Shown here one piece after another: positions 1 through 49,365 of a stretch of 49,365 bases of DNA (position 1 is the stretch's first letter; each line of letters begins with the position of its first letter). A model generated the notes under the pieces. It made no database searches. It was given only the letters and a program-made list of their open reading frames with translations, and was not told the origin of the DNA. The translations under genes were made by a program, and so were the position numbers. Source of the DNA: Chthonomonadales bacterium (GTDB taxonomy: Bacteria > Armatimonadota > Chthonomonadetes > Chthonomonadales > CAJBBX01); assembly GCA_020849275.1 (NCBI GenBank), contig JADLGO010000072.1, positions 1 to 49,365 of the forward strand, read 5' to 3'.

Positions 1-124
1 CGACAACATCACCATCACCGCGCAACTGCTCCAGCCGATCGCGATGGAGGAGGGCCTTCGCTTCGCCGTGCGCGAGGGCGGCCACACCGTCGGGGCCGGA
101 GTCGTCAGCAAAGTCGTGGAGTGA
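1..124 (+). CDS. tuf: Elongation factor Tu, C-terminal end (partial)
   Basis: This is the last 40 codons of EF-Tu, the GTPase that carries aminoacyl-tRNA to the ribosomal A site; the 5' part lies outside the window. The frame from base 2 to the TGA at 122-124 gives a domain 3 tail with the family's ending ([24 protein letters not shown]). The hallmark [13 protein letters not shown] is intact. Its place just before rpsJ is the usual end of a str operon, so rpsL, rpsG and a canonical fusA probably lie upstream, which cannot be seen here. Confidence 0.95.
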
Positions 125-135
125 CGCCGCGGTTC

Positions 136-170
136 GGGGGCCGGGAGGCCCGGCCAACCTCCCGGCCCCC
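136..170 (+). terminator. Intrinsic terminator or attenuator between tuf and rpsJ
   Basis: A perfect 13-bp inverted repeat (136-148 with 158-170, 9-nt loop) is followed at once by TTT. It lies 12 bp after the tuf stop and about 110 bp before rpsJ. The structure fits a Rho-independent terminator or attenuator separating str and S10 transcription. The T-run is only three bases long, so partial read-through is likely. Confidence 0.6.
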
Positions 171-280
171 TTTGCCGCGGCTAGGGCGCCGGGGTGCCCG
201 GCGCGCGGAAGCCAGCCTGGAGGGCAGACGGCTCGCACGATCGCCAGCTAGCATCCGGCGTGGCCGACAAGGAGACCTAC

Positions 281-598
281 ATGGCAGTTGCCCGTCGGGA
301 GAAGGTGCGCATCCGCCTGAGAGCGTTTGACCACCGCATCCTTGACCAGTCCGTCGAGAAGATCGTGGACACCGCGCGTCGGACCGGGGCCCGCATCAGC
401 GGTCCGGTGCTGCTGCCCACGGAGAAGAACATCGTCTGCGTCAATCGTGGCACCACGATCGACAAGGAGTCGATGGAGCACTTCGAGATGCGGACCCACA
501 AGCGGCTGATCGACATTCTGGAGCCCGGCGCGAAGACGATCGACGCGCTGATGCGCCTGGATCTGCCCAGCGGCGTCGACATCGAGATCAAGCTCTAG
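281..598 (+). CDS. rpsJ: 30S ribosomal protein S10
   Basis: The protein has 105 residues, close to the usual 103, and is the first gene of the S10 operon. S10 sits in the 30S head and in many bacteria also acts with NusB in antitermination. The sequence runs from [17 protein letters not shown] through the tRNA-mimic loop region ([10 protein letters not shown]) to the conserved end SGVDIEIKL. An in-frame start at 194 would add 29 non-conserved residues. The ATG at 281 is chosen because GGAGA lies six bases upstream and the family begins there. Confidence 0.95.
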
Positions 599-740
599 GC
601 CCGGGGCCGGCCCAGGCGCCCGGCCGCGGCGAAGCTGACCAGGAGAAGGGCGCCCGATCTGCTGCCGGTTCGGGGGCGCGCCAAGCGACGCTCTCGTGGC
701 AGTTGGCGTCCGCCCGAGCGGCGGCGAACGGAGAGACAAC

Positions 741-1382
741 TTGATAGACACAATTCTGGGCAAGAAGATCGGCATGACCCAGCTCTTCAACGACGACGGG
801 TCGGTGACGCCGGTCTCCGTGATAGAAGCAGGCCCCTGCATTGTCACGCAGCTCAAGAGTGTTGAGACGGACCAGTACACGGCCGTCCAGGTCGGTTTCG
901 GCGACGTCCGGCCCAAGCACGTCAACAAGCCGCTTCTGGGGCACTACAAGGGGGGGCTGGCCAATCCCCGCCATCCGGAGGCCAGACCGAGGCGCCATCT
1001 GCGCGAGGTACGGGTCGAGGACACCTCGGACCTTCAGGTGGGACAGGCCATCGGAGTCGGCAACGTCTTCGCGCCCGGCGACACGGTGAAGGTGACGGGC
1101 ACCTCCAAGGGCAAGGGCTTTGCCGGCGTGGTGAAGCGCTTCCACTTCCACGGCGCCGACATGACGCACGGGTCGATGGTTCACCGCAAGCCGCAGTCGA
1201 GCGGCGCCACGGACGCCGCCCGCACGTTCAAGGGCACCCGCAAGCCCGGCCAGATGGGCAACAAGCAGGTAACGGTGCGCGGACTCACCGTGTGGCGCAT
1301 CGACGGCGAGCGCAACTTGCTCCTGGTCAAGGGATCGGTGCCCGGCGCCAACGGCGGCCTGCTGACCATCAGCAAGATCTAG
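741..1382 (+). CDS. rplC: 50S ribosomal protein L3 (TTG start)
   Basis: The 213-residue protein (usual about 209) binds 23S rRNA near the peptidyl-transferase centre and is an early assembly protein. The opening [12 protein letters not shown], the central [13 protein letters not shown] and the loop with HRKPQSSGA and PGQMGN are all family signatures. The start is TTG at 741 with GGAGAGA five bases upstream. The in-frame GTG at 696 would add 15 non-conserved residues, so it is rejected. A 142-bp GC-rich spacer separates it from rpsJ. Confidence 0.93.
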
Positions 1383-1394
1383 GAGACGACAGCG

Positions 1395-2096
1395 ATGCCA
1401 GAGATCCCGCTATATAACATGGAGGGCAGCCAGCTCGGCACCCTGTCGCTCCCGGAACCGGTCTTCGGCGTCGAGCCCAACCTCGCGCTCGTCCACCAGG
1501 CGGTGGTGACGGAGGAGGCCAACGCCCGGCAGGGAACGGCGGACACGCTCACTCGCGGCGAGGTGCGCGGCGGCGGCAAGAAGCCGTGGCGCCAGAAGGG
1601 CACCGGCCGAGCCCGGCAGGGCAGCACCCGCGCGCCCCACTGGCGGCACGGCGGTGTGGTGTTCGGGCCACACCCGCGCTCCTACGCGAAGGACTTTCCG
1701 GTGAAGATGCGCCGCGGCGCGCTGCGCTCCGCGCTCTCGGCCAAGGTGGCCGACGGCGAGGTGATCGGGCTGGACAGCCTCACGCTGCCCGGCATCGGCA
1801 CGCGCGCGTTCGTCGAGATCCTGGAACGCCTGCCGCTCAAGCGCGAGGTGAAGACGAAGCACTACGAGGCCGGCGAGGACGGGCCGGTGCGCGTGGAGGG
1901 CACGCGCCAGGCGCCTCACAGGGTGCTCGTGGTCATTCCGGAGCATGATCCGGTCGTTCTCCGATCATGCCGCAACATCCCCTACGTCACGCTGCGCTAC
2001 GCGCCCGCCTTCTCGGTGCGCGACGTCGTGGCGGCCGGGCGCATCGTCCTCGCGCAGGGGGCCGTCGCCAGGATCGAGGAGGTGCTGGCCAGATGA
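1395..2096 (+). CDS. rplD: 50S ribosomal protein L4
   Basis: L4 lines the peptide exit tunnel and often autoregulates the S10 operon. The 233-residue protein is about 30 longer than typical. The tunnel loop region ([35 protein letters not shown]) is fully conserved. The extra length is mainly a polar insertion around residues 152-174, between the LKRE helix and the strand RVLVVIP. The ATG at 1395 follows AGGAGA. The TGA overlaps the next start (ATGA), implying coupled translation with rplW. Confidence 0.93.
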
Positions 2097-2383
2097 AAGA
2101 CCCCTTTCAGATCATCGAGCGGCCGCTCCTGAGCGAGAAGAGCATGGACCAGACGGCCATGGGCAAGTACACGTTTCGGGTGGCCATGGACGCCAACAAG
2201 ATCGAGATCGCCCAGGCGGTGAGCGCCATCTTCAACGTGAACGTCAAGAAGGTCAACACGCTGCATGTGCGCGGCAAGAAGCGCCGCGTCGGCCGCTATC
2301 CAGAGGGCCGCACGGCCGACTGGAAGAAGGCTATCGTGACGCTGCAGGCTGGCCAGACCATCACGATGTTCGAGGGACTCTGA
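2093..2383 (+). CDS. rplW: 50S ribosomal protein L23
   Basis: This 96-residue protein lies at the tunnel exit and docks trigger factor and SRP. The pattern [12 protein letters not shown] at the start, then [22 protein letters not shown], is typical of L23. The ATG at 2093 overlaps the rplD stop as ATGA, preceded by GAGGAGG within rplD. A longer in-frame reading from 1967 has no conservation and is ignored. Only one base separates it from rplB. Confidence 0.94.
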
Positions 2384-2384
2384 G

Positions 2385-3218
2385 ATGCCACTCCGACAGT
2401 ACAAACCCACGACGCCAGCCCGCCGGTTTCGCTCGGTGTCGACCTTCGCGGAGATCACGGCCACCGAGCCCGAGAAGTCGCTACTGGAGCCCCTGAAGGG
2501 CAAGGCCGGCCGCAACGCGGAGGGCAAGGTAACTGCGCGCTTCCGTGGCGGCGGCAACAAGCGCATGTACCGCCTCGTCGACTTCAAGCGTGACAAGGTC
2601 GGCGTGCCCGGCAAGATCGCGACCATCGAGTACGACCCGAACCGCTCCGCGCGCATCGCCCTGGTGCACTACCTGGACGGCGAGAAGCGCTACATTCTGG
2701 CGCCCGTGGGCATCAAGGTGGGCGACCGCGTGGTGAGCTCGGACACGGCCGACATCAAGCCTGGCAACTGCTTGCCGATGCGCGCGATCCCGGTGGGCAC
2801 CGTGATCCACAACCTGGAGCTCACTCCAGGGCGCGGCGGCCAGATGGTGCGCACGGCGGGCGCCGGCGCGCAGTTGATGGCCAAGGAGGGCAAGTACGCC
2901 CTCGTGCGCCTTCCGTCCAGCGAGCTGCGCCGGGTGCTGATCGAGTGCAAGGCCTCCATCGGCCAGGTCGGCAACGTGGACCACGAGAACGAATCGTGGG
3001 GCAAGGCGGGCAAGTCGCGCTGGCTCGGCAAGAAGCCTCACGTGCGCGGCGTGGCGATGACGCCCCGCGACCATCCACACGGCGGCGGCGAGGGCAAGTC
3101 GCCCGTCGGACGCAAGAAGGGCCCGGCCACCCCGTGGGGCAAGCCGGCGCTCGGCTACAAGACGCGGCGCAACAAGTCCACCGGCAAGTACATCGTCCGC
3201 AAGCGCGGCGCGAAGTAG
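2385..3218 (+). CDS. rplB: 50S ribosomal protein L2
   Basis: L2 is the primary 23S rRNA-binding protein needed for subunit association and peptidyl transfer. At 277 residues it has normal length. The N-terminal OB part carries [21 protein letters not shown]; the C-terminal part carries [17 protein letters not shown] with the functionally important histidine (HPHGGGEG), followed by the basic tail [16 protein letters not shown]. It lies between rplW (1-bp gap) and rpsS (10-bp gap). Confidence 0.96.
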
Positions 3219-3228
3219 GAGACCACAC

Positions 3229-3516
3229 ATGGGGCGTTCTCTGAAGAAAGGGCCGTATGCGGACCCGAAGCTCATGAAGAAGGTGGAGCAACTCAACGCG
3301 CGCGGCGAGAAGCGGGCCATCAAGACCTGGTCGCGCAGGTCCACCATCTTTCCGCTGTTCATCGGGCACACCTTTATGGTCCACGACGGCCGCAAGCACA
3401 TCCCGGTCTTCGTCACCGAGAACATGGTCGGCCACAAACTGGGCGAGTTCGCGCTGACCCGGCTGTTCCGCGGCCACGCCGGCCAGCAGGTGGAGCGCCG
3501 CACGCAGATCCGATAG
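3229..3516 (+). CDS. rpsS: 30S ribosomal protein S19
   Basis: The 95-residue protein of the 30S head contacts S13 and the A-site finger. The start [12 protein letters not shown] and core [38 protein letters not shown] are canonical. The ATG at 3229 follows TAGGAGA, which also contains the rplB stop. A 19-bp gap leads to rplV. Confidence 0.95.
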
Positions 3517-3535
3517 GCGCGAGGAGAGACCGCAG

Positions 3536-4171
3536 ATGGGCAAGGACAAGACCCCCTCGAAGTTCGCGGCGAACCAGACCGGCGCGACGGCGAAGTTCGT
3601 GCGCGTGCCGCCTCGCAAGGCGCGCCTGGTCATGGATGCCGTGCGCGGCAAGTATGCCGGCGACGCCCTGGCCATCCTGAAGTTCGTCCCGAACTTCGCG
3701 GCGCGGGCGATCGAGGAAGTCATCAAGTCGGCGATGGCTAACGGCGAGAGCGGGCGCCCGCACTCCGAAGAGACCGGCCGGCCGCTGCCGCCGCTGGTGA
3801 CTGACAACCTGAAGCTGGTGGACGCCCGCGTGGACGACGGCCCGCGCATCAAGCGCCTTCAGCCGCGCGCGCAGGGCCGCGCCTATCGCATCCTCAAGCG
3901 CATGTGCCACATCTCGGTGGTGCTGGAGGAGGTGGCCCCGCCGCCGCGGCCCGCCCGTCGGCAAGCCGCCGCCCGCGGGGCCCGGCCCGCGGGAGTGCCC
4001 GCCGCCGTGCGGCCTGCCGCCGTGCGGCCCGCCGCCCCCGCGCCGAGCGCCCCGGCCGAGGCGCCCGCGCCGGAGGCAACGGCCCCGGCAGCCGAAGCGC
4101 CCGCGCCGGAGGCAACGGCCCCGGCAGCCGAAGCGCCCGCGCCGACCGCCGTGCCCGAGAAGGGCGAGTAG
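3536..4171 (+). CDS. rplV: 50S ribosomal protein L22 with long Ala/Pro-rich C-terminal tail
   Basis: L22 lines the exit tunnel. The family core usually has about 110 residues; this protein has 211. Residues about 20-132 form the L22 fold (FVRVPPRKARLVMDAVRGK near the start, AQGRAYRILKRMCHISVVLEE at the end), with a polar insertion (SGRPHSEETGRPLPP) before LVTDNLKL. The remaining roughly 78 residues are disordered, rich in Pro, Ala and Arg, and include a repeated AEAPAPEATAPA. The start follows GAGGAGAG. Such tails occur on L22 in several GC-rich phyla; their role is unknown. Confidence 0.92.
   Translation: MGKDKTPSKFAANQTGATAKFVRVPPRKARLVMDAVRGKYAGDALAILKFVPNFAARAIEEVIKSAMANGESGRPHSEETGRPLPPLVTDNLKLVDARVDDGPRIKRLQPRAQGRAYRILKRMCHISVVLEEVAPPPRPARRQAAARGARPAGVPAAVRPAAVRPAAPAPSAPAEAPAPEATAPAAEAPAPEATAPAAEAPAPTAVPEKGE
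4055..4144 (+). repeat. 36-bp tandem repeat within rplV
   Basis: Two near-identical 36-bp units (4055-4090 and 4091-4126) and a third half-unit (4127-4144) encode AEAPAPEATAPA in the L22 tail. Unit 1 differs from unit 2 at one base in the sixth position. Just upstream, 4005-4034 holds two copies of a 15-bp unit encoding AVRPA. The number of copies is likely to vary between strains. Confidence 0.9.
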
Positions 4172-4183
4172 AAGGAGCCACCA

Positions 4184-5002
4184 TTGGGACATAAGGTGCA
4201 TCCAGTCGGCTTCCGCCTCGGCGTGATTCGCGACTGGGAGAGCAAGTGGTACATGGACAAGGGGTACGCGGACGCCCTCTATGAGGACCACCGCGTGCGG
4301 CAGTGGGTGAAGAAGCGCCTGGGCAACGCCGCGATCTCGCGCATGGAGATCGAGCGCCCCGGCGGTACCCTTAAGGTGACCGTCCACACCGCCAAGCCCG
4401 GCATCATCATCGGCCGCGGCGGCAAGGGCGTGGAGGACCTCAAGAACGATCTGGAGCGCCTCACGCGCAAAAAGGTCCACGTCAACATTCAGGAGATCCG
4501 CCATCCGGACATCGACGCGCAGCTCGTCGCCGAGTCCGTCGGGCAGCAGATCGAGAAGCGCATTGCCTACAAACGTGCGATGCGCCAGTCCATCATGCGC
4601 GCGATGAGGCTCGGGGTGCGGGGCATTCGCGTGATGTGCTCTGGAAGGCTGGCAGGTGCCGAGATGGCCCGCCGGGAGCATCAGCGCGACGGCAAGATCC
4701 CGCTGCACACGTTGCGGGCCGACATCGACTACGGCTTCGCCGAGGCGGCAACGACCTACGGGAATGTCGGGATCAAGGTGTGGATCTACAAGGGCGATGT
4801 GCTGCCCGGCGGCACCCGCCCCACCGAGGCCGAGATCGTGCCGCGACGCGAGGCCATGCGCGCGGAGCGCGGGCGCGGCGGGCGCGGCGGCGAGCGCAGT
4901 GAGCGCGGCGGGCGCGGCGGCGAGCGCGGCGGGCGCGGTGGGCCTCGCGGCGGGCCTCGCGGCGGCCGGGGCGGCCGCGGCGGTGGAGGAGGTCAGAGCT
5001 GA
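4184..5002 (+). CDS. rpsC: 30S ribosomal protein S3 with RGG-rich C-terminal tail (TTG start)
   Basis: S3 forms part of the mRNA entry channel and its helicase activity. The 272-residue protein starts at TTG 4184 (GAAGGAGCC upstream) with the family opening [13 protein letters not shown]. The KH domain includes [16 protein letters not shown]; the C-terminal S3 domain covers [37 protein letters not shown] and ends near [10 protein letters not shown]. From about residue 225 onward it is a low-complexity tail with about ten RGG motifs, ending GGGGGQS. The stop overlaps rplP (TGATG). Tails on S3 are known in some phyla, but this RGG density is unusual. Confidence 0.94.
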
Positions 5003-5442
5003 TGTTGATGCCCAAGCGGGTTAAGTTCCGCAAGCAGCACCGCGGCTCCCGAGCCGGCAAGGCCAACTCAGGCAACGTGCTCAACTTCGGCGAGTTCGGT
5101 CTTCAGGCCCTGGAGGCGTGCTGGATGACGTCCAACCAGATCGAGGCGGCCCGTATCGCCATGACCCGGCATGTGCGCCGCGGCGGCAAGATCTGGATCC
5201 GCGTCTTCCCGGACAAACCCTATACGAAGAAGCCTGCCGAGACCCGCATGGGCTCCGGCAAAGGCGCGCCGGAGGGATGGGTGGCCGTGGTCAAGCCCGG
5301 CCGCATGCTCTTCGAGATGGCGGGCGTCAGCGAGGAGTTGGCCCGCGAGGCGATGCGATTGGCCAGCCACAAGCTGCCGATCGACGTCAAGTTCGTGGTC
5401 CGGGAGCAGGAGCTCGCGCGGCAGGAGGATGGCGATGCCTGA
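5002..5442 (+). CDS. rplP: 50S ribosomal protein L16
   Basis: L16 organises the A-site tRNA region of the large subunit. The 146-residue protein opens with [16 protein letters not shown], carries [48 protein letters not shown], and ends with the helix that contacts 23S rRNA. Its ATG shares a base with the rpsC stop, and its own stop overlaps rpmC by 8 bp, so three genes are translationally coupled. The conserved arginine near RMGSGKG is the site hydroxylated by RoxA in some bacteria. Confidence 0.96.
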
Positions 5443-5665
5443 GGAGAAGCACCGGGCCACGCTCGATCGGCTCAGGAACCTGAGCGACCACGAGCTGGCC
5501 GACGAGCTGAGGCGTCAGCGCGAGCGGTTGTTCAACCTGCGGCGGGAGAACGTGACCCGGCAGTTGGAGAACACCTCGGCGATCCCGCACACCAAGCGGC
5601 AGATCGCCCGAATCCTTACCCTGATGGGCGAGCGGGCGCGCACCGCGCAAGGAGAGCAGGCATAG
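5435..5665 (+). CDS. rpmC: 50S ribosomal protein L29
   Basis: This 76-residue two-helix protein sits near the tunnel exit. [55 protein letters not shown] matches the family. Two in-frame ATGs exist at 5429 and 5435. The second is preferred because AGGAGG at 5423-5428 sits six bases before it, while it would touch the first. It overlaps rplP by 8 bp; one base separates it from rpsQ. Confidence 0.93.
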
Positions 5666-5666
5666 C

Positions 5667-5951
5667 ATGGCCGATACCCCGGATACCCAGGCGGAGGCCC
5701 CGCGCGGCCGGCGCAAGCTGCGCACGGGCAAGGTGGTGAGCGACCGCATGCAGCAGACGGTGGTGGTCTCCATCGAGAGCAGCATCCGGCACCCACTCTA
5801 CGGCAAGATCATCCGTCGCACCACCAAGTTCAAGGCGCACGACGAGAGCGACAAGTGCGGGATCGGTGACACCGTCGAGATCATGGAGACCCGCCCGCTC
5901 TCGCGCGAGAAGCGCTGGCGCGTCGTGCGCATCCTCGAGAAGGCCAAGTAG
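5667..5951 (+). CDS. rpsQ: 30S ribosomal protein S17
   Basis: S17 is an OB-fold 30S assembly protein. The 94 residues include a short acidic/Pro leader of about 15 residues, then [39 protein letters not shown] and the end [35 protein letters not shown] lies before the start, spanning the rpmC end. Confidence 0.95.
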
Positions 5952-5958
5952 CCTCGGC

Positions 5959-5977
5959 GTGCGGCCCCAGGCCGCAC
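5959..5977 (+). other. Perfect hairpin in rpsQ-rplN spacer
   Basis: An 8-bp perfect stem (5959-5966 with 5970-5977, 3-nt loop) lies in the 75-bp rpsQ-rplN spacer, with no T-run after it. It may be an RNA processing or stability element; it is one of several similar hairpins in spacers of this superoperon. Confidence 0.5.
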
Positions 5978-6026
5978 CGGCCCCCCTCTCGGCGACCGCG
6001 CGCGCGCCCGCCGACCGGAGAGAACG

Positions 6027-6395
6027 ATGATTCGACCCTATTCCCGCCTGCGCGCGGCCGACAACAGCGGCGCGCGCGAGATCATGTGCATTCGCGTGAT
6101 GAAGGGCTCCAACGCCTCGGATGCGCGCGTGGGCGACGTGATCGTGGGCGTCGTCAAGTCCGCCACGCCCGGCCAGCAAGTCAAGAAGAGCGACGTCGTG
6201 CGTTGTGTGGTGGTGCGCACCCGGCAGCCCGTGCGGCGGGCGGACGGCTCGGTGCTGCGCTTCGACGACAACGCCTGCGTGGTGATCAACAACGCCCAGG
6301 AGCCGCGCGGCACACGCGTCTTCGGCCCGGTGGCCCGCGAGCTGCGCGATCGCAACTTCATGCGCATCATCTCGCTCGCGCCGGAGGTGCTCTGA
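6027..6395 (+). CDS. rplN: 50S ribosomal protein L14
   Basis: L14 forms an intersubunit bridge and binds RsfS. The protein has the standard 122 residues, with [24 protein letters not shown], the conserved [27 protein letters not shown] and [15 protein letters not shown], ending SLAPEVL. GGAGAGAACG precedes the ATG. Its TGA shares its last base with the rplX start. Confidence 0.96.
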
Positions 6396-6796
6396 TGGCC
6401 AAGAAGAAGAAGCCCGGCGAATACCCGGCCAAGCTGCGAATCAAGCGCGGCGACACGGTGACGGTGATCGCTGGCGAGGACAAGGGCCGCACCGGAAAGG
6501 TGCTGCACGCCTACCCGAAAGTGAACAAGCTGCTCGTGGAAGGCGTGAACATGATCATCAAGCACCAGAAGGCGCGCCAGAGCGGGCGTCCCGGCGCCAC
6601 CGGCGCCCAGCAGATCCAGGAGGGCGGGCGCATCGAAAAGCCCGCTCCGCTCTACGTGCCCAAGGTCATGCTGGTCTGCCCGCAGTGTCAGCGGCCCACC
6701 CGTGTGGGCTACGCCTACCGTGAGGGCGACGGCAAACTCTCGGGCCGCAAGTACCGCGTGTGCAAGCACCCGGACTGCGGCAAGCCCGTGGACTGA
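6395..6796 (+). CDS. rplX: 50S ribosomal protein L24, zinc-ribbon form
   Basis: L24 starts large-subunit assembly. The KOW motif lies at residues about 14-45 (LRIKRGDTVTVIAGEDKGRTGKVL). The C-terminal third keeps a four-cysteine site, C95-x2-C98 and C123-x4-C128, with PTRVGYAYREG between them. The protein has 133 residues, longer than forms without the zinc site. The start at 6395 overlaps rplN (TGATG). A longer in-frame reading from 6086 is rejected because it runs through rplN. Confidence 0.93.
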   Translation: MAKKKKPGEYPAKLRIKRGDTVTVIAGEDKGRTGKVLHAYPKVNKLLVEGVNMIIKHQKARQSGRPGATGAQQIQEGGRIEKPAPLYVPKVMLVCPQCQRPTRVGYAYREGDGKLSGRKYRVCKHPDCGKPVD

Positions 6797-6853
6797 CGCC
6801 GGGCGCGGGCCCTCGGGCCCCTCGGCCGTGACCCTGGATACCGGAGGCTACGC

Positions 6854-7405
6854 ATGGCTCGACTGAAGGAAATGTACAACGCGCAGATCGCCCCCGGCCT
6901 GCGCAAAGAGTTCGGATTCGGCAACGTGATGCAGGTGCCACGCCTGGAGAAGATCGTGCTCAACATGGGGGTGGGCCAGGCCGGCCAGACCGGCGGCGAC
7001 CCGAAGCTGCTGGACAACGCCATGCGCGACATGGGCATCGTCGCCGGCCAGAAGCCATGCGTCACGCGCGCGCGCAAGTCGATCTCCAACTTCAAGCTGC
7101 GCGCCGGCGCCCGCATCGGCTGCAAGGTGACTCTGCGCGGCGAGCGCATGTATGAGTTCCTGGACCGTCTGGTCTCCACCGCGCTCCCGCGCGTGCGTGA
7201 CTTCCAGGGGATCAGCCCCAACGCGTTCGACGGGCGCGGCAACTTCGCCATGGGCGTGCGGGAGCAGCTCATCTTCCCTGAGATCGACTACGACAAGGTG
7301 GATAAGGTGCGCGGCATGGACATCATCATCTGCACCACCGCCCGCACCGACGAGGAGGCTCGCGCGCTGCTGCGCGGGTTCGGCATGCCGTTTCGCCAGA
7401 GTTGA
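6854..7405 (+). CDS. rplE: 50S ribosomal protein L5
   Basis: L5 binds 5S rRNA and contacts the P-site tRNA. The 183-residue protein has [22 protein letters not shown], then [42 protein letters not shown] and [57 protein letters not shown] precedes the ATG. It is followed by the EF-G-like gene after 51 bp, where most bacteria have rpsN directly. Confidence 0.96.
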
Positions 7406-7456
7406 GGCGCCCTCGGGCGGCGGGCAGGTCCGATGACATCGAGGTGAAGGCTGGGA

Positions 7457-9538
7457 ATGAAAAAGTACGCGACTGAGGCGATCCGGAACGTCGGCCTCTT
7501 CGGCCACCAGGGCGCGGGCAAGACCTCGCTCGCCGAGGCGATGCTCTTCGTCTCCGGCGCCGTCGACCGAATGGGCCGGACCGACGAGGGAACCACCACC
7601 ACCGACTTCGACCCTGAGGAGACGCGGCGCAAGATCAGCATCAACACGGGGTTGGCGCCGTGTGAGTGGAACGGCTGCAAGGTGAATGTGGTCGACGTGC
7701 CGGGCTACCTGGACTTCTTCGGTGAGGTCAGCAGCGCGCTGCGCGTGGTCGACGCCGCCATCCTCGTGACGCCCGCCCAGGGCGCGGTGGAGGTCGGCTT
7801 CGAGACGGCCTGGGAGATCGCGGCCGCCAGCGAGCATCCGCGCGCCATCTTCGTCAACCGCATGGATCGCGAGAACGCGGATTTCCACGCCGTGGTGGAG
7901 AGCCTGCGCGGCGCCTACGGCAACGCCATCGCTCCCGTGCAGATCCCCATCGGGCAGGGCGAGGACTTCGTCGGCGTCGTCGACCTGGTGCACATGAAGG
8001 CGTACACTGGCGCCGGCAAGGAGACGAGCGCGGGGCCGATCCCGGCGGACCTGGCCGAGGCGGCCGGGCGCTACCGTGCTATGCTCGTGGAGTCCGCCGC
8101 CGAGGGCGACGACACGCTGCTGGAGAAGTACTTCGAGACGGAGGCACTGACCGACGAGGAGGTCCTGCAGGGGCTGCACGCGGGCATCGACGCCGGCCGG
8201 GTGGTGCCCGTGACCTGCGGCGCGGCCACCCGCGCCGCGGGCGTCGACCTGTTGCTGAACCTGGTCACCGAGGCCTTTCCCAACCCGACCGACATGCCGC
8301 CTGCCCGCGGCGCCTCGCCCGACGGCAAGCCCGCTGAGCGCGGGCCCGACGAGGCCGAGCCGCTCAGCGCGCTCGTGTTCAAAACGCTGGCGGACCCCTT
8401 CGTGGGCCAACTCACCTACTTCCGGGTGTTCTCCGGCGCTGTCCGCTCCGACTCGCACGTGTGGAACTCCTCCACCGGCAAGGACGAGCGCATCGGGCAG
8501 GTCTACGTGGTGCGAGGCAAGACCCAGGAGGCCGTGCCGGAGATCGCCGCCGGCGACATCGGCGCGGTCGCCAAGCTCGCTAACACGCACACCGGCGACA
8601 CGCTCTGCGAGCAGGGGAAGCCCATCGTCCTGGAGCCGCTCCAGTTCCCGAAGCCCATCTACGAGGTGGCCATCGTGCCGCGCACCAAGGTGGATGAGGA
8701 CAAGCTCGGCCCCGCCCTGCAGCGCGTGGCGTTTGAGGACCCGAGTTTCACCTTCCGGCGCGACCCGGCCACGGGACAGACGGTCATCAGCGGCATGGGC
8801 GAGACGCACCTGAACATCGCCATCGAGAAGTTGCGCAAGTTCGGCGCCAACGTCGAGAGCGTGCCGTTGCGCGTGCCCTACCGCGAGACCATCCAGGGCA
8901 AGGCCGAGGGCCAGGGCAAGCACAAGAAGCAGACCGGCGGCCGGGGCCAGTATGGCGACTGCTACATTCGCCTGGAGCCCCTGCCCCGCGGCGGCGGCTT
9001 CGAGTTTGTGGACGCCGTCGTTGGAGGCGCCATCCCGCGGCAGTACATTCCCGCGGTAGAGAAGGGCGTGGTGGAGGCCATGTCGACCGGCATCCTGTCC
9101 GGCAACCCGGTGCTCGACGTGCGCTGCACCGTGTACGACGGCTCCTACCACGATGTGGACTCCTCTGAGCAGGCCTTCCGGATGGCGGGAATCCTCGCGT
9201 TCAACAACGTGGCGTCGAAGGCGGGCCCGGTCATTCTTGAGCCGATGGTCACCGTCGAGGTGACCGTGCCCGAGTCGATGATGGGCGATGTGATGGGCGA
9301 CCTCTCGGGCAAGCGGGGGCGCATCATCGGCACGGAGGCCATGGGAGCCGGGCGCACGTGCGTTCGGGCGACTGCGCCGCACGCCGAGATGGTGCGCTAT
9401 GCGATCGACCTGCGGAGCATCACTCGCGGTCGGGGCACCTTCCGCATGGAGCCCTCGCACTACGAGGAGGTGCCGTCGCACGTCGCCCAGCAGATCATCG
9501 CCGACTACCAGAAGCGCCGCGAGGAGCAGCAGCACTAG
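7457..9538 (+). CDS. EF-G-2-like translational GTPase inside the spc operon
   Basis: The 693-residue protein has all EF-G domains. The G domain shows G1 GHQGAGKT (16-23), G3 DVPGYLDF (80-87) and G4 NRMD (134-137). Domain II follows from about 300. Domain IV keeps both tip loops, HKKQTGGRGQYG and HDVDSSEQAFRMAG. Two features depart from canonical EF-G: Tyr84 replaces the catalytic histidine of DTPGHVDF, and switch I reads RKISI, not RGITI. From memory, Thermus EF-G-2 shares the DxPGYxDF form, so this is probably that subfamily, not the main translocase. Its exact role is unknown. It lies between rplE (51 bp) and rpsN (130 bp), co-directional. Start ATG 7457; the Shine-Dalgarno is weak (GGCTGGG) with GAGGTGAAGG further upstream. 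Confidence 0.9.
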   Translation: MKKYATEAIRNVGLFGHQGAGKTSLAEAMLFVSGAVDRMGRTDEGTTTTDFDPEETRRKISINTGLAPCEWNGCKVNVVDVPGYLDFFGEVSSALRVVDAAILVTPAQGAVEVGFETAWEIAAASEHPRAIFVNRMDRENADFHAVVESLRGAYGNAIAPVQIPIGQGEDFVGVVDLVHMKAYTGAGKETSAGPIPADLAEAAGRYRAMLVESAAEGDDTLLEKYFETEALTDEEVLQGLHAGIDAGRVVPVTCGAATRAAGVDLLLNLVTEAFPNPTDMPPARGASPDGKPAERGPDEAEPLSALVFKTLADPFVGQLTYFRVFSGAVRSDSHVWNSSTGKDERIGQVYVVRGKTQEAVPEIAAGDIGAVAKLANTHTGDTLCEQGKPIVLEPLQFPKPIYEVAIVPRTKVDEDKLGPALQRVAFEDPSFTFRRDPATGQTVISGMGETHLNIAIEKLRKFGANVESVPLRVPYRETIQGKAEGQGKHKKQTGGRGQYGDCYIRLEPLPRGGGFEFVDAVVGGAIPRQYIPAVEKGVVEAMSTGILSGNPVLDVRCTVYDGSYHDVDSSEQAFRMAGILAFNNVASKAGPVILEPMVTVEVTVPESMMGDVMGDLSGKRGRIIGTEAMGAGRTCVRATAPHAEMVRYAIDLRSITRGRGTFRMEPSHYEEVPSHVAQQIIADYQKRREEQQH

Positions 9539-9543
9539 CGAAG

Positions 9544-9567
9544 TCGCCCGGGGGAGACCCCGGGCGA
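9544..9567 (+). other. Perfect hairpin with GAGA loop after the EF-G-like gene
   Basis: A 10-bp perfect stem (9544-9553 with 9558-9567) closed by GAGA, a GNRA-type tetraloop, starts six bases after the EF-G-like stop. No T-run follows, so termination is unlikely without other factors. It may set the relative levels of upstream and downstream mRNA. Confidence 0.6.
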
Positions 9568-9668
9568 GATGACGGCCGTCCGCCGTCGGCGGGAGCCTTC
9601 GGCGCGCCGTCGACAGCCGTAACGTTACCAGCCGCGCGAACACCGCGGCTCCGACGGGAGGAACCACG

Positions 9669-9854
9669 TTGGCTAAGAAGTGCCTCATCGTGAAGGCGTC
9701 GCGCAAACCGAAGTTCGCGGTGCGCGCCTACACGCGCTGCAATGTGTGTGGGCGCCCGCGCGGCGTCCTGCGCAAGTTCGGCCTCTGCCGCATCTGCTTT
9801 CGGGAGATGGCCCACCGCGCCCTGATCCCGGGCGTCACCAAGTCGAGCTGGTAG
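9669..9854 (+). CDS. rpsN: 30S ribosomal protein S14, zinc type (TTG start)
   Basis: This is the 61-residue zinc-binding S14 form. The ligands are C24-x2-C27 and C40-x2-C43, in [28 protein letters not shown], with the ending IPGVTKSSW. The start is TTG 9669, with GGGAGGAACC just upstream; the family sequence (MAKKC.IVK) begins there. Zinc S14 proteins are often replaced by a non-zinc copy under zinc starvation, but no second copy is visible in this window. Confidence 0.96.
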
Positions 9855-9864
9855 GAGGGCGATC

Positions 9865-10266
9865 ATGGCATACACCACCGATCCCGTGGCGGACCTGCTC
9901 ACGCGCATCCGCAACGCCAATCGCGCCTACCACGACTCGCTGGAGATTGCTGGCAGCCGCCTGAAGCTTGACGTGGTCAAGATCCTGCACCGCGAGGGGT
10001 TCATCAAGGGCTTCGAGATCGTCAAGGACCCCAAACAGGACCGGCTCAAGGTCTATCTGCGCTACGGCCCGCGCCGCGAGCGCGTGCTGACCGACCTGCA
10101 GCGCGTGAGCAAGCCGGGCCTGCGCGTCTACGCGGGCAAGGGCAGCGTGCCGCGCGTGCGTCGCGGCATGGGCATCGCCATTCTGACCACGTCGCAGGGC
10201 GTCATCACCGATCGCGAGGCGCGCCGCAAGGGCATCGGCGGCGAGGTGCTCTGCCACGTCTGGTAG
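9865..10266 (+). CDS. rpsH: 30S ribosomal protein S8
   Basis: S8 binds 16S helix 21 and regulates the spc operon in E. coli. The 133 residues open with [16 protein letters not shown] and end with the rRNA-binding [31 protein letters not shown]. The ATG follows AGGAGGGCGATC, 10 bases after the rpsN stop. Confidence 0.96.
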
Positions 10267-10291
10267 GGCGCATCGGCGTGAGGGCTTTGTG

Positions 10292-10319
10292 AGGCCGGGC
10301 GCCCTGGCGCGCCCGGCCT
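10292..10319 (+). other. Perfect hairpin in rpsH-rplF spacer
   Basis: An 11-bp perfect stem (10292-10302 with 10309-10319, 6-nt loop) fills the spacer and ends just before the rplF Shine-Dalgarno AAGGAGAG. It has no T-run. Its closeness to the ribosome-binding site could affect rplF initiation or protect the downstream mRNA. Confidence 0.55.
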
Positions 10320-10335
10320 GAAGGAGAGACGAGGT

Positions 10336-10911
10336 ATGTCACGCATCGGGAAGCGCCCAATCCCTATCCCGCAGGGCGTCGACGTGCAGGTGGGCGCCGG
10401 CTCCGTCACAGTGAAGGGCCCCAGGGGCACACTGACCAGGCCCGTCCACCCGGACATGATCCTCCGGCAGGACGACGGCGTGCTGCTGGTGGAGCGACCG
10501 AGCGACGACAAGGAGCACCGCTCCCTGCACGGCCTGACCCGCACGCTGGTGGCCAACATGGTCGAGGGCGTCACGAACGGCTACGCTCGCGCGCTGGACA
10601 TCGTGGGCGTCGGCTACCGCTCCGGCATGGCCGGCAAGAACCTGACGCTGGCGGTGGGGTTCTCGCACGGGATCGAGATCCCGCCCATGCCCGGAATTGA
10701 GTTCGAAGCCGGCACCGATCCCCAGACGCGCACGCCCTTCGTGCTCGTGAAGGGGATAGACAAGCAGCTCGTGGGCCACGTGGCCGCGCAGATCCGCTCG
10801 ATCCGTAAGCCCGAGCCCTACAAGGGCAAGGGTATCCGCTACCGCGGTGAGCAGATTCGCCGCAAGGCCGGCAAGAGCGGCAAGGCCGGGGCGAAGGGCG
10901 CCAAGAAGTAG
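10336..10911 (+). CDS. rplF: 50S ribosomal protein L6
   Basis: L6 supports the sarcin-ricin loop and the factor-binding region. The 191 residues carry MSRIGKRPIPIPQGV, KGPRGTL, NMVEGVTNGYARALDIVGVGYRSGMAGKNLTLAVGFSH and the C-terminal GIDKQLVGHVAAQIRSIRKPEPYKGKGIRYRGEQIRRKAGKSGK. A lysine/glycine tail makes it slightly longer than E. coli L6. AAGGAGAGACG precedes the ATG. Confidence 0.96.
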   Translation: MSRIGKRPIPIPQGVDVQVGAGSVTVKGPRGTLTRPVHPDMILRQDDGVLLVERPSDDKEHRSLHGLTRTLVANMVEGVTNGYARALDIVGVGYRSGMAGKNLTLAVGFSHGIEIPPMPGIEFEAGTDPQTRTPFVLVKGIDKQLVGHVAAQIRSIRKPEPYKGKGIRYRGEQIRRKAGKSGKAGAKGAKK

Positions 10912-10959
10912 CGTCCGGACGGCCGCTTCGCCGCTCTGGCGCGGCCCTTCGGCTTGCGG

Positions 10960-10965
10960 TATAAT
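10960..10965 (+). promoter_or_regulatory. Possible internal promoter (-10 TATAAT) before rplR
   Basis: A perfect TATAAT lies at 10960-10965 in the 129-bp rplF-rplR spacer of a very GC-rich region. No good -35 box is seen at 16-18 bp upstream (around 10936-10943). If real, it would start a 5' leader of about 70 nt for rplR and the genes after it. Confidence 0.35.
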
Positions 10966-11040
10966 GTACATTCGCGTCTGCCCAGCAGGCGGCCTGCCGG
11001 CGGGTCGGAAATCCGCCGAAGTCGAGGACGAGAAGAGCGC

Positions 11041-11400
11041 ATGGACGACAAGGTAAGACTGCGACTCAAGCGCCACCGTCGGGTGCGCGCCAAGGTGCAA
11101 GGCACGGCGGAACGGCCCCGGCTCAACGTGTTCCGGAGCCTCAAGCACATCTACGCCCAGCTCATCGACGACGACGCCGGCTCCACGCTGGCGACGGCCT
11201 CGTCGGTGGAGCCCGGCCTGCGCGAGCAGAAGGTCGTCGGCGGCGCGGTCGGTGGCGCGGAGGCCGTGGGGACCCTCATCGCCCAGCGCGCTCTCGAGAA
11301 GGGCATCCAGCGCGTCGTATTCGATCGTGGCGGCTTCATGTATCACGGGCGGGTAAAGTCCCTGGCCGATGCCGCCCGCAAAGGCGGGCTGGAGTTCTAA
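11041..11400 (+). CDS. rplR: 50S ribosomal protein L18
   Basis: L18 binds 5S rRNA and carries it into the large subunit. The 119 residues show [39 protein letters not shown] and end [28 protein letters not shown], a strongly conserved finish. The ATG at 11041 (GACGAGAAGAGCGC upstream) is preferred over an in-frame ATG at 10954, which would start before the putative TATAAT. Confidence 0.95.
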
Positions 11401-11410
11401 GGAGCTACGC

Positions 11411-11956
11411 ATGCCGAAGATCAATGCGGATACCCTCAACCTCGAGGAGCGCGTGGTCCGCACGAACAAGGTGCAGAAGACCCACAAGGGCGGACGCACC
11501 ATGAGTTGGAACGTCCTCGTGGTGGTGGGTGACCGCAAGGGGTATGTGGGGGCAGGATTGGGCAAGGCGCGCGCCATCCCGGACGCCATTCGCAAGGGGG
11601 TGGAGGAAGCCAGGAAGAACCTGATCGAGGTTCCCATCATCGGCTCGAGCATCCCCCACGAGATCCTTGCCCACCACGGCGCGGCCGAGGTGCTGCTCAA
11701 GCCCGCCGCCCCGGGTACCGGCATCGTGGCGGGCAGTTCCGTGCGCATCATTCTGGAGCTTGCCGGCGTCACCGACGTACTCGGTAAGTCGCTTGGCTCC
11801 TCCAATGCCATCAACATCGCCTGGGCCACCCTGGTCGCACTCCAGTCGCTCAGGCGGCCGGACGACGTGGCCCGCATGCGCGGCAAGACGGTGGACGAGT
11901 TGACCCCCTGGGCCGCGAAGGTCGAGGAGGCCGTCGCCTCGGCCGCGCGGGAGTAA
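11411..11956 (+). CDS. rpsE: 30S ribosomal protein S5
   Basis: S5 shapes decoding accuracy and the mRNA entry site. The 181 residues include ERVVRTNKVQKTHKGGRTMSWNVLVVVGDRKGYVGAGLGKA, and the C-terminal domain VLLKPAAPGTGIVAGSSVRIILELAGVTDVLGKSLGSSNAINIAWATL. Start ATG 11411 is preceded by AAGGAGCTACGC; the rplR stop lies in that stretch. Confidence 0.96.
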   Translation: MPKINADTLNLEERVVRTNKVQKTHKGGRTMSWNVLVVVGDRKGYVGAGLGKARAIPDAIRKGVEEARKNLIEVPIIGSSIPHEILAHHGAAEVLLKPAAPGTGIVAGSSVRIILELAGVTDVLGKSLGSSNAINIAWATLVALQSLRRPDDVARMRGKTVDELTPWAAKVEEAVASAARE

Positions 11957-11961
11957 CGTCC

Positions 11962-12156
11962 ATGGCGGACCTGAAGATCACGCTGACCCGCAGCCCCATC
12001 GGAAACCCCGAGGGCCAGAAGCGCACGGCGCGCGCCCTCGGCCTCACGCGGATGCAGCGCACGGTAGTGCGCCCGGACAACCCGCAGATCCGGGGCATGA
12101 TCCGCGCGATCCGGCACCTCCTCACGGTGGAGCGCGCCGAGAGCAGCGAGGCCTGA
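11962..12156 (+). CDS. rpmD: 50S ribosomal protein L30
   Basis: This 64-residue protein has the L30 pattern [55 protein letters not shown]. It starts five bases after rpsE. GGGAGTAACGTCC serves as ribosome-binding site. A four-base gap leads to rplO. Confidence 0.94.
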
Positions 12157-12160
12157 TGCA

Positions 12161-12598
12161 ATGCAGCTACACGACCTGAAGCCGCCGGCCGGCTCCACGC
12201 ACCGCCGCAAGATCGTCGGGCGCGGACCAGGCTCCGGCCATGGCAAGACCTCGGGACGCGGCCACAAGGGCAACAAAGCGCGCGGCCAGGTGAACCCGAA
12301 CTTTGAGGGCGGCCAGACGCCGCTCCACCGCCGCTTGCCCCAGGTTCGCGGGTTCAAGCCGGTCAACAAGGTCATCTACGCGGTCGTGAACGTAGGCGAC
12401 CTGGAGCGCTACGATGCCGGTACGGAGGTGACGCCGGAGCTTCTCCTCCAGCGCGGCGTGCTGCGGCGCAGCGACGAGAGCGTGAAGATCCTGGGTGACG
12501 GGAGGCTCACGAAGCCGCTCACGGTGCGCGCGCACAGGTTCAGCAAGAGCGCCATCGAGAAGCTGCAGGCCGCCGGCGGCAAGGCGGAGGTGCTTTGA
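12161..12598 (+). CDS. rplO: 50S ribosomal protein L15
   Basis: L15 is a late large-subunit assembly protein. The 145 residues carry [40 protein letters not shown] and [18 protein letters not shown], with the C-terminal domain ending [15 protein letters not shown]. Two ATGs are near the start (12156 and 12161); the one at 12161 is in frame with the family sequence. Confidence 0.95.
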
Positions 12599-12599
12599 C

Positions 12600-13892
12600 G
12601 TGATCGAGTCGTTGATGCAGGCGTTTCGCATCCCGGAGCTGAAGCGGCGCATCTACTTCAACATGGTGATGTTCGCCGTCTTCGTGCTGGGAGCGCACAT
12701 ACCGGTGCCTGGCGTCGACCACGACAAGCTTGAGTCCATGTTCGGCGCCGGCGGCTTCCTGGGCCTCGTCGACGTGTTTTCCGGCGGCGCGCTGCGGAAG
12801 ATGACCATCTTCGCGATGGGCATCACTCCCTACATCAACGCCTCCATCATAATGCAGATGCTTACGCTCGCCATCCCGCAGCTCGAGGCCATGAGCAAGG
12901 AGGGCGAGTCGGGGCGCAAGCAGATCGCCAAGATCACGCGCTACCTGACCATCGCCCTGGCGTTGTTTCAGGCCATCGGGTTCAGCTTCACGTTTCGGGC
13001 CGCCGCCACCGGCTTCGTCGGGGTCGCCCAGATGTGCATCATCATGACTGCCGGCACGGCCGTCCTGCTCTGGATGGGCGAGCAGATCACCGAGAACGGC
13101 ATCGGCAATGGTGTCTCGCTGGTGATCTTCGCCGGCATCATGACGAGCCTGCCCTACCAGTCAGGCCTCATCATCAAGTCGGTGCAGAGCGGCCTGGTCA
13201 GCCCGCTGAACGTCCTGATGCTGCTTGCGCTGTTCGTGGGCACGATCTACGGCATCGTCCTGATCACCCAGGGCACGCGGCGCATCCCAATTCAACACGT
13301 GAAGCGCGTCGTGGGAATGCGGACCACGCCGGCCGGATCCTCGTTCCTGCCGATCAAGGTGAACACCGCCGGCGTCATCCCGATCATCTTCGCGATCTCA
13401 ATGCTGCTGTTCCCCGCGCAGATCATGGGCTCTATACCCGCCAAGCCTGGCTCGTGGCTGGCCGGCCTGAAGGATGTGGCCATGCAGTTCAGCCCGGGGA
13501 CGACCTGGTGGGCCATGGTGATCTATATCTTCCTGATCATCGTGTTCACCTACTTCTACACGGCCGTCGTCCTCAACGTTCAGGACATGGCGGACAACCT
13601 GAAGAAGTACGGCAACTACATCCCGGGTATCCGGCCCGGCAAGCCGACCTTCGAGTACCTGGACCGCGTCGTCTCGCGCATCACGCTGGCCGGCGCCGTC
13701 TTTCTCGCCGCCGTGGCAACCGTGCAGTACGTGGCGCCGGCGCTTACCGGAGTGTCGTCGTTCACGCTCATCGGCGGAACGTCGCTGCTCATCGTCGTCG
13801 GCGTCGCCATCGAGACCATGCAGGCCATCGAGGCGCAGCTCCTGATGCGCAACTATGAGGGCTTCATCAAGCAGAGCGGGGTCGGCGCCTGA
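12600..13892 (+). CDS. secY: Protein translocase subunit SecY (GTG start)
   Basis: SecY is the channel of the general secretion pathway in the cytoplasmic membrane. The 430 residues hold about ten hydrophobic segments. Signatures include IPELKRRIYFNMVMFAVFVLGAHIPVPG, GGALRKMTIFAMGITPYINASIIMQML, MGEQITENGIGNGVSLVIFAGI and the cytosolic loop QGTRRIPIQ. The start is GTG 12600 with GGAGG nine bases upstream, within the end of rplO. A longer upstream reading overlaps rplO and is not used. Substrates of this channel in the window include the signal-peptide proteins at 22955-26941 and 28388-30454. Confidence 0.95.
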   Translation: MIESLMQAFRIPELKRRIYFNMVMFAVFVLGAHIPVPGVDHDKLESMFGAGGFLGLVDVFSGGALRKMTIFAMGITPYINASIIMQMLTLAIPQLEAMSKEGESGRKQIAKITRYLTIALALFQAIGFSFTFRAAATGFVGVAQMCIIMTAGTAVLLWMGEQITENGIGNGVSLVIFAGIMTSLPYQSGLIIKSVQSGLVSPLNVLMLLALFVGTIYGIVLITQGTRRIPIQHVKRVVGMRTTPAGSSFLPIKVNTAGVIPIIFAISMLLFPAQIMGSIPAKPGSWLAGLKDVAMQFSPGTTWWAMVIYIFLIIVFTYFYTAVVLNVQDMADNLKKYGNYIPGIRPGKPTFEYLDRVVSRITLAGAVFLAAVATVQYVAPALTGVSSFTLIGGTSLLIVVGVAIETMQAIEAQLLMRNYEGFIKQSGVGA

Positions 13893-13935
13893 ACGGTCCG
13901 CCAGAGACCGGTGACCTCGCCGCAGAGGGCATGCG

Positions 13936-14601
13936 ATGATCTACCTCCTTTTCGGCCCCCCCGGGGTCGGCAAGGGAACCCAGGGCGCGCGTATCGCGCA
14001 CAAGTACGCAGTACCGATCATCTCGACTGGAGAGATCTTCCGCAACCTGGCCGCGGCGGGTACCCCGCTCGGTAGGGCCGCCAAGGAGTTCACGTCGAAG
14101 GGCGAGCTGGTTCCTGACGAGATCGTCGTGGCGCTCGTGCAGCAGCGCATCGCCATGGCGGACTGCGCGGACGGATTCCTGCTGGACGGCTTTCCGCGCA
14201 CCATCAACCAGGCCGAGATCCTGGAGTGCACACTGGACGACATGGGCCTGGAGCTCAACGGAGTGCTGAGCTTCGAGGCCTGTGATGGCGAGTTGATACG
14301 CCGGCTCACGGGCCGGCGCACCTGCGGCCGATGTGGCGCGACCTACCATATCCGGGCCATGCCGCCCGCGCGCGAGGGGATCTGCGACCGGTGCGGCGGC
14401 GAGTTGGTGCAGCGCGCCGACGACACCGAGGAGGCGATCCGCACGCGCTTGCGCGAGTACGAGGCCAAGACGGCTCCGCTCCTGAGTTTCTACCGCAAGC
14501 GCGGTCTGTTGCGTTCGGTCGACGCGGCCGCGGCGCCGGACACGGTCGCCGCGCGCGCAGCCGCCGTGCTCGCCGTGTCGCACGGAGCGCCGAGGGGCTG
14601 A
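13936..14601 (+). CDS. adk: Adenylate kinase, zinc-lid type
   Basis: It catalyses ATP + AMP to 2 ADP. The P-loop is FGPPGVGKGTQG (residues about 6-17). AMP-binding residues follow in STGEIFRNLAAAGTPLG and DGFPRTINQAE. The lid holds four cysteines, C130-x2-C133 and C150-x2-C153, a structural zinc site found in many Gram-positive and other phyla but not in E. coli. The protein has 221 residues. It lies between secY and map, the classic spc-operon order. Confidence 0.96.
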   Translation: MIYLLFGPPGVGKGTQGARIAHKYAVPIISTGEIFRNLAAAGTPLGRAAKEFTSKGELVPDEIVVALVQQRIAMADCADGFLLDGFPRTINQAEILECTLDDMGLELNGVLSFEACDGELIRRLTGRRTCGRCGATYHIRAMPPAREGICDRCGGELVQRADDTEEAIRTRLREYEAKTAPLLSFYRKRGLLRSVDAAAAPDTVAARAAAVLAVSHGAPRG

Positions 14602-14611
14602 CGGACCGTCC

Positions 14612-15379
14612 ATGATCGTGACCAAGAGCGCGGAGGAGATCGAGCGGATACGCGCCGCGGGCCGTGTGGTCCACGCGGCCCTGCAGGCGATGCGCGCCGC
14701 CATCCGGCCGGAGGCGTCGACTACGCACGACCTCGAGCTTGCCGCGATGCGCGTGATCTCGGACAGTGGCGCCGAGTCCGCATTTCTGGGCTACGCGCCG
14801 CACGAGCACCCGCCCTATCCGGCGTGGACGTGCGTCTCGGTGAACGAGGAGGTCGTCCACGGCATCCCGGGCCGCCGGGTGCTGCGCGAGGGCGATGTCG
14901 TGAGTTGCGACGTGGGCGTGCGGCTGAATGGCTACTACGCCGACAGCGCCTGGACGTTTGCGGTGGGCAGGGTGTCGCCGGAGGTTGAGCGGCTGCTGCG
15001 CGTGGCCGAGGAGGCGCTTCACAGGGGGATCGCGCAGGCAAAGGCCGGTGGGCATATAGGCGATATAGGCGCCGCGATCGAGCGGCATGTGAAGGCGCAC
15101 CACTACACGGTCGTGCGCGATCTGGTGGGGCACGGCGTGGGCAAGGCGCTGCACGAGGAGCCGCAGGTTCCCAACTACGGGCGCCTCGGCAGCGGTCCGG
15201 AGTTGACCGCGGGGATGACGCTGGCGATCGAGCCGATGGTCAACATCGGCAAGCGCCACGTCGAGGCGCTCGATGATAACTGGACGATAGTGACCGGGGA
15301 TCGCGCCGTGTCGGCCCACTTCGAGCATACGGTGGCGGTCACCGGTAACGGGCCGCGCATACTGACAAGCGGCGACTGA
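14612..15379 (+). CDS. map: Methionine aminopeptidase, type I
   Basis: It removes the initiator methionine from new proteins. The 255 residues carry the five metal ligands: Asp in CDVGVRLNGYYADSAWTF (two), His in GHGVGKALHEEP, Glu in TLAIEPMV and Glu in FEHTVAVT. The His of VVHGIPG lies at the substrate site. It has no N-terminal zinc-finger extension. It starts 10 bases after adk. Confidence 0.96.
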   Translation: MIVTKSAEEIERIRAAGRVVHAALQAMRAAIRPEASTTHDLELAAMRVISDSGAESAFLGYAPHEHPPYPAWTCVSVNEEVVHGIPGRRVLREGDVVSCDVGVRLNGYYADSAWTFAVGRVSPEVERLLRVAEEALHRGIAQAKAGGHIGDIGAAIERHVKAHHYTVVRDLVGHGVGKALHEEPQVPNYGRLGSGPELTAGMTLAIEPMVNIGKRHVEALDDNWTIVTGDRAVSAHFEHTVAVTGNGPRILTSGD

Positions 15380-15427
15380 GAGCCCGCGCGGCGGCGCCGT
15401 GGGCCGCGGCGCGGGCGGGGGGAATGG

Positions 15428-15763
15428 ATGCCACCGAAACGTACCTATCGGGGCGGCGGCGGGAGCGGGCGGCGCTCTGGCGGAAGCCGGGGAGGACGTC
15501 CGTCGAGCGGCCCTCGGGCACGCCCGGCTCCGTCGTCGGAGGATGACGGCAAGGAAAAGGGGATCGAGGTCGAGGGCGTCGTGCAGGAGAACCTGCCCAA
15601 CGCCATGTTCCGGGTGCAGTTGCAGAGCGGACACGAGGTGCTTGCGCACATCTCCGGCAAGATCCGGATGAACTTCATCAAGATCCTGCCCGGCGACCGC
15701 GTGTTGGTGGAGCTCTCACCCTACGACCTGACCCGGGGACGCATCCTCTACCGCTATAAGTAG
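15428..15763 (+). CDS. infA: Translation initiation factor IF-1 with Gly/Arg-rich N-terminal extension
   Basis: Residues about 43-111 are a normal IF-1 OB fold ([66 protein letters not shown]). IF-1 binds the 30S A site during initiation. The protein has 111 residues, not the usual 72, because of a leader containing [20 protein letters not shown]. No ATG, GTG or TTG in frame is found between the leader and the fold, so the extension seems real. GGGGGGAATGG precedes the ATG. The leader resembles the RGG tail of S3. Confidence 0.9.
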
Positions 15764-15864
15764 ATCGTGGGTCAGGCTCGCCAGCCCGCATCCCGCCGGG
15801 CGCTGCGCCCGACGGGGGCAGGCTGTTCGCGCGCCGGACCTTCCACGGGGAACGGAAGACCGCC

Positions 15865-15978
15865 ATGAAGGTAAGGGCCTCGGTTAAGAGGATGTGCGAG
15901 AAGTGCAAGATCATCAAGCGCGAGGGAGTCGTACGCGTGATCTGCAAGAACCCCAAGCACAAGCAGCGACAGGGATAG
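15865..15978 (+). CDS. rpmJ: 50S ribosomal protein L36, zinc type
   Basis: This 37-residue protein binds zinc through C11-x2-C14-x12-C27-x4-H32. It is [20 protein letters not shown] followed by [17 protein letters not shown]. It stabilises 23S rRNA near the peptidyl-transferase base. AACGGAAGACCGCC precedes the ATG. It lies in the usual infA-rpmJ-rpsM order. Confidence 0.96.
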
Positions 15979-16060
15979 GCACGGGAGCAGGGACACGCCA
16001 GCGGGGTCGGAGAGGCACTCCTCGGCCCGATGGTCCCCGGCCCGGCTCGGGAGGTTCAAC

Positions 16061-16438
16061 TTGGCCAGAATCGCGGGTGTAGACCTGCCGCGCGACAAGC
16101 GCGTGGAATATGCGCTCCCCTACATCTACGGCATCGGGCTGTCTCGCGCCCGCCAGATCGTGGCGCAGGCCGGCATCCAGCCGGAGACTCGGGTGCGCGA
16201 CCTGACGGAGAACGAGAGCAGCCGGCTGCGCGAGATCATCGAGCGCGACTACCGCGTGGAGGGTGACCTGCGGCGGGAGGTCTCGCTGAACATCCGTCGT
16301 CTCGTGGAGATCGGCTGCTACCGCGGCCTGCGCCATCGGCGCGGACTGCCGGTGCGCGGGCAGCGCACCAAGACCAACGCGCGCGTCCGCAAGGGCCCCA
16401 AGCGCACGATCGCCGGCAAGAAGAAGGCGAAGAAGTAA
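16061..16438 (+). CDS. rpsM: 30S ribosomal protein S13 (TTG start)
   Basis: S13 sits at the top of the 30S head and forms bridges with L5. The 125 residues open [32 protein letters not shown] and end [38 protein letters not shown]. The start is TTG 16061 with GGGAGG seven bases upstream; the family sequence begins exactly there. Confidence 0.95.
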
Positions 16439-16508
16439 GGCGGGCCCGGCCGCGCCCGGCCGAAGGGCCGGCGGCGCGCGCGGGCGCACACGAGAGGACG
16501 AGGACCGC

Positions 16509-16913
16509 ATGGCGAACAAGAAGACAACCGGAGCCGCATCGCGCCAGAAGCCCAAGGAGAGGAAGAACGTGCCGGCGGGCGTGGTGCACATCCAGTCGAC
16601 TTTCAACAACACCATCATCAGCATCACGGACGTCAAGGGCGACACCATCTCCTGGTCGAGCGCCGGGGCGATCGGCTTCAAGGGCACCAAGAAGGGCACG
16701 CCCTTCGCGGCCCAGATCGCGGCGGAGAACGCGGCGCGCAAGGCGATGGAGCACGGCATGCGCCGCGTGGAGGTGTTCGTGCGCGGGCCCGGAAGCGGGC
16801 GCGAGACGGCGGTTCGCTCGCTGCAGGCCGTGGGCCTCGAGGTCGCGCTCATCAAGGACGTCACGCCGATCCCGCACAACGGGTGTCGGGCGCCCAAGCG
16901 GCGGCGCGTCTAG
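16509..16913 (+). CDS. rpsK: 30S ribosomal protein S11
   Basis: S11 lines the mRNA exit (platform). The 134 residues carry [50 protein letters not shown] and [24 protein letters not shown], ending [29 protein letters not shown] precedes the ATG. Confidence 0.96.
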
Positions 16914-16927
16914 CGCCGGCGCATCCA

Positions 16928-16945
16928 GGCCGGGCATGCCCGGCC
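16928..16945 (+). other. 18-nt perfect palindrome in rpsK-rpsD spacer
   Basis: GGCCGGGCATGCCCGGCC is its own reverse complement and lies 15 bases after rpsK. As RNA it folds into a short stem (about 7 bp with a 4-nt loop). No T-run follows. The whole rpsK-rpsD spacer is 188 bp, long for this operon, and could hold an S4-responsive leader, as S4 regulates the alpha operon in E. coli. Confidence 0.5.
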
Positions 16946-17101
16946 CACTATGCGAGGGAGGACGACACGGCCGACCGGGCCGCGTAAACTCCCAGGAGCG
17001 CGGCGAGCGCGCTCTCACTTGCTGGGAATCGCCGTTCCGCGCCGACCGACCGGCCGCGGCGCGCATGGGGACGGCATCCAGAAGGAGCATTCCGCAAACC
17101 G

Positions 17102-17737
17102 ATGGCAACGAGTGGCGATCCCCGGTGCAGACAGTGCCGCCGGGAGGGAGAGAAGCTCTTCATCAAGGGCGAGAAGTGCATTCGGCACTGCACCCTCGAC
17201 AAAGAGAAGCGGCGCAAGCCGCCGGGAATGCATGGCGGCAACGTCATCCAGCGCAAGCTCACCGAATACGGCGTGCAGCTTCGCGAGAAGCAGAAGCTCC
17301 GCCGCATCTACCGTGTGATGGAAGGTCAGTTCCGCGACTACATGGCCGAGGCCGAGCGGCGCCGCGGGGTCACGGGCGAGAACCTGCTGCAGCTCCTGGA
17401 GATGCGGCTGGACAACGTGATCTACCGGTTGGGTCTGGCCGATTCGCGTGCCCAGGCGCGGCAACTCGTCAGTCACCGCTTCTTCACCGTGAACGCCCGC
17501 CGGGTGAACATCCCGTCCTACCAGGTGCGCCTCGACGACACCATTGGCATCCATGAGTCCAAGGTGCAGACCGGCATCATGCGGGAGATCCGCGAGAAGA
17601 TCCACACGCGGTCCCTCCCGGACTGGCTGGAGTTCGACATCAACACGCTGTCGGGCAAGGTGGTTTCCGCGCCGACGCGCGACCAGATCGACACCGGCGT
17701 TCAGGAGCAGTTGATCGTCGAGTTCTACTCCCGCTGA
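17102..17737 (+). CDS. rpsD: 30S ribosomal protein S4, zinc-binding form
   Basis: S4 is a primary 16S-binding assembly protein. The 211 residues start with a four-cysteine cluster, C9-x2-C12-x13-C26-x3-C30, which fits the zinc-binding S4 class. The core follows with RKPPGMHGGNVIQRKLTEYGVQLREKQKLRRIYRVME and the S4 RNA-binding domain LDNVIYRLGLADSRAQARQLVSHRFFTVNARRVNIPSYQV. AGAAGGAGCATTCC lies upstream. A long reading from 16950 in another frame overlaps it and is not real. Confidence 0.95.
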   Translation: MATSGDPRCRQCRREGEKLFIKGEKCIRHCTLDKEKRRKPPGMHGGNVIQRKLTEYGVQLREKQKLRRIYRVMEGQFRDYMAEAERRRGVTGENLLQLLEMRLDNVIYRLGLADSRAQARQLVSHRFFTVNARRVNIPSYQVRLDDTIGIHESKVQTGIMREIREKIHTRSLPDWLEFDINTLSGKVVSAPTRDQIDTGVQEQLIVEFYSR

Positions 17738-17762
17738 TCCCACACGGGCGGCGGCCGGACGA

Positions 17763-17788
17763 CCGCGCGCTCCGCGCGGAGCGCGCGG
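17763..17788 (+). other. 26-nt perfect palindrome in rpsD-rpoA spacer
   Basis: Bases 17763-17788 form a perfect palindrome of G, C and two A:T pairs, folding to an 11-bp stem with a 4-nt loop. It is followed by a second GC-rich inverted segment. No T-run is present. It lies 25 bases after rpsD and 33 before rpoA, and may influence the ratio of S4 to RNA polymerase alpha. Confidence 0.55.
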
Positions 17789-17821
17789 CGGCTTCGGGCG
17801 CCGCGCTGACAGAGGTCACTC

Positions 17822-18838
17822 ATGGAAATCACGCTACCACGAATCGAGACTCTGGAGGAGACCGGGACCAACGGGAAGTTCGTCGTCGAGCCGCTGGAGC
17901 GCGGCTACGGCGTGACGCTCGCCAACTCCCTGCGGAGGGTCATGCTCTCCTCCATCGAGGGCGCGGCGGTCACCTACGTCAAGATCGAGAAGGTGCTGCA
18001 CGAGTTCTCGACCATTCCGGGGCTCAAGGAAGACACCTCCGAGCTCCTGCTGAACCTGAAGGCGCTCTACGTGAAGGTCGATCCCAACGGCACGGAGCCC
18101 GCCGAGCCCACCACCATCCGGATCGCCCGGAGGGGCGAGGGACGGATCACCGGGGCCGACGTGGAATGCCCGGACGGCGTCGAGGTCGTTAACCCGGACG
18201 TCTACCTCGCCACCATCTCGGACGAGGACGCAAGCCTTGAGATGGAGATGACGGTCGAGGTCGGCAAAGGCTACGTGCTGCCGGACAAGCAGGAGCGCAG
18301 GGCCCTGCAGCCGATCGGCGTCATCCCGGTGGGCTCGGCCTTCACTCCGGTCCGCAAGGTCAACTACACCGTAGAGGCGACCCGTGTCGGGTTCAAGACC
18401 GACTTCGAGCGCCTGGTGCTGGAGATCACGACGAACGGCACGATCAAGCCGAGCGAGGCCATCAGCCAGGGCGCGGCCATCCTCGACCGCTACTTCCGCT
18501 ACTTCATGGAGTTTGGCGGCGTGTCGACGGCGGTGGACGCCGACCCGGCGCTGCTGCCCGAGACACAGGCGGGTATTGAGGCCCCTGATGCCCGCATCGA
18601 GGAGCTCGACTTCGGGGTACGCACCTACAACTGCCTGAAGAAGGCGAACATCCTCACCATCGCCGAGTTGGTGCAGACCACCGAGACCGATCTGATGCAG
18701 ATCCGCAACTTCGGTAAGAAGTCGCTGCTGGAGGTGCGCGAGAAGCTCTCGCAGTGGGGCCTCTCCCTCAAGGGCGGCAGTACCGTCTCGACGGACGACG
18801 TGGAGGCAGAGGTCGCCGAAGGTCCCGAGGACGAGTAG
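17822..18838 (+). CDS. rpoA: RNA polymerase alpha subunit
   Basis: The 338-residue protein has both usual parts. The N-terminal domain (residues 1 to about 235) dimerises and binds beta and beta'; it shows [63 protein letters not shown]. The C-terminal domain (about 257-315) binds UP elements and activators, with [51 protein letters not shown]. The tail is acidic. It is placed between rpsD and rplQ as usual. Confidence 0.97.
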
Positions 18839-18857
18839 CGGACGAAAGGACACAGCC

Positions 18858-19346
18858 ATGCGACATCGCGTTGGAGGCCGTAAGCTCGGCCTGCCGAGCG
18901 ATCAGCGCCGTGCCCTCCTCAAGGGACTGGTGCGATCGCTCTTCGAGAACGACCGGATCGTGACCACCGAGACGCGGGCCAAGGACGTCAAGCCGATCGC
19001 CGAGAAGCTGATCACCACGGCCAAGCGCGGCGACATGAACGCGCGGCGCCTCGTGCGCCGGTTCATCGACTCCAACATCGAGGAGTTCGGAGTCAACACG
19101 GAGACCCGCAAGGTCGCCCGCAACCCGCATTACGTGGTGCCTCGTCTGTTTGAGGTGATCGCGCCGCGCTACCGCAACCGCCCGGGCGGCTACACGCGCA
19201 TCACGAAGCTCGGGCCCCGGAGGGGCGACGCCGCGCCGATGGTGGTGCTGGAGCTCGTGGAAGGCGAGGAGGTCGTCGCCCCCACCGCCGCCACGACGCC
19301 GGCCCCGGTGGCGCCGCGCCGCGGCTTGTTCGGTCGCCGGAAGTAG
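18858..19346 (+). CDS. rplQ: 50S ribosomal protein L17 with C-terminal extension
   Basis: L17 lies at the tunnel exit rim. The first 115-125 residues match the family ([46 protein letters not shown], then [23 protein letters not shown]). A further about 30 residues, Ala/Thr/Pro-rich and ending RRGLFGRRK, bring it to 162. GAAAGGACACAGCC precedes the ATG. It lies 19 bases after rpoA. Confidence 0.94.
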
Positions 19347-19373
19347 CCGGCCGCGCACGGCGCGCAACCGCCC

Positions 19374-20108
19374 ATGCGCTGCTTCAGGGTCGGAATCGAG
19401 TACGACGGCACGGAGTTCGCGGGCTTTCAGTTCCAGCCCGGCCTGCGGACGGTGCAGCAGCAGATCGAGGACGCCGTCGCCCGCCTGACCGGCGCGCGGG
19501 TGCGCGTGGACGCCGCGGGCCGCACCGACGCGGGAGTCCACGCCCTGGGCCAGGTGGTCAGCCTCCGAGTGGATACGCGGATACCGACCGAGCGGCTCTC
19601 GGCCGCGTTGAACAGCGCGCTGCCGCGCGACGTGCGCGCGGTGGGCGCAGTGGAGGCCGATGAGCGGTTCCACGCCCGCTTCAGCGCGCGATCGCGGGCG
19701 TATGTGTACGTGCTGCTGCAGCGTGAGCATCCGTCGGCACTGTTTGGGCGATACGCCTGGCACGTGCCGGGGCCACTGGACATCGCGGCCATGCGGTCCG
19801 CGGCGCGATCATTGCCGGGCACGCGCGACTTTGCCGCTTGGGCCAACGGCGTGGTGGAAGCGCGGACAACGGTACGCGAGGTGACGCTCTGCCGGGTGCG
19901 GCGGGCCGGGCGGCTGGTACTGGTTCGAATCGAGGCCAACGCCTTCCTGCGCGGCATGGTGCGCAACGTGGTTGGCACCCTGGTGCAGGTGGGGCTGGGG
20001 CGCCGCCCCCCGGAAGACGTGGAGGCCATCACACTGTCACGACAGCGCTCGGAGGCGGGGCCGACCGCCCCGCCCCAGGGCCTGTGCCTGGTTCGGGTGC
20101 GCTATTGA
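19374..20108 (+). CDS. truA: tRNA pseudouridine synthase A
   Basis: TruA converts uridines 38-40 of tRNA anticodon stems to pseudouridine. The 244 residues carry the catalytic motif AAGRTDAGVHALGQV with Asp52, the N-terminal IEYDGTEFAGFQFQP and the C-terminal FLRGMVRNVVGTLVQVGLGR. rplQ-truA-rplM-rpsI is a common order. No strong Shine-Dalgarno is seen just before the ATG, so translation may depend on read-through of ribosomes from rplQ. Confidence 0.95.
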   Translation: MRCFRVGIEYDGTEFAGFQFQPGLRTVQQQIEDAVARLTGARVRVDAAGRTDAGVHALGQVVSLRVDTRIPTERLSAALNSALPRDVRAVGAVEADERFHARFSARSRAYVYVLLQREHPSALFGRYAWHVPGPLDIAAMRSAARSLPGTRDFAAWANGVVEARTTVREVTLCRVRRAGRLVLVRIEANAFLRGMVRNVVGTLVQVGLGRRPPEDVEAITLSRQRSEAGPTAPPQGLCLVRVRY

Positions 20109-20172
20109 GCCGGCGGTAGCCGGAATCCGGGAGTGCCATCCCGGGCAACGCAGCGGTTGAGGAGCTATCCTG

Positions 20173-20619
20173 ATGAGGACGTTTTCCGCCAAGCCGGAGG
20201 AGGTGACGCGCGACTGGCACGTCATCGACGCCGCCGGCTACTCGATGGGCCGGCTGGCCTCCGACGTGGCGCGCCTGCTGCGCGGCAAGCATAAGCCCAT
20301 CTACACCCCGCATATCGACACGGGCGACTTCGTCATCGTGGTCAACGCGGCGAAGCTGGTGCTGACCGGCCGCAAGGCCGGCGAGAGCATCTATAGGCAC
20401 TCCGGCTGGCCCGGCGGCCTCAAGAGCATTACCCGTGGCGCCGAGCTGGAGCGCAGGCCGCGGGAGGCCTTCCGCCGGGTGGTGCGCGGCATGCTCCCGC
20501 ACAATCGCCTGGGCGACGCCATGATCAACAAGCTCAAGGTCTACGCCGGACCCGACCATCCGCACGCCGCGCAGAAGCCCACCGAGTGGGTGAGCCCGGC
20601 CGGTAAGCAAGGAGAGTAA
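20173..20619 (+). CDS. rplM: 50S ribosomal protein L13
   Basis: The 148-residue L13 carries [66 protein letters not shown] and ends with [43 protein letters not shown] precedes the ATG. The 64-bp leader holds a 6-bp stem (20127-20132 with 20139-20144); L13 often autoregulates its own mRNA in other bacteria. Confidence 0.96.
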
Positions 20620-20622
20620 AGC

Positions 20623-21018
20623 GTGCTCACTCCCGTTCGCTACTATGGAACCGGGAAGCGCAAGAACGCCATCGCGCGAGTCTGGATCCAGCCCGGCTCC
20701 GGAACGATCGTAATCAACGATCGTCCGGCCGAGCGCTATCTGGGGCGGTTGGTGCTCCAGCGCCTCATTCAGCAGCCCTTCGAGGTGACCGAGATGCTCG
20801 GCCGCTTCGACGTGATCGCCCGCTGCAAGGGCGGCGGCGTGAGCGGTCAGGCCGGCGCCGTGCGTCACGGCATCAGCAAGGCACTGCTCGAGGCGGACCC
20901 GGACCTGCGGCCCGCGCTGCGCAAGCTCGGCTTCCTCACGCGCGATCCGCGCGTCAAGGAGCGCAAGAAGTATGGCCGCAAGCGCGCGCGACGCGGCTTC
21001 CAGTTCAGCAAGCGCTAG
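20623..21018 (+). CDS. rpsI: 30S ribosomal protein S9 (GTG start)
   Basis: S9 reaches into the P site with its C-terminal tail. The 131 residues show [43 protein letters not shown] and the end [24 protein letters not shown], with the invariant final SKR that contacts P-site tRNA. The start GTG 20623 follows AAGGAGAGTAAAGC, three bases after the rplM stop. Confidence 0.96.
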
Positions 21019-21044
21019 GCTCGCGAGCGGACCGATCCATCGCG

Positions 21045-21078
21045 CGCCCCGGGGCGGCCCACGGCCCGCCCCGGGGCG
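21045..21078. terminator. Convergent (probably bidirectional) terminator
   Basis: A perfect 13-bp stem (21045-21057 with 21066-21078, 8-nt loop) lies 26 bp after rpsI and 37 bp before the end of the oppositely oriented Nudix gene. TCTTG follows on the + strand. It would end the ribosomal superoperon and could serve the - strand operon too. Confidence 0.6.
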
Positions 21079-21115
21079 TCTTGCCACCGCCTGTCGGCGC
21101 GCGAAGGCGCCCCGC

Positions 21116-21595
21116 CTAAGCCTGGGCTCTGGTCCCACGGCCGAGGGCCCCCTCCAGACGGTCAAGGAACGCCGCCTGCGCGACGCCGATGCGAACGCGC
21201 GCCTCCTTCAGCCCGAAGAACGCCGCGCGATCCACCTCCGGCGCCACGATCCAGTTCCCGGAGAGCGGCGGCCATTGTATGTGGAAGGTATTGGAGGGCA
21301 ACGGTCCGTCCGGCAGATCGCCATTGCACGCCCAGGCGTGCACCACCTTGCCGCCCCGCTGACGGACCCATCCGAGCTTCAGGAAGGGGCGCTCCGCCAC
21401 CATCCCCACCTCCTCGCGCAGCTCGCGGATCGCCGCATCCAGCAGCGGCTCGCCGCGGTTCGGCAAGCCCTTCGGGATGCTCCACCAGCCCGCGTCGCGA
21501 TGCGCGTAGATGGGGCCCCCGGGATGGGCGAGCAGCACCTCGAGCAACCCCTCCCGCACACGGTACGGCAGCATCCCCGCGCTCACAAGCGGCAT
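21116..21595 (-). CDS. Nudix hydrolase
   Basis: The 159-residue protein has a perfect Nudix box at residues 43-65: G43-x5-E49-x7-R57-E58-L59-x-E61-E62-x-G64. Nudix enzymes hydrolyse nucleoside diphosphates linked to another group. The lead-in (SAGMLPYRVREGLLEVLLAHPGGP then WWSIPKG) is the common small Nudix form seen near nucleotide-clean-up genes; the substrate cannot be told. The ATG overlaps the end of the upstream GT87-type gene by 13 bp, so the two are probably translationally coupled and expressed as the last gene of a four-gene operon. Confidence 0.9.
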   Translation of the reverse strand: MPLVSAGMLPYRVREGLLEVLLAHPGGPIYAHRDAGWWSIPKGLPNRGEPLLDAAIRELREEVGMVAERPFLKLGWVRQRGGKVVHAWACNGDLPDGPLPSNTFHIQWPPLSGNWIVAPEVDRAAFFGLKEARVRIGVAQAAFLDRLEGALGRGTRAQA

Positions 21596-22908
21596 GGCGA
21601 CTCCCCGTCCGCCCGCGGCCCGGGGTCGGCGCCCTCCTCCCATGCGCCGCGCCGGTCCGCTCCCACGCGCGCCGCGGCCGCCATCGACGCCGCGAACGCG
21701 AGCGCCACGATGGCCCCGCCCGCGCACTTCAGGTAGGCGAGCGCCGTCGGGCCGAAGCGCCCGAGGACGAGGTTCTGAACCTGCGCGGTCGGGTAGAGAC
21801 CGAAGAAGAGCAGAACTGGCACGGCCGCGAGCGCGGCCCCCCGCCCGCGGCGCGCGGCGGGGCAGAACGCCCACGCGACGGCCGGCGCCACGAGGACCGC
21901 CGCCTCGTAGTGGTTGTGGTAGATCCAGAGCAACGACAGGCAGCAGACGGGGGCCGCGTAGGCCGCCAGCAACTCGGGCCGGCGGGCCACGGGCCGGGCT
22001 CCGGCGGCGCCCGCCACCAGCCAGAGCGCGCACGCCATGCTCAGCAGCAGCGCGAAGGCGCGGGCGGGGCCGACGCCACGCGTCGCTCCGTTCACCAGAT
22101 ACACCCAGTCCAGGCGCATCACCGCGAAGGGAACGTGCGGGTTCGGCGCGTTGATCTCGTCGGGGCGTTCCGTGCGCGCAAGATGCGCGCGGTAACCGGC
22201 CACGGCCGGCGCGCCTCCGAGCCAGGCGAAACCTGCCGCGTTCAGAGCAACCCAGAGCCCGAGCACCGCGCCGGCCACGCCCCACTGGCGCCGGATGGCG
22301 GCGAGGGCGACGAATGGCAGTCCATTGGTGAACTTGAGCGCGATCGCGATGGTCCCGAGGACGATCGCCGAGCGAGCGCGCCCGCGCAGCAGGGCCGCCG
22401 CGAACAGGCAGAGCAGGCCAGCCTGCAGCGGCGCCGGCTGCAGCACCGAGAAGCCCCACCGCACGCACGCGGCGCACGCCACGATTCCGCAGGTCAGCAG
22501 CAGCGCGTGCCGGGGCGCCGCGGGCGCCAGGGCCCGCGCGAGTGCCGCGCAGCCCCCCAGCAGCACGGCCAGGCTCAGCACGAAGTAGACCGTGCGGGCG
22601 GTTTCCAGCGGGAGCGCGGCGAGCGGGAGCGTGACGATGCCGGTCGACGGCGGGTAGGCCTGCACGATCGAGCGGTCGACGCCGGCCCATTCGCGGCAGG
22701 CTTCGCGGATCGCCCCCGGGTCGTAGGCGTCGCGGCGCGCGGCCATCATCCGGGCCAGCACGTAGGGCCACACGAAGTCGAACCCCTGCTGCCGTCGGCA
22801 CGAGAGCCAGTTGATGGCGACGCCCGCGAGCACGAGGAACAGCCCGAGGGCGGCCAGGGCGCGGCGCGGCCGAGCGTGGGCGGCGTGCAAGGCGGCGGCC
22901 GTGGTCAT
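21583..22908 (-). CDS. GT87/DUF2029-type membrane protein (putative glycosyltransferase)
   Basis: The 441-residue protein is strongly hydrophobic with about nine to eleven membrane segments. It contains features of the GT87/DUF2029 class (polyprenyl-phosphate-sugar-dependent mannosyltransferases in actinobacteria): an early loop with DFVWPYVLARMMAARRDAYDP, then AYPPSTGIVTLPLAALPLETAR, and ALKFTNGLPFVALAAIRRQWGVAG. The donor and acceptor are not known. The ATG 22908 follows AAGGGGAGATGCC. It lies 46 bp downstream of the large secreted protein gene. The assignment rests on overall pattern and not on a single decisive motif. Confidence 0.7.
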   Translation of the reverse strand: MTTAAALHAAHARPRRALAALGLFLVLAGVAINWLSCRRQQGFDFVWPYVLARMMAARRDAYDPGAIREACREWAGVDRSIVQAYPPSTGIVTLPLAALPLETARTVYFVLSLAVLLGGCAALARALAPAAPRHALLLTCGIVACAACVRWGFSVLQPAPLQAGLLCLFAAALLRGRARSAIVLGTIAIALKFTNGLPFVALAAIRRQWGVAGAVLGLWVALNAAGFAWLGGAPAVAGYRAHLARTERPDEINAPNPHVPFAVMRLDWVYLVNGATRGVGPARAFALLLSMACALWLVAGAAGARPVARRPELLAAYAAPVCCLSLLWIYHNHYEAAVLVAPAVAWAFCPAARRGRGAALAAVPVLLFFGLYPTAQVQNLVLGRFGPTALAYLKCAGGAIVALAFAASMAAAARVGADRRGAWEEGADPGPRADGESPCRL

Positions 22909-22954
22909 GGCATCTCCCCTTGCCGCGCCCGCGCGCCTCCGCCGGTGCGCGGCG

Positions 22955-25900
22955 CTACGGCCGGACGCGCAGCGTGACGCGGCGGCGCGCCCCGAACCGC
23001 GCGCGGCCCGCCGCCTCCAGCGTGAATACGGCCGCCGAGTCCGCGCGCAGGCCGGGCGAAACGAGGATCTCTGGCACGAGCAGGTCGCCGTAACGCGGCA
23101 CGTCACGCGGGATCGGCGTGGAGAACGCCAGCCGTGACAGCGCGCTCGAGTCGGCGTCCGGCCGGTCGTCGCCGATCACGTAGACGCGCCCCTCGCCGCC
23201 GGCGGCCAGCCAGCTCGCCTCGCCGGTGTTCGCGACCCGCAGCCGCGCCATCACCGGCTCACCAGTCCCCACGCTCACCGTGCCGTCGCGCTCCACGGCG
23301 GTCCACGGCCCCTGCCCGCTCCGCACCTGCAGACTGACGATCTCGGAGTTAAGGTGCTTCAGCGGGCTGAATCCGTCGTAGGGAAGGTTGCCGACCGCCA
23401 CGAGGGGGCAGGTGGCCGAGCTCGTGCCGGTGCCCTCCGTCCGAACCCCGGCGTGCCGGCCAGAGCGCAGCGCCCGTACGTACTCGGCCTTGTGTTCCTC
23501 GTAGACGGCCTGGTAGGCCGCGGCGTGGCGGTCGCGGTCCACGGTGATCCACACGTCCGGGCGCGGCGTCTCGCGCGGCGAGGTGACCCGCCGGGCGGCG
23601 GCGCGCAGGGCGAGCGCCGACTCGCGCGGCGTGCCGTCGGGCGCCAGCACGCCGAAGTCGCTGCGCTCGTCCACGCGGTAGCCTCCCACTGACCACCAGC
23701 CCGCCAGGCCGGAGGCGCCGGAGTCGACGAGCATCCGCGCGAAACCCCGGTAGAGCTCCCTCTGCTCCGCCGCCTTCGTGCCCGTCGTGTCGTAGGGGTA
23801 GATGGACATGCCGAGCTCCGCCCAGAACACCGGCTTGCCGTTGCCGGCCCAGCGACCGTAGGCGGTTGAGAACCCGGCCTCCTCCGGCACGAGCCCATAG
23901 CCTTCCGGTGACGCGAAGTCGAAGTGCATGCCGGTGGAGGCCATGTCGTACGCGAACCAGCTTGTCCAACTCGGCTGCGTGGCCGAGCGCGCCGAGATGA
24001 GCTGGTGCGGAGCGAGCGCCCGGATGGCGCGGATGACGTGCCCGTAGCGCCGGCTGATCACGTCGTCGGCGCAGCGCTCGTAGGCGCTGACCATCTTGAG
24101 CCAGGGCCCGTCGCCGCGAAGGTGCGCGTCGGGCGGGTTCGTGATGCGGCCTGCCTCGTCGCGCGGCGCCGGGTACCCCCATGCGCTCTCCGCGTGCGCC
24201 ACGCTCCCGTACCGCTCGACGATCCAGTCCTGCCAGTCGCCATCCCAGCGCGCGCGGTCGGCCTGGGGCCCAAGATGGTGCTCCCAGGCGATGTCGAAGG
24301 CCCAGATGTTGGGGTTGCGCGCGAAGCGCCCCTCGCGGATGTGGCTCGTGAACAGGGGCTCGTCGGTCTGGAAGGGGTGCGCCCCCGGCAGGAAGAGGTT
24401 GACGCGAATCCCGTGGCGGGCCGCGCGATAGACGAAGTCATTGACCTGCGCGACGCACTCGCTCGTGCCCAGCGAGATGCTCAGGCTCGTGAAGCCCAGC
24501 GACTGGAAGGTGGCCAGGTCGCGCTCCACGATCTGCGGGTCGTAGTGCTGCGGGGCGAGCCAGTGGCCCCAGAACTCGGCGGTGTCGGCGCCGGCCACGT
24601 TGGTCTGCCAGTAGTTCACTCCGTACGGGTACCATTTGCGCTCGCTGCCCGCGCGCGGCTCCCAGAAGTCGCCCGCGCGCACGCGGACGAAGTCGCGGGC
24701 GGCGCCACCAGGATCCGGCGCCACGCTGATCGACTGCTCGATGCGGTCGACAGAGCGACCGCCCACGCGGAGCTCCGCGACGACCCGGTGGAGTCCGGTC
24801 CGCGCGGCCCCGGGCAACCAGTCGACGCGCACCCGCCCGGTGCGGCCAGGCTCCAGGCGCATCCTGCTCTCGCGCTCCAGCACGGGCGCGGGGAAGCCCT
24901 GGCGATAGAGCCGAAGCCGCAGCGAGACGCGGCGCGGCACCGAGCCCAGGTTGACGGCCACGGCGCTCAGCGGGGCGCGCTGGCCCGGGAAGTAGGAGAA
25001 CCGGGGCGCCCCCGCGCGGGCCAGGAACACGCCGCCGGCGATGCGCTTCACCATCGTGGCGGCGCGCGCGGGCAGCCCGGACGGCCCGTCGGCGCACGCC
25101 ACGTAGGCCCATACTGCGCCCCGGTAGGGCACGCCCAGGCTGATCCAGAGGGACTCGCGGGCGCCGCGAGGGCGCCCCTGCGCGTCTCGCACCCAGCGCA
25201 GCGGGACCCACCGGCCCACGCGCGTGCCACCCGATCCCAGTCCGCGCGGTCGCGCGATCGGGACGACGATCGGCCCGGTCTGGTTGCCCGTAGCTGCGGC
25301 CCTCTGAAGCTCAGCCGCCGTCGGATGCGCCGAGGGCAACCGGTAGACCTTGTAGGACGGGCTCAGGATCTCCAGCGTCGGCAGGGTCAGGTCGGGTCGC
25401 ACGGCGCCGGCCGGCAGCCGCGCCGGGCCGATGCCGGCCACCCAGTAGGTGTGCCGCCCGTTCGGCACGTCGGCGTGCGCCTTGCCGAGGCCGATGGTGA
25501 GGTGGGCCGCGTTCGCCGGGTGGAAACGATCGTCCGAGCCGCCGCGCCCTTTCGAGGGGTTGTCAGGCCAGTAGACGAAGTCCTCGGGCGTCAGGACGTG
25601 CCGCGTCCAGCGTGTGGTGAGGGGGATCGTGGCGATCCACCGCGAGCCGTCGCGCTCCTGCCACTCGACGAGCATGCCGGTCGTGCGCGGGCCCCCCTTC
25701 GCCCAGAGCGCCGTCAGGTCGCTGCCCGGCGGGAAGGCGTGGCTCACCGGGCGCCGCAGGGTGTCCCAGTTGGCCAGGTTCGCCAGGTCCACGCGCAGGG
25801 CCTCGGGCGCCCGCGGCGGGCCGGTGCGCTCGGATCGCCAGTGGGTCTGGCCCGTCACGCTGTCGGACCCGCGGCTCCATCCGCCGGCCGGGTCCTCCTC

Positions 25901-26941
25901 CAGGCCCGGGAAGGGTGCGGCGGCGACGGCTCGGGCGAGTGTGCGTCGCCACTCGCGCGCGGCCTCGCGCGCGCTCCGTTCGAACAGCGGCCCGCGCACC
26001 ACCACCATGTCACCGCCGCCGCGCAGGAACCGCAGCAGGTTGTCGCGGCCGGCGATGGGGCACCCACGGCCATCCGGCAGCACGAGCACGTCGACGCGCG
26101 AGGGGTCGAGAGCGCGCGGGTCGGCCAGTTGGCGGCTGGTGAGGAGGACGGCGCCGTAGCCGGCCCGGCGCACGGCGCGGGCGTAGGCGGCCGCCTGCGG
26201 GCCGGCGTGCACCGCCACCCGGAGGCTCACCCGCCGGCGCGGCGGGGGCGGCGCCGGGCCGAGCACGCGCACGTCGTCGAAGCGAGCGCGCATATCGAGC
26301 GTGCTGAGCGCCACCCTCCCTCCGCGCACGGCGGCCGGGCCCGGCGGAATGGCGTAGCCCTGCCGCCAGATGACGGCCCCGGAGGCCGGGTCGAGCACCT
26401 CGCCGACGATCGAGCCCGGCATGAGGGTGAGGCGCAGGCGGTAGCGCCGCCCGGCGACCCACTTCCCGTTGCGCTCGGCCAGGCCACGCAGGCGCTCGAG
26501 CCGCGTGGCGCCCTCGCCCTGCGCCTGCCAGATTCCTCCGCGCATCTCCACGAGGTCTGCGTAGCGGTCGCCGTCCGGCCCTTGCACGAGCCCAACGCGC
26601 CAGATGTTGCCGGGGCCGTCGTAGAGCGCCAGCCCGGCGGCCGACCAGCCGGCCCGCGAAGCGCGGACGCCGGGCTCGACGCTCACCTCGAGGGTCTGTC
26701 GGTCCAGGTGGGGCGCGCCGAGGGCGATGGTCGTCGTGTCGCCGGCGCCGGAGAGCATCAGGCCGCCGGCGCGCGCTTCAGCCTGCCCGCCCACCACCTG
26801 CCAGGCGTCCTCCAGCGCCATGCGCGCCGGGTAAGCGGAGAAGTCGTCGACGAATCGGAGGGAGGGCGCGCAGCGCGCCGCCGGGGCGGCGAGCAGTGAC
26901 GCGCAGGCGAGCAGCAGCGCCGGGCTCGGGAGTCGTCGCAC
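22955..26941 (-). CDS. Large secreted multidomain protein with glycoside-hydrolase-like barrel
   Basis: The 1328-residue protein starts at GTG 26941 (AAGGAGA upstream) with a signal peptide of about 25 residues. Regions, by eye: a concanavalin/LamG-like sandwich (about 30-228, ending DMRARFDDVRVLG); a Rossmann-like segment (about 235-330, VDVLVLPDGRG and GGDMVVVRGP, like beta-galactosidase trimerisation domains); carbohydrate-binding-like beta parts (to about 740); then a (beta/alpha)8-type domain (about 765-1150) that begins WYPYGVNYW. The barrel contains FDIAWE (about 884) and VFWAELG (about 1040), candidate acid/base and nucleophile glutamates as in clan GH-A (GH5/GH42). The C-terminus is Ig-like. 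It resembles GH-A enzymes in layout; family and substrate are unassigned. Confidence 0.75.
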   Translation of the reverse strand: MRRLPSPALLLACASLLAAPAARCAPSLRFVDDFSAYPARMALEDAWQVVGGQAEARAGGLMLSGAGDTTTIALGAPHLDRQTLEVSVEPGVRASRAGWSAAGLALYDGPGNIWRVGLVQGPDGDRYADLVEMRGGIWQAQGEGATRLERLRGLAERNGKWVAGRRYRLRLTLMPGSIVGEVLDPASGAVIWRQGYAIPPGPAAVRGGRVALSTLDMRARFDDVRVLGPAPPPPRRRVSLRVAVHAGPQAAAYARAVRRAGYGAVLLTSRQLADPRALDPSRVDVLVLPDGRGCPIAGRDNLLRFLRGGGDMVVVRGPLFERSAREAAREWRRTLARAVAAAPFPGLEEDPAGGWSRGSDSVTGQTHWRSERTGPPRAPEALRVDLANLANWDTLRRPVSHAFPPGSDLTALWAKGGPRTTGMLVEWQERDGSRWIATIPLTTRWTRHVLTPEDFVYWPDNPSKGRGGSDDRFHPANAAHLTIGLGKAHADVPNGRHTYWVAGIGPARLPAGAVRPDLTLPTLEILSPSYKVYRLPSAHPTAAELQRAAATGNQTGPIVVPIARPRGLGSGGTRVGRWVPLRWVRDAQGRPRGARESLWISLGVPYRGAVWAYVACADGPSGLPARAATMVKRIAGGVFLARAGAPRFSYFPGQRAPLSAVAVNLGSVPRRVSLRLRLYRQGFPAPVLERESRMRLEPGRTGRVRVDWLPGAARTGLHRVVAELRVGGRSVDRIEQSISVAPDPGGAARDFVRVRAGDFWEPRAGSERKWYPYGVNYWQTNVAGADTAEFWGHWLAPQHYDPQIVERDLATFQSLGFTSLSISLGTSECVAQVNDFVYRAARHGIRVNLFLPGAHPFQTDEPLFTSHIREGRFARNPNIWAFDIAWEHHLGPQADRARWDGDWQDWIVERYGSVAHAESAWGYPAPRDEAGRITNPPDAHLRGDGPWLKMVSAYERCADDVISRRYGHVIRAIRALAPHQLISARSATQPSWTSWFAYDMASTGMHFDFASPEGYGLVPEEAGFSTAYGRWAGNGKPVFWAELGMSIYPYDTTGTKAAEQRELYRGFARMLVDSGASGLAGWWSVGGYRVDERSDFGVLAPDGTPRESALALRAAARRVTSPRETPRPDVWITVDRDRHAAAYQAVYEEHKAEYVRALRSGRHAGVRTEGTGTSSATCPLVAVGNLPYDGFSPLKHLNSEIVSLQVRSGQGPWTAVERDGTVSVGTGEPVMARLRVANTGEASWLAAGGEGRVYVIGDDRPDADSSALSRLAFSTPIPRDVPRYGDLLVPEILVSPGLRADSAAVFTLEAAGRARFGARRRVTLRVRP

Positions 26942-26992
26942 GCAGGTCTCCTTCGACGACGGGCGGGCCGGCCAGCGCGCCGGGCGGCGGGC

Positions 26993-28012
26993 TCACCCCA
27001 CGTCCACCATCACCTTCACGCAGCGGTCGCCGTGCTCGTCAATGTAGCGGTAGGCGTCCGCGTAGCGCTCGAACGCGAAGTGCGCCGAGACGAGTGGCCC
27101 GGTCGCGACGGCGTCGGAACGGATGAGCCCGATCGCGCGCTCGTAGTCGCCGTGGCGATACATGAGCGTGCCGACCAGGCTCAGCTCGCGATCCTGCACG
27201 AGGCCCAGGTCAACGCGTGGCCTCTGGCCAAAGACGGCGACGATGACGATGGTCCCGCCCTTGCCGATGGTTGAGATCGCCGCGCCGACGGATGCCTCCG
27301 CGCCCGCGCACTCGAACGCGACCTCGACGCCGTCAGACCCGAACACTCGCCGCGCGGCCTCCCGCAGCGGCTCCCTGCCGGCGTGCGAGACGGCCTCCAC
27401 GCCGCAGCGGCGCGCCACCTCCAGGCGGTCGTCGCTCAGATCGGTAACCAGCACCCGGGCCCCCTCGCCGCGGGCGACCTGGGCCACCAGGTTGCCGATG
27501 GGCCCGGCGCCGAGCACCGCAACGGCGCGGCCGGCGAGCGCCGGCGCGCGCCCGACGGCGTGAACCGCCACGGCGACCGGCTCCACGAGCGCGCCCTGCT
27601 CCGGCGTGAAGCCCGTCGGTAGCGGCACCACGTTCCAGGCCGAGGTGACGAAGAGGTCCTGCGCGCAACCGGGCGCCTGGAAGCCGCGCACCTTGAGCGA
27701 CTCGCAGATGTGCCAGTCGCCGCGCCGGCATGGCGCGCACTCGCCGCAGACGATCTGGGGGAGCGCCGTCACGGGCTGCCCGGGCTGCAGGCCAGACGCG
27801 CCCGGGCCGAGCGCCTCCACGGTCGCCATTAGCTCGTGGCCCTGCACCACGGGGTACGGTGTGTAGGGGTGGGTGCCGTGGAAGACGTGCACGTCGGAGC
27901 CGCACACGCCGATGCGGCGGACGCGCAGCAGCACCTCGCCCGCTCCAGGGCGGGGCGCGGGCACGTCGCGGATCTCGAGCTCTCCGGGCGCGGTCAGCAC
28001 GGCCTGTCGCAT
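26993..28012 (-). CDS. Zinc-dependent medium-chain alcohol/polyol dehydrogenase
   Basis: The 339-residue protein is a medium-chain dehydrogenase/reductase. Catalytic zinc ligands are C37 (GVCGSDVH), H59 and E60 (GHE). The structural zinc lobe has C89, C92, C95 and C103. The Rossmann motif is VLGAGPIGN. The order resembles sorbitol, threonine and galactitol-type dehydrogenases; substrate is inferred to be a sugar alcohol or similar, matching the adjacent sugar-related genes. The start at 28012 is chosen because GGAGGT sits seven bases upstream and the family begins MRQAVL; an ATG at 28123 would add 37 unlikely residues. It appears to be the first gene of the - strand operon. Confidence 0.9.
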   Translation of the reverse strand: MRQAVLTAPGELEIRDVPAPRPGAGEVLLRVRRIGVCGSDVHVFHGTHPYTPYPVVQGHELMATVEALGPGASGLQPGQPVTALPQIVCGECAPCRRGDWHICESLKVRGFQAPGCAQDLFVTSAWNVVPLPTGFTPEQGALVEPVAVAVHAVGRAPALAGRAVAVLGAGPIGNLVAQVARGEGARVLVTDLSDDRLEVARRCGVEAVSHAGREPLREAARRVFGSDGVEVAFECAGAEASVGAAISTIGKGGTIVIVAVFGQRPRVDLGLVQDRELSLVGTLMYRHGDYERAIGLIRSDAVATGPLVSAHFAFERYADAYRYIDEHGDRCVKVMVDVG

Positions 28013-28137
28013 CGCGCGACCTCCAGGCGAGGCGGCTCCATCCGCGGAGCGGTTCGCCGCCGCGCGCGGGGGTTCCTTCCGCCCGTCGAAGGCTAGCGCG
28101 CCACTCGGTGTCCGGGCCGGCATCGCCAGTCACAGCG

Positions 28138-28229
28138 CCGGCCCGCCCGGTTTGAGGTCGGGCGGGCCGGCCGTGGGCGCCCTGCCTGCCCACGACGGTA
28201 ACGCGCGCGCAGGGTCCCACCGTCGCGGT
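28138..28229. other. Three consecutive perfect hairpins in the divergent spacer
   Basis: Within the 375-bp spacer between the divergent adh-type and GH15-like genes lie three inverted repeats. The first has a perfect 12-bp stem (28138-28149 with 28159-28170, 9-nt loop). The second has 7 bp (28172-28178 with 28188-28194). The third has 6 bp (28215-28220 with 28224-28229, 3-nt loop). No T-run follows. The rest of the spacer (28013-28137 and 28230-28387) shows no other gene; it must contain the promoters for both directions. Confidence 0.55.
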
Positions 28230-28257
28230 GGCGCCGGCATCGACCCTCTCCTGATCG

Positions 28258-28263
28258 TGTATA
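28258..28263 (+). promoter_or_regulatory. Weak candidate -10 box for the GH15-like gene
   Basis: TATAGT at 28258-28263 is the only AT-rich hexamer of this kind in the spacer and points toward the gene at 28388, giving a leader of about 120 nt. No convincing -35 box is seen. It is flanked by GATCG (28251-28255) and CGATC (28275-28279). Confidence 0.25.
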
Positions 28264-28387
28264 GTGGCTTCGGGCGCGATCATCACGCGCCAATGGCGAA
28301 TGGGACGCAGCTAGCATAGCCCGCGTGCCCCTGAGGATGCGAAGGAGCCGCGGCGCGGGGCGTCGAAAGCCGGCAGGGAGGACGCAC

Positions 28388-30454
28388 ATGCGAGGCCCGC
28401 TGCTTGCGGCCGCCGCCGCGCTCGTGCTCGTCCGCGGAGCGGGCGCGACGCCCGGCGCCGGTTTTCCGCGCATCGCCAACCTGTGGGGCGCGAGCCCGCT
28501 TGCGCGCGACTATGCCCGGTGGGCCCGCTACGACCTGCTCGTGATGGGCGGCGGCCCCATCGAGGACTGGAGGCGCTTTGGCGCCGAGGTCCGCAAGCGC
28601 AACCCCGGCATACGGCTCCTCGGCACCGCGCCCCTGATGAACCTGGGCAAGCCCGAGGACACCCCCTGGATGCGCCCCGAGTGGTTCGCGTGCCGGCCCG
28701 ATGGAAGCATGGTGCGCTGGTGGGCGGACATGGTCTACCTCCCCAACCTCCTGCGCGATGACTGCCTGAACGCGCTGGTGGGCGAGTCTGACCGCCAGTA
28801 TGGTCGCCTCTTGCGCGAGTCGCTCGTGGACGGACTCTTCTACGACAGCGTCGTCGGGTCGGCGACCTGGCTGGGTGACATCGACCTGGACGGCGACGGC
28901 GGGGCCGACTCCCCCGAGAAGGTGAATCCGGCCTGGCACGCGCGCCAGTGCCGCTTCTTCGACCGCCTGCGTGAGCGCTGGCCGGGGGCCGTCATCCTGG
29001 CCAACGACGTCGATCTCGGCCACGCCCGGCACGTGAACGGCCGGCTCTTCGAGGGCGGCCCGTTGCTGGACCGGCTCATCAGCGGCAACCTGCACCCTCG
29101 GGAGGCCATCCGAACCCTCGACGGCTGGATGGCGGCCTCCCTCCAACCCGGCGTCACGTTCGCCCTGATGAGCCACCCACTCGGCTGGCAGGGCTGGCGC
29201 GTGGGCAAGGGCGACCGCGTGACGACGCGCGGCGAGGTGGATCGCGTGCGGCGCGATTACCACCGAATGCGGCTCGGCCTGCTGACCACGCTGATGACCG
29301 ACGCCTACTTCGCCTACGACGTCGGCACGGTCTGGTACGGGGTGCCGCTTTGGTACGCTGAATACGAGGCGCCGCTCGGCAAGCCACTCGGGCCCTGTCG
29401 CGAGGTGTTCGGGGTTCCGCCGCGCGTGCTGCTGGACTGGCGGGCGGGCTCGCCGACTCGGGGCCTGGTGCTCGGCGGCGCCGCCCGCATCGCTCCGGCG
29501 GGCGTGGAGGCGGGGGCCGGCGATCAGGCCGGGGGCTGGCAGCGCCTTCTCGCCACGGACCCCGCTCGCGTGCGCTTCGAGGGAGGCGACACCTATCGCA
29601 TCGAGGCGGACGCGCGGATCTTGCGCAAGCCCTCCGGCTTGCTTCAGTTCAACCTGAGGACGGCGACGGGCGGTTGGGAGCGGCACGACAAGGGCGTGCG
29701 AACGAGCACGGGGGATGCCGGCACGAACTGGCATATCGACGTGACGGTGACGCCCGATGCCTTCGACGACTACGCCGCCGAGCTGCATCTCAACGGCGAC
29801 GGAGCCGTGCGGCTGACCCGCCTGCGCGTCACGCATGTGCGCCGAGCCTACCTGCTGCGGGAGTTCGAGGGCGGCGCCGCCGTGTTGAACGTGATGCCGC
29901 GGACGATCACCGTGAAGTTGCCCTCCGGCCTGCGACGGCTGCGCGACGCGGCGGCGCCGCGCCACGTCGTGGAGGTGGACGACGAGTCGCCCGGCTTCAT
30001 AGCGGCCGGAGCCTGGGAGCGCGTGGGCGGCGAGGTGCGCGGAGTGGGCTCCGGCTACCGCCGCGCCCGCAAACCGGGCGCGGTGGCGCGGTGGCGGTTT
30101 CGCGCGCCCGCCGCCGACGCCTACACGCTCTTCGTCTCGCTGCCGGACGGGCGCGGACTCACCGAGGGTGCGACGTATACTGTAACGGCGCCGGCCGGCG
30201 GATCGGGCCGCGCGCTCACGCAGCGTGGCGGCGATGGCGGCTGGAAGCGACTGACACGCGTGCGGCTGCTAGCCGGGGAGCGCTGCGAGGTGACGCTGCG
30301 GAGCGGCGGCGCGGGCGACACGGCCGCCGACGCGCTGCGCGCCGAGAGCGACGCGCGCTACAACGACGGTTCGGCAGCGCAAACCATAGCGCTGGCGCCT
30401 CTCGACGGCGCGGTGCTCGTTCGCCGGGCGGGCGCTCGCCGGGCGGTGCGCTGA
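28388..30454 (+). CDS. Secreted hypothetical-GH15-like protein with golvesin-type C-terminal domain
   Basis: The 688-residue protein begins with a signal peptide (MRGPLLAAAAALVLVRGAGATPG). Residues about 25-370 resemble the hypothetical glycosyl hydrolase GHL15-type (PF14885-like) barrels: RIANLWGASPLARDYARWARYDLLVMGG, VDGLFYDSVVG and the following IDLDGDGGADSPEKVNPAW. A beta-rich part follows, and residues about 560-670 look like a golvesin C-terminal/CBM-like domain (VVEVDDESPGFIAAGAW, YRRARKPGAVARWRFRAPAADAYTLFVSLP, ADALRAESD). Function is inferred as extracellular polysaccharide binding or cleavage; activity is unproven. Start ATG 28388 follows GGGAGGACGCAC. It is followed by the DUF4838-like gene after 29 bp. 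Confidence 0.65.
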   Translation: MRGPLLAAAAALVLVRGAGATPGAGFPRIANLWGASPLARDYARWARYDLLVMGGGPIEDWRRFGAEVRKRNPGIRLLGTAPLMNLGKPEDTPWMRPEWFACRPDGSMVRWWADMVYLPNLLRDDCLNALVGESDRQYGRLLRESLVDGLFYDSVVGSATWLGDIDLDGDGGADSPEKVNPAWHARQCRFFDRLRERWPGAVILANDVDLGHARHVNGRLFEGGPLLDRLISGNLHPREAIRTLDGWMAASLQPGVTFALMSHPLGWQGWRVGKGDRVTTRGEVDRVRRDYHRMRLGLLTTLMTDAYFAYDVGTVWYGVPLWYAEYEAPLGKPLGPCREVFGVPPRVLLDWRAGSPTRGLVLGGAARIAPAGVEAGAGDQAGGWQRLLATDPARVRFEGGDTYRIEADARILRKPSGLLQFNLRTATGGWERHDKGVRTSTGDAGTNWHIDVTVTPDAFDDYAAELHLNGDGAVRLTRLRVTHVRRAYLLREFEGGAAVLNVMPRTITVKLPSGLRRLRDAAAPRHVVEVDDESPGFIAAGAWERVGGEVRGVGSGYRRARKPGAVARWRFRAPAADAYTLFVSLPDGRGLTEGATYTVTAPAGGSGRALTQRGGDGGWKRLTRVRLLAGERCEVTLRSGGAGDTAADALRAESDARYNDGSAAQTIALAPLDGAVLVRRAGARRAVR

Positions 30455-30483
30455 CCGCGGTGCGCGAGAGGAGAGGACGAGCA

Positions 30484-31581
30484 ATGCAGATTGTGGGTGG
30501 ACGGCGCGCCGGGCGCTACTCGCGCCGGATGGTGCTGCAGGCGGCGGCCGGCTCGGCGCTGCTGGGCGCGGTCACATCGGCCGCCGGCGCCGCCGGCGAG
30601 GCGGCGGACCAACGCGACGCCTGGTTCGTCGGCCGCGGGGTGGCCATCGTGCCGACCGAGGCCGCGGCGATGGAGCTGCCGGAGCGCGCGGGCGAGTGGG
30701 ACCTCAACCTGATCGACATGAGCCACTATGCCGAGTGGGCGGCGGGAACCGACGAAGGCCGAGCGCTCGTGGCGGCGTGCCGGCGGCTGGGGGTCGGGAT
30801 CGAGTTCTCGCTGCACGTGCCCTCCATGTTCCTGTCCAGGACGCTGTTCGAGAAGGATCCGACGCTGTTTCGCATGGACGAGTCCGGCAATCGCACACCG
30901 GACGCCAACCTGTGCGTGCACTCGGAGCCCGCGCTGGAGATCCTGTGCGAGAACGCGGTGAAGTATGCCGACCTGCTGCGTCCCACGACCGGGCGCTACC
31001 ACTACTGGACCGACGACGGCGCGAAGATGTGCCGCTGCCCGCGCTGCCGGGGTCTTTCCGACAGCGACCAGGCGCTGATCGTGGAGAACCGGATGCTCAA
31101 GGCGCTGCGGCGCGGCGACCGGCGGGCGCGCGTGGCGCACCTGGCCTACCAGCCGACGCTGGTGCCTCCGACGCAGGTGAAGCCGGAGCCGGGCATCTAC
31201 CTGGAGTTCGCGCCGATCGAGCGCGACAGCCTCAAGCCGCTCGACAACGGGAGCCCCGTGCACACCAAGGTCCTCGAGCACCTTGACGCCAACCTGGCCC
31301 TCTTCGGGAAGCGCGACGCCGAGGTGCTGGAGTACTGGCTCGATAACTCTCGCGCCTCCGGCTGGAAACGTGAGCGCATCGGTCTGCTGCCGTGGAGCCG
31401 CGAGACGTACCTGCGGGATCTGCGCGTCTACGCAGGCCGCGGGATTCGCCGGATGCGGACCTACGCATACTGGTTCGACGCGGACTACGTCGGGCGCTAC
31501 GGTCCCCCTCCGCTCGCCGAGTACGGCGCCGGGCTGCGGCGGTGGCACGCGGTGCGCGGCCGACCGGTCGAGCGGGCGTAG
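30484..31581 (+). CDS. Tat-signal DUF4838-like exported protein
   Basis: The 365-residue protein starts with a twin-arginine-type signal (RYSRRMVLQAAAGSALLGAVTSAAGAAG). The mature part contains YHYWTDDGAKMCRCPRCRGLSDSDQALIVENRML, a cysteine-bearing stretch typical of DUF4838-type proteins from environmental sugar-degrading bacteria. These are often annotated as putative glycoside-hydrolase-related. No substrate is known. The ATG follows GAGAGGAGAGGACGAGC. Being exported folded through Tat suggests a bound metal or cofactor, perhaps through the CxxC motif (CRCPRC). Confidence 0.7.
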   Translation: MQIVGGRRAGRYSRRMVLQAAAGSALLGAVTSAAGAAGEAADQRDAWFVGRGVAIVPTEAAAMELPERAGEWDLNLIDMSHYAEWAAGTDEGRALVAACRRLGVGIEFSLHVPSMFLSRTLFEKDPTLFRMDESGNRTPDANLCVHSEPALEILCENAVKYADLLRPTTGRYHYWTDDGAKMCRCPRCRGLSDSDQALIVENRMLKALRRGDRRARVAHLAYQPTLVPPTQVKPEPGIYLEFAPIERDSLKPLDNGSPVHTKVLEHLDANLALFGKRDAEVLEYWLDNSRASGWKRERIGLLPWSRETYLRDLRVYAGRGIRRMRTYAYWFDADYVGRYGPPPLAEYGAGLRRWHAVRGRPVERA

Positions 31582-31624
31582 CGCGCCGCGTCGGGGCGTC
31601 GTGTCCCGTGGTGGCGAGGAGGCC

Positions 31625-33232
31625 ATGAGGCCAGCGTACATCGGCACGTGCCTGCTGCTCGGCGCCCTCGCGCCGGCCGGGTGCGGCCGTCCGGCCGTCG
31701 CGCCGCCGCGGCCGGCGCCGGCCATCGTCTTCGGCGGCGAGCCTCTCGAGCTTGCGCCGGCGCGCGCCCGGCTGCGCGCGCTCGTGCTGGAGTCGCAGCG
31801 CAAGCGCGTGATGGGGCGCCTGGCCGTGCCGCGCGACGTGCGGCGCATCGTGCGCGAGTTGGCGCCCGCCGTGGCGTTCGCCGCTGGCCAGGAGGCCGTC
31901 GCGCCGGCGCTGACCGCCATTGCGCGGGACCAGGGCGTGCCCGTGGAGGAGGCGCGGCGGCGCTGGATCGCCTTGCACGAGGCAGATCTGCTCCTCGAAT
32001 CGGGCGGTGATCCGGAGATCGTGTCGCCGGCCGGCGCCGTAGGCGTCTCGCAGTGGATGCTCGGGTCCGCGCGGCGCGCCGGCATGCGGATCGACGCGGC
32101 GCGCTCGGCCGCCCTCACGCGGCGCATCCGCGCCATGGTGGCGGAAGAGGCCCGCCTGGCCGCTGGCGGCGAGCCAGCGGCGCGGCTGCCCGCCGTACGC
32201 GCGGAGCTGGAGCGGCTGCGGGCCGCCCGACGCCGCGCGGACCCGCGCTACGACCCTCCCGCGGCCATCGCCGCGCAGGCCCGCTATCTCCTCGGGCTCT
32301 ACGGGCGCTTCCCCGGCTTCGACTGGATACTTCAGGCGTACCATGGCGGCGAGGCCGGAGTTCGGCGCACGCTTCGCCGGTACCTGGGAGCCGGCTGGCC
32401 GGGCAGCACCGCGGCGGCGATTCGCCGCGGGCTGCGCGGGGGCAGGCTTTCGTTCGAGGAGGTCTACTTCGGCGCCACGCCGCGGCGCCACGTCGCCGCC
32501 TTCGCCTACCTCTATGCGAGACTGGACGACCACCGCTACTACGGGTGGAAGGTCCTCTCGGCGCGTGACCTGATCGCGCTCTACCGGCGCGACCCGGAGC
32601 GCTTCCGGCGCGAATGGGAGGCGCTGATGCCCGGCCGGACGAGGGAGGCTTGCTGGTATCCGCGCGCGGACCACGCGGCGCTGCGCAACTCCGCCGCCGT
32701 GCGCGGCGCGTTGGCGAGCGGCGACCTGGCGCCCGTGCGGTCCCTGCCCGGCCTTCGCGTCCTGCCGGCGTCCCAGAGCCGCGCGTCGAGCCTCGCCTAC
32801 GCCGCGCTGCGCCCGCCCGCTCGCGGGGCGCTCTACCTGACGGCGGCGCTCTACCGGCGCGCCGGCGGCCAGGGCACGCTGGAGGTCGGCGACATGGCGG
32901 TGCCCGCCTTCGTCGCCGATCGGGAGCCCGAGGGGCGGCCGACGCGCCTCCCCCCCGGCTTCGAGGGCGCCCTGCCTGGCGGCGGCCCTCCCCCGGACTT
33001 TGACTACCACACCACGGGACTGGCCTTCGACCTGCGGCCGCCAGTCGACGCCACGGCGCGGAGGACGCTTGAGTACGCGCTCGGCTATCTCTCGGACCGC
33101 GGTGCGCTCTGGTGGCGCGGGATCGACGACGTGCGCGGGCGCCGCTATCACGTGGTGCCGAACCCCGCCCGCGGCCGGGCGCTGGCGGCCATCGACTCGC
33201 CGGCGGGCGCGCCGCCCACGCCGGGGTTGTAG
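31625..33232 (+). CDS. Exported lytic transglycosylase fused to an M15-like domain
   Basis: The 535-residue protein has a hydrophobic leader and a weak lipobox-like site (LGALAPAGC, C20). Residues about 110-260 look like a soluble-lytic-transglycosylase fold: LLLESGGDPEIVSPAGAVGVSQWM with Glu125 as candidate catalytic acid, then YDPPAAIAAQARYLLGLYGRFPGFDWILQAYHGGEAGV. Residues about 450-520 carry YHTTGLAFDL (H462, D469) and RYHVVPNP (H509), which fits the zinc site of M15/VanY-type peptidases (HxxGxAxD and a later His). It therefore appears to combine glycan and peptide cleavage of peptidoglycan. It lies in a row with the two genes before it (43-bp gap), start ATG after GAGGAGGCC. Confidence 0.7.
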   Translation: MRPAYIGTCLLLGALAPAGCGRPAVAPPRPAPAIVFGGEPLELAPARARLRALVLESQRKRVMGRLAVPRDVRRIVRELAPAVAFAAGQEAVAPALTAIARDQGVPVEEARRRWIALHEADLLLESGGDPEIVSPAGAVGVSQWMLGSARRAGMRIDAARSAALTRRIRAMVAEEARLAAGGEPAARLPAVRAELERLRAARRRADPRYDPPAAIAAQARYLLGLYGRFPGFDWILQAYHGGEAGVRRTLRRYLGAGWPGSTAAAIRRGLRGGRLSFEEVYFGATPRRHVAAFAYLYARLDDHRYYGWKVLSARDLIALYRRDPERFRREWEALMPGRTREACWYPRADHAALRNSAAVRGALASGDLAPVRSLPGLRVLPASQSRASSLAYAALRPPARGALYLTAALYRRAGGQGTLEVGDMAVPAFVADREPEGRPTRLPPGFEGALPGGGPPPDFDYHTTGLAFDLRPPVDATARRTLEYALGYLSDRGALWWRGIDDVRGRRYHVVPNPARGRALAAIDSPAGAPPTPGL

Positions 33233-33391
33233 ACGCGCTGGCCCGGCCAGCCAGGTCGCGCGCGCTGGGATGGCGGACGGGCTGGCTGCCAACGACGAAG
33301 GGGTCGCTGCTGACGCCGCCCGCGGCGCGGACGGCGGCGACGGCGCCCTGCGTCCCTGCCTCCGCGGCCAGGCCCTGCCCGTACCGCCCGC

Positions 33392-34366
33392 TCAGCTGGC
33401 CCGTGCGGCGTACGGCTCCAGGCCGTGGAAGGCCTGCCGGATCCACTGATAGTTCTGCTCGCCCATGCCGAGCGACGCGTAGTCCTCCACGTAGGCGATG
33501 AAGCCGCCGCCGAATCGCCCGAGCTCGTCGCGCAGGCGGCGCGCGTAGGCGAGGATCTCCTCGCGCGAGCCGCTGACGGCGCGCCGCTGGTGATCGACGG
33601 AACAGCAGAAGCAGACCCGCCCCCCGAAGTCGCGCGCCAGCCGCTCCACGCCGAAGACGTCGGGCTGGAGCAGCTCGATCACGTCCACGCCGATGTCGAT
33701 CAGGTCGCCCAGGATGGCGTACACGTCGCCGCACGTGTGGAACCAGACCTTCTTGCCGGCGCGGCGCAGGCGCGCGAACTGGTCGGCGTAGCGCGGCCGA
33801 AATATCCTGCGCCAGCGCTCCGGCGCGATCATCAGTCCGGCCTGTGTGCCCCAGTCGTCGCCGAAGGCCACGGCATCGACGGGCAGGGAGGCAGCGCGGT
33901 CGATCAGGCCGTTCTCGAAGCCGAACACCATGTCGAGCACGTGTTGCGCGCGATCCGGCTCGAGGGTGAGGTCCATCAGGAAGGCCTCGAAGCCACGAAG
34001 GAAGGTGGCCTGGTTGAAGCCGCTGATGCCGAGGCTGAGCTTGAGGAACCGATGGGCATGCTCGGACGCCCAGGCCTCCACGTGGTCGAGGCGGCCCGGC
34101 GCGGCGGGGTCCGGCGGCACGTAGGCGGCGGCGCGATCCCAGTCGGCGAGCGGGTGCGTGTGGGGCTGGCCCATCGTGGCGTCGAGCGACCGCCACGCGT
34201 AGCCCCACTCGGTCATCCCTGGCTCGGATGGCGCGAAGCCGGGAGCCGGCGCGTAGCCCACCGCGAGCGTATCGGAGCACTCGAAGTCGCGGTTGCAGTA
34301 GTTGACGGGCACGCGCGGCGGTCCGCGCCGCTCGATGGCGCGGTAGACGATCTCCCTGGGGGTCAT
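33392..34366 (-). CDS. URO-D/MtaA-family protein
   Basis: The 324-residue protein has the uroporphyrinogen-decarboxylase fold pattern but not the HemE signature (no MRQAGR at the start), so it is unlikely to make haem. WFHTCGDV (around residue 210) provides the His-x-Cys zinc pair of MtaA/CmuA-type methyltransferases; GGRVCFCCSVDHQ follows. Such proteins move methyl groups from a cobalamin carrier to a thiol. The start, ATG 34366, follows GGAGAGCACCCG. It is divergent from the gene at 34528 by 161 bp. Its closest function is unknown. Confidence 0.75.
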   Translation of the reverse strand: MTPREIVYRAIERRGPPRVPVNYCNRDFECSDTLAVGYAPAPGFAPSEPGMTEWGYAWRSLDATMGQPHTHPLADWDRAAAYVPPDPAAPGRLDHVEAWASEHAHRFLKLSLGISGFNQATFLRGFEAFLMDLTLEPDRAQHVLDMVFGFENGLIDRAASLPVDAVAFGDDWGTQAGLMIAPERWRRIFRPRYADQFARLRRAGKKVWFHTCGDVYAILGDLIDIGVDVIELLQPDVFGVERLARDFGGRVCFCCSVDHQRRAVSGSREEILAYARRLRDELGRFGGGFIAYVEDYASLGMGEQNYQWIRQAFHGLEPYAARAS

Positions 34367-34527
34367 CGGGTGCTCTCCGTGGGGCGCCAGCGCGCGACGC
34401 CCGGCAGCACGTTCGCGGCGGGCCGGCGGCCTTCCTCCCGGGCGCGGCGCCTGCGCCGGCAGGAGCCGGGGCGTCGGCGCGCGAACTTGCGGATCGCCGG
34501 ACCATTCGCCGGCCGAAAGGACCGCAC

Positions 34528-35634
34528 GTGGCCGGACCCCTCACCTACCGCGAGCGCTTCGCCCTCACGCTCGACCACCGCCCGGTCGACCGCCCGCCGA
34601 TGGACCTGGCCTCCACCGACATGACCGACATCGACGGCGGGCCGCGCCGGCTGGCGTCGCTCCTGGGCATCGCTGCCGACGGGCCCGATGCTGACGAGGC
34701 CGTGCTGCGCGCGCTGGACACCGACATCCGCGGCGTGGGTGGCGTGCTGGCCCCGGAGAGCCCGCTGGCGCGGCGCGTATCGGACACGGAGATGACGGAC
34801 TGCTGGGGGATCGGCTACCGCTGGAACGGGCATCACTTCGAGGCGGTGGGTCGGCCGCTGGCGGGCGCCACTCTCGCCGACCTGGAGCGTTTCCCCTGGC
34901 CGGACCCCGACCGAATCCCGCGGGGCACGATCGAGGCGGTCGCCGCCCGGGCGCGCCGCCTGTATGAGGAGACGCCCTACGTGGTGTGCGCGCGGCACCC
35001 CTGCCTGGGCGTGCTGGAGCTCGGCTGCTGGATGTGCGGGTTCGATGACTTCCTCTACCGCATGGCCGGGGAGCCGGGGTTCGTGCATCGCTTCTTCGAG
35101 ATCGTGCTGGCCTATCAGAAGCGAGTGATGGAGCGTTACTACGGCGCGCTCGGCCGCTGGATCCACTTCACGACGAGCGGCGATGACTTCGGGACGCAGA
35201 CCGGCCCCTTTGTGTCGCCGCGCATGTTTCGCGGGCTCGTGCTGCCCTACTTTGCCGAGCGCGTCCGCTGGCTGCGGCGATTCACGGACGCCACGTTCTT
35301 CCACCATTCCTGCGGGTCCGTCGTCGCCATCATCCCGGACCTGATCGGCGCGGGCGTCCAGATCCTCAACCCGATCCAGCCGCGCGCGGCCGGCATGGAG
35401 CCCGATCGGCTCAAGCGCGAGTTCGGCGACCGTCTCACGTTCTACGGCGGCGTGGACACGCAGATCCTGCTGCCGCGCGGCACGGCCGCAGAGGTGGAGG
35501 CCGCCACCCGCGAGCTGATCGGCGTGCTCGGCCGCGACGGCGGCTACGTGCTCTCGGCGGCACACATCGTGCAGGAGGACGTTCCGGAGGCCAACGTGCT
35601 GGCCATGTTTCGCGCGGGGCGCGCGTCCCGGTAA
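34528..35634 (+). CDS. URO-D/MtaA-family protein (GTG start)
   Basis: A 368-residue relative of the divergent gene. FFHHSCGSV (H260, C262) is the candidate zinc pair, followed by LTFYGGVDTQILLPRGT and GGYVLSAAHIVQEDVPEANVLAMF, a pattern common in URO-D-family proteins of Planctomycetes, Lentisphaerae and Armatimonadota. HemE signatures are missing. It may be a methyltransferase or a decarboxylase of an unknown small compound. The GTG at 34528 follows GAAAGGACCGCAC. No corrinoid protein is seen in the window. Confidence 0.75.
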   Translation: MAGPLTYRERFALTLDHRPVDRPPMDLASTDMTDIDGGPRRLASLLGIAADGPDADEAVLRALDTDIRGVGGVLAPESPLARRVSDTEMTDCWGIGYRWNGHHFEAVGRPLAGATLADLERFPWPDPDRIPRGTIEAVAARARRLYEETPYVVCARHPCLGVLELGCWMCGFDDFLYRMAGEPGFVHRFFEIVLAYQKRVMERYYGALGRWIHFTTSGDDFGTQTGPFVSPRMFRGLVLPYFAERVRWLRRFTDATFFHHSCGSVVAIIPDLIGAGVQILNPIQPRAAGMEPDRLKREFGDRLTFYGGVDTQILLPRGTAAEVEAATRELIGVLGRDGGYVLSAAHIVQEDVPEANVLAMFRAGRASR

Positions 35635-35641
35635 CGGCGCG

Positions 35642-35884
35642 TCAGGCGATGTAGGCCACGCTGTCGAAGCGCAGGAAGAGGCGCGTGTTCCATCGGCGGT
35701 TGGAGACGCCCTCGGTGCGCGTGCACTCATAGACGCCGCCTCGGGGCGTGCCGGTCTCCACGTACTGCAGCCAGTCGCGCTGCAGCCTTTCGAGCACGAC
35801 CGCCGCCATCGTGCTGGCGACGAGGCCGTGCGCGCCCATGGCCTGGTCGGGCTTGAAGTAGATGGCGATGTCAACGGTATCCAC
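35642..35884 (-). CDS. Small protein of unknown function
   Basis: This 80-residue reading (MDTVDIAIYFKPDQAMGAHG start, YECTRTEGVSNRRWNTRLFLRFDSVAYIA end) has a varied, protein-like composition and is not a shadow of the neighbours. The GTG at 35884 is chosen because GGGGAG lies nine bases upstream. An ATG at 36016 would add 44 residues of odd composition and run into the promoter of the GH38 gene. No domain is recognised. It converges on the URO-D gene with seven bases between stops. Confidence 0.6.
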   Translation of the reverse strand: MDTVDIAIYFKPDQAMGAHGLVASTMAAVVLERLQRDWLQYVETGTPRGGVYECTRTEGVSNRRWNTRLFLRFDSVAYIA

Positions 35885-36063
35885 GGTGATCGTCTCCCCG
35901 GGGCCGGCGCGACTCCGCGCATGGGTTCGCCGGTCCCTGGCACAGAGGACGCCGGCGAGCGCCTTCGGGTTCCCCGCGGTCGCCGCCCTTCGCCGCGGTG
36001 CTCGCAACGCGGCCACGCCCGAGCCGTCGCGAGCCGGGCTACGATGCCCCCAAGGAGCGCCCT

Positions 36064-39000
36064 ATGGCTGATCTGGTGCAAACGATGCGCTTGCGAGTCG
36101 CCGAGATCGGCGGCTGCGTGGTTCGCGAACAGGTCCGGCTGGACGGCTGGCAGGTCCGCGCCGCGCTGCATTTGGCCCCCGGCCGCTACGAGCCGCTCGA
36201 GGCGGGCTGGCGCTCGCTCGATGTCGGCGGCGCCTGGGCGCGGCCGGGCGAGACGGCCTTCCTGCGCCGCGAGGTGCGCGCGCCGGACCACTGGCGCGGG
36301 CTGCGCGTGGGACTGGAGCTGCGGACGGGGGGCGAGGGGTTGCTGAGTGTCGACGGCACGGCGCGGCACGGGATCGACGACAACCGGGGCTACATCCTGC
36401 TCACGCCCCGGTGCGAGGGCGGCGAGACCTGGCGCTGCGAGGCGGAGATGAAGCCGGGCGGCTATCTGGAGTACGTCTCCAGAGACCGCTCGCGTCTGAG
36501 CGTGCTCGCCGAGGCGCGCCTGCTGGGCATCGACGCCGAGGCCGAGCGCGCATGGTACGACTTCCGCGTGCTCCACGAGTGCGCGGCCGCCCTGCCGGAC
36601 GCCACGGCCCGCGAGGCGCTTCTCCTTGCGATGCGCGAGGCGCTGCGGAGCGTCGACTTTCGCCGCAAGGGCGAGCCGGGTTTCGGCGCGGAGCTCGCCG
36701 CGGCGGGGGCCGCCCTGCGCGCCCGCGTCGCGGAGATCCCCTACTGGCGACACCCGGGCGCCATCTTCTTCGCGGGCCACTCGCACATCGACGTGGCGTG
36801 GCTCTGGCCACTGCGCGAGACGGCGCGCAAGGTCGGCCGCACCTACTCCACCGTGACCGCGCTGATGGACGAGTACCCGAACTATCACTTCGTGTGCAGT
36901 CAGGTGCCTCTCTTCCTCTATTTGCGCGAACACTTCCCTGGCGTCTACGAGCGGGTGAAGGAGCGCGTGCGCGAGGGCCGGTTCGAGCCGGTCGGGGGCA
37001 CGTGGGTGGAGAACGACTGCAACGTGGTCTCTGGCGAGTCGCTCGTTCGCCAGTGCCTCTACGGGCAGCGCTTCTTTCGAGACGAGCTGGGCGTCGACGT
37101 GCGCGTGGGCTGGCTGCCGGACGTGTTCGGCTACTCGTGGGCGCTGCCGCAGATCTATCGCAAGAGCGGGATCGAGTACTTCATGACCGCCAAGGTGGCC
37201 TGGAACGAGCGCAACCGCCTGCCCTACAACACCTTCTGGTGGGAGGGCATCGACGGCAGTCGTCTCCTCACCCATCTTGTCCACAACCTGGGCAACATGT
37301 ACAACGCGCACGCGAAGCCGGCCGAGATGCTGCGCCAGTGGGAGGACTACCGCTCCATGCTGGCCTGCCCGGAGGTGCTCTGCCCCTTCGGCTACGGCGA
37401 CGGCGGCGGCGGGCCCACCCGCGAGATGCTGGAGTACATCCCGCGCATGGCCGACGTGCCCGGCCTGCCAGCGGCGGGCACCGGCCGGGTGCACGGCTTC
37501 TTCGACCGCATCGCGGCCGGCGCGGGCGATCTGCCGGTGTGGAACGGCGAGATGTACTTCGAGCGCCATCGTGGCACCTACACGACCCAGGCATGGAACA
37601 AGCGCTGCAATCGCCGAGCCGAGCTGACGCTGCGCGAGGCCGAGATGCTGGCCGCGTTCGCCGTGCCGCTCGGCGCCGCGTACCCGAAGGCCGACCTCAC
37701 GAGCACCTGGCACACGGTGCTCCTCAACCAGTTCCACGACATCCTGCCCGGCTCGTCGATCCGCGAGGTCTACGAGGACTCTCGCCGCGACTACGCGCGG
37801 GCGCTGGAGGATGCGGGACGGCTGCGCGCGGAGGCGCTCGAGCACATCGCGGCGCGCGTGGACACTGCCGGTCCGGGCGCGCCCGTCGTCGTCGTCAACG
37901 CGCTCGCCTGGCCGCGCACCGATCTGGCTTCCGCGCCCCTGCCGCCCGGCACCGAGAGCGCCGGCGTCACCGGGCCCGACGGGCGGCCCGCGCCCTGCCA
38001 GGCGAGCGCCGGGCGCGCGCTCTTCCTCGCGCGCGACGTGCCGTCGTGCGGCCTGGCCGTCTACCGGCTTGGACCGCCCGACGTGACGCCGGACACGGCC
38101 GCGTTCCAGATGGACGGCGCGCGCGTGGTCACCCCGTGGTACGAGGTGACGCTCGGACCCAACGGAACGCTGGCGCGCCTCTACGACCGCGACGCCGGCC
38201 GCGAGGTGCTGCCGCCCGAGGGAGGGGCCAACGCCCTGATCGCCTTCGAGGACAAGCCGGTGAGCGACGAGGCGTGGGACATCGACGCGAGCTACGAGGA
38301 GCGCTGCTGGCCCTTCGAGGCCGAGGGTGCGCCGGAAGAGGTGGAGCAGGGGCCCGTGAGGCTTGTGCTGCGCCAGGCGCTGCGCTACGGCGCCTCGCGC
38401 CTGGAGCAGCGCGTCGTCTTCTACGCGCACACTCCGCGCATCGACTGGGAGACGACGGTGGACTGGCAGGAGCGCAAGACGCTGCTGAAGGTGGCCTTCC
38501 CGGTGGAGGTGCGTTCCCCGCGCGCCACCTACGAGATCGCGTTTGGCGCCATTGAGCGGCCCACGCACCGCAACACGAGCTGGGATGAGGCGCGCTTCGA
38601 GGTCTCCGGCCACCGCTGGGCGGACCTCTCAGAAGCGGGCTACGGCGTGAGCGTGCTGAACGACTGCAAGTACGGCTGGGACGTTCGCGGCAGCGTGATT
38701 CGGCTGACGCTGTTGCGCTCGCCAGAGAGCCCGGACCCCGAGGCAGACCGGGGCGAGCACCGCTTCACCTACGCGCTGCTTCCGCATCGCGGCGACTGGC
38801 GCGGGTCCACGCTGCGCGAGGCGCACGCGCTCAACGCACCGCTGCTGGCGGCGCCCCGAGCGGCGCGGCCTGGCGAGCTGCCGGCGTCTCACTCCTTCCT
38901 CTCGGTGGACGCGCCGAACGTGGTGGCGGACGCCGTGAAGGAGGCGGAGGGCGACGACGCCCTGATCGTGCGGCTCTACGAGGCGCACGGCGCGCGTGGG

Positions 39001-39156
39001 CCGGTGGCGCTCACCTTCGACCGCGATGTGGTGGAGGCGGTGGAGTGCGACCTGCTGGAGCGGCCCGGCGGCTCCGCCAGGCGGGACGGGCGCGTTGTGC
39101 GGCTGGCGGTGCGGCCCTTCGAGGTGCGCACGCTGCGCCTGCGTCTGGCGCGGTGA
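36064..39156 (+). CDS. Alpha-mannosidase, GH38 family
   Basis: The 1030-residue protein matches GH38 alpha-mannosidases, retaining enzymes with a zinc ion that release mannose from glycans. Zinc ligands and catalytic motifs are visible: GHSHIDVAWLWP (residues about 238-249) and WLPDVFGYSWALPQ, with Asp353 as the likely nucleophile. HDILPGSSIREVYEDSRRDY is the third family motif. The C-terminal half is beta-rich. No signal peptide is seen, so it is probably cytoplasmic and would act on imported oligosaccharides. Start ATG 36064 follows AAGGAG. It ends 19 bp before the histidine kinase gene on the other strand. Confidence 0.93.
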   Translation: MADLVQTMRLRVAEIGGCVVREQVRLDGWQVRAALHLAPGRYEPLEAGWRSLDVGGAWARPGETAFLRREVRAPDHWRGLRVGLELRTGGEGLLSVDGTARHGIDDNRGYILLTPRCEGGETWRCEAEMKPGGYLEYVSRDRSRLSVLAEARLLGIDAEAERAWYDFRVLHECAAALPDATAREALLLAMREALRSVDFRRKGEPGFGAELAAAGAALRARVAEIPYWRHPGAIFFAGHSHIDVAWLWPLRETARKVGRTYSTVTALMDEYPNYHFVCSQVPLFLYLREHFPGVYERVKERVREGRFEPVGGTWVENDCNVVSGESLVRQCLYGQRFFRDELGVDVRVGWLPDVFGYSWALPQIYRKSGIEYFMTAKVAWNERNRLPYNTFWWEGIDGSRLLTHLVHNLGNMYNAHAKPAEMLRQWEDYRSMLACPEVLCPFGYGDGGGGPTREMLEYIPRMADVPGLPAAGTGRVHGFFDRIAAGAGDLPVWNGEMYFERHRGTYTTQAWNKRCNRRAELTLREAEMLAAFAVPLGAAYPKADLTSTWHTVLLNQFHDILPGSSIREVYEDSRRDYARALEDAGRLRAEALEHIAARVDTAGPGAPVVVVNALAWPRTDLASAPLPPGTESAGVTGPDGRPAPCQASAGRALFLARDVPSCGLAVYRLGPPDVTPDTAAFQMDGARVVTPWYEVTLGPNGTLARLYDRDAGREVLPPEGGANALIAFEDKPVSDEAWDIDASYEERCWPFEAEGAPEEVEQGPVRLVLRQALRYGASRLEQRVVFYAHTPRIDWETTVDWQERKTLLKVAFPVEVRSPRATYEIAFGAIERPTHRNTSWDEARFEVSGHRWADLSEAGYGVSVLNDCKYGWDVRGSVIRLTLLRSPESPDPEADRGEHRFTYALLPHRGDWRGSTLREAHALNAPLLAAPRAARPGELPASHSFLSVDAPNVVADAVKEAEGDDALIVRLYEAHGARGPVALTFDRDVVEAVECDLLERPGGSARRDGRVVRLAVRPFEVRTLRLRLAR

Positions 39157-39175
39157 ACCGGAGGCGCCCGTAGCG

Positions 39176-41518
39176 CTATGCGTCCAGCACGCCGCGCACT
39201 CGGGCGACCAGCCCGTTGGGAGAGAAGGGCTTCGGCAGGAATGCCATGCCGGGCTTGAGCTCGCCCTGGTGGCCGAGGCTGTTGTCCGTGTAGCCGGAGA
39301 CGTAGAGCACTTTGAGGCCGGGCCGCGTGGCCTGAAGCCGCGCGGCCAACTCCGTACCGCCCATCTGCGGCATCACCACGTCGGTGACCAGGAGGTCGAT
39401 CGTGTCCGCGTACACGGCGGCCGCCTCCAGCGCCTCACGGCCGTTGGGCGCGGCGATCACCTGGTACCCATGCGCGCGCAGCGCCGTGACGCTGATGTCG
39501 CGGACCGTCGGCTCGTCCTCCACCAGCAGCACGGTCTCGGTGCCGACCTCGCGGCGGGGCGCGGAGCGCTCGCGCCCGGGATCCGGGCTGCCCACCGCCC
39601 GTGGCACGTAGACCTTGACGGTGGTGCCGCGCCCTGGCTCGCTGTAGACCCAGATGTCGCCGCCGAGTTGCTTGACGATCCCGTAGCTCACGGCGAGGCC
39701 GAGTCCCGTGCCCTTGCCGACCTCCTTCGTCGTGAAGAACGGCTCGAAGATCCGCTCGCGGACCTCCTCGGTCATGCCGACCCCCGTGTCCGAGACGGCC
39801 AGCAGGACGTGCTCGCCCGGCACGACGCTGACGTGGTGGCGCGCGTATTCCTCGTCCAGCACCACGTTGGAGGTCTCGATGGTGAGCAGGCCGCCATCGG
39901 GCATGGCATCGCGCGCGTTGACGGCCAGGTTCAGGATCACCTGTTCCATCTGGCCGGGATCCACGCGCGCCGTCCATAGGCCCCGCTCCTGGCGCACCTC
40001 CAACTCGATGTTCTCGGGGATCAGCCGGCGCAGCAGCCGGCCCATGCTCGCGACCAGGGAGGCCAGGTCCACGAGCTGCGTCTCGATGATCTGGCGGCGG
40101 GCGAACGCAAGAAGCTGGCGCGTGAGGTCGGACGCCCGCTCGGCCGCGCGCTCGATGTGCTCGATGCAGTCGCGCACGGACGGCTCCGTGGTGCCGGGCG
40201 TGCGGGCCATCTCGGCGTAGCCCAGGATGGCGGTGAGGAGGTTGTTGAAGTCGTGCGCCACGCCGCCGGCCAGCAGCCCGGTGGCCTCCATTTTCTGCGC
40301 CTGCAGGAGTTGCTCGTGGAGTTGCTTGCGCTCCGTCATGTCGCGCACCATCAGCGTCGCCTCGTCGTCGCCGTTGGCGGCGATGCGCGCCTCGAAGCCG
40401 CGCACCACGCGGCCTTCGTGCACGCTGTAGTCGAAGGCCTGCTGGGAGCCGGTGCGCAGGGTCTCCTTCACACGGCGCAGGCACTCGGCGGCGGCTCGCG
40501 GGGGCATGACGTCGGAAAGCCGGAGCGACTCGGCGCCGTCCGAGGAGGCGTCGGGGTCGGCATGCACGTCGGCGCAGCGTCCGTCCTCGCGGACGCGGTA
40601 GATGCGATCGGGGATCGCGTGGAGCAGCGCGCGGTTGCGGGCGTAGGCTCGGCGGAGTCGCTCCTCGGCGCGTTTGCGGTCGGTGATGTCGCGGGCGATG
40701 CCCGTGAAGAGGCGGCCGCGCTCGAGCGCTACCTCGCCGACGGCGAGGTCCAGAGGGAAGACGGTGCCGTCCTTGCGAAGGCCGGCGACCTCGCGCCCGA
40801 TGCCGATGATGCGCCGCTCGCCGGTCTCCAGGTAGCGCGCGATGTGGCCGTCGTGCTCCTCACGGTCGGGCGAGGGCATCAGCATCGAGACGTTGTGTCC
40901 CAGCACCTCCTCCGCCTTGTAGCCGAATATGCGCTCGGCGGCGGGGTTGAACATCTCAACGACGCCCGCTTCATCGATGGCGATCATACCGTCGACCGCG
41001 GTCTCCACGATGGAGCGCAAGCGAGCCTCGCTCTCGCGCAGGTCCTGCTCCGCGCGCGCTCGGCCGGAGACGTCGCGCTCGATGGCCAGCCAGTGGGTGA
41101 GCCGGCCGTCTCCGTCCCGGATCGGGGATATGTCGATCTGCAGCAGGAACTCGGAACCGTCCTTGCGGTAATTGGTGATCTGGGTGGTGATCGGGCGCTC
41201 GCGCTGCAGGCTCGCACGCACCGTCTCCAGGCGCCGGCGGTCGGTGCGCGGCCCCTGGAGCATCCGGGGCGTGTGGCCGATCACCTCCCGTCGACTGTAG
41301 CCCGTCAGGCGCTCGAAGGCGGGGTTCACATAGACGATCCGCGGGCCCGGCCGGTCGAGGGGCGCCGCCTCGGTGACCAGCACGGCCTCGCGCATGCCTT
41401 CGACGACCCATTCCGCGGGGGGCAGTTGCGGTGCGTCGATCGGCACGCCGTGCGCCCCGGACGGCGCCAGGGAGCCGGGAACGCCCGTCGCGGGGCGCGG
41501 TCCTCCGGCGGAGTCCAT
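39176..41518 (-). CDS. PAS-domain hybrid histidine kinase with receiver domain
   Basis: The 780-residue sensor has no membrane segment. Two to three PAS regions lie at about 40-150, 158-275 and 285-390 (the first includes RIVYVNPAFERLTGYSRREVIGHTPRMLQGPRT). The HisKA region has GGVAHDFNNLLTAILGYAEMA with phosphorylated His422. The ATPase part shows NLAVNARDAMPDGGLLTI, DTGVGMTEEV and GTGLGLAVSYGIVKQLGG. A receiver domain closes the protein, with Asp713 in LLVTDVVMPQMGG. It probably relays phosphate to a separate partner, which is not visible nearby. The start at 41518 is more plausible than 41617, which has no Shine-Dalgarno and low-complexity residues. Confidence 0.92.
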   Translation of the reverse strand: MDSAGGPRPATGVPGSLAPSGAHGVPIDAPQLPPAEWVVEGMREAVLVTEAAPLDRPGPRIVYVNPAFERLTGYSRREVIGHTPRMLQGPRTDRRRLETVRASLQRERPITTQITNYRKDGSEFLLQIDISPIRDGDGRLTHWLAIERDVSGRARAEQDLRESEARLRSIVETAVDGMIAIDEAGVVEMFNPAAERIFGYKAEEVLGHNVSMLMPSPDREEHDGHIARYLETGERRIIGIGREVAGLRKDGTVFPLDLAVGEVALERGRLFTGIARDITDRKRAEERLRRAYARNRALLHAIPDRIYRVREDGRCADVHADPDASSDGAESLRLSDVMPPRAAAECLRRVKETLRTGSQQAFDYSVHEGRVVRGFEARIAANGDDEATLMVRDMTERKQLHEQLLQAQKMEATGLLAGGVAHDFNNLLTAILGYAEMARTPGTTEPSVRDCIEHIERAAERASDLTRQLLAFARRQIIETQLVDLASLVASMGRLLRRLIPENIELEVRQERGLWTARVDPGQMEQVILNLAVNARDAMPDGGLLTIETSNVVLDEEYARHHVSVVPGEHVLLAVSDTGVGMTEEVRERIFEPFFTTKEVGKGTGLGLAVSYGIVKQLGGDIWVYSEPGRGTTVKVYVPRAVGSPDPGRERSAPRREVGTETVLLVEDEPTVRDISVTALRAHGYQVIAAPNGREALEAAAVYADTIDLLVTDVVMPQMGGTELAARLQATRPGLKVLYVSGYTDNSLGHQGELKPGMAFLPKPFSPNGLVARVRGVLDA

Positions 41519-41748
41519 GCGTCTGCGCTCTCTTCCCGCCGCGGCGCCGACACCGATGCAGCCGCCGCGACGTCCATGTTGCTGTAGGTGACCTGCCTGG
41601 CTGGCCGGCGGTTCCACGGCGCCCGGCGCGAGCCCACGCGTGCTGTTAAGTGCTACTAACTATATTCCGATGGCCGCGTTCCGGGTTCCTGCCGCTTGCG
41701 GCCGTCTGGAAGCGCCCCGGACCTCTGGGAACGCTCTGGGCGCGCGGA

Positions 41749-41757
41749 TGGTATACT
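41749..41757 (+). promoter_or_regulatory. Extended -10 promoter upstream of uvrB
   Basis: TGGTATACT at 41749-41757 is an extended -10 element (TG-N-TATACT), about 50 bp before uvrB. No good -35 is seen, as expected for extended -10 promoters. A LexA-type operator is not obvious in the region. Confidence 0.5.
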
Positions 41758-41807
41758 GATCTCTGCTATTCCGGGTGCGAGCGCGCCGCGGCGAGGGGAG
41801 GTTCACG

Positions 41808-43856
41808 ATGCCCGAGTTCCAGCTCCGATCCGACTACCAGATGCGCGGCGACCAGGCGCAGGCCGTGGACAACCTCGTGCGGGGCCTGGAACGTGGCGAC
41901 GCTCGGCAGACCCTCCTGGGCGCCACGGGCACCGGCAAGACGTTCACCATGGCCCAGGTTATCCAGCGCATGCGTCGACCGACGCTGGTCATCGCGCACA
42001 ACAAGACCCTTGCCGCCCAGCTCTGCTCCGAGTTTCGCGACTTCTTTCCCGAGAACGCGGTCGAGTACTTCGTGTCGTACTACGATTACTACCAGCCCGA
42101 GGCGTATATTCCTCAGACCGACACCTACATTGAAAAGGACGCGCAGATCAACGACGAGATCGACCGGCTGCGCCACTCCGCGACCCAGGCGGTGCTGGAG
42201 CGCCGCGACGTCATCGTGGTCGCCTCGGTCTCCTGCATCTACGGCCTCGGCTCGCCGGAGGAGTACCGCCGCATCATCTGCACCTTTCGGCGAGGGGAGA
42301 CCTTCGACCGCGAGGAGGCCCTGCGCCGCCTCGTGGACATGCAGTTCACTCGCAACAGCCTGGAGCTGCAGCGCGGCACCTTCCGCGTACGCGGCGACCT
42401 CCTTGAGATCCAGCCGATCGACGAGGAGGTGGTGATCCGCGTTGAATACTTCGGGGACGACGTGGAGCGCATCACCCTGATCGACCCGGTGACCGGAGAG
42501 GTGATCGGCTCGCGCGACTCGGTCACCGTGTTCCCGGCCAGTCACTTCGTGACCTCGGCCGAGCGGCTCGAGGCGGCCATCGAACTGATCCGTGGCGAGA
42601 TGGAGGAGCAGGTAGCGCGGTTCACCGCCGAGAGCAAGCTGATCGAGGCCCAGCGAATCGAGCAGCGCACGCGCTTCGATATCGAGATGATGCGCGAGCT
42701 CGGCTATTGCTCCGGCATCGAGAACTACAGCCGGTACATGGATGGACGGGTGGCCGGCACGCCGCCTAACACGCTTCTCGACTACTTCCCCGAGGACTAC
42801 CTGACGGTGGTCGACGAGTCGCACCAGACGCTTCCCCAGCTGCGCGGGATGTACGCGGGCGACAAGCAGCGCAAGGATACCCTCATCGAGTACGGCTTCC
42901 GCCTGCCCTCCGCCGCCGATAACCGGCCGCTGAAGTTCCACGAGTGGGAGGGGCGGGTGCCGCAGGTGGTGTTCGTCTCGGCCACGCCCGGGCCGTTCGA
43001 GCGCGAGCACAGCACACAGATCGTTGAGCAGATCATCCGCCCCACCGGCCTGGTGGACCCGGAAGTGATCGTCCGGCCCACGCGCGGGCAGATCGACGAC
43101 CTGATCGGCGAGATCCGAGCGCGCGCCGACCGCGGCGAGCGCGTGCTCGTCACGACCCTCACCCGGCGCATGGCGGAGGACCTGGCGGCCTATCTGGAGG
43201 ACCTGCACGTCAAGGTCAACTACCTCCACTTCGGCGTGAAGACCATCCAGCGCACCGAGATCCTGCGCGACCTGCGCGTGGGCGTCTACGACGTGGTGAT
43301 CGGCGTTAACCTGCTGCGCGAGGGGTTGGACCTGCCGGAGGTGACTCTCGTGGCGATCCTCGACGCGGACAAGGAGGGCTTCCTGCGCTCCGAAACCTCG
43401 CTGGTGCAGACCATCGGCCGGGCCGCGCGCAACCTGAGCGGGCAGGTGATCATGTACGCCGACAACGTCACCGGCTCGATGGCGCGCGCCATCGCGGAGA
43501 CGAACCGGCGCCGCGCCATCCAGGCCGCCTACAACCTCGAGCACGGCATCACCCCGCAGACGGTGCGCAAGGCCATCCGCGACATCATCGTCTCCGAACG
43601 CGTGGCGGAGGAGAAGACGAGCTACCGGGCCCGCCCGGACCTGACGCAGGCCGAGCGTCTTCCGCTCGATCAGGTGGTGGAGTTGATCGCCCAGCTCGAG
43701 AAGCAGATGAAGGAGGCGAGCAGGGCGCTCGAGTTCGAGCGGGCCGCCGAGATCCGCGACGAGATCGCCGAGTTGCGCCGGTTCGTGCCCTCCAACGCGA
43801 TGGGCGGGCTGCCGGGCGACCGCAAAGCCGGCGCGCGCGGCCGGCGGACGCGATAG
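41808..43856 (+). CDS. uvrB: UvrABC system protein B
   Basis: UvrB verifies DNA damage in nucleotide excision repair. The 682 residues show Walker A GATGTGKT (38-45), the beta-hairpin [29 protein letters not shown], helicase motif II (VVDESH) and VI (QTIGRAARN), and the UVR motif [31 protein letters not shown] near the C-terminus, which binds UvrC. Start ATG 41808 follows GAGGGGAGGTTCACG. It precedes the cyclase gene by 14 bp. Confidence 0.97.
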
Positions 43857-43870
43857 GGGGGCGAGCGGTC

Positions 43871-45226
43871 ATGGCCGAGACGCCGGACGACCTTCAGCGC
43901 TCCCTGCGCGTGCTGCGCTTCCCGGGCGACCTGGAGCGCGAGTTTCGCGAGGAGTACTTCCGCAAATCGATCGGCCTCGGCCGGGGCGTGCTGTTGATCG
44001 CCGTGTGCATCGTGGCGCTGGCCGGTCTCTACGCGCTCACGGAGCCGCCGGTGGTCCGCCTGCACGACTGGCCCGTGCGCTACGGCATCATCTGCCCGCT
44101 GCTCCTGGGCCTGTTCGGCCTCTCGTTCGTGCCGCGCCTCTTCCGCCACATGCAGGTCGCCAGCGCCGCCGCCGTGCTGCTGCTGGGCGCCAGTCTGCTC
44201 GTGATCGACCTTCGCACGCCGGGAGCGGTGGCCCAGCAGGGCGCTCTGGACATCATCGTCCTCATCGTGGCGACCTACACGCTCGTCAGACTCCGATTCG
44301 TCAACGCGGTGCTCGTCTGCTTCGCACTCATCGCTGCCTACAACTGGGTCGCAGTCGCACTATCTCCCATGCCCACGTCCGCGGTCATGACGAACAACTT
44401 CTTCCTGCTCTCCACGAATCTGTTCGGCATGATCTCATGTTACGCCATGGAGCTGTACATGCGGCGTGACTTCCTTCTGCGGCGCAGGCTTCAGGAGGAG
44501 CAGCGCAAGTCCGAGGAACTGCTGCTCAATATTCTGCCGGCGCCGGTGGCCGAGCGCCTCAAGCGCGACCCCGCGACCATCGCCGAGAGCTATGGCGAGG
44601 TCACGGTCGTCTTCGCCGACATCGTCGACTTCACTCCGCTCTGCGCGCGGCTGTCGGCCGAGCGCGTGGTGGAGTTGCTGAACGGCGTGTTCACCATGTT
44701 CGACCGGTTGGCCGAGAAACACGGCACGGAGAAGATCAAGACGATCGGGGACGCCTACATGGCGGTGGCCGGGCTGCCGCACCCCCGCGCCGACCACGCG
44801 CGAGCGGCCGCCGAGCTGGCGCTCGACATGCGCGAGGAGGTGCGCCGGCACGGGCACGAGAGCGGCGTGCCGCTCGAGGTGCGCATTGGCATCAACAGCG
44901 GGCCGGTGGTGGCCGGAGTGATCGGGTCGCGCAAGTTTATCTACGACCTGTGGGGCGCCACCGTCAACATCGCCGGGCGCATGGAGTCGCACGGCGTGCC
45001 GGGCGCCATCCAGGTGACGGAAGTCACCTACCGAATGCTGGAGGGCGCCTACCGGTTCGAGCCGCGCGGACGCATCGCCGTGAAGGGGGCGGGCGAGATG
45101 CCCGCGTACCTGCTGGTGGATCGCCTGGATGGCGCGCAGGCGGTGGTTGCGGCGCGCGCGGAGGAGGCGACGGATCTGCCGTCCTCGTCGGCCGCCACGC
45201 TGCGCGGAGCCGGGCCGGCGGCCTGA
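43871..45226 (+). CDS. Membrane-bound class III adenylate cyclase
   Basis: The 451-residue protein has about six membrane segments (about 33-200), then a coiled linker and a class III cyclase domain (about 240-420). Metal-binding Asp250 (VVFADIVDF) and Asp294 (KTIGDAYMA), Lys290 for adenine recognition, YDLWG and the N...R pair of NIAGRMES are all in place, so a homodimeric adenylate cyclase is likely. No response regulator domain is seen. It could sense a membrane signal and signal through a cAMP-binding regulator outside the window. Start ATG 43871 after GGGGGGCGAGCGGTC. Confidence 0.92.
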   Translation: MAETPDDLQRSLRVLRFPGDLEREFREEYFRKSIGLGRGVLLIAVCIVALAGLYALTEPPVVRLHDWPVRYGIICPLLLGLFGLSFVPRLFRHMQVASAAAVLLLGASLLVIDLRTPGAVAQQGALDIIVLIVATYTLVRLRFVNAVLVCFALIAAYNWVAVALSPMPTSAVMTNNFFLLSTNLFGMISCYAMELYMRRDFLLRRRLQEEQRKSEELLLNILPAPVAERLKRDPATIAESYGEVTVVFADIVDFTPLCARLSAERVVELLNGVFTMFDRLAEKHGTEKIKTIGDAYMAVAGLPHPRADHARAAAELALDMREEVRRHGHESGVPLEVRIGINSGPVVAGVIGSRKFIYDLWGATVNIAGRMESHGVPGAIQVTEVTYRMLEGAYRFEPRGRIAVKGAGEMPAYLLVDRLDGAQAVVAARAEEATDLPSSSAATLRGAGPAA

Positions 45227-45236
45227 CGAGGCGCGG

Positions 45237-47528
45237 TCAGTCCTCGTAGTCGCCGCGAAACATGCGGTCCACCTCGTCCTTCGTCACCAGGATCTCGCGC
45301 GGCTTGGCGCCGTCCAGTGGCCCGACGATGCCCCTCTGCTCCATCATGTCCACCAGGCGCGCGGCGCGCGTATAGCCGATCTTGAAGCGCCGTTGCAGCA
45401 TGGAGGTGGACGCCTGGCCGTTCGTGGCCACGAGCTTAACGGCGGACTCGTAGAGCTCGTCCTCGGACCCGCCCTCGTCGCCCGCGGCGCCCCCGCCCAT
45501 CCCCATCTGCACCGGCGTCATCGTGTAGCTCGGGCGCTCCTGCTCCTTGAGGTAGGCGACGAGGGCGTTCGTCTCCTTCTCGGAGAGGTAGCATCCCTGG
45601 ATGCGCGCCGGCTTCGAGCTGTCGATCGGGAGGAAGAGCATGTCGCCGCGCCCGATCAGCCGCTCGGCGCCGTTCATGTCAAGGATGGTGCGGCTGTCGA
45701 CCTGCGAGGAGACGGCGAAGGCGATGCGCGAGGAGATGTTGGCCTTGATCAGCCCGGTGATGACGTCGACGGAGGGCCGCTGTGTGGCAATCACCAGGTG
45801 GATGCCCGTGGCGCGGGCGAGCTGCGCGATGCGGCAGATCGAGGTCTCGATCTCGCCGGCCGCCTGCATCATCAGGTCAGCGAGCTCGTCGACGACGACG
45901 ACGATGAAGGGCAGTCGCTCGTCCTCGGAGGCGCCCTCGTTGTAGCCGTCGATGTTGCGCGTGCCGATGCGCGAGAACATCTCGTACCGCCGGTCCATCT
46001 CCTTGAGGATCGCCCGGAAGATGCCGGCCGCCTGCTTCACGTCCTTGACCACCGGGTGCATTAGGTGTGGGATGCCATCCCACAGCGATAGCTCAACGCG
46101 CTTGGGGTCGATCATGACGAACTTGATCTCGCGCGGCGTGGCCCGGTAGAGCATGGAGGCGATGAGGGCGTTGAGGCAGACGGACTTGCCCGAGTTGGTG
46201 GAGCCGCCGATCAGCAGGTGGGGCATCTGCGTCAGGTCGGCGTAGCGGTGGGTCCCGCCGACGTCCGTGCCCAGAGCGAAGGTGAGCTTGCCCGAGGCGT
46301 TTCGGAACTCCGCGGACTCGATGCACTCGCGCAGCGCGACGACGGAGGCGGTGGAGTTGGGCACCTCGACCCCGATGGCTGACTTGCCGGGGATGGGCGC
46401 CTCCACGCGCACGTCGATCGCCGCGAGGGCCATCGCCAGGTTGTCGGCCAGCGAGACGATCTTGCTGACCTTGATGCCGGGGGCGAGTTGGATCTCGTAG
46501 CGTGTGACGGTGGGGCCGTGGGCGATCTCCACGACGTTGGCGCCGATGCCGAACTGGTCGAGCGTCTCTTCCAGCACCTTGATCCGGTCGGCTAGCTCCT
46601 GCTGGGCGCGGCGCGGCGCGGCGGGCGGGGCCTCCTTCAGCAGCGTGAGCGGCGGCAGCCGGAAGTCGCCGGGCGCGGCTGGCCCCTCCGGCAGCGGCAC
46701 GACGGAGGTGCTCTTGGCGGGGGCGGGATCGGTGCCGTCGCGAATGGCCGGAGGCGACCCCGGCTTCGCGGGCCCTGGCCGCCGCGCCGAACGCTCGGCG
46801 TCGGCCTCGCGGGCGCCGCTCCCCGGTAGGGAGGCCGGCGCAAGGCGGCGCTCCGACGAGGCATCGCCGCCCCTCTCGCGGCCTGCCGCGCGCTCCGCGG
46901 CGCGAGCGGCCAGCCCCTCGCGCACCGCGGCGCTCTTCTCGCGCACCGCGCCTACGCCCTGTTTCGCGGCGCCGACGCCCTGCCTGGCGGCGGCCAGTCC
47001 CACGCCGGCCGGCTTCCGCAGTGAGCGCAGGAGCTCGATGAAGGGTCGGTCGACGAGGAGCACCACCGACATGCAGGCGAACATCACCAGGAGCAGATAG
47101 GCGGTCTGCAGGCCGAGCGGACGGCACAGCAGGGTGGCGACGAGCGCGCCGAGGAAGCCGCCGGCGCCCATCAGCGTCTGCTCAGAGGCAGGGTCAAGCG
47201 CGGGAAGCGGTCCGTCGAAGGCGGCCAGGTGACGCCACGTGATGAAGGTGACGAAGAGGAGGAGCGTGCCGTAGGTGGAGTGCGAGAACGAGAAGCGGTC
47301 GTAGCCCACAAGAAACATGGAGCCGATGAAGAGCAGGATCAGCGGCACCGCGAAGGCGCCGGAGCCGGCCATCAGGCGCAGCCCGCGCACCGCGAGGTCC
47401 GGCACGAGCGCATCCTGGCGCCAGGCGAGCCAGAGGAGGCAGGCGGCGCCGGCGAAGAAGAGGGCCAGGCCGACCAGGTCGTGAACCCGGCGGGAAGAGG
47501 GAACCGACCGGGCGCGGGAGACGGCCAT
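45237..47528 (-). CDS. ftsK: DNA translocase FtsK/SpoIIIE
   Basis: The 763-residue protein helps segregate chromosomes at division. An N-terminal four-helix membrane part lies at about 15-150, followed by a Pro/Ala/Arg-rich linker (about 190-290), the motor domain with Walker A GSTNSGKS (about 441) and Walker B FIVVVVDELAD (about 543), and a C-terminal winged-helix gamma domain (ASTSMLQRRFKIGYTRAARLVDMMEQRGIVG) that reads KOPS-like sites. The ATG 47528 follows GGAGGTGTGCG. It meets the cyclase gene tail to tail with 10 bp between the stops. Confidence 0.96.
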   Translation of the reverse strand: MAVSRARSVPSSRRVHDLVGLALFFAGAACLLWLAWRQDALVPDLAVRGLRLMAGSGAFAVPLILLFIGSMFLVGYDRFSFSHSTYGTLLLFVTFITWRHLAAFDGPLPALDPASEQTLMGAGGFLGALVATLLCRPLGLQTAYLLLVMFACMSVVLLVDRPFIELLRSLRKPAGVGLAAARQGVGAAKQGVGAVREKSAAVREGLAARAAERAAGRERGGDASSERRLAPASLPGSGAREADAERSARRPGPAKPGSPPAIRDGTDPAPAKSTSVVPLPEGPAAPGDFRLPPLTLLKEAPPAAPRRAQQELADRIKVLEETLDQFGIGANVVEIAHGPTVTRYEIQLAPGIKVSKIVSLADNLAMALAAIDVRVEAPIPGKSAIGVEVPNSTASVVALRECIESAEFRNASGKLTFALGTDVGGTHRYADLTQMPHLLIGGSTNSGKSVCLNALIASMLYRATPREIKFVMIDPKRVELSLWDGIPHLMHPVVKDVKQAAGIFRAILKEMDRRYEMFSRIGTRNIDGYNEGASEDERLPFIVVVVDELADLMMQAAGEIETSICRIAQLARATGIHLVIATQRPSVDVITGLIKANISSRIAFAVSSQVDSRTILDMNGAERLIGRGDMLFLPIDSSKPARIQGCYLSEKETNALVAYLKEQERPSYTMTPVQMGMGGGAAGDEGGSEDELYESAVKLVATNGQASTSMLQRRFKIGYTRAARLVDMMEQRGIVGPLDGAKPREILVTKDEVDRMFRGDYED

Positions 47529-47587
47529 CGCACACCTCCAGGGCGGCCGCCGCCCCGGCGACTCGGCAGCGGGCGGGCGCACGAGGG

Positions 47588-47616
47588 ATTATAGCAAATG
47601 GCGTCCGACCGGTCAA
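47588..47616 (-). promoter_or_regulatory. Near-consensus sigma70 promoter for ftsK
   Basis: On the - strand, TTGACC (47616-47611) is followed by a 17-bp spacer and TATAAT (47593-47588). It differs from consensus at one base. The expected start site is around 47581, giving a leader of about 53 nt for ftsK. It is the clearest promoter in the window. The rest of the 272-bp spacer, to 47800, shows no gene. Confidence 0.85.
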
Positions 47617-47800
47617 TCGGGCGCGGCGCGGCGCTGCCGGGCGCCGGGGGGTGGCGGGGCAAGCGCGTGGCGGGCGCCAGCGAGCGGACCATGCGGGCAC
47701 GTGGTGCGCGCCCGCGCGCCATTGCCGCAGGTCCCGCTCTGCGGACCTCGCAGCAGGCGGCTCTCGCCCTCTGGGTCTCCGGGAGCGGCGGGGCCCCGCG

Positions 47801-48949
47801 TCAGGCGTGCCCCGGCTTCGGCTCCGCCTCTGCGCGGCCGCCATCGCGCGCGGGCTTGCCCCTGTCGAAGTAGGCCTTCACGCGCGACAGGTCGGCGCCG
47901 AGTTGCGATCCGGGGTCGGCGGCGAACACCCAGGCCGCCGCGTGGCCCAGCGCGCCAGCGGACTGGCGGTACTGCATCCGAACCGTTAGCTCGGTCCCGC
48001 CGTTCTGGCCGGGCCGCACCGCGATGGCCCCCGCATGGCGAATCGGCTGGTCCTCCGTGGTCTCCCAGGCGATCCTCTGGTCGGCCAGGCGGCAGGTCTC
48101 GCGCGCGTCCCACTGAACGGTGGCGCCCACCGGGCCGCTCACCACCCAGCGGCTTATCCCCTCCCCGAGTGCGCGCACCTCGCGCACGCTCGGCATGAAG
48201 CGTGGGAAGTTAGCATAGTCCTGCATAAAGGCGAACACCGCGTTCGGCGGGGCGCTCAGCGCGATGGTTTGGTCCACCTGGATCATCGGCGCCTCGCCCG
48301 GCGCGTCGGCGGTTCGCCCCTGGTCGCTAGCGGCCACGCCTCGCGCCACGGCGATGGCTCCGAGGGCACCGATGCCGGTTCCCAGCGCCCCACCCCGGCG
48401 CAGGCCGAGCGTGGCTGCGGCGCCGCCCCCGGCGAGAGCGAGCAGGCGGGGGCCGGGAGCGAGGTAGCGGCGCGACGCCGCGGCGGCCCGGGGTGGCGAG
48501 CCATCCGGCTCCAGGTCGGCGCGCTCGACGGCGGTCAGACGGTTGGCGACACCGCACGCGCCGCGCACCTGGCCCGTGGCGAGGGTCACCGGGTCCATCT
48601 CGTTGCCGGGCACGCGGCCGCGCAGGGTCACGTGGCCGTCCTCGGCGGTCACGTGGATCGCGCGCGGGTGACTGGCGACGCGGCCCAGGCGGGCGCGCAC
48701 GCGCTCCACCAGCACCGCGTCCGACACCGGCTCCGCAAAGAGGTGGCCGCGCGTCTCGGCGGCGACTCCCCGGGTGCGGTTGGCCAGGTCGCGGGAGGCG
48801 GTCGCCAGGAAGCCCTCCGTCCGGCGCATGGCACGTCTGGCCTGGCCGCGCATGCGCGCCCTTCGCCGCGCTCCCGCGTTCGGGTCAAGGAGATACATCA
48901 GGCCGGCGCCCAGCCCGAGCGCCCCGGCGAGCCCCAGTGCCTTGTTCAT
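47801..48949 (-). CDS. BON and SRPBCC-domain protein
   Basis: The 382-residue protein starts with a hydrophobic segment (NKALGLAGALGLGAGLMYLLDPNAGARRRARM), typical of YtxH-like anchored proteins. Residues about 75-140 look like a BON domain (AVLVERVRARLGRVASHPRAIHVTAEDGHVTLRGRVPGNEMDPVT), linked to a second small hydrophobic part (about 180-215) and a polyketide-cyclase/SRPBCC-type domain (about 230-370: IQVDQTIALSAPPNAVFAFMQDYANFPRFMPSVREVRALG). BON domains bind membranes or are involved in stress. Function unknown; this architecture is often found with cell-envelope stress genes. Start 48949 follows GGGAGGACGGTCTCACC. Confidence 0.85.
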   Translation of the reverse strand: MNKALGLAGALGLGAGLMYLLDPNAGARRRARMRGQARRAMRRTEGFLATASRDLANRTRGVAAETRGHLFAEPVSDAVLVERVRARLGRVASHPRAIHVTAEDGHVTLRGRVPGNEMDPVTLATGQVRGACGVANRLTAVERADLEPDGSPPRAAAASRRYLAPGPRLLALAGGGAAATLGLRRGGALGTGIGALGAIAVARGVAASDQGRTADAPGEAPMIQVDQTIALSAPPNAVFAFMQDYANFPRFMPSVREVRALGEGISRWVVSGPVGATVQWDARETCRLADQRIAWETTEDQPIRHAGAIAVRPGQNGGTELTVRMQYRQSAGALGHAAAWVFAADPGSQLGADLSRVKAYFDRGKPARDGGRAEAEPKPGHA

Positions 48950-49145
48950 GGTGAGACCGTCCTCCCATCGCGAGTACCGGTTCAGCCGGGCCCCGGCGCG
49001 CGCCGGGCAGATGGGCGGCGCGACGGGGGCGGCGGTCCGCTGTGGCAAGACGCAGAGGGCTTCGGCCCGGTTCCCAACGGGGGACCCCTCCAGGCCGGTC
49101 GGGTGTCTGGCCCGCTCTGCCAGGGCGGGCGCCACGTCCAGGGGG

Positions 49146-49164
49146 GGCGGGCGACGCGCCCGCC
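49146..49164. other. Short hairpin in terminal gene-free region
   Basis: A perfect 8-bp stem (49146-49153 with 49157-49164, 3-nt loop) lies in the 416-bp stretch 48950-49365, which holds no supported gene. No T-run follows. Confidence 0.4.
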
Positions 49165-49242
49165 GGGCGTGTGGGAGGCGGCCGGAAAGGGCTCAACGGA
49201 CACCTGAGAGGGGCGGCGCGAAAAAGGCCGGTCCAGGTGCGT

Positions 49243-49302
49243 GTTGCCTCACCTAGAAACCTGACTTTGGCTCTTTCGTTGCCTCAGATAGGAATCTGAC
49301 CT
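49243..49302. repeat. Pair of imperfect 25-bp direct repeats, 35-bp period
   Basis: GTTGCCTCA-N2-TAG-N-AA-N-CTGAC occurs at 49243-49267 and again at 49278-49302, identical at 20 of 25 positions. The period is 35 bp, too short a spacer for CRISPR. An inverted pair CACCTG (49201-49206) and CAGGTG (49234-49239) lies just upstream. These resemble the repeated ends of some insertion sequences (for example the IS21 group), but no transposase is within the window. Confidence 0.6.
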
Positions 49303-49365
49303 GGCGGCCTTGCCAGGCCGCCGGCTCGCTGGCTGTGTGGGGAGCGGGGTGGCAGCGGGTGGCGC

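Follow-up and report, generated by a model that had tools for sequence, protein, structure and literature searches.

The divergent pair and its glycan neighbourhood

The window is a stretch of 49,365 nucleotides that corresponds to contig C72 of the genome of a Chthonomonadales bacterium belonging to the Armatimonadota (4.80 Mb in 73 contigs, 99.92% complete). It contains two divergent genes, here called ORF1 and ORF2, and the further features listed below. Gene calls were obtained with a codon-based caller or a longest-ORF rule, and start positions may be off.

33392..34366, minus strand: ORF1, URO-D-superfamily protein, predicted corrinoid-dependent methyltransferase (MT1 type), 324 aa, ATG start
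34528..35634, plus strand: ORF2, URO-D-superfamily protein, predicted corrinoid-dependent methyltransferase (MT1 type), 368 aa, GTG start
34367..34527, no strand: intergenic region between the divergent starts of ORF1 and ORF2, 161 nt, 80% G+C
36064..39156, plus strand: GH38 alpha-mannosidase downstream of ORF2, 1030 aa, no obvious signal peptide (by eye)
28388..30454, plus strand: GHL15 protein with a golvesin C-terminal domain, hydrophobic N-terminus (by eye), likely exported
26993..28123, minus strand: zinc-type alcohol/polyol dehydrogenase (PF08240 6.7e-26, PF00107 2.1e-23)

In profile searches, both products of the pair were found above the PF01208 (URO-D) cut-off of 23.9 bits, ORF1 with 38.9 bits (6.7e-10) and ORF2 with 59.4 bits (4e-16). 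Orthologues were identified in genus g4, which belongs to the same family as the host, with identities of 64–68% for ORF1 and 69–71% for ORF2, and the AlphaFold models reached a mean pLDDT of 93.2 and 93.8, respectively. Because of these orthologues and confident models, neither gene can be regarded as a chance ORF, and the divergent pair recognized in a preliminary description of the sequence is real. An in-frame TAG in the ORF1 orthologues was also considered; in L098, the one translated, it proved to be the natural stop near the end. The promoters of both genes would have to lie within the 161 nt between their starts.

The GH38 gene begins about 430 nt past ORF2, the gap holding a single doubtful ORF of 80 aa, and its frame (35998-39156) matched PF01074 (3.1e-90), PF07748, PF09261 and PF17677. 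The frame of the putatively exported protein (28325-30454) matched PF14885 (1.2e-8) and PF25275 (2.9e-9). Within 5 kb of an ORF2-type gene, GH38 was observed at 5 of 35 loci, GH2 at 6 and GH127 at 2, and any of the three at 12 of 35 loci versus 2 of 20 random 12-kb host stretches (p 0.059), a comparison in which many ORF2 loci stop at a contig boundary (9.0 kb were examined on average) and all controls were drawn from a single genome. Pfam confirmed GH38, GH2 or GH127 in the ten neighbouring proteins scanned. The same glycosidases were present in 1 of 27 other host URO-D stretches, and GH38 is missing at each of the six other ORF2 loci from Armatimonadota. An association between ORF2 and glycosidases, including mannosidases, remains suggestive and agrees with the glycan neighbours noted beforehand, while no pointer was seen to the lignin-type compounds that had been proposed as other substrates.

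Fold, zinc-site residues and phylogenetic placement

In a Foldseek search of the PDB, the best matches of the ORF1 model were the MtaA structures 4ay8 and 4ay7 (query TM 0.72 and 0.69), and the best match of the ORF2 model was 4ay7. A second structural alignment with the ORF2 model gave Z values of 24.9–26.4 over 305–318 residues (rmsd 2.9–3.7) for 23 URO-D and MtaA rows, with URO-D chains and MtaA tied at a Z of about 25–26. Judged by these models, both proteins are predicted to adopt the URO-D/MtaA barrel fold. Weak PDB sequence matches had pointed to ORF2 as a relative of caprolactam racemase; the fold search led to MtaA and URO-D, and this candidate was rejected.

The His-x-Cys pair that had been read in both proteins was located at H210/C212 in ORF1 and H260/C262 in ORF2, being invariant in 8/8 aligned rows of the ORF1 family and in 26/26 rows, from several phyla, of the ORF2 family. 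Other invariant residues in these alignments are C252/C255 and E294 in the ORF1 family and D219, D220 and H346 in the ORF2 family. The later motifs by which the two proteins had been distinguished, CFCCSVDHQ in one and GGVD with AAHIVQ in the other, are also found in the sequences. With respect to the MtaA-type His-Cys-Cys ligand set, the His and one Cys are kept in both proteins but the third Cys column is not, being occupied in the alignment by His346 in ORF2 and by Tyr in ORF1. Given C252/C255 elsewhere in its sequence, ORF1 may use a different third Cys. By the account given in Kountz & Balskus (PMC10418091), the loss of the third Cys would favour O- rather than S-methyl substrates for the pair, an argument that is weaker for ORF1.

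The phylogenetic analysis was based on a tree of 79 rows (80 were aligned, and G141_451670, 110 aa and cut by the locus end, was dropped before building), which includes 12 of the 25 ORF2 relatives described below and is without CdmB, OdmB and VdmB. Several rows have long branches and an unsure placement; those of ORF1 and ORF2 are not among them. Seven HemE proteins from the phylum group together in a single clade (100/100). ORF1 and ORF2 fall within a 46-row clade (98/97) that contains no HemE, MtaA or Mlp row. ORF2 and twelve relatives form one clade (100/100), and ORF1 and three relatives a separate one (100/99). The grouping of MtaA and Mlp rows in the tree is itself weak (73/39). At the His-x-Cys columns, the seven aligned HemE proteins read FGTG or FATG, a pattern absent from ORF1 and ORF2, and the hemE profile gave no match to either protein up to E 1. 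HemE has the Pfam family and the fold in common with the pair, but a HemE identity is ruled out by the scores and by the position of both proteins outside the HemE clade. The earlier view that both are non-HemE proteins lacking the HemE motif was borne out, and the nesting within HemE that had been named as grounds for abandoning it was not observed. Strict membership of the MtaA family, which the preliminary description had implied, could not be maintained: the pair reached 24.8 and 34.1 bits against the TIGR01463 MtaA/CmuA cut-off of 235.4, lies apart from the MtaA/Mlp rows and does not keep the third zinc Cys column.

A pattern scan recovered 25 ORF2 relatives with 42–72% identity, in records of Fimbriimonadaceae, Planctomycetota, Chloroflexi, Clostridia, Spirochaetaceae, Bacteroidia, Lentisphaeria and others, some labelled "uncultured bacterium". 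At the thresholds used, each family was found in 11 of 291 genomes of the phylum, six genomes having the ORF1 family only, six the ORF2 family only and five both; the genes are adjacent in two of these five and not in the other three, which belong to genus g4. In that genus the synteny of the pair is not conserved, as the orthologues lie apart and no GH38 is present. Adjacent genes of both types in tandem were identified in G154 (locus L231), from another Armatimonadota family (59% and 45% identity), where the locus also includes two GH2 genes, one of them with mannosidase Ig domains. A Clostridiaceae locus (L180) has the same tandem arrangement (45% and 46–47% identity) beside a sulfatase, and in Lachnospiraceae (L182) the starts of the two genes are 5.8 kb apart. 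The earlier suggestion of two substrates was sustained in so far as the proteins represent two different orthologous families, which perhaps correspond to two substrates or to two positions.

Corrinoid genes and the URO-D set of the genome

The earlier remark that no corrinoid protein lies nearby is true of the window, as profile searches of C72 gave no B12-binding or RACo match, but the genome itself carries corrinoid proteins. Pieces with B12-binding domains were found at four contig ends (C29, C1, C5 and C50), with an exact 79-nt overlap common to all four pairings and DLHDIG in the two N-terminal pieces. These overlaps are what two near-identical corrinoid gene copies would leave in an assembly. 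Downstream of the corrinoid piece, C29 encodes two URO-D proteins, a protein of the homocysteine-S-methyltransferase type and one that matched no family, and C50 contains an MtaB-type gene (NCBIfam MtaB_Meth 9.1e-111, which, like the homocysteine-methyltransferase models, remains below its curated cut-off). On C33, an MtaA-like gene precedes one for the corrinoid activase RACo. CbiM/CbiQ are present in the genome, and a MetH-type frame of 1263 aa was found on C11. The pair shares its genome with a corrinoid protein and a reductive activase, and the absence of cobalamin use, which had been named as a finding that would speak against corrinoid methyl transfer, is not the case. Pterin_bind (PF00809) had two matches only, the MetH-type frame and one read as FolP, and no separate folate-type acceptor enzyme was seen among them; for this reason homocysteine is more likely than folate to be the methyl acceptor.

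The genome has 35 URO-D matches, 34 of them over the cut-off. ORF1 and ORF2 account for two of the 35, a circumstance that could not have been seen from the window. Four further host genes were read as URO-D relatives, and one such type matches no Pfam model in G141, a genome of the same family. By pattern, 19 of the 35 matches have HxC, 6 HxD, 5 DxD and 5 another arrangement, and with 16 lacking His-x-Cys the set need not share one chemistry. No match scores like HemE: HemE-grade matches in the phylum reach 401–456 bits, and the best of the 35 host matches, on C33, reaches 214.5, followed by 89.3. The C33 protein itself gave 64.8 bits with hemE (cut-off 302.95) and 162.3 bits with mtaA_cmuA (cut-off 235.4). 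The closest host paralogue of ORF1 is C63:39568 (40% identity). Among the paralogue loci, sulfatases were present in 4 of 27 versus 1 of 20 control stretches and Gfo/Idh in 7 of 27 versus 2 of 20, the paralogue stretches being mostly longer than the controls. A glycan neighbourhood for the whole host set was rejected, as the Pfam tallies of 111 neighbours and 136 random genes differ little (Gfo/Idh 4 vs 3; xylose-isomerase-like barrel 4, sulfatase 3 and pectate-lyase-like 3, each vs at most 2). After a residue limit and a length filter of 60–1500 aa, these scans took in 111 of the 117 neighbours and 136 of the 180 controls, and the control tally consists of the top 25 families listed, down to a count of 2.

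A contiguous corrinoid operon was identified in G141, in a run of about 17 kb (C1 of that genome, about 447–464 kb). This run includes a corrinoid protein, MtaB (PF12176 9.9e-159), a homocysteine methyltransferase (PF02574 1e-69), DUF1638, RACo, three genes without a Pfam match and seven URO-D genes, among them an ORF1 relative (36% identity) and an MtaA-like gene. Three of the URO-D genes of the run fall in the 46-row clade of ORF1 and ORF2. The ORF1 relative is an orthologue of host C63:39568 (100/100) and not of ORF1 itself, and neither of the two families had a match in G141 at the thresholds applied. Similar operon cores were read by eye in G175, G082, G102, G096, G136 and G089, of which the last three have no MtaB beside the corrinoid protein; this reading leaves out G131 and G036, where the corrinoid gene is uncalled.

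Across 201 genomes of the phylum, URO-D was detected in 145 and RACo in 132, and every genome with RACo also had URO-D. Among genomes with three or more scored URO-D matches, 130 had RACo and one, a 64%-complete genome, did not; with fewer than three, two had RACo and 68 did not. The Fisher value of 3.8e-50 overstates independence, since the genomes are related and the best 9 or so URO-D matches per genome were scored, and the joint occurrence of RACo and multi-copy URO-D should be read as an association, with no weight placed on the p-value. RACo was present in 11/11 ORF2-family genomes and in 10/11 ORF1-family genomes, the eleventh (G280) lying outside the RACo sample. Genomes with RACo had a median of 30 first-look URO-D candidates, a count that exceeds that of matches, the 44 candidates of the host corresponding to 35 matches.

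From this context, the best reading of the pair is a corrinoid-dependent one. With somewhat better than even confidence, ORF1 and ORF2 are each a corrinoid methyltransferase (MT1) with its own substrate, and both belong to a large set served by a common corrinoid hub whose genes lie in other parts of the genome. The strongest competing explanation, which we consider possible but fairly unlikely, is that they are URO-D-fold enzymes acting on sugars or sugar acids without a corrinoid, such as a zinc lyase, decarboxylase or isomerase, and that their tie to RACo is indirect. This would suit the host genome, where most URO-D genes are scattered with no corrinoid gene adjoining and 16 of 35 have HxD, DxD or others in place of His-x-Cys, but it accounts poorly for the near-exclusive co-occurrence in the 201 genomes, for members of the same clade situated in a corrinoid operon and for a His-x-Cys pair that is invariant in the aligned rows of both families.

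Proposed reaction and relation to known systems

If the pair are corrinoid methyltransferases as proposed, the URO-D barrel would take up a methyl ether from the cytosol, most likely a sugar with an O-methyl group that is freed or prepared by glycosidases such as the GH38 mannosidase. The ether oxygen would be activated by zinc bound to His-x-Cys and to one more ligand, which would be His346 in ORF2 and, in ORF1, probably a Cys or Glu from the CFxC / YVED motifs. The methyl group would be passed to the Co(I) of the stand-alone MtaC-type corrinoid protein, which RACo would keep reduced, and then chiefly to homocysteine via the stand-alone S-methyltransferase of the corrinoid operon, with methionine and the free sugar as products. 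From the neighbourhood, O-methyl sugars are the likeliest substrate. Jack bean alpha-mannosidase is an enzyme that we take to belong to GH38. Chlorella N-glycans are described as ending in 3-O-methyl and 3,6-di-O-methyl mannose and as resistant to this mannosidase (PMC6344472), and because these methylated ends resist it, O-methyl mannose becomes a concrete candidate. A bolder version, which we hold to be improbable, is that a methylated substrate is imported, loses its methyl groups to the corrinoid system and is cleaved by the cytosolic GH38 encoded next to the pair, the methyl groups ending up in methionine, and that Armatimonadota maintain dozens of sugar demethylases per genome around one hub.

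The two proteins could also be corrinoid methyltransferases for sulfur or selenium compounds, comparable to those of type 1 mlp clusters (Mlp1-3) or to MtaA, MtbA and MtsA. These enzymes are of the same superfamily, MtaA is the best Foldseek match of both models, and the genome has an MtaA-like enzyme plus RACo. We nevertheless judge this reading improbable, as the pair lies apart from the MtaA/Mlp rows, the third Cys column is replaced by His346 or Tyr, and no sulfur or selenium gene was recognised beside the pair. Type 1 mlp clusters are described as having two or three Mlps each and are proposed to act on methyl-selenium or methyl-sulfur compounds (PMC10418091), in contrast to the 35 matches distributed through the host genome, the different clade of the pair, and the corrinoid operons found here with homocysteine methyltransferase and, in several, MtaB. 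The combination of Mlp2 and Mlp3 with a corrinoid protein and RACE in one cluster was not found on C72. MtaA of Methanosarcina mazei (methylcobamide:CoM methyltransferase, 4ay7/4ay8) resembles the pair in its URO-D barrel and in the His-x-Cys at the zinc-site columns, but has 13–16% identity, a third Cys ligand that is absent in the pair and a separate place in the tree, and its CoM acceptor would not be expected in this bacterium. Very improbable is the arrangement in which the pair combines an MT1 with an MT2 that carries the methyl from the methyl-corrinoid to the acceptor, the two forming a complete transfer couple: adjacency in three lineages (the window, L180 and L231) despite separate clades would fit it, but six genomes have only the one family and six only the other, and candidates for the MT2 role are already present in the operons, namely an MtaA-like protein in G141 as well as a homocysteine methyltransferase.

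Two substrate-specific MT1 enzymes would have closer counterparts in OdmB/VdmB and CdmB of acetogens, described as URO-D-fold MT1 proteins that hand a methyl group to a corrinoid protein (PMC13222342, PMC10418091). The likeness is by description and not by sequence; the substrates given for these enzymes are phenolic methyl ethers or chloromethane, and CdmB is stated to hold no zinc. Tetrahydrofolate is given as the usual acceptor in such bacterial systems (PMC10418091). MtgC/MtgD, as presented in PMC12478193, likewise tie cobalamin-dependent demethylation to methionine synthesis in an aerobic bacterium, but with the N-methyl donor glycine betaine and other methyltransferases. Demethylation of an O-methyl sugar within a polysaccharide pathway is described for a P450 acting on 6-O-methyl-D-galactose in marine bacteria, by an oxidative route that yields formaldehyde and involves no corrinoid (PMC10033563). 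The mlp clusters, the acetogen O-demethylases and MtgC/MtgD are known kinds of system; the present case is new in the size of its set, in the lack of linkage among the genes, in a likely outlet to homocysteine and in its glycan surroundings. At the level of titles and abstracts in the open-licence literature, no paper was found on a URO-D expansion in Armatimonadota or on corrinoid O-methyl-sugar demethylation.

Glycans of algae and other sources contain O-methyl sugars, and the oxidative P450 route of PMC10033563 is the one means of removing such a methyl group that the literature searches brought up. A corrinoid route, if true, would involve no oxidation and would keep the methyl group available for methionine. 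Such a route would also account for the abundance of URO-D proteins in this phylum despite their heme-enzyme name and would provide a testable function for a family found from Clostridia to Bacteroidia. In a Rikenellaceae MAG (L194), a corrinoid protein was observed about 8.3 kb from an ORF2-type gene.

HemE-grade matches in the genome and its family

No HemE-grade URO-D match was found in the window's own genome (99.92% complete), where the best match reached 214.5 bits, and each of three same-family genomes (G089, G096 and G136) contained one such match, at 447-450 bits.

Corrinoid-related genes elsewhere in the genome

Pieces of corrinoid-protein genes (loci L047-L050) were located at the ends of four other contigs of this genome:

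C1:1-481, corrinoid-protein gene piece
C5:1-469, corrinoid-protein gene piece
C29:63685-63930, corrinoid-protein gene piece
C50:104354-104596, corrinoid-protein gene piece

The pieces have a 79-nt exact overlap in common, at which the assembly appears to have broken two near-identical corrinoid-protein genes. Additionally, a 297-aa B12-binding protein (C18:29987-30880, L052) is encoded approximately 5 kb from CbiM/CbiQ and, judged by eye from its N-terminus, is perhaps a corrinoid-sensing regulator.

Possible distant URO-D relatives and conserved neighbors

Four genes of 350-420 aa were observed in corrinoid operons, three of them in the same-family genome G141:

L114 1171-2430, G141
L114 8708-9790, G141
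L150 11396-12469, G141
C29:62545-63609, the window's own genome

The G141 genes matched no Pfam model and the C29 gene matched no NCBIfam model; HLDG motifs are present in three of the four, and all four read like distant URO-D relatives.

A conserved protein of ~247 aa adjoins DUF1638 within the corrinoid operon, as identified by eye, in three loci:

L153 13984-14727
L156 12551-13294
L154 2370-3113

In the window's own genome, the URO-D gene at C18:55458 is flanked by a similar gene (C18:49675-50418) and a DUF1638-like gene (C18:56534).

Other neighborhoods

Downstream of the GH38 alpha-mannosidase gene in the window, one further feature lies on the opposite strand:

39176-41617 (-), PAS-domain hybrid histidine kinase with a receiver domain

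In a Lachnospiraceae locus (L182 2226-11131), the ORF2-type gene is accompanied by several URO-D-type genes, a ROK-type kinase and a PFL-like glycyl-radical enzyme (PF02901).
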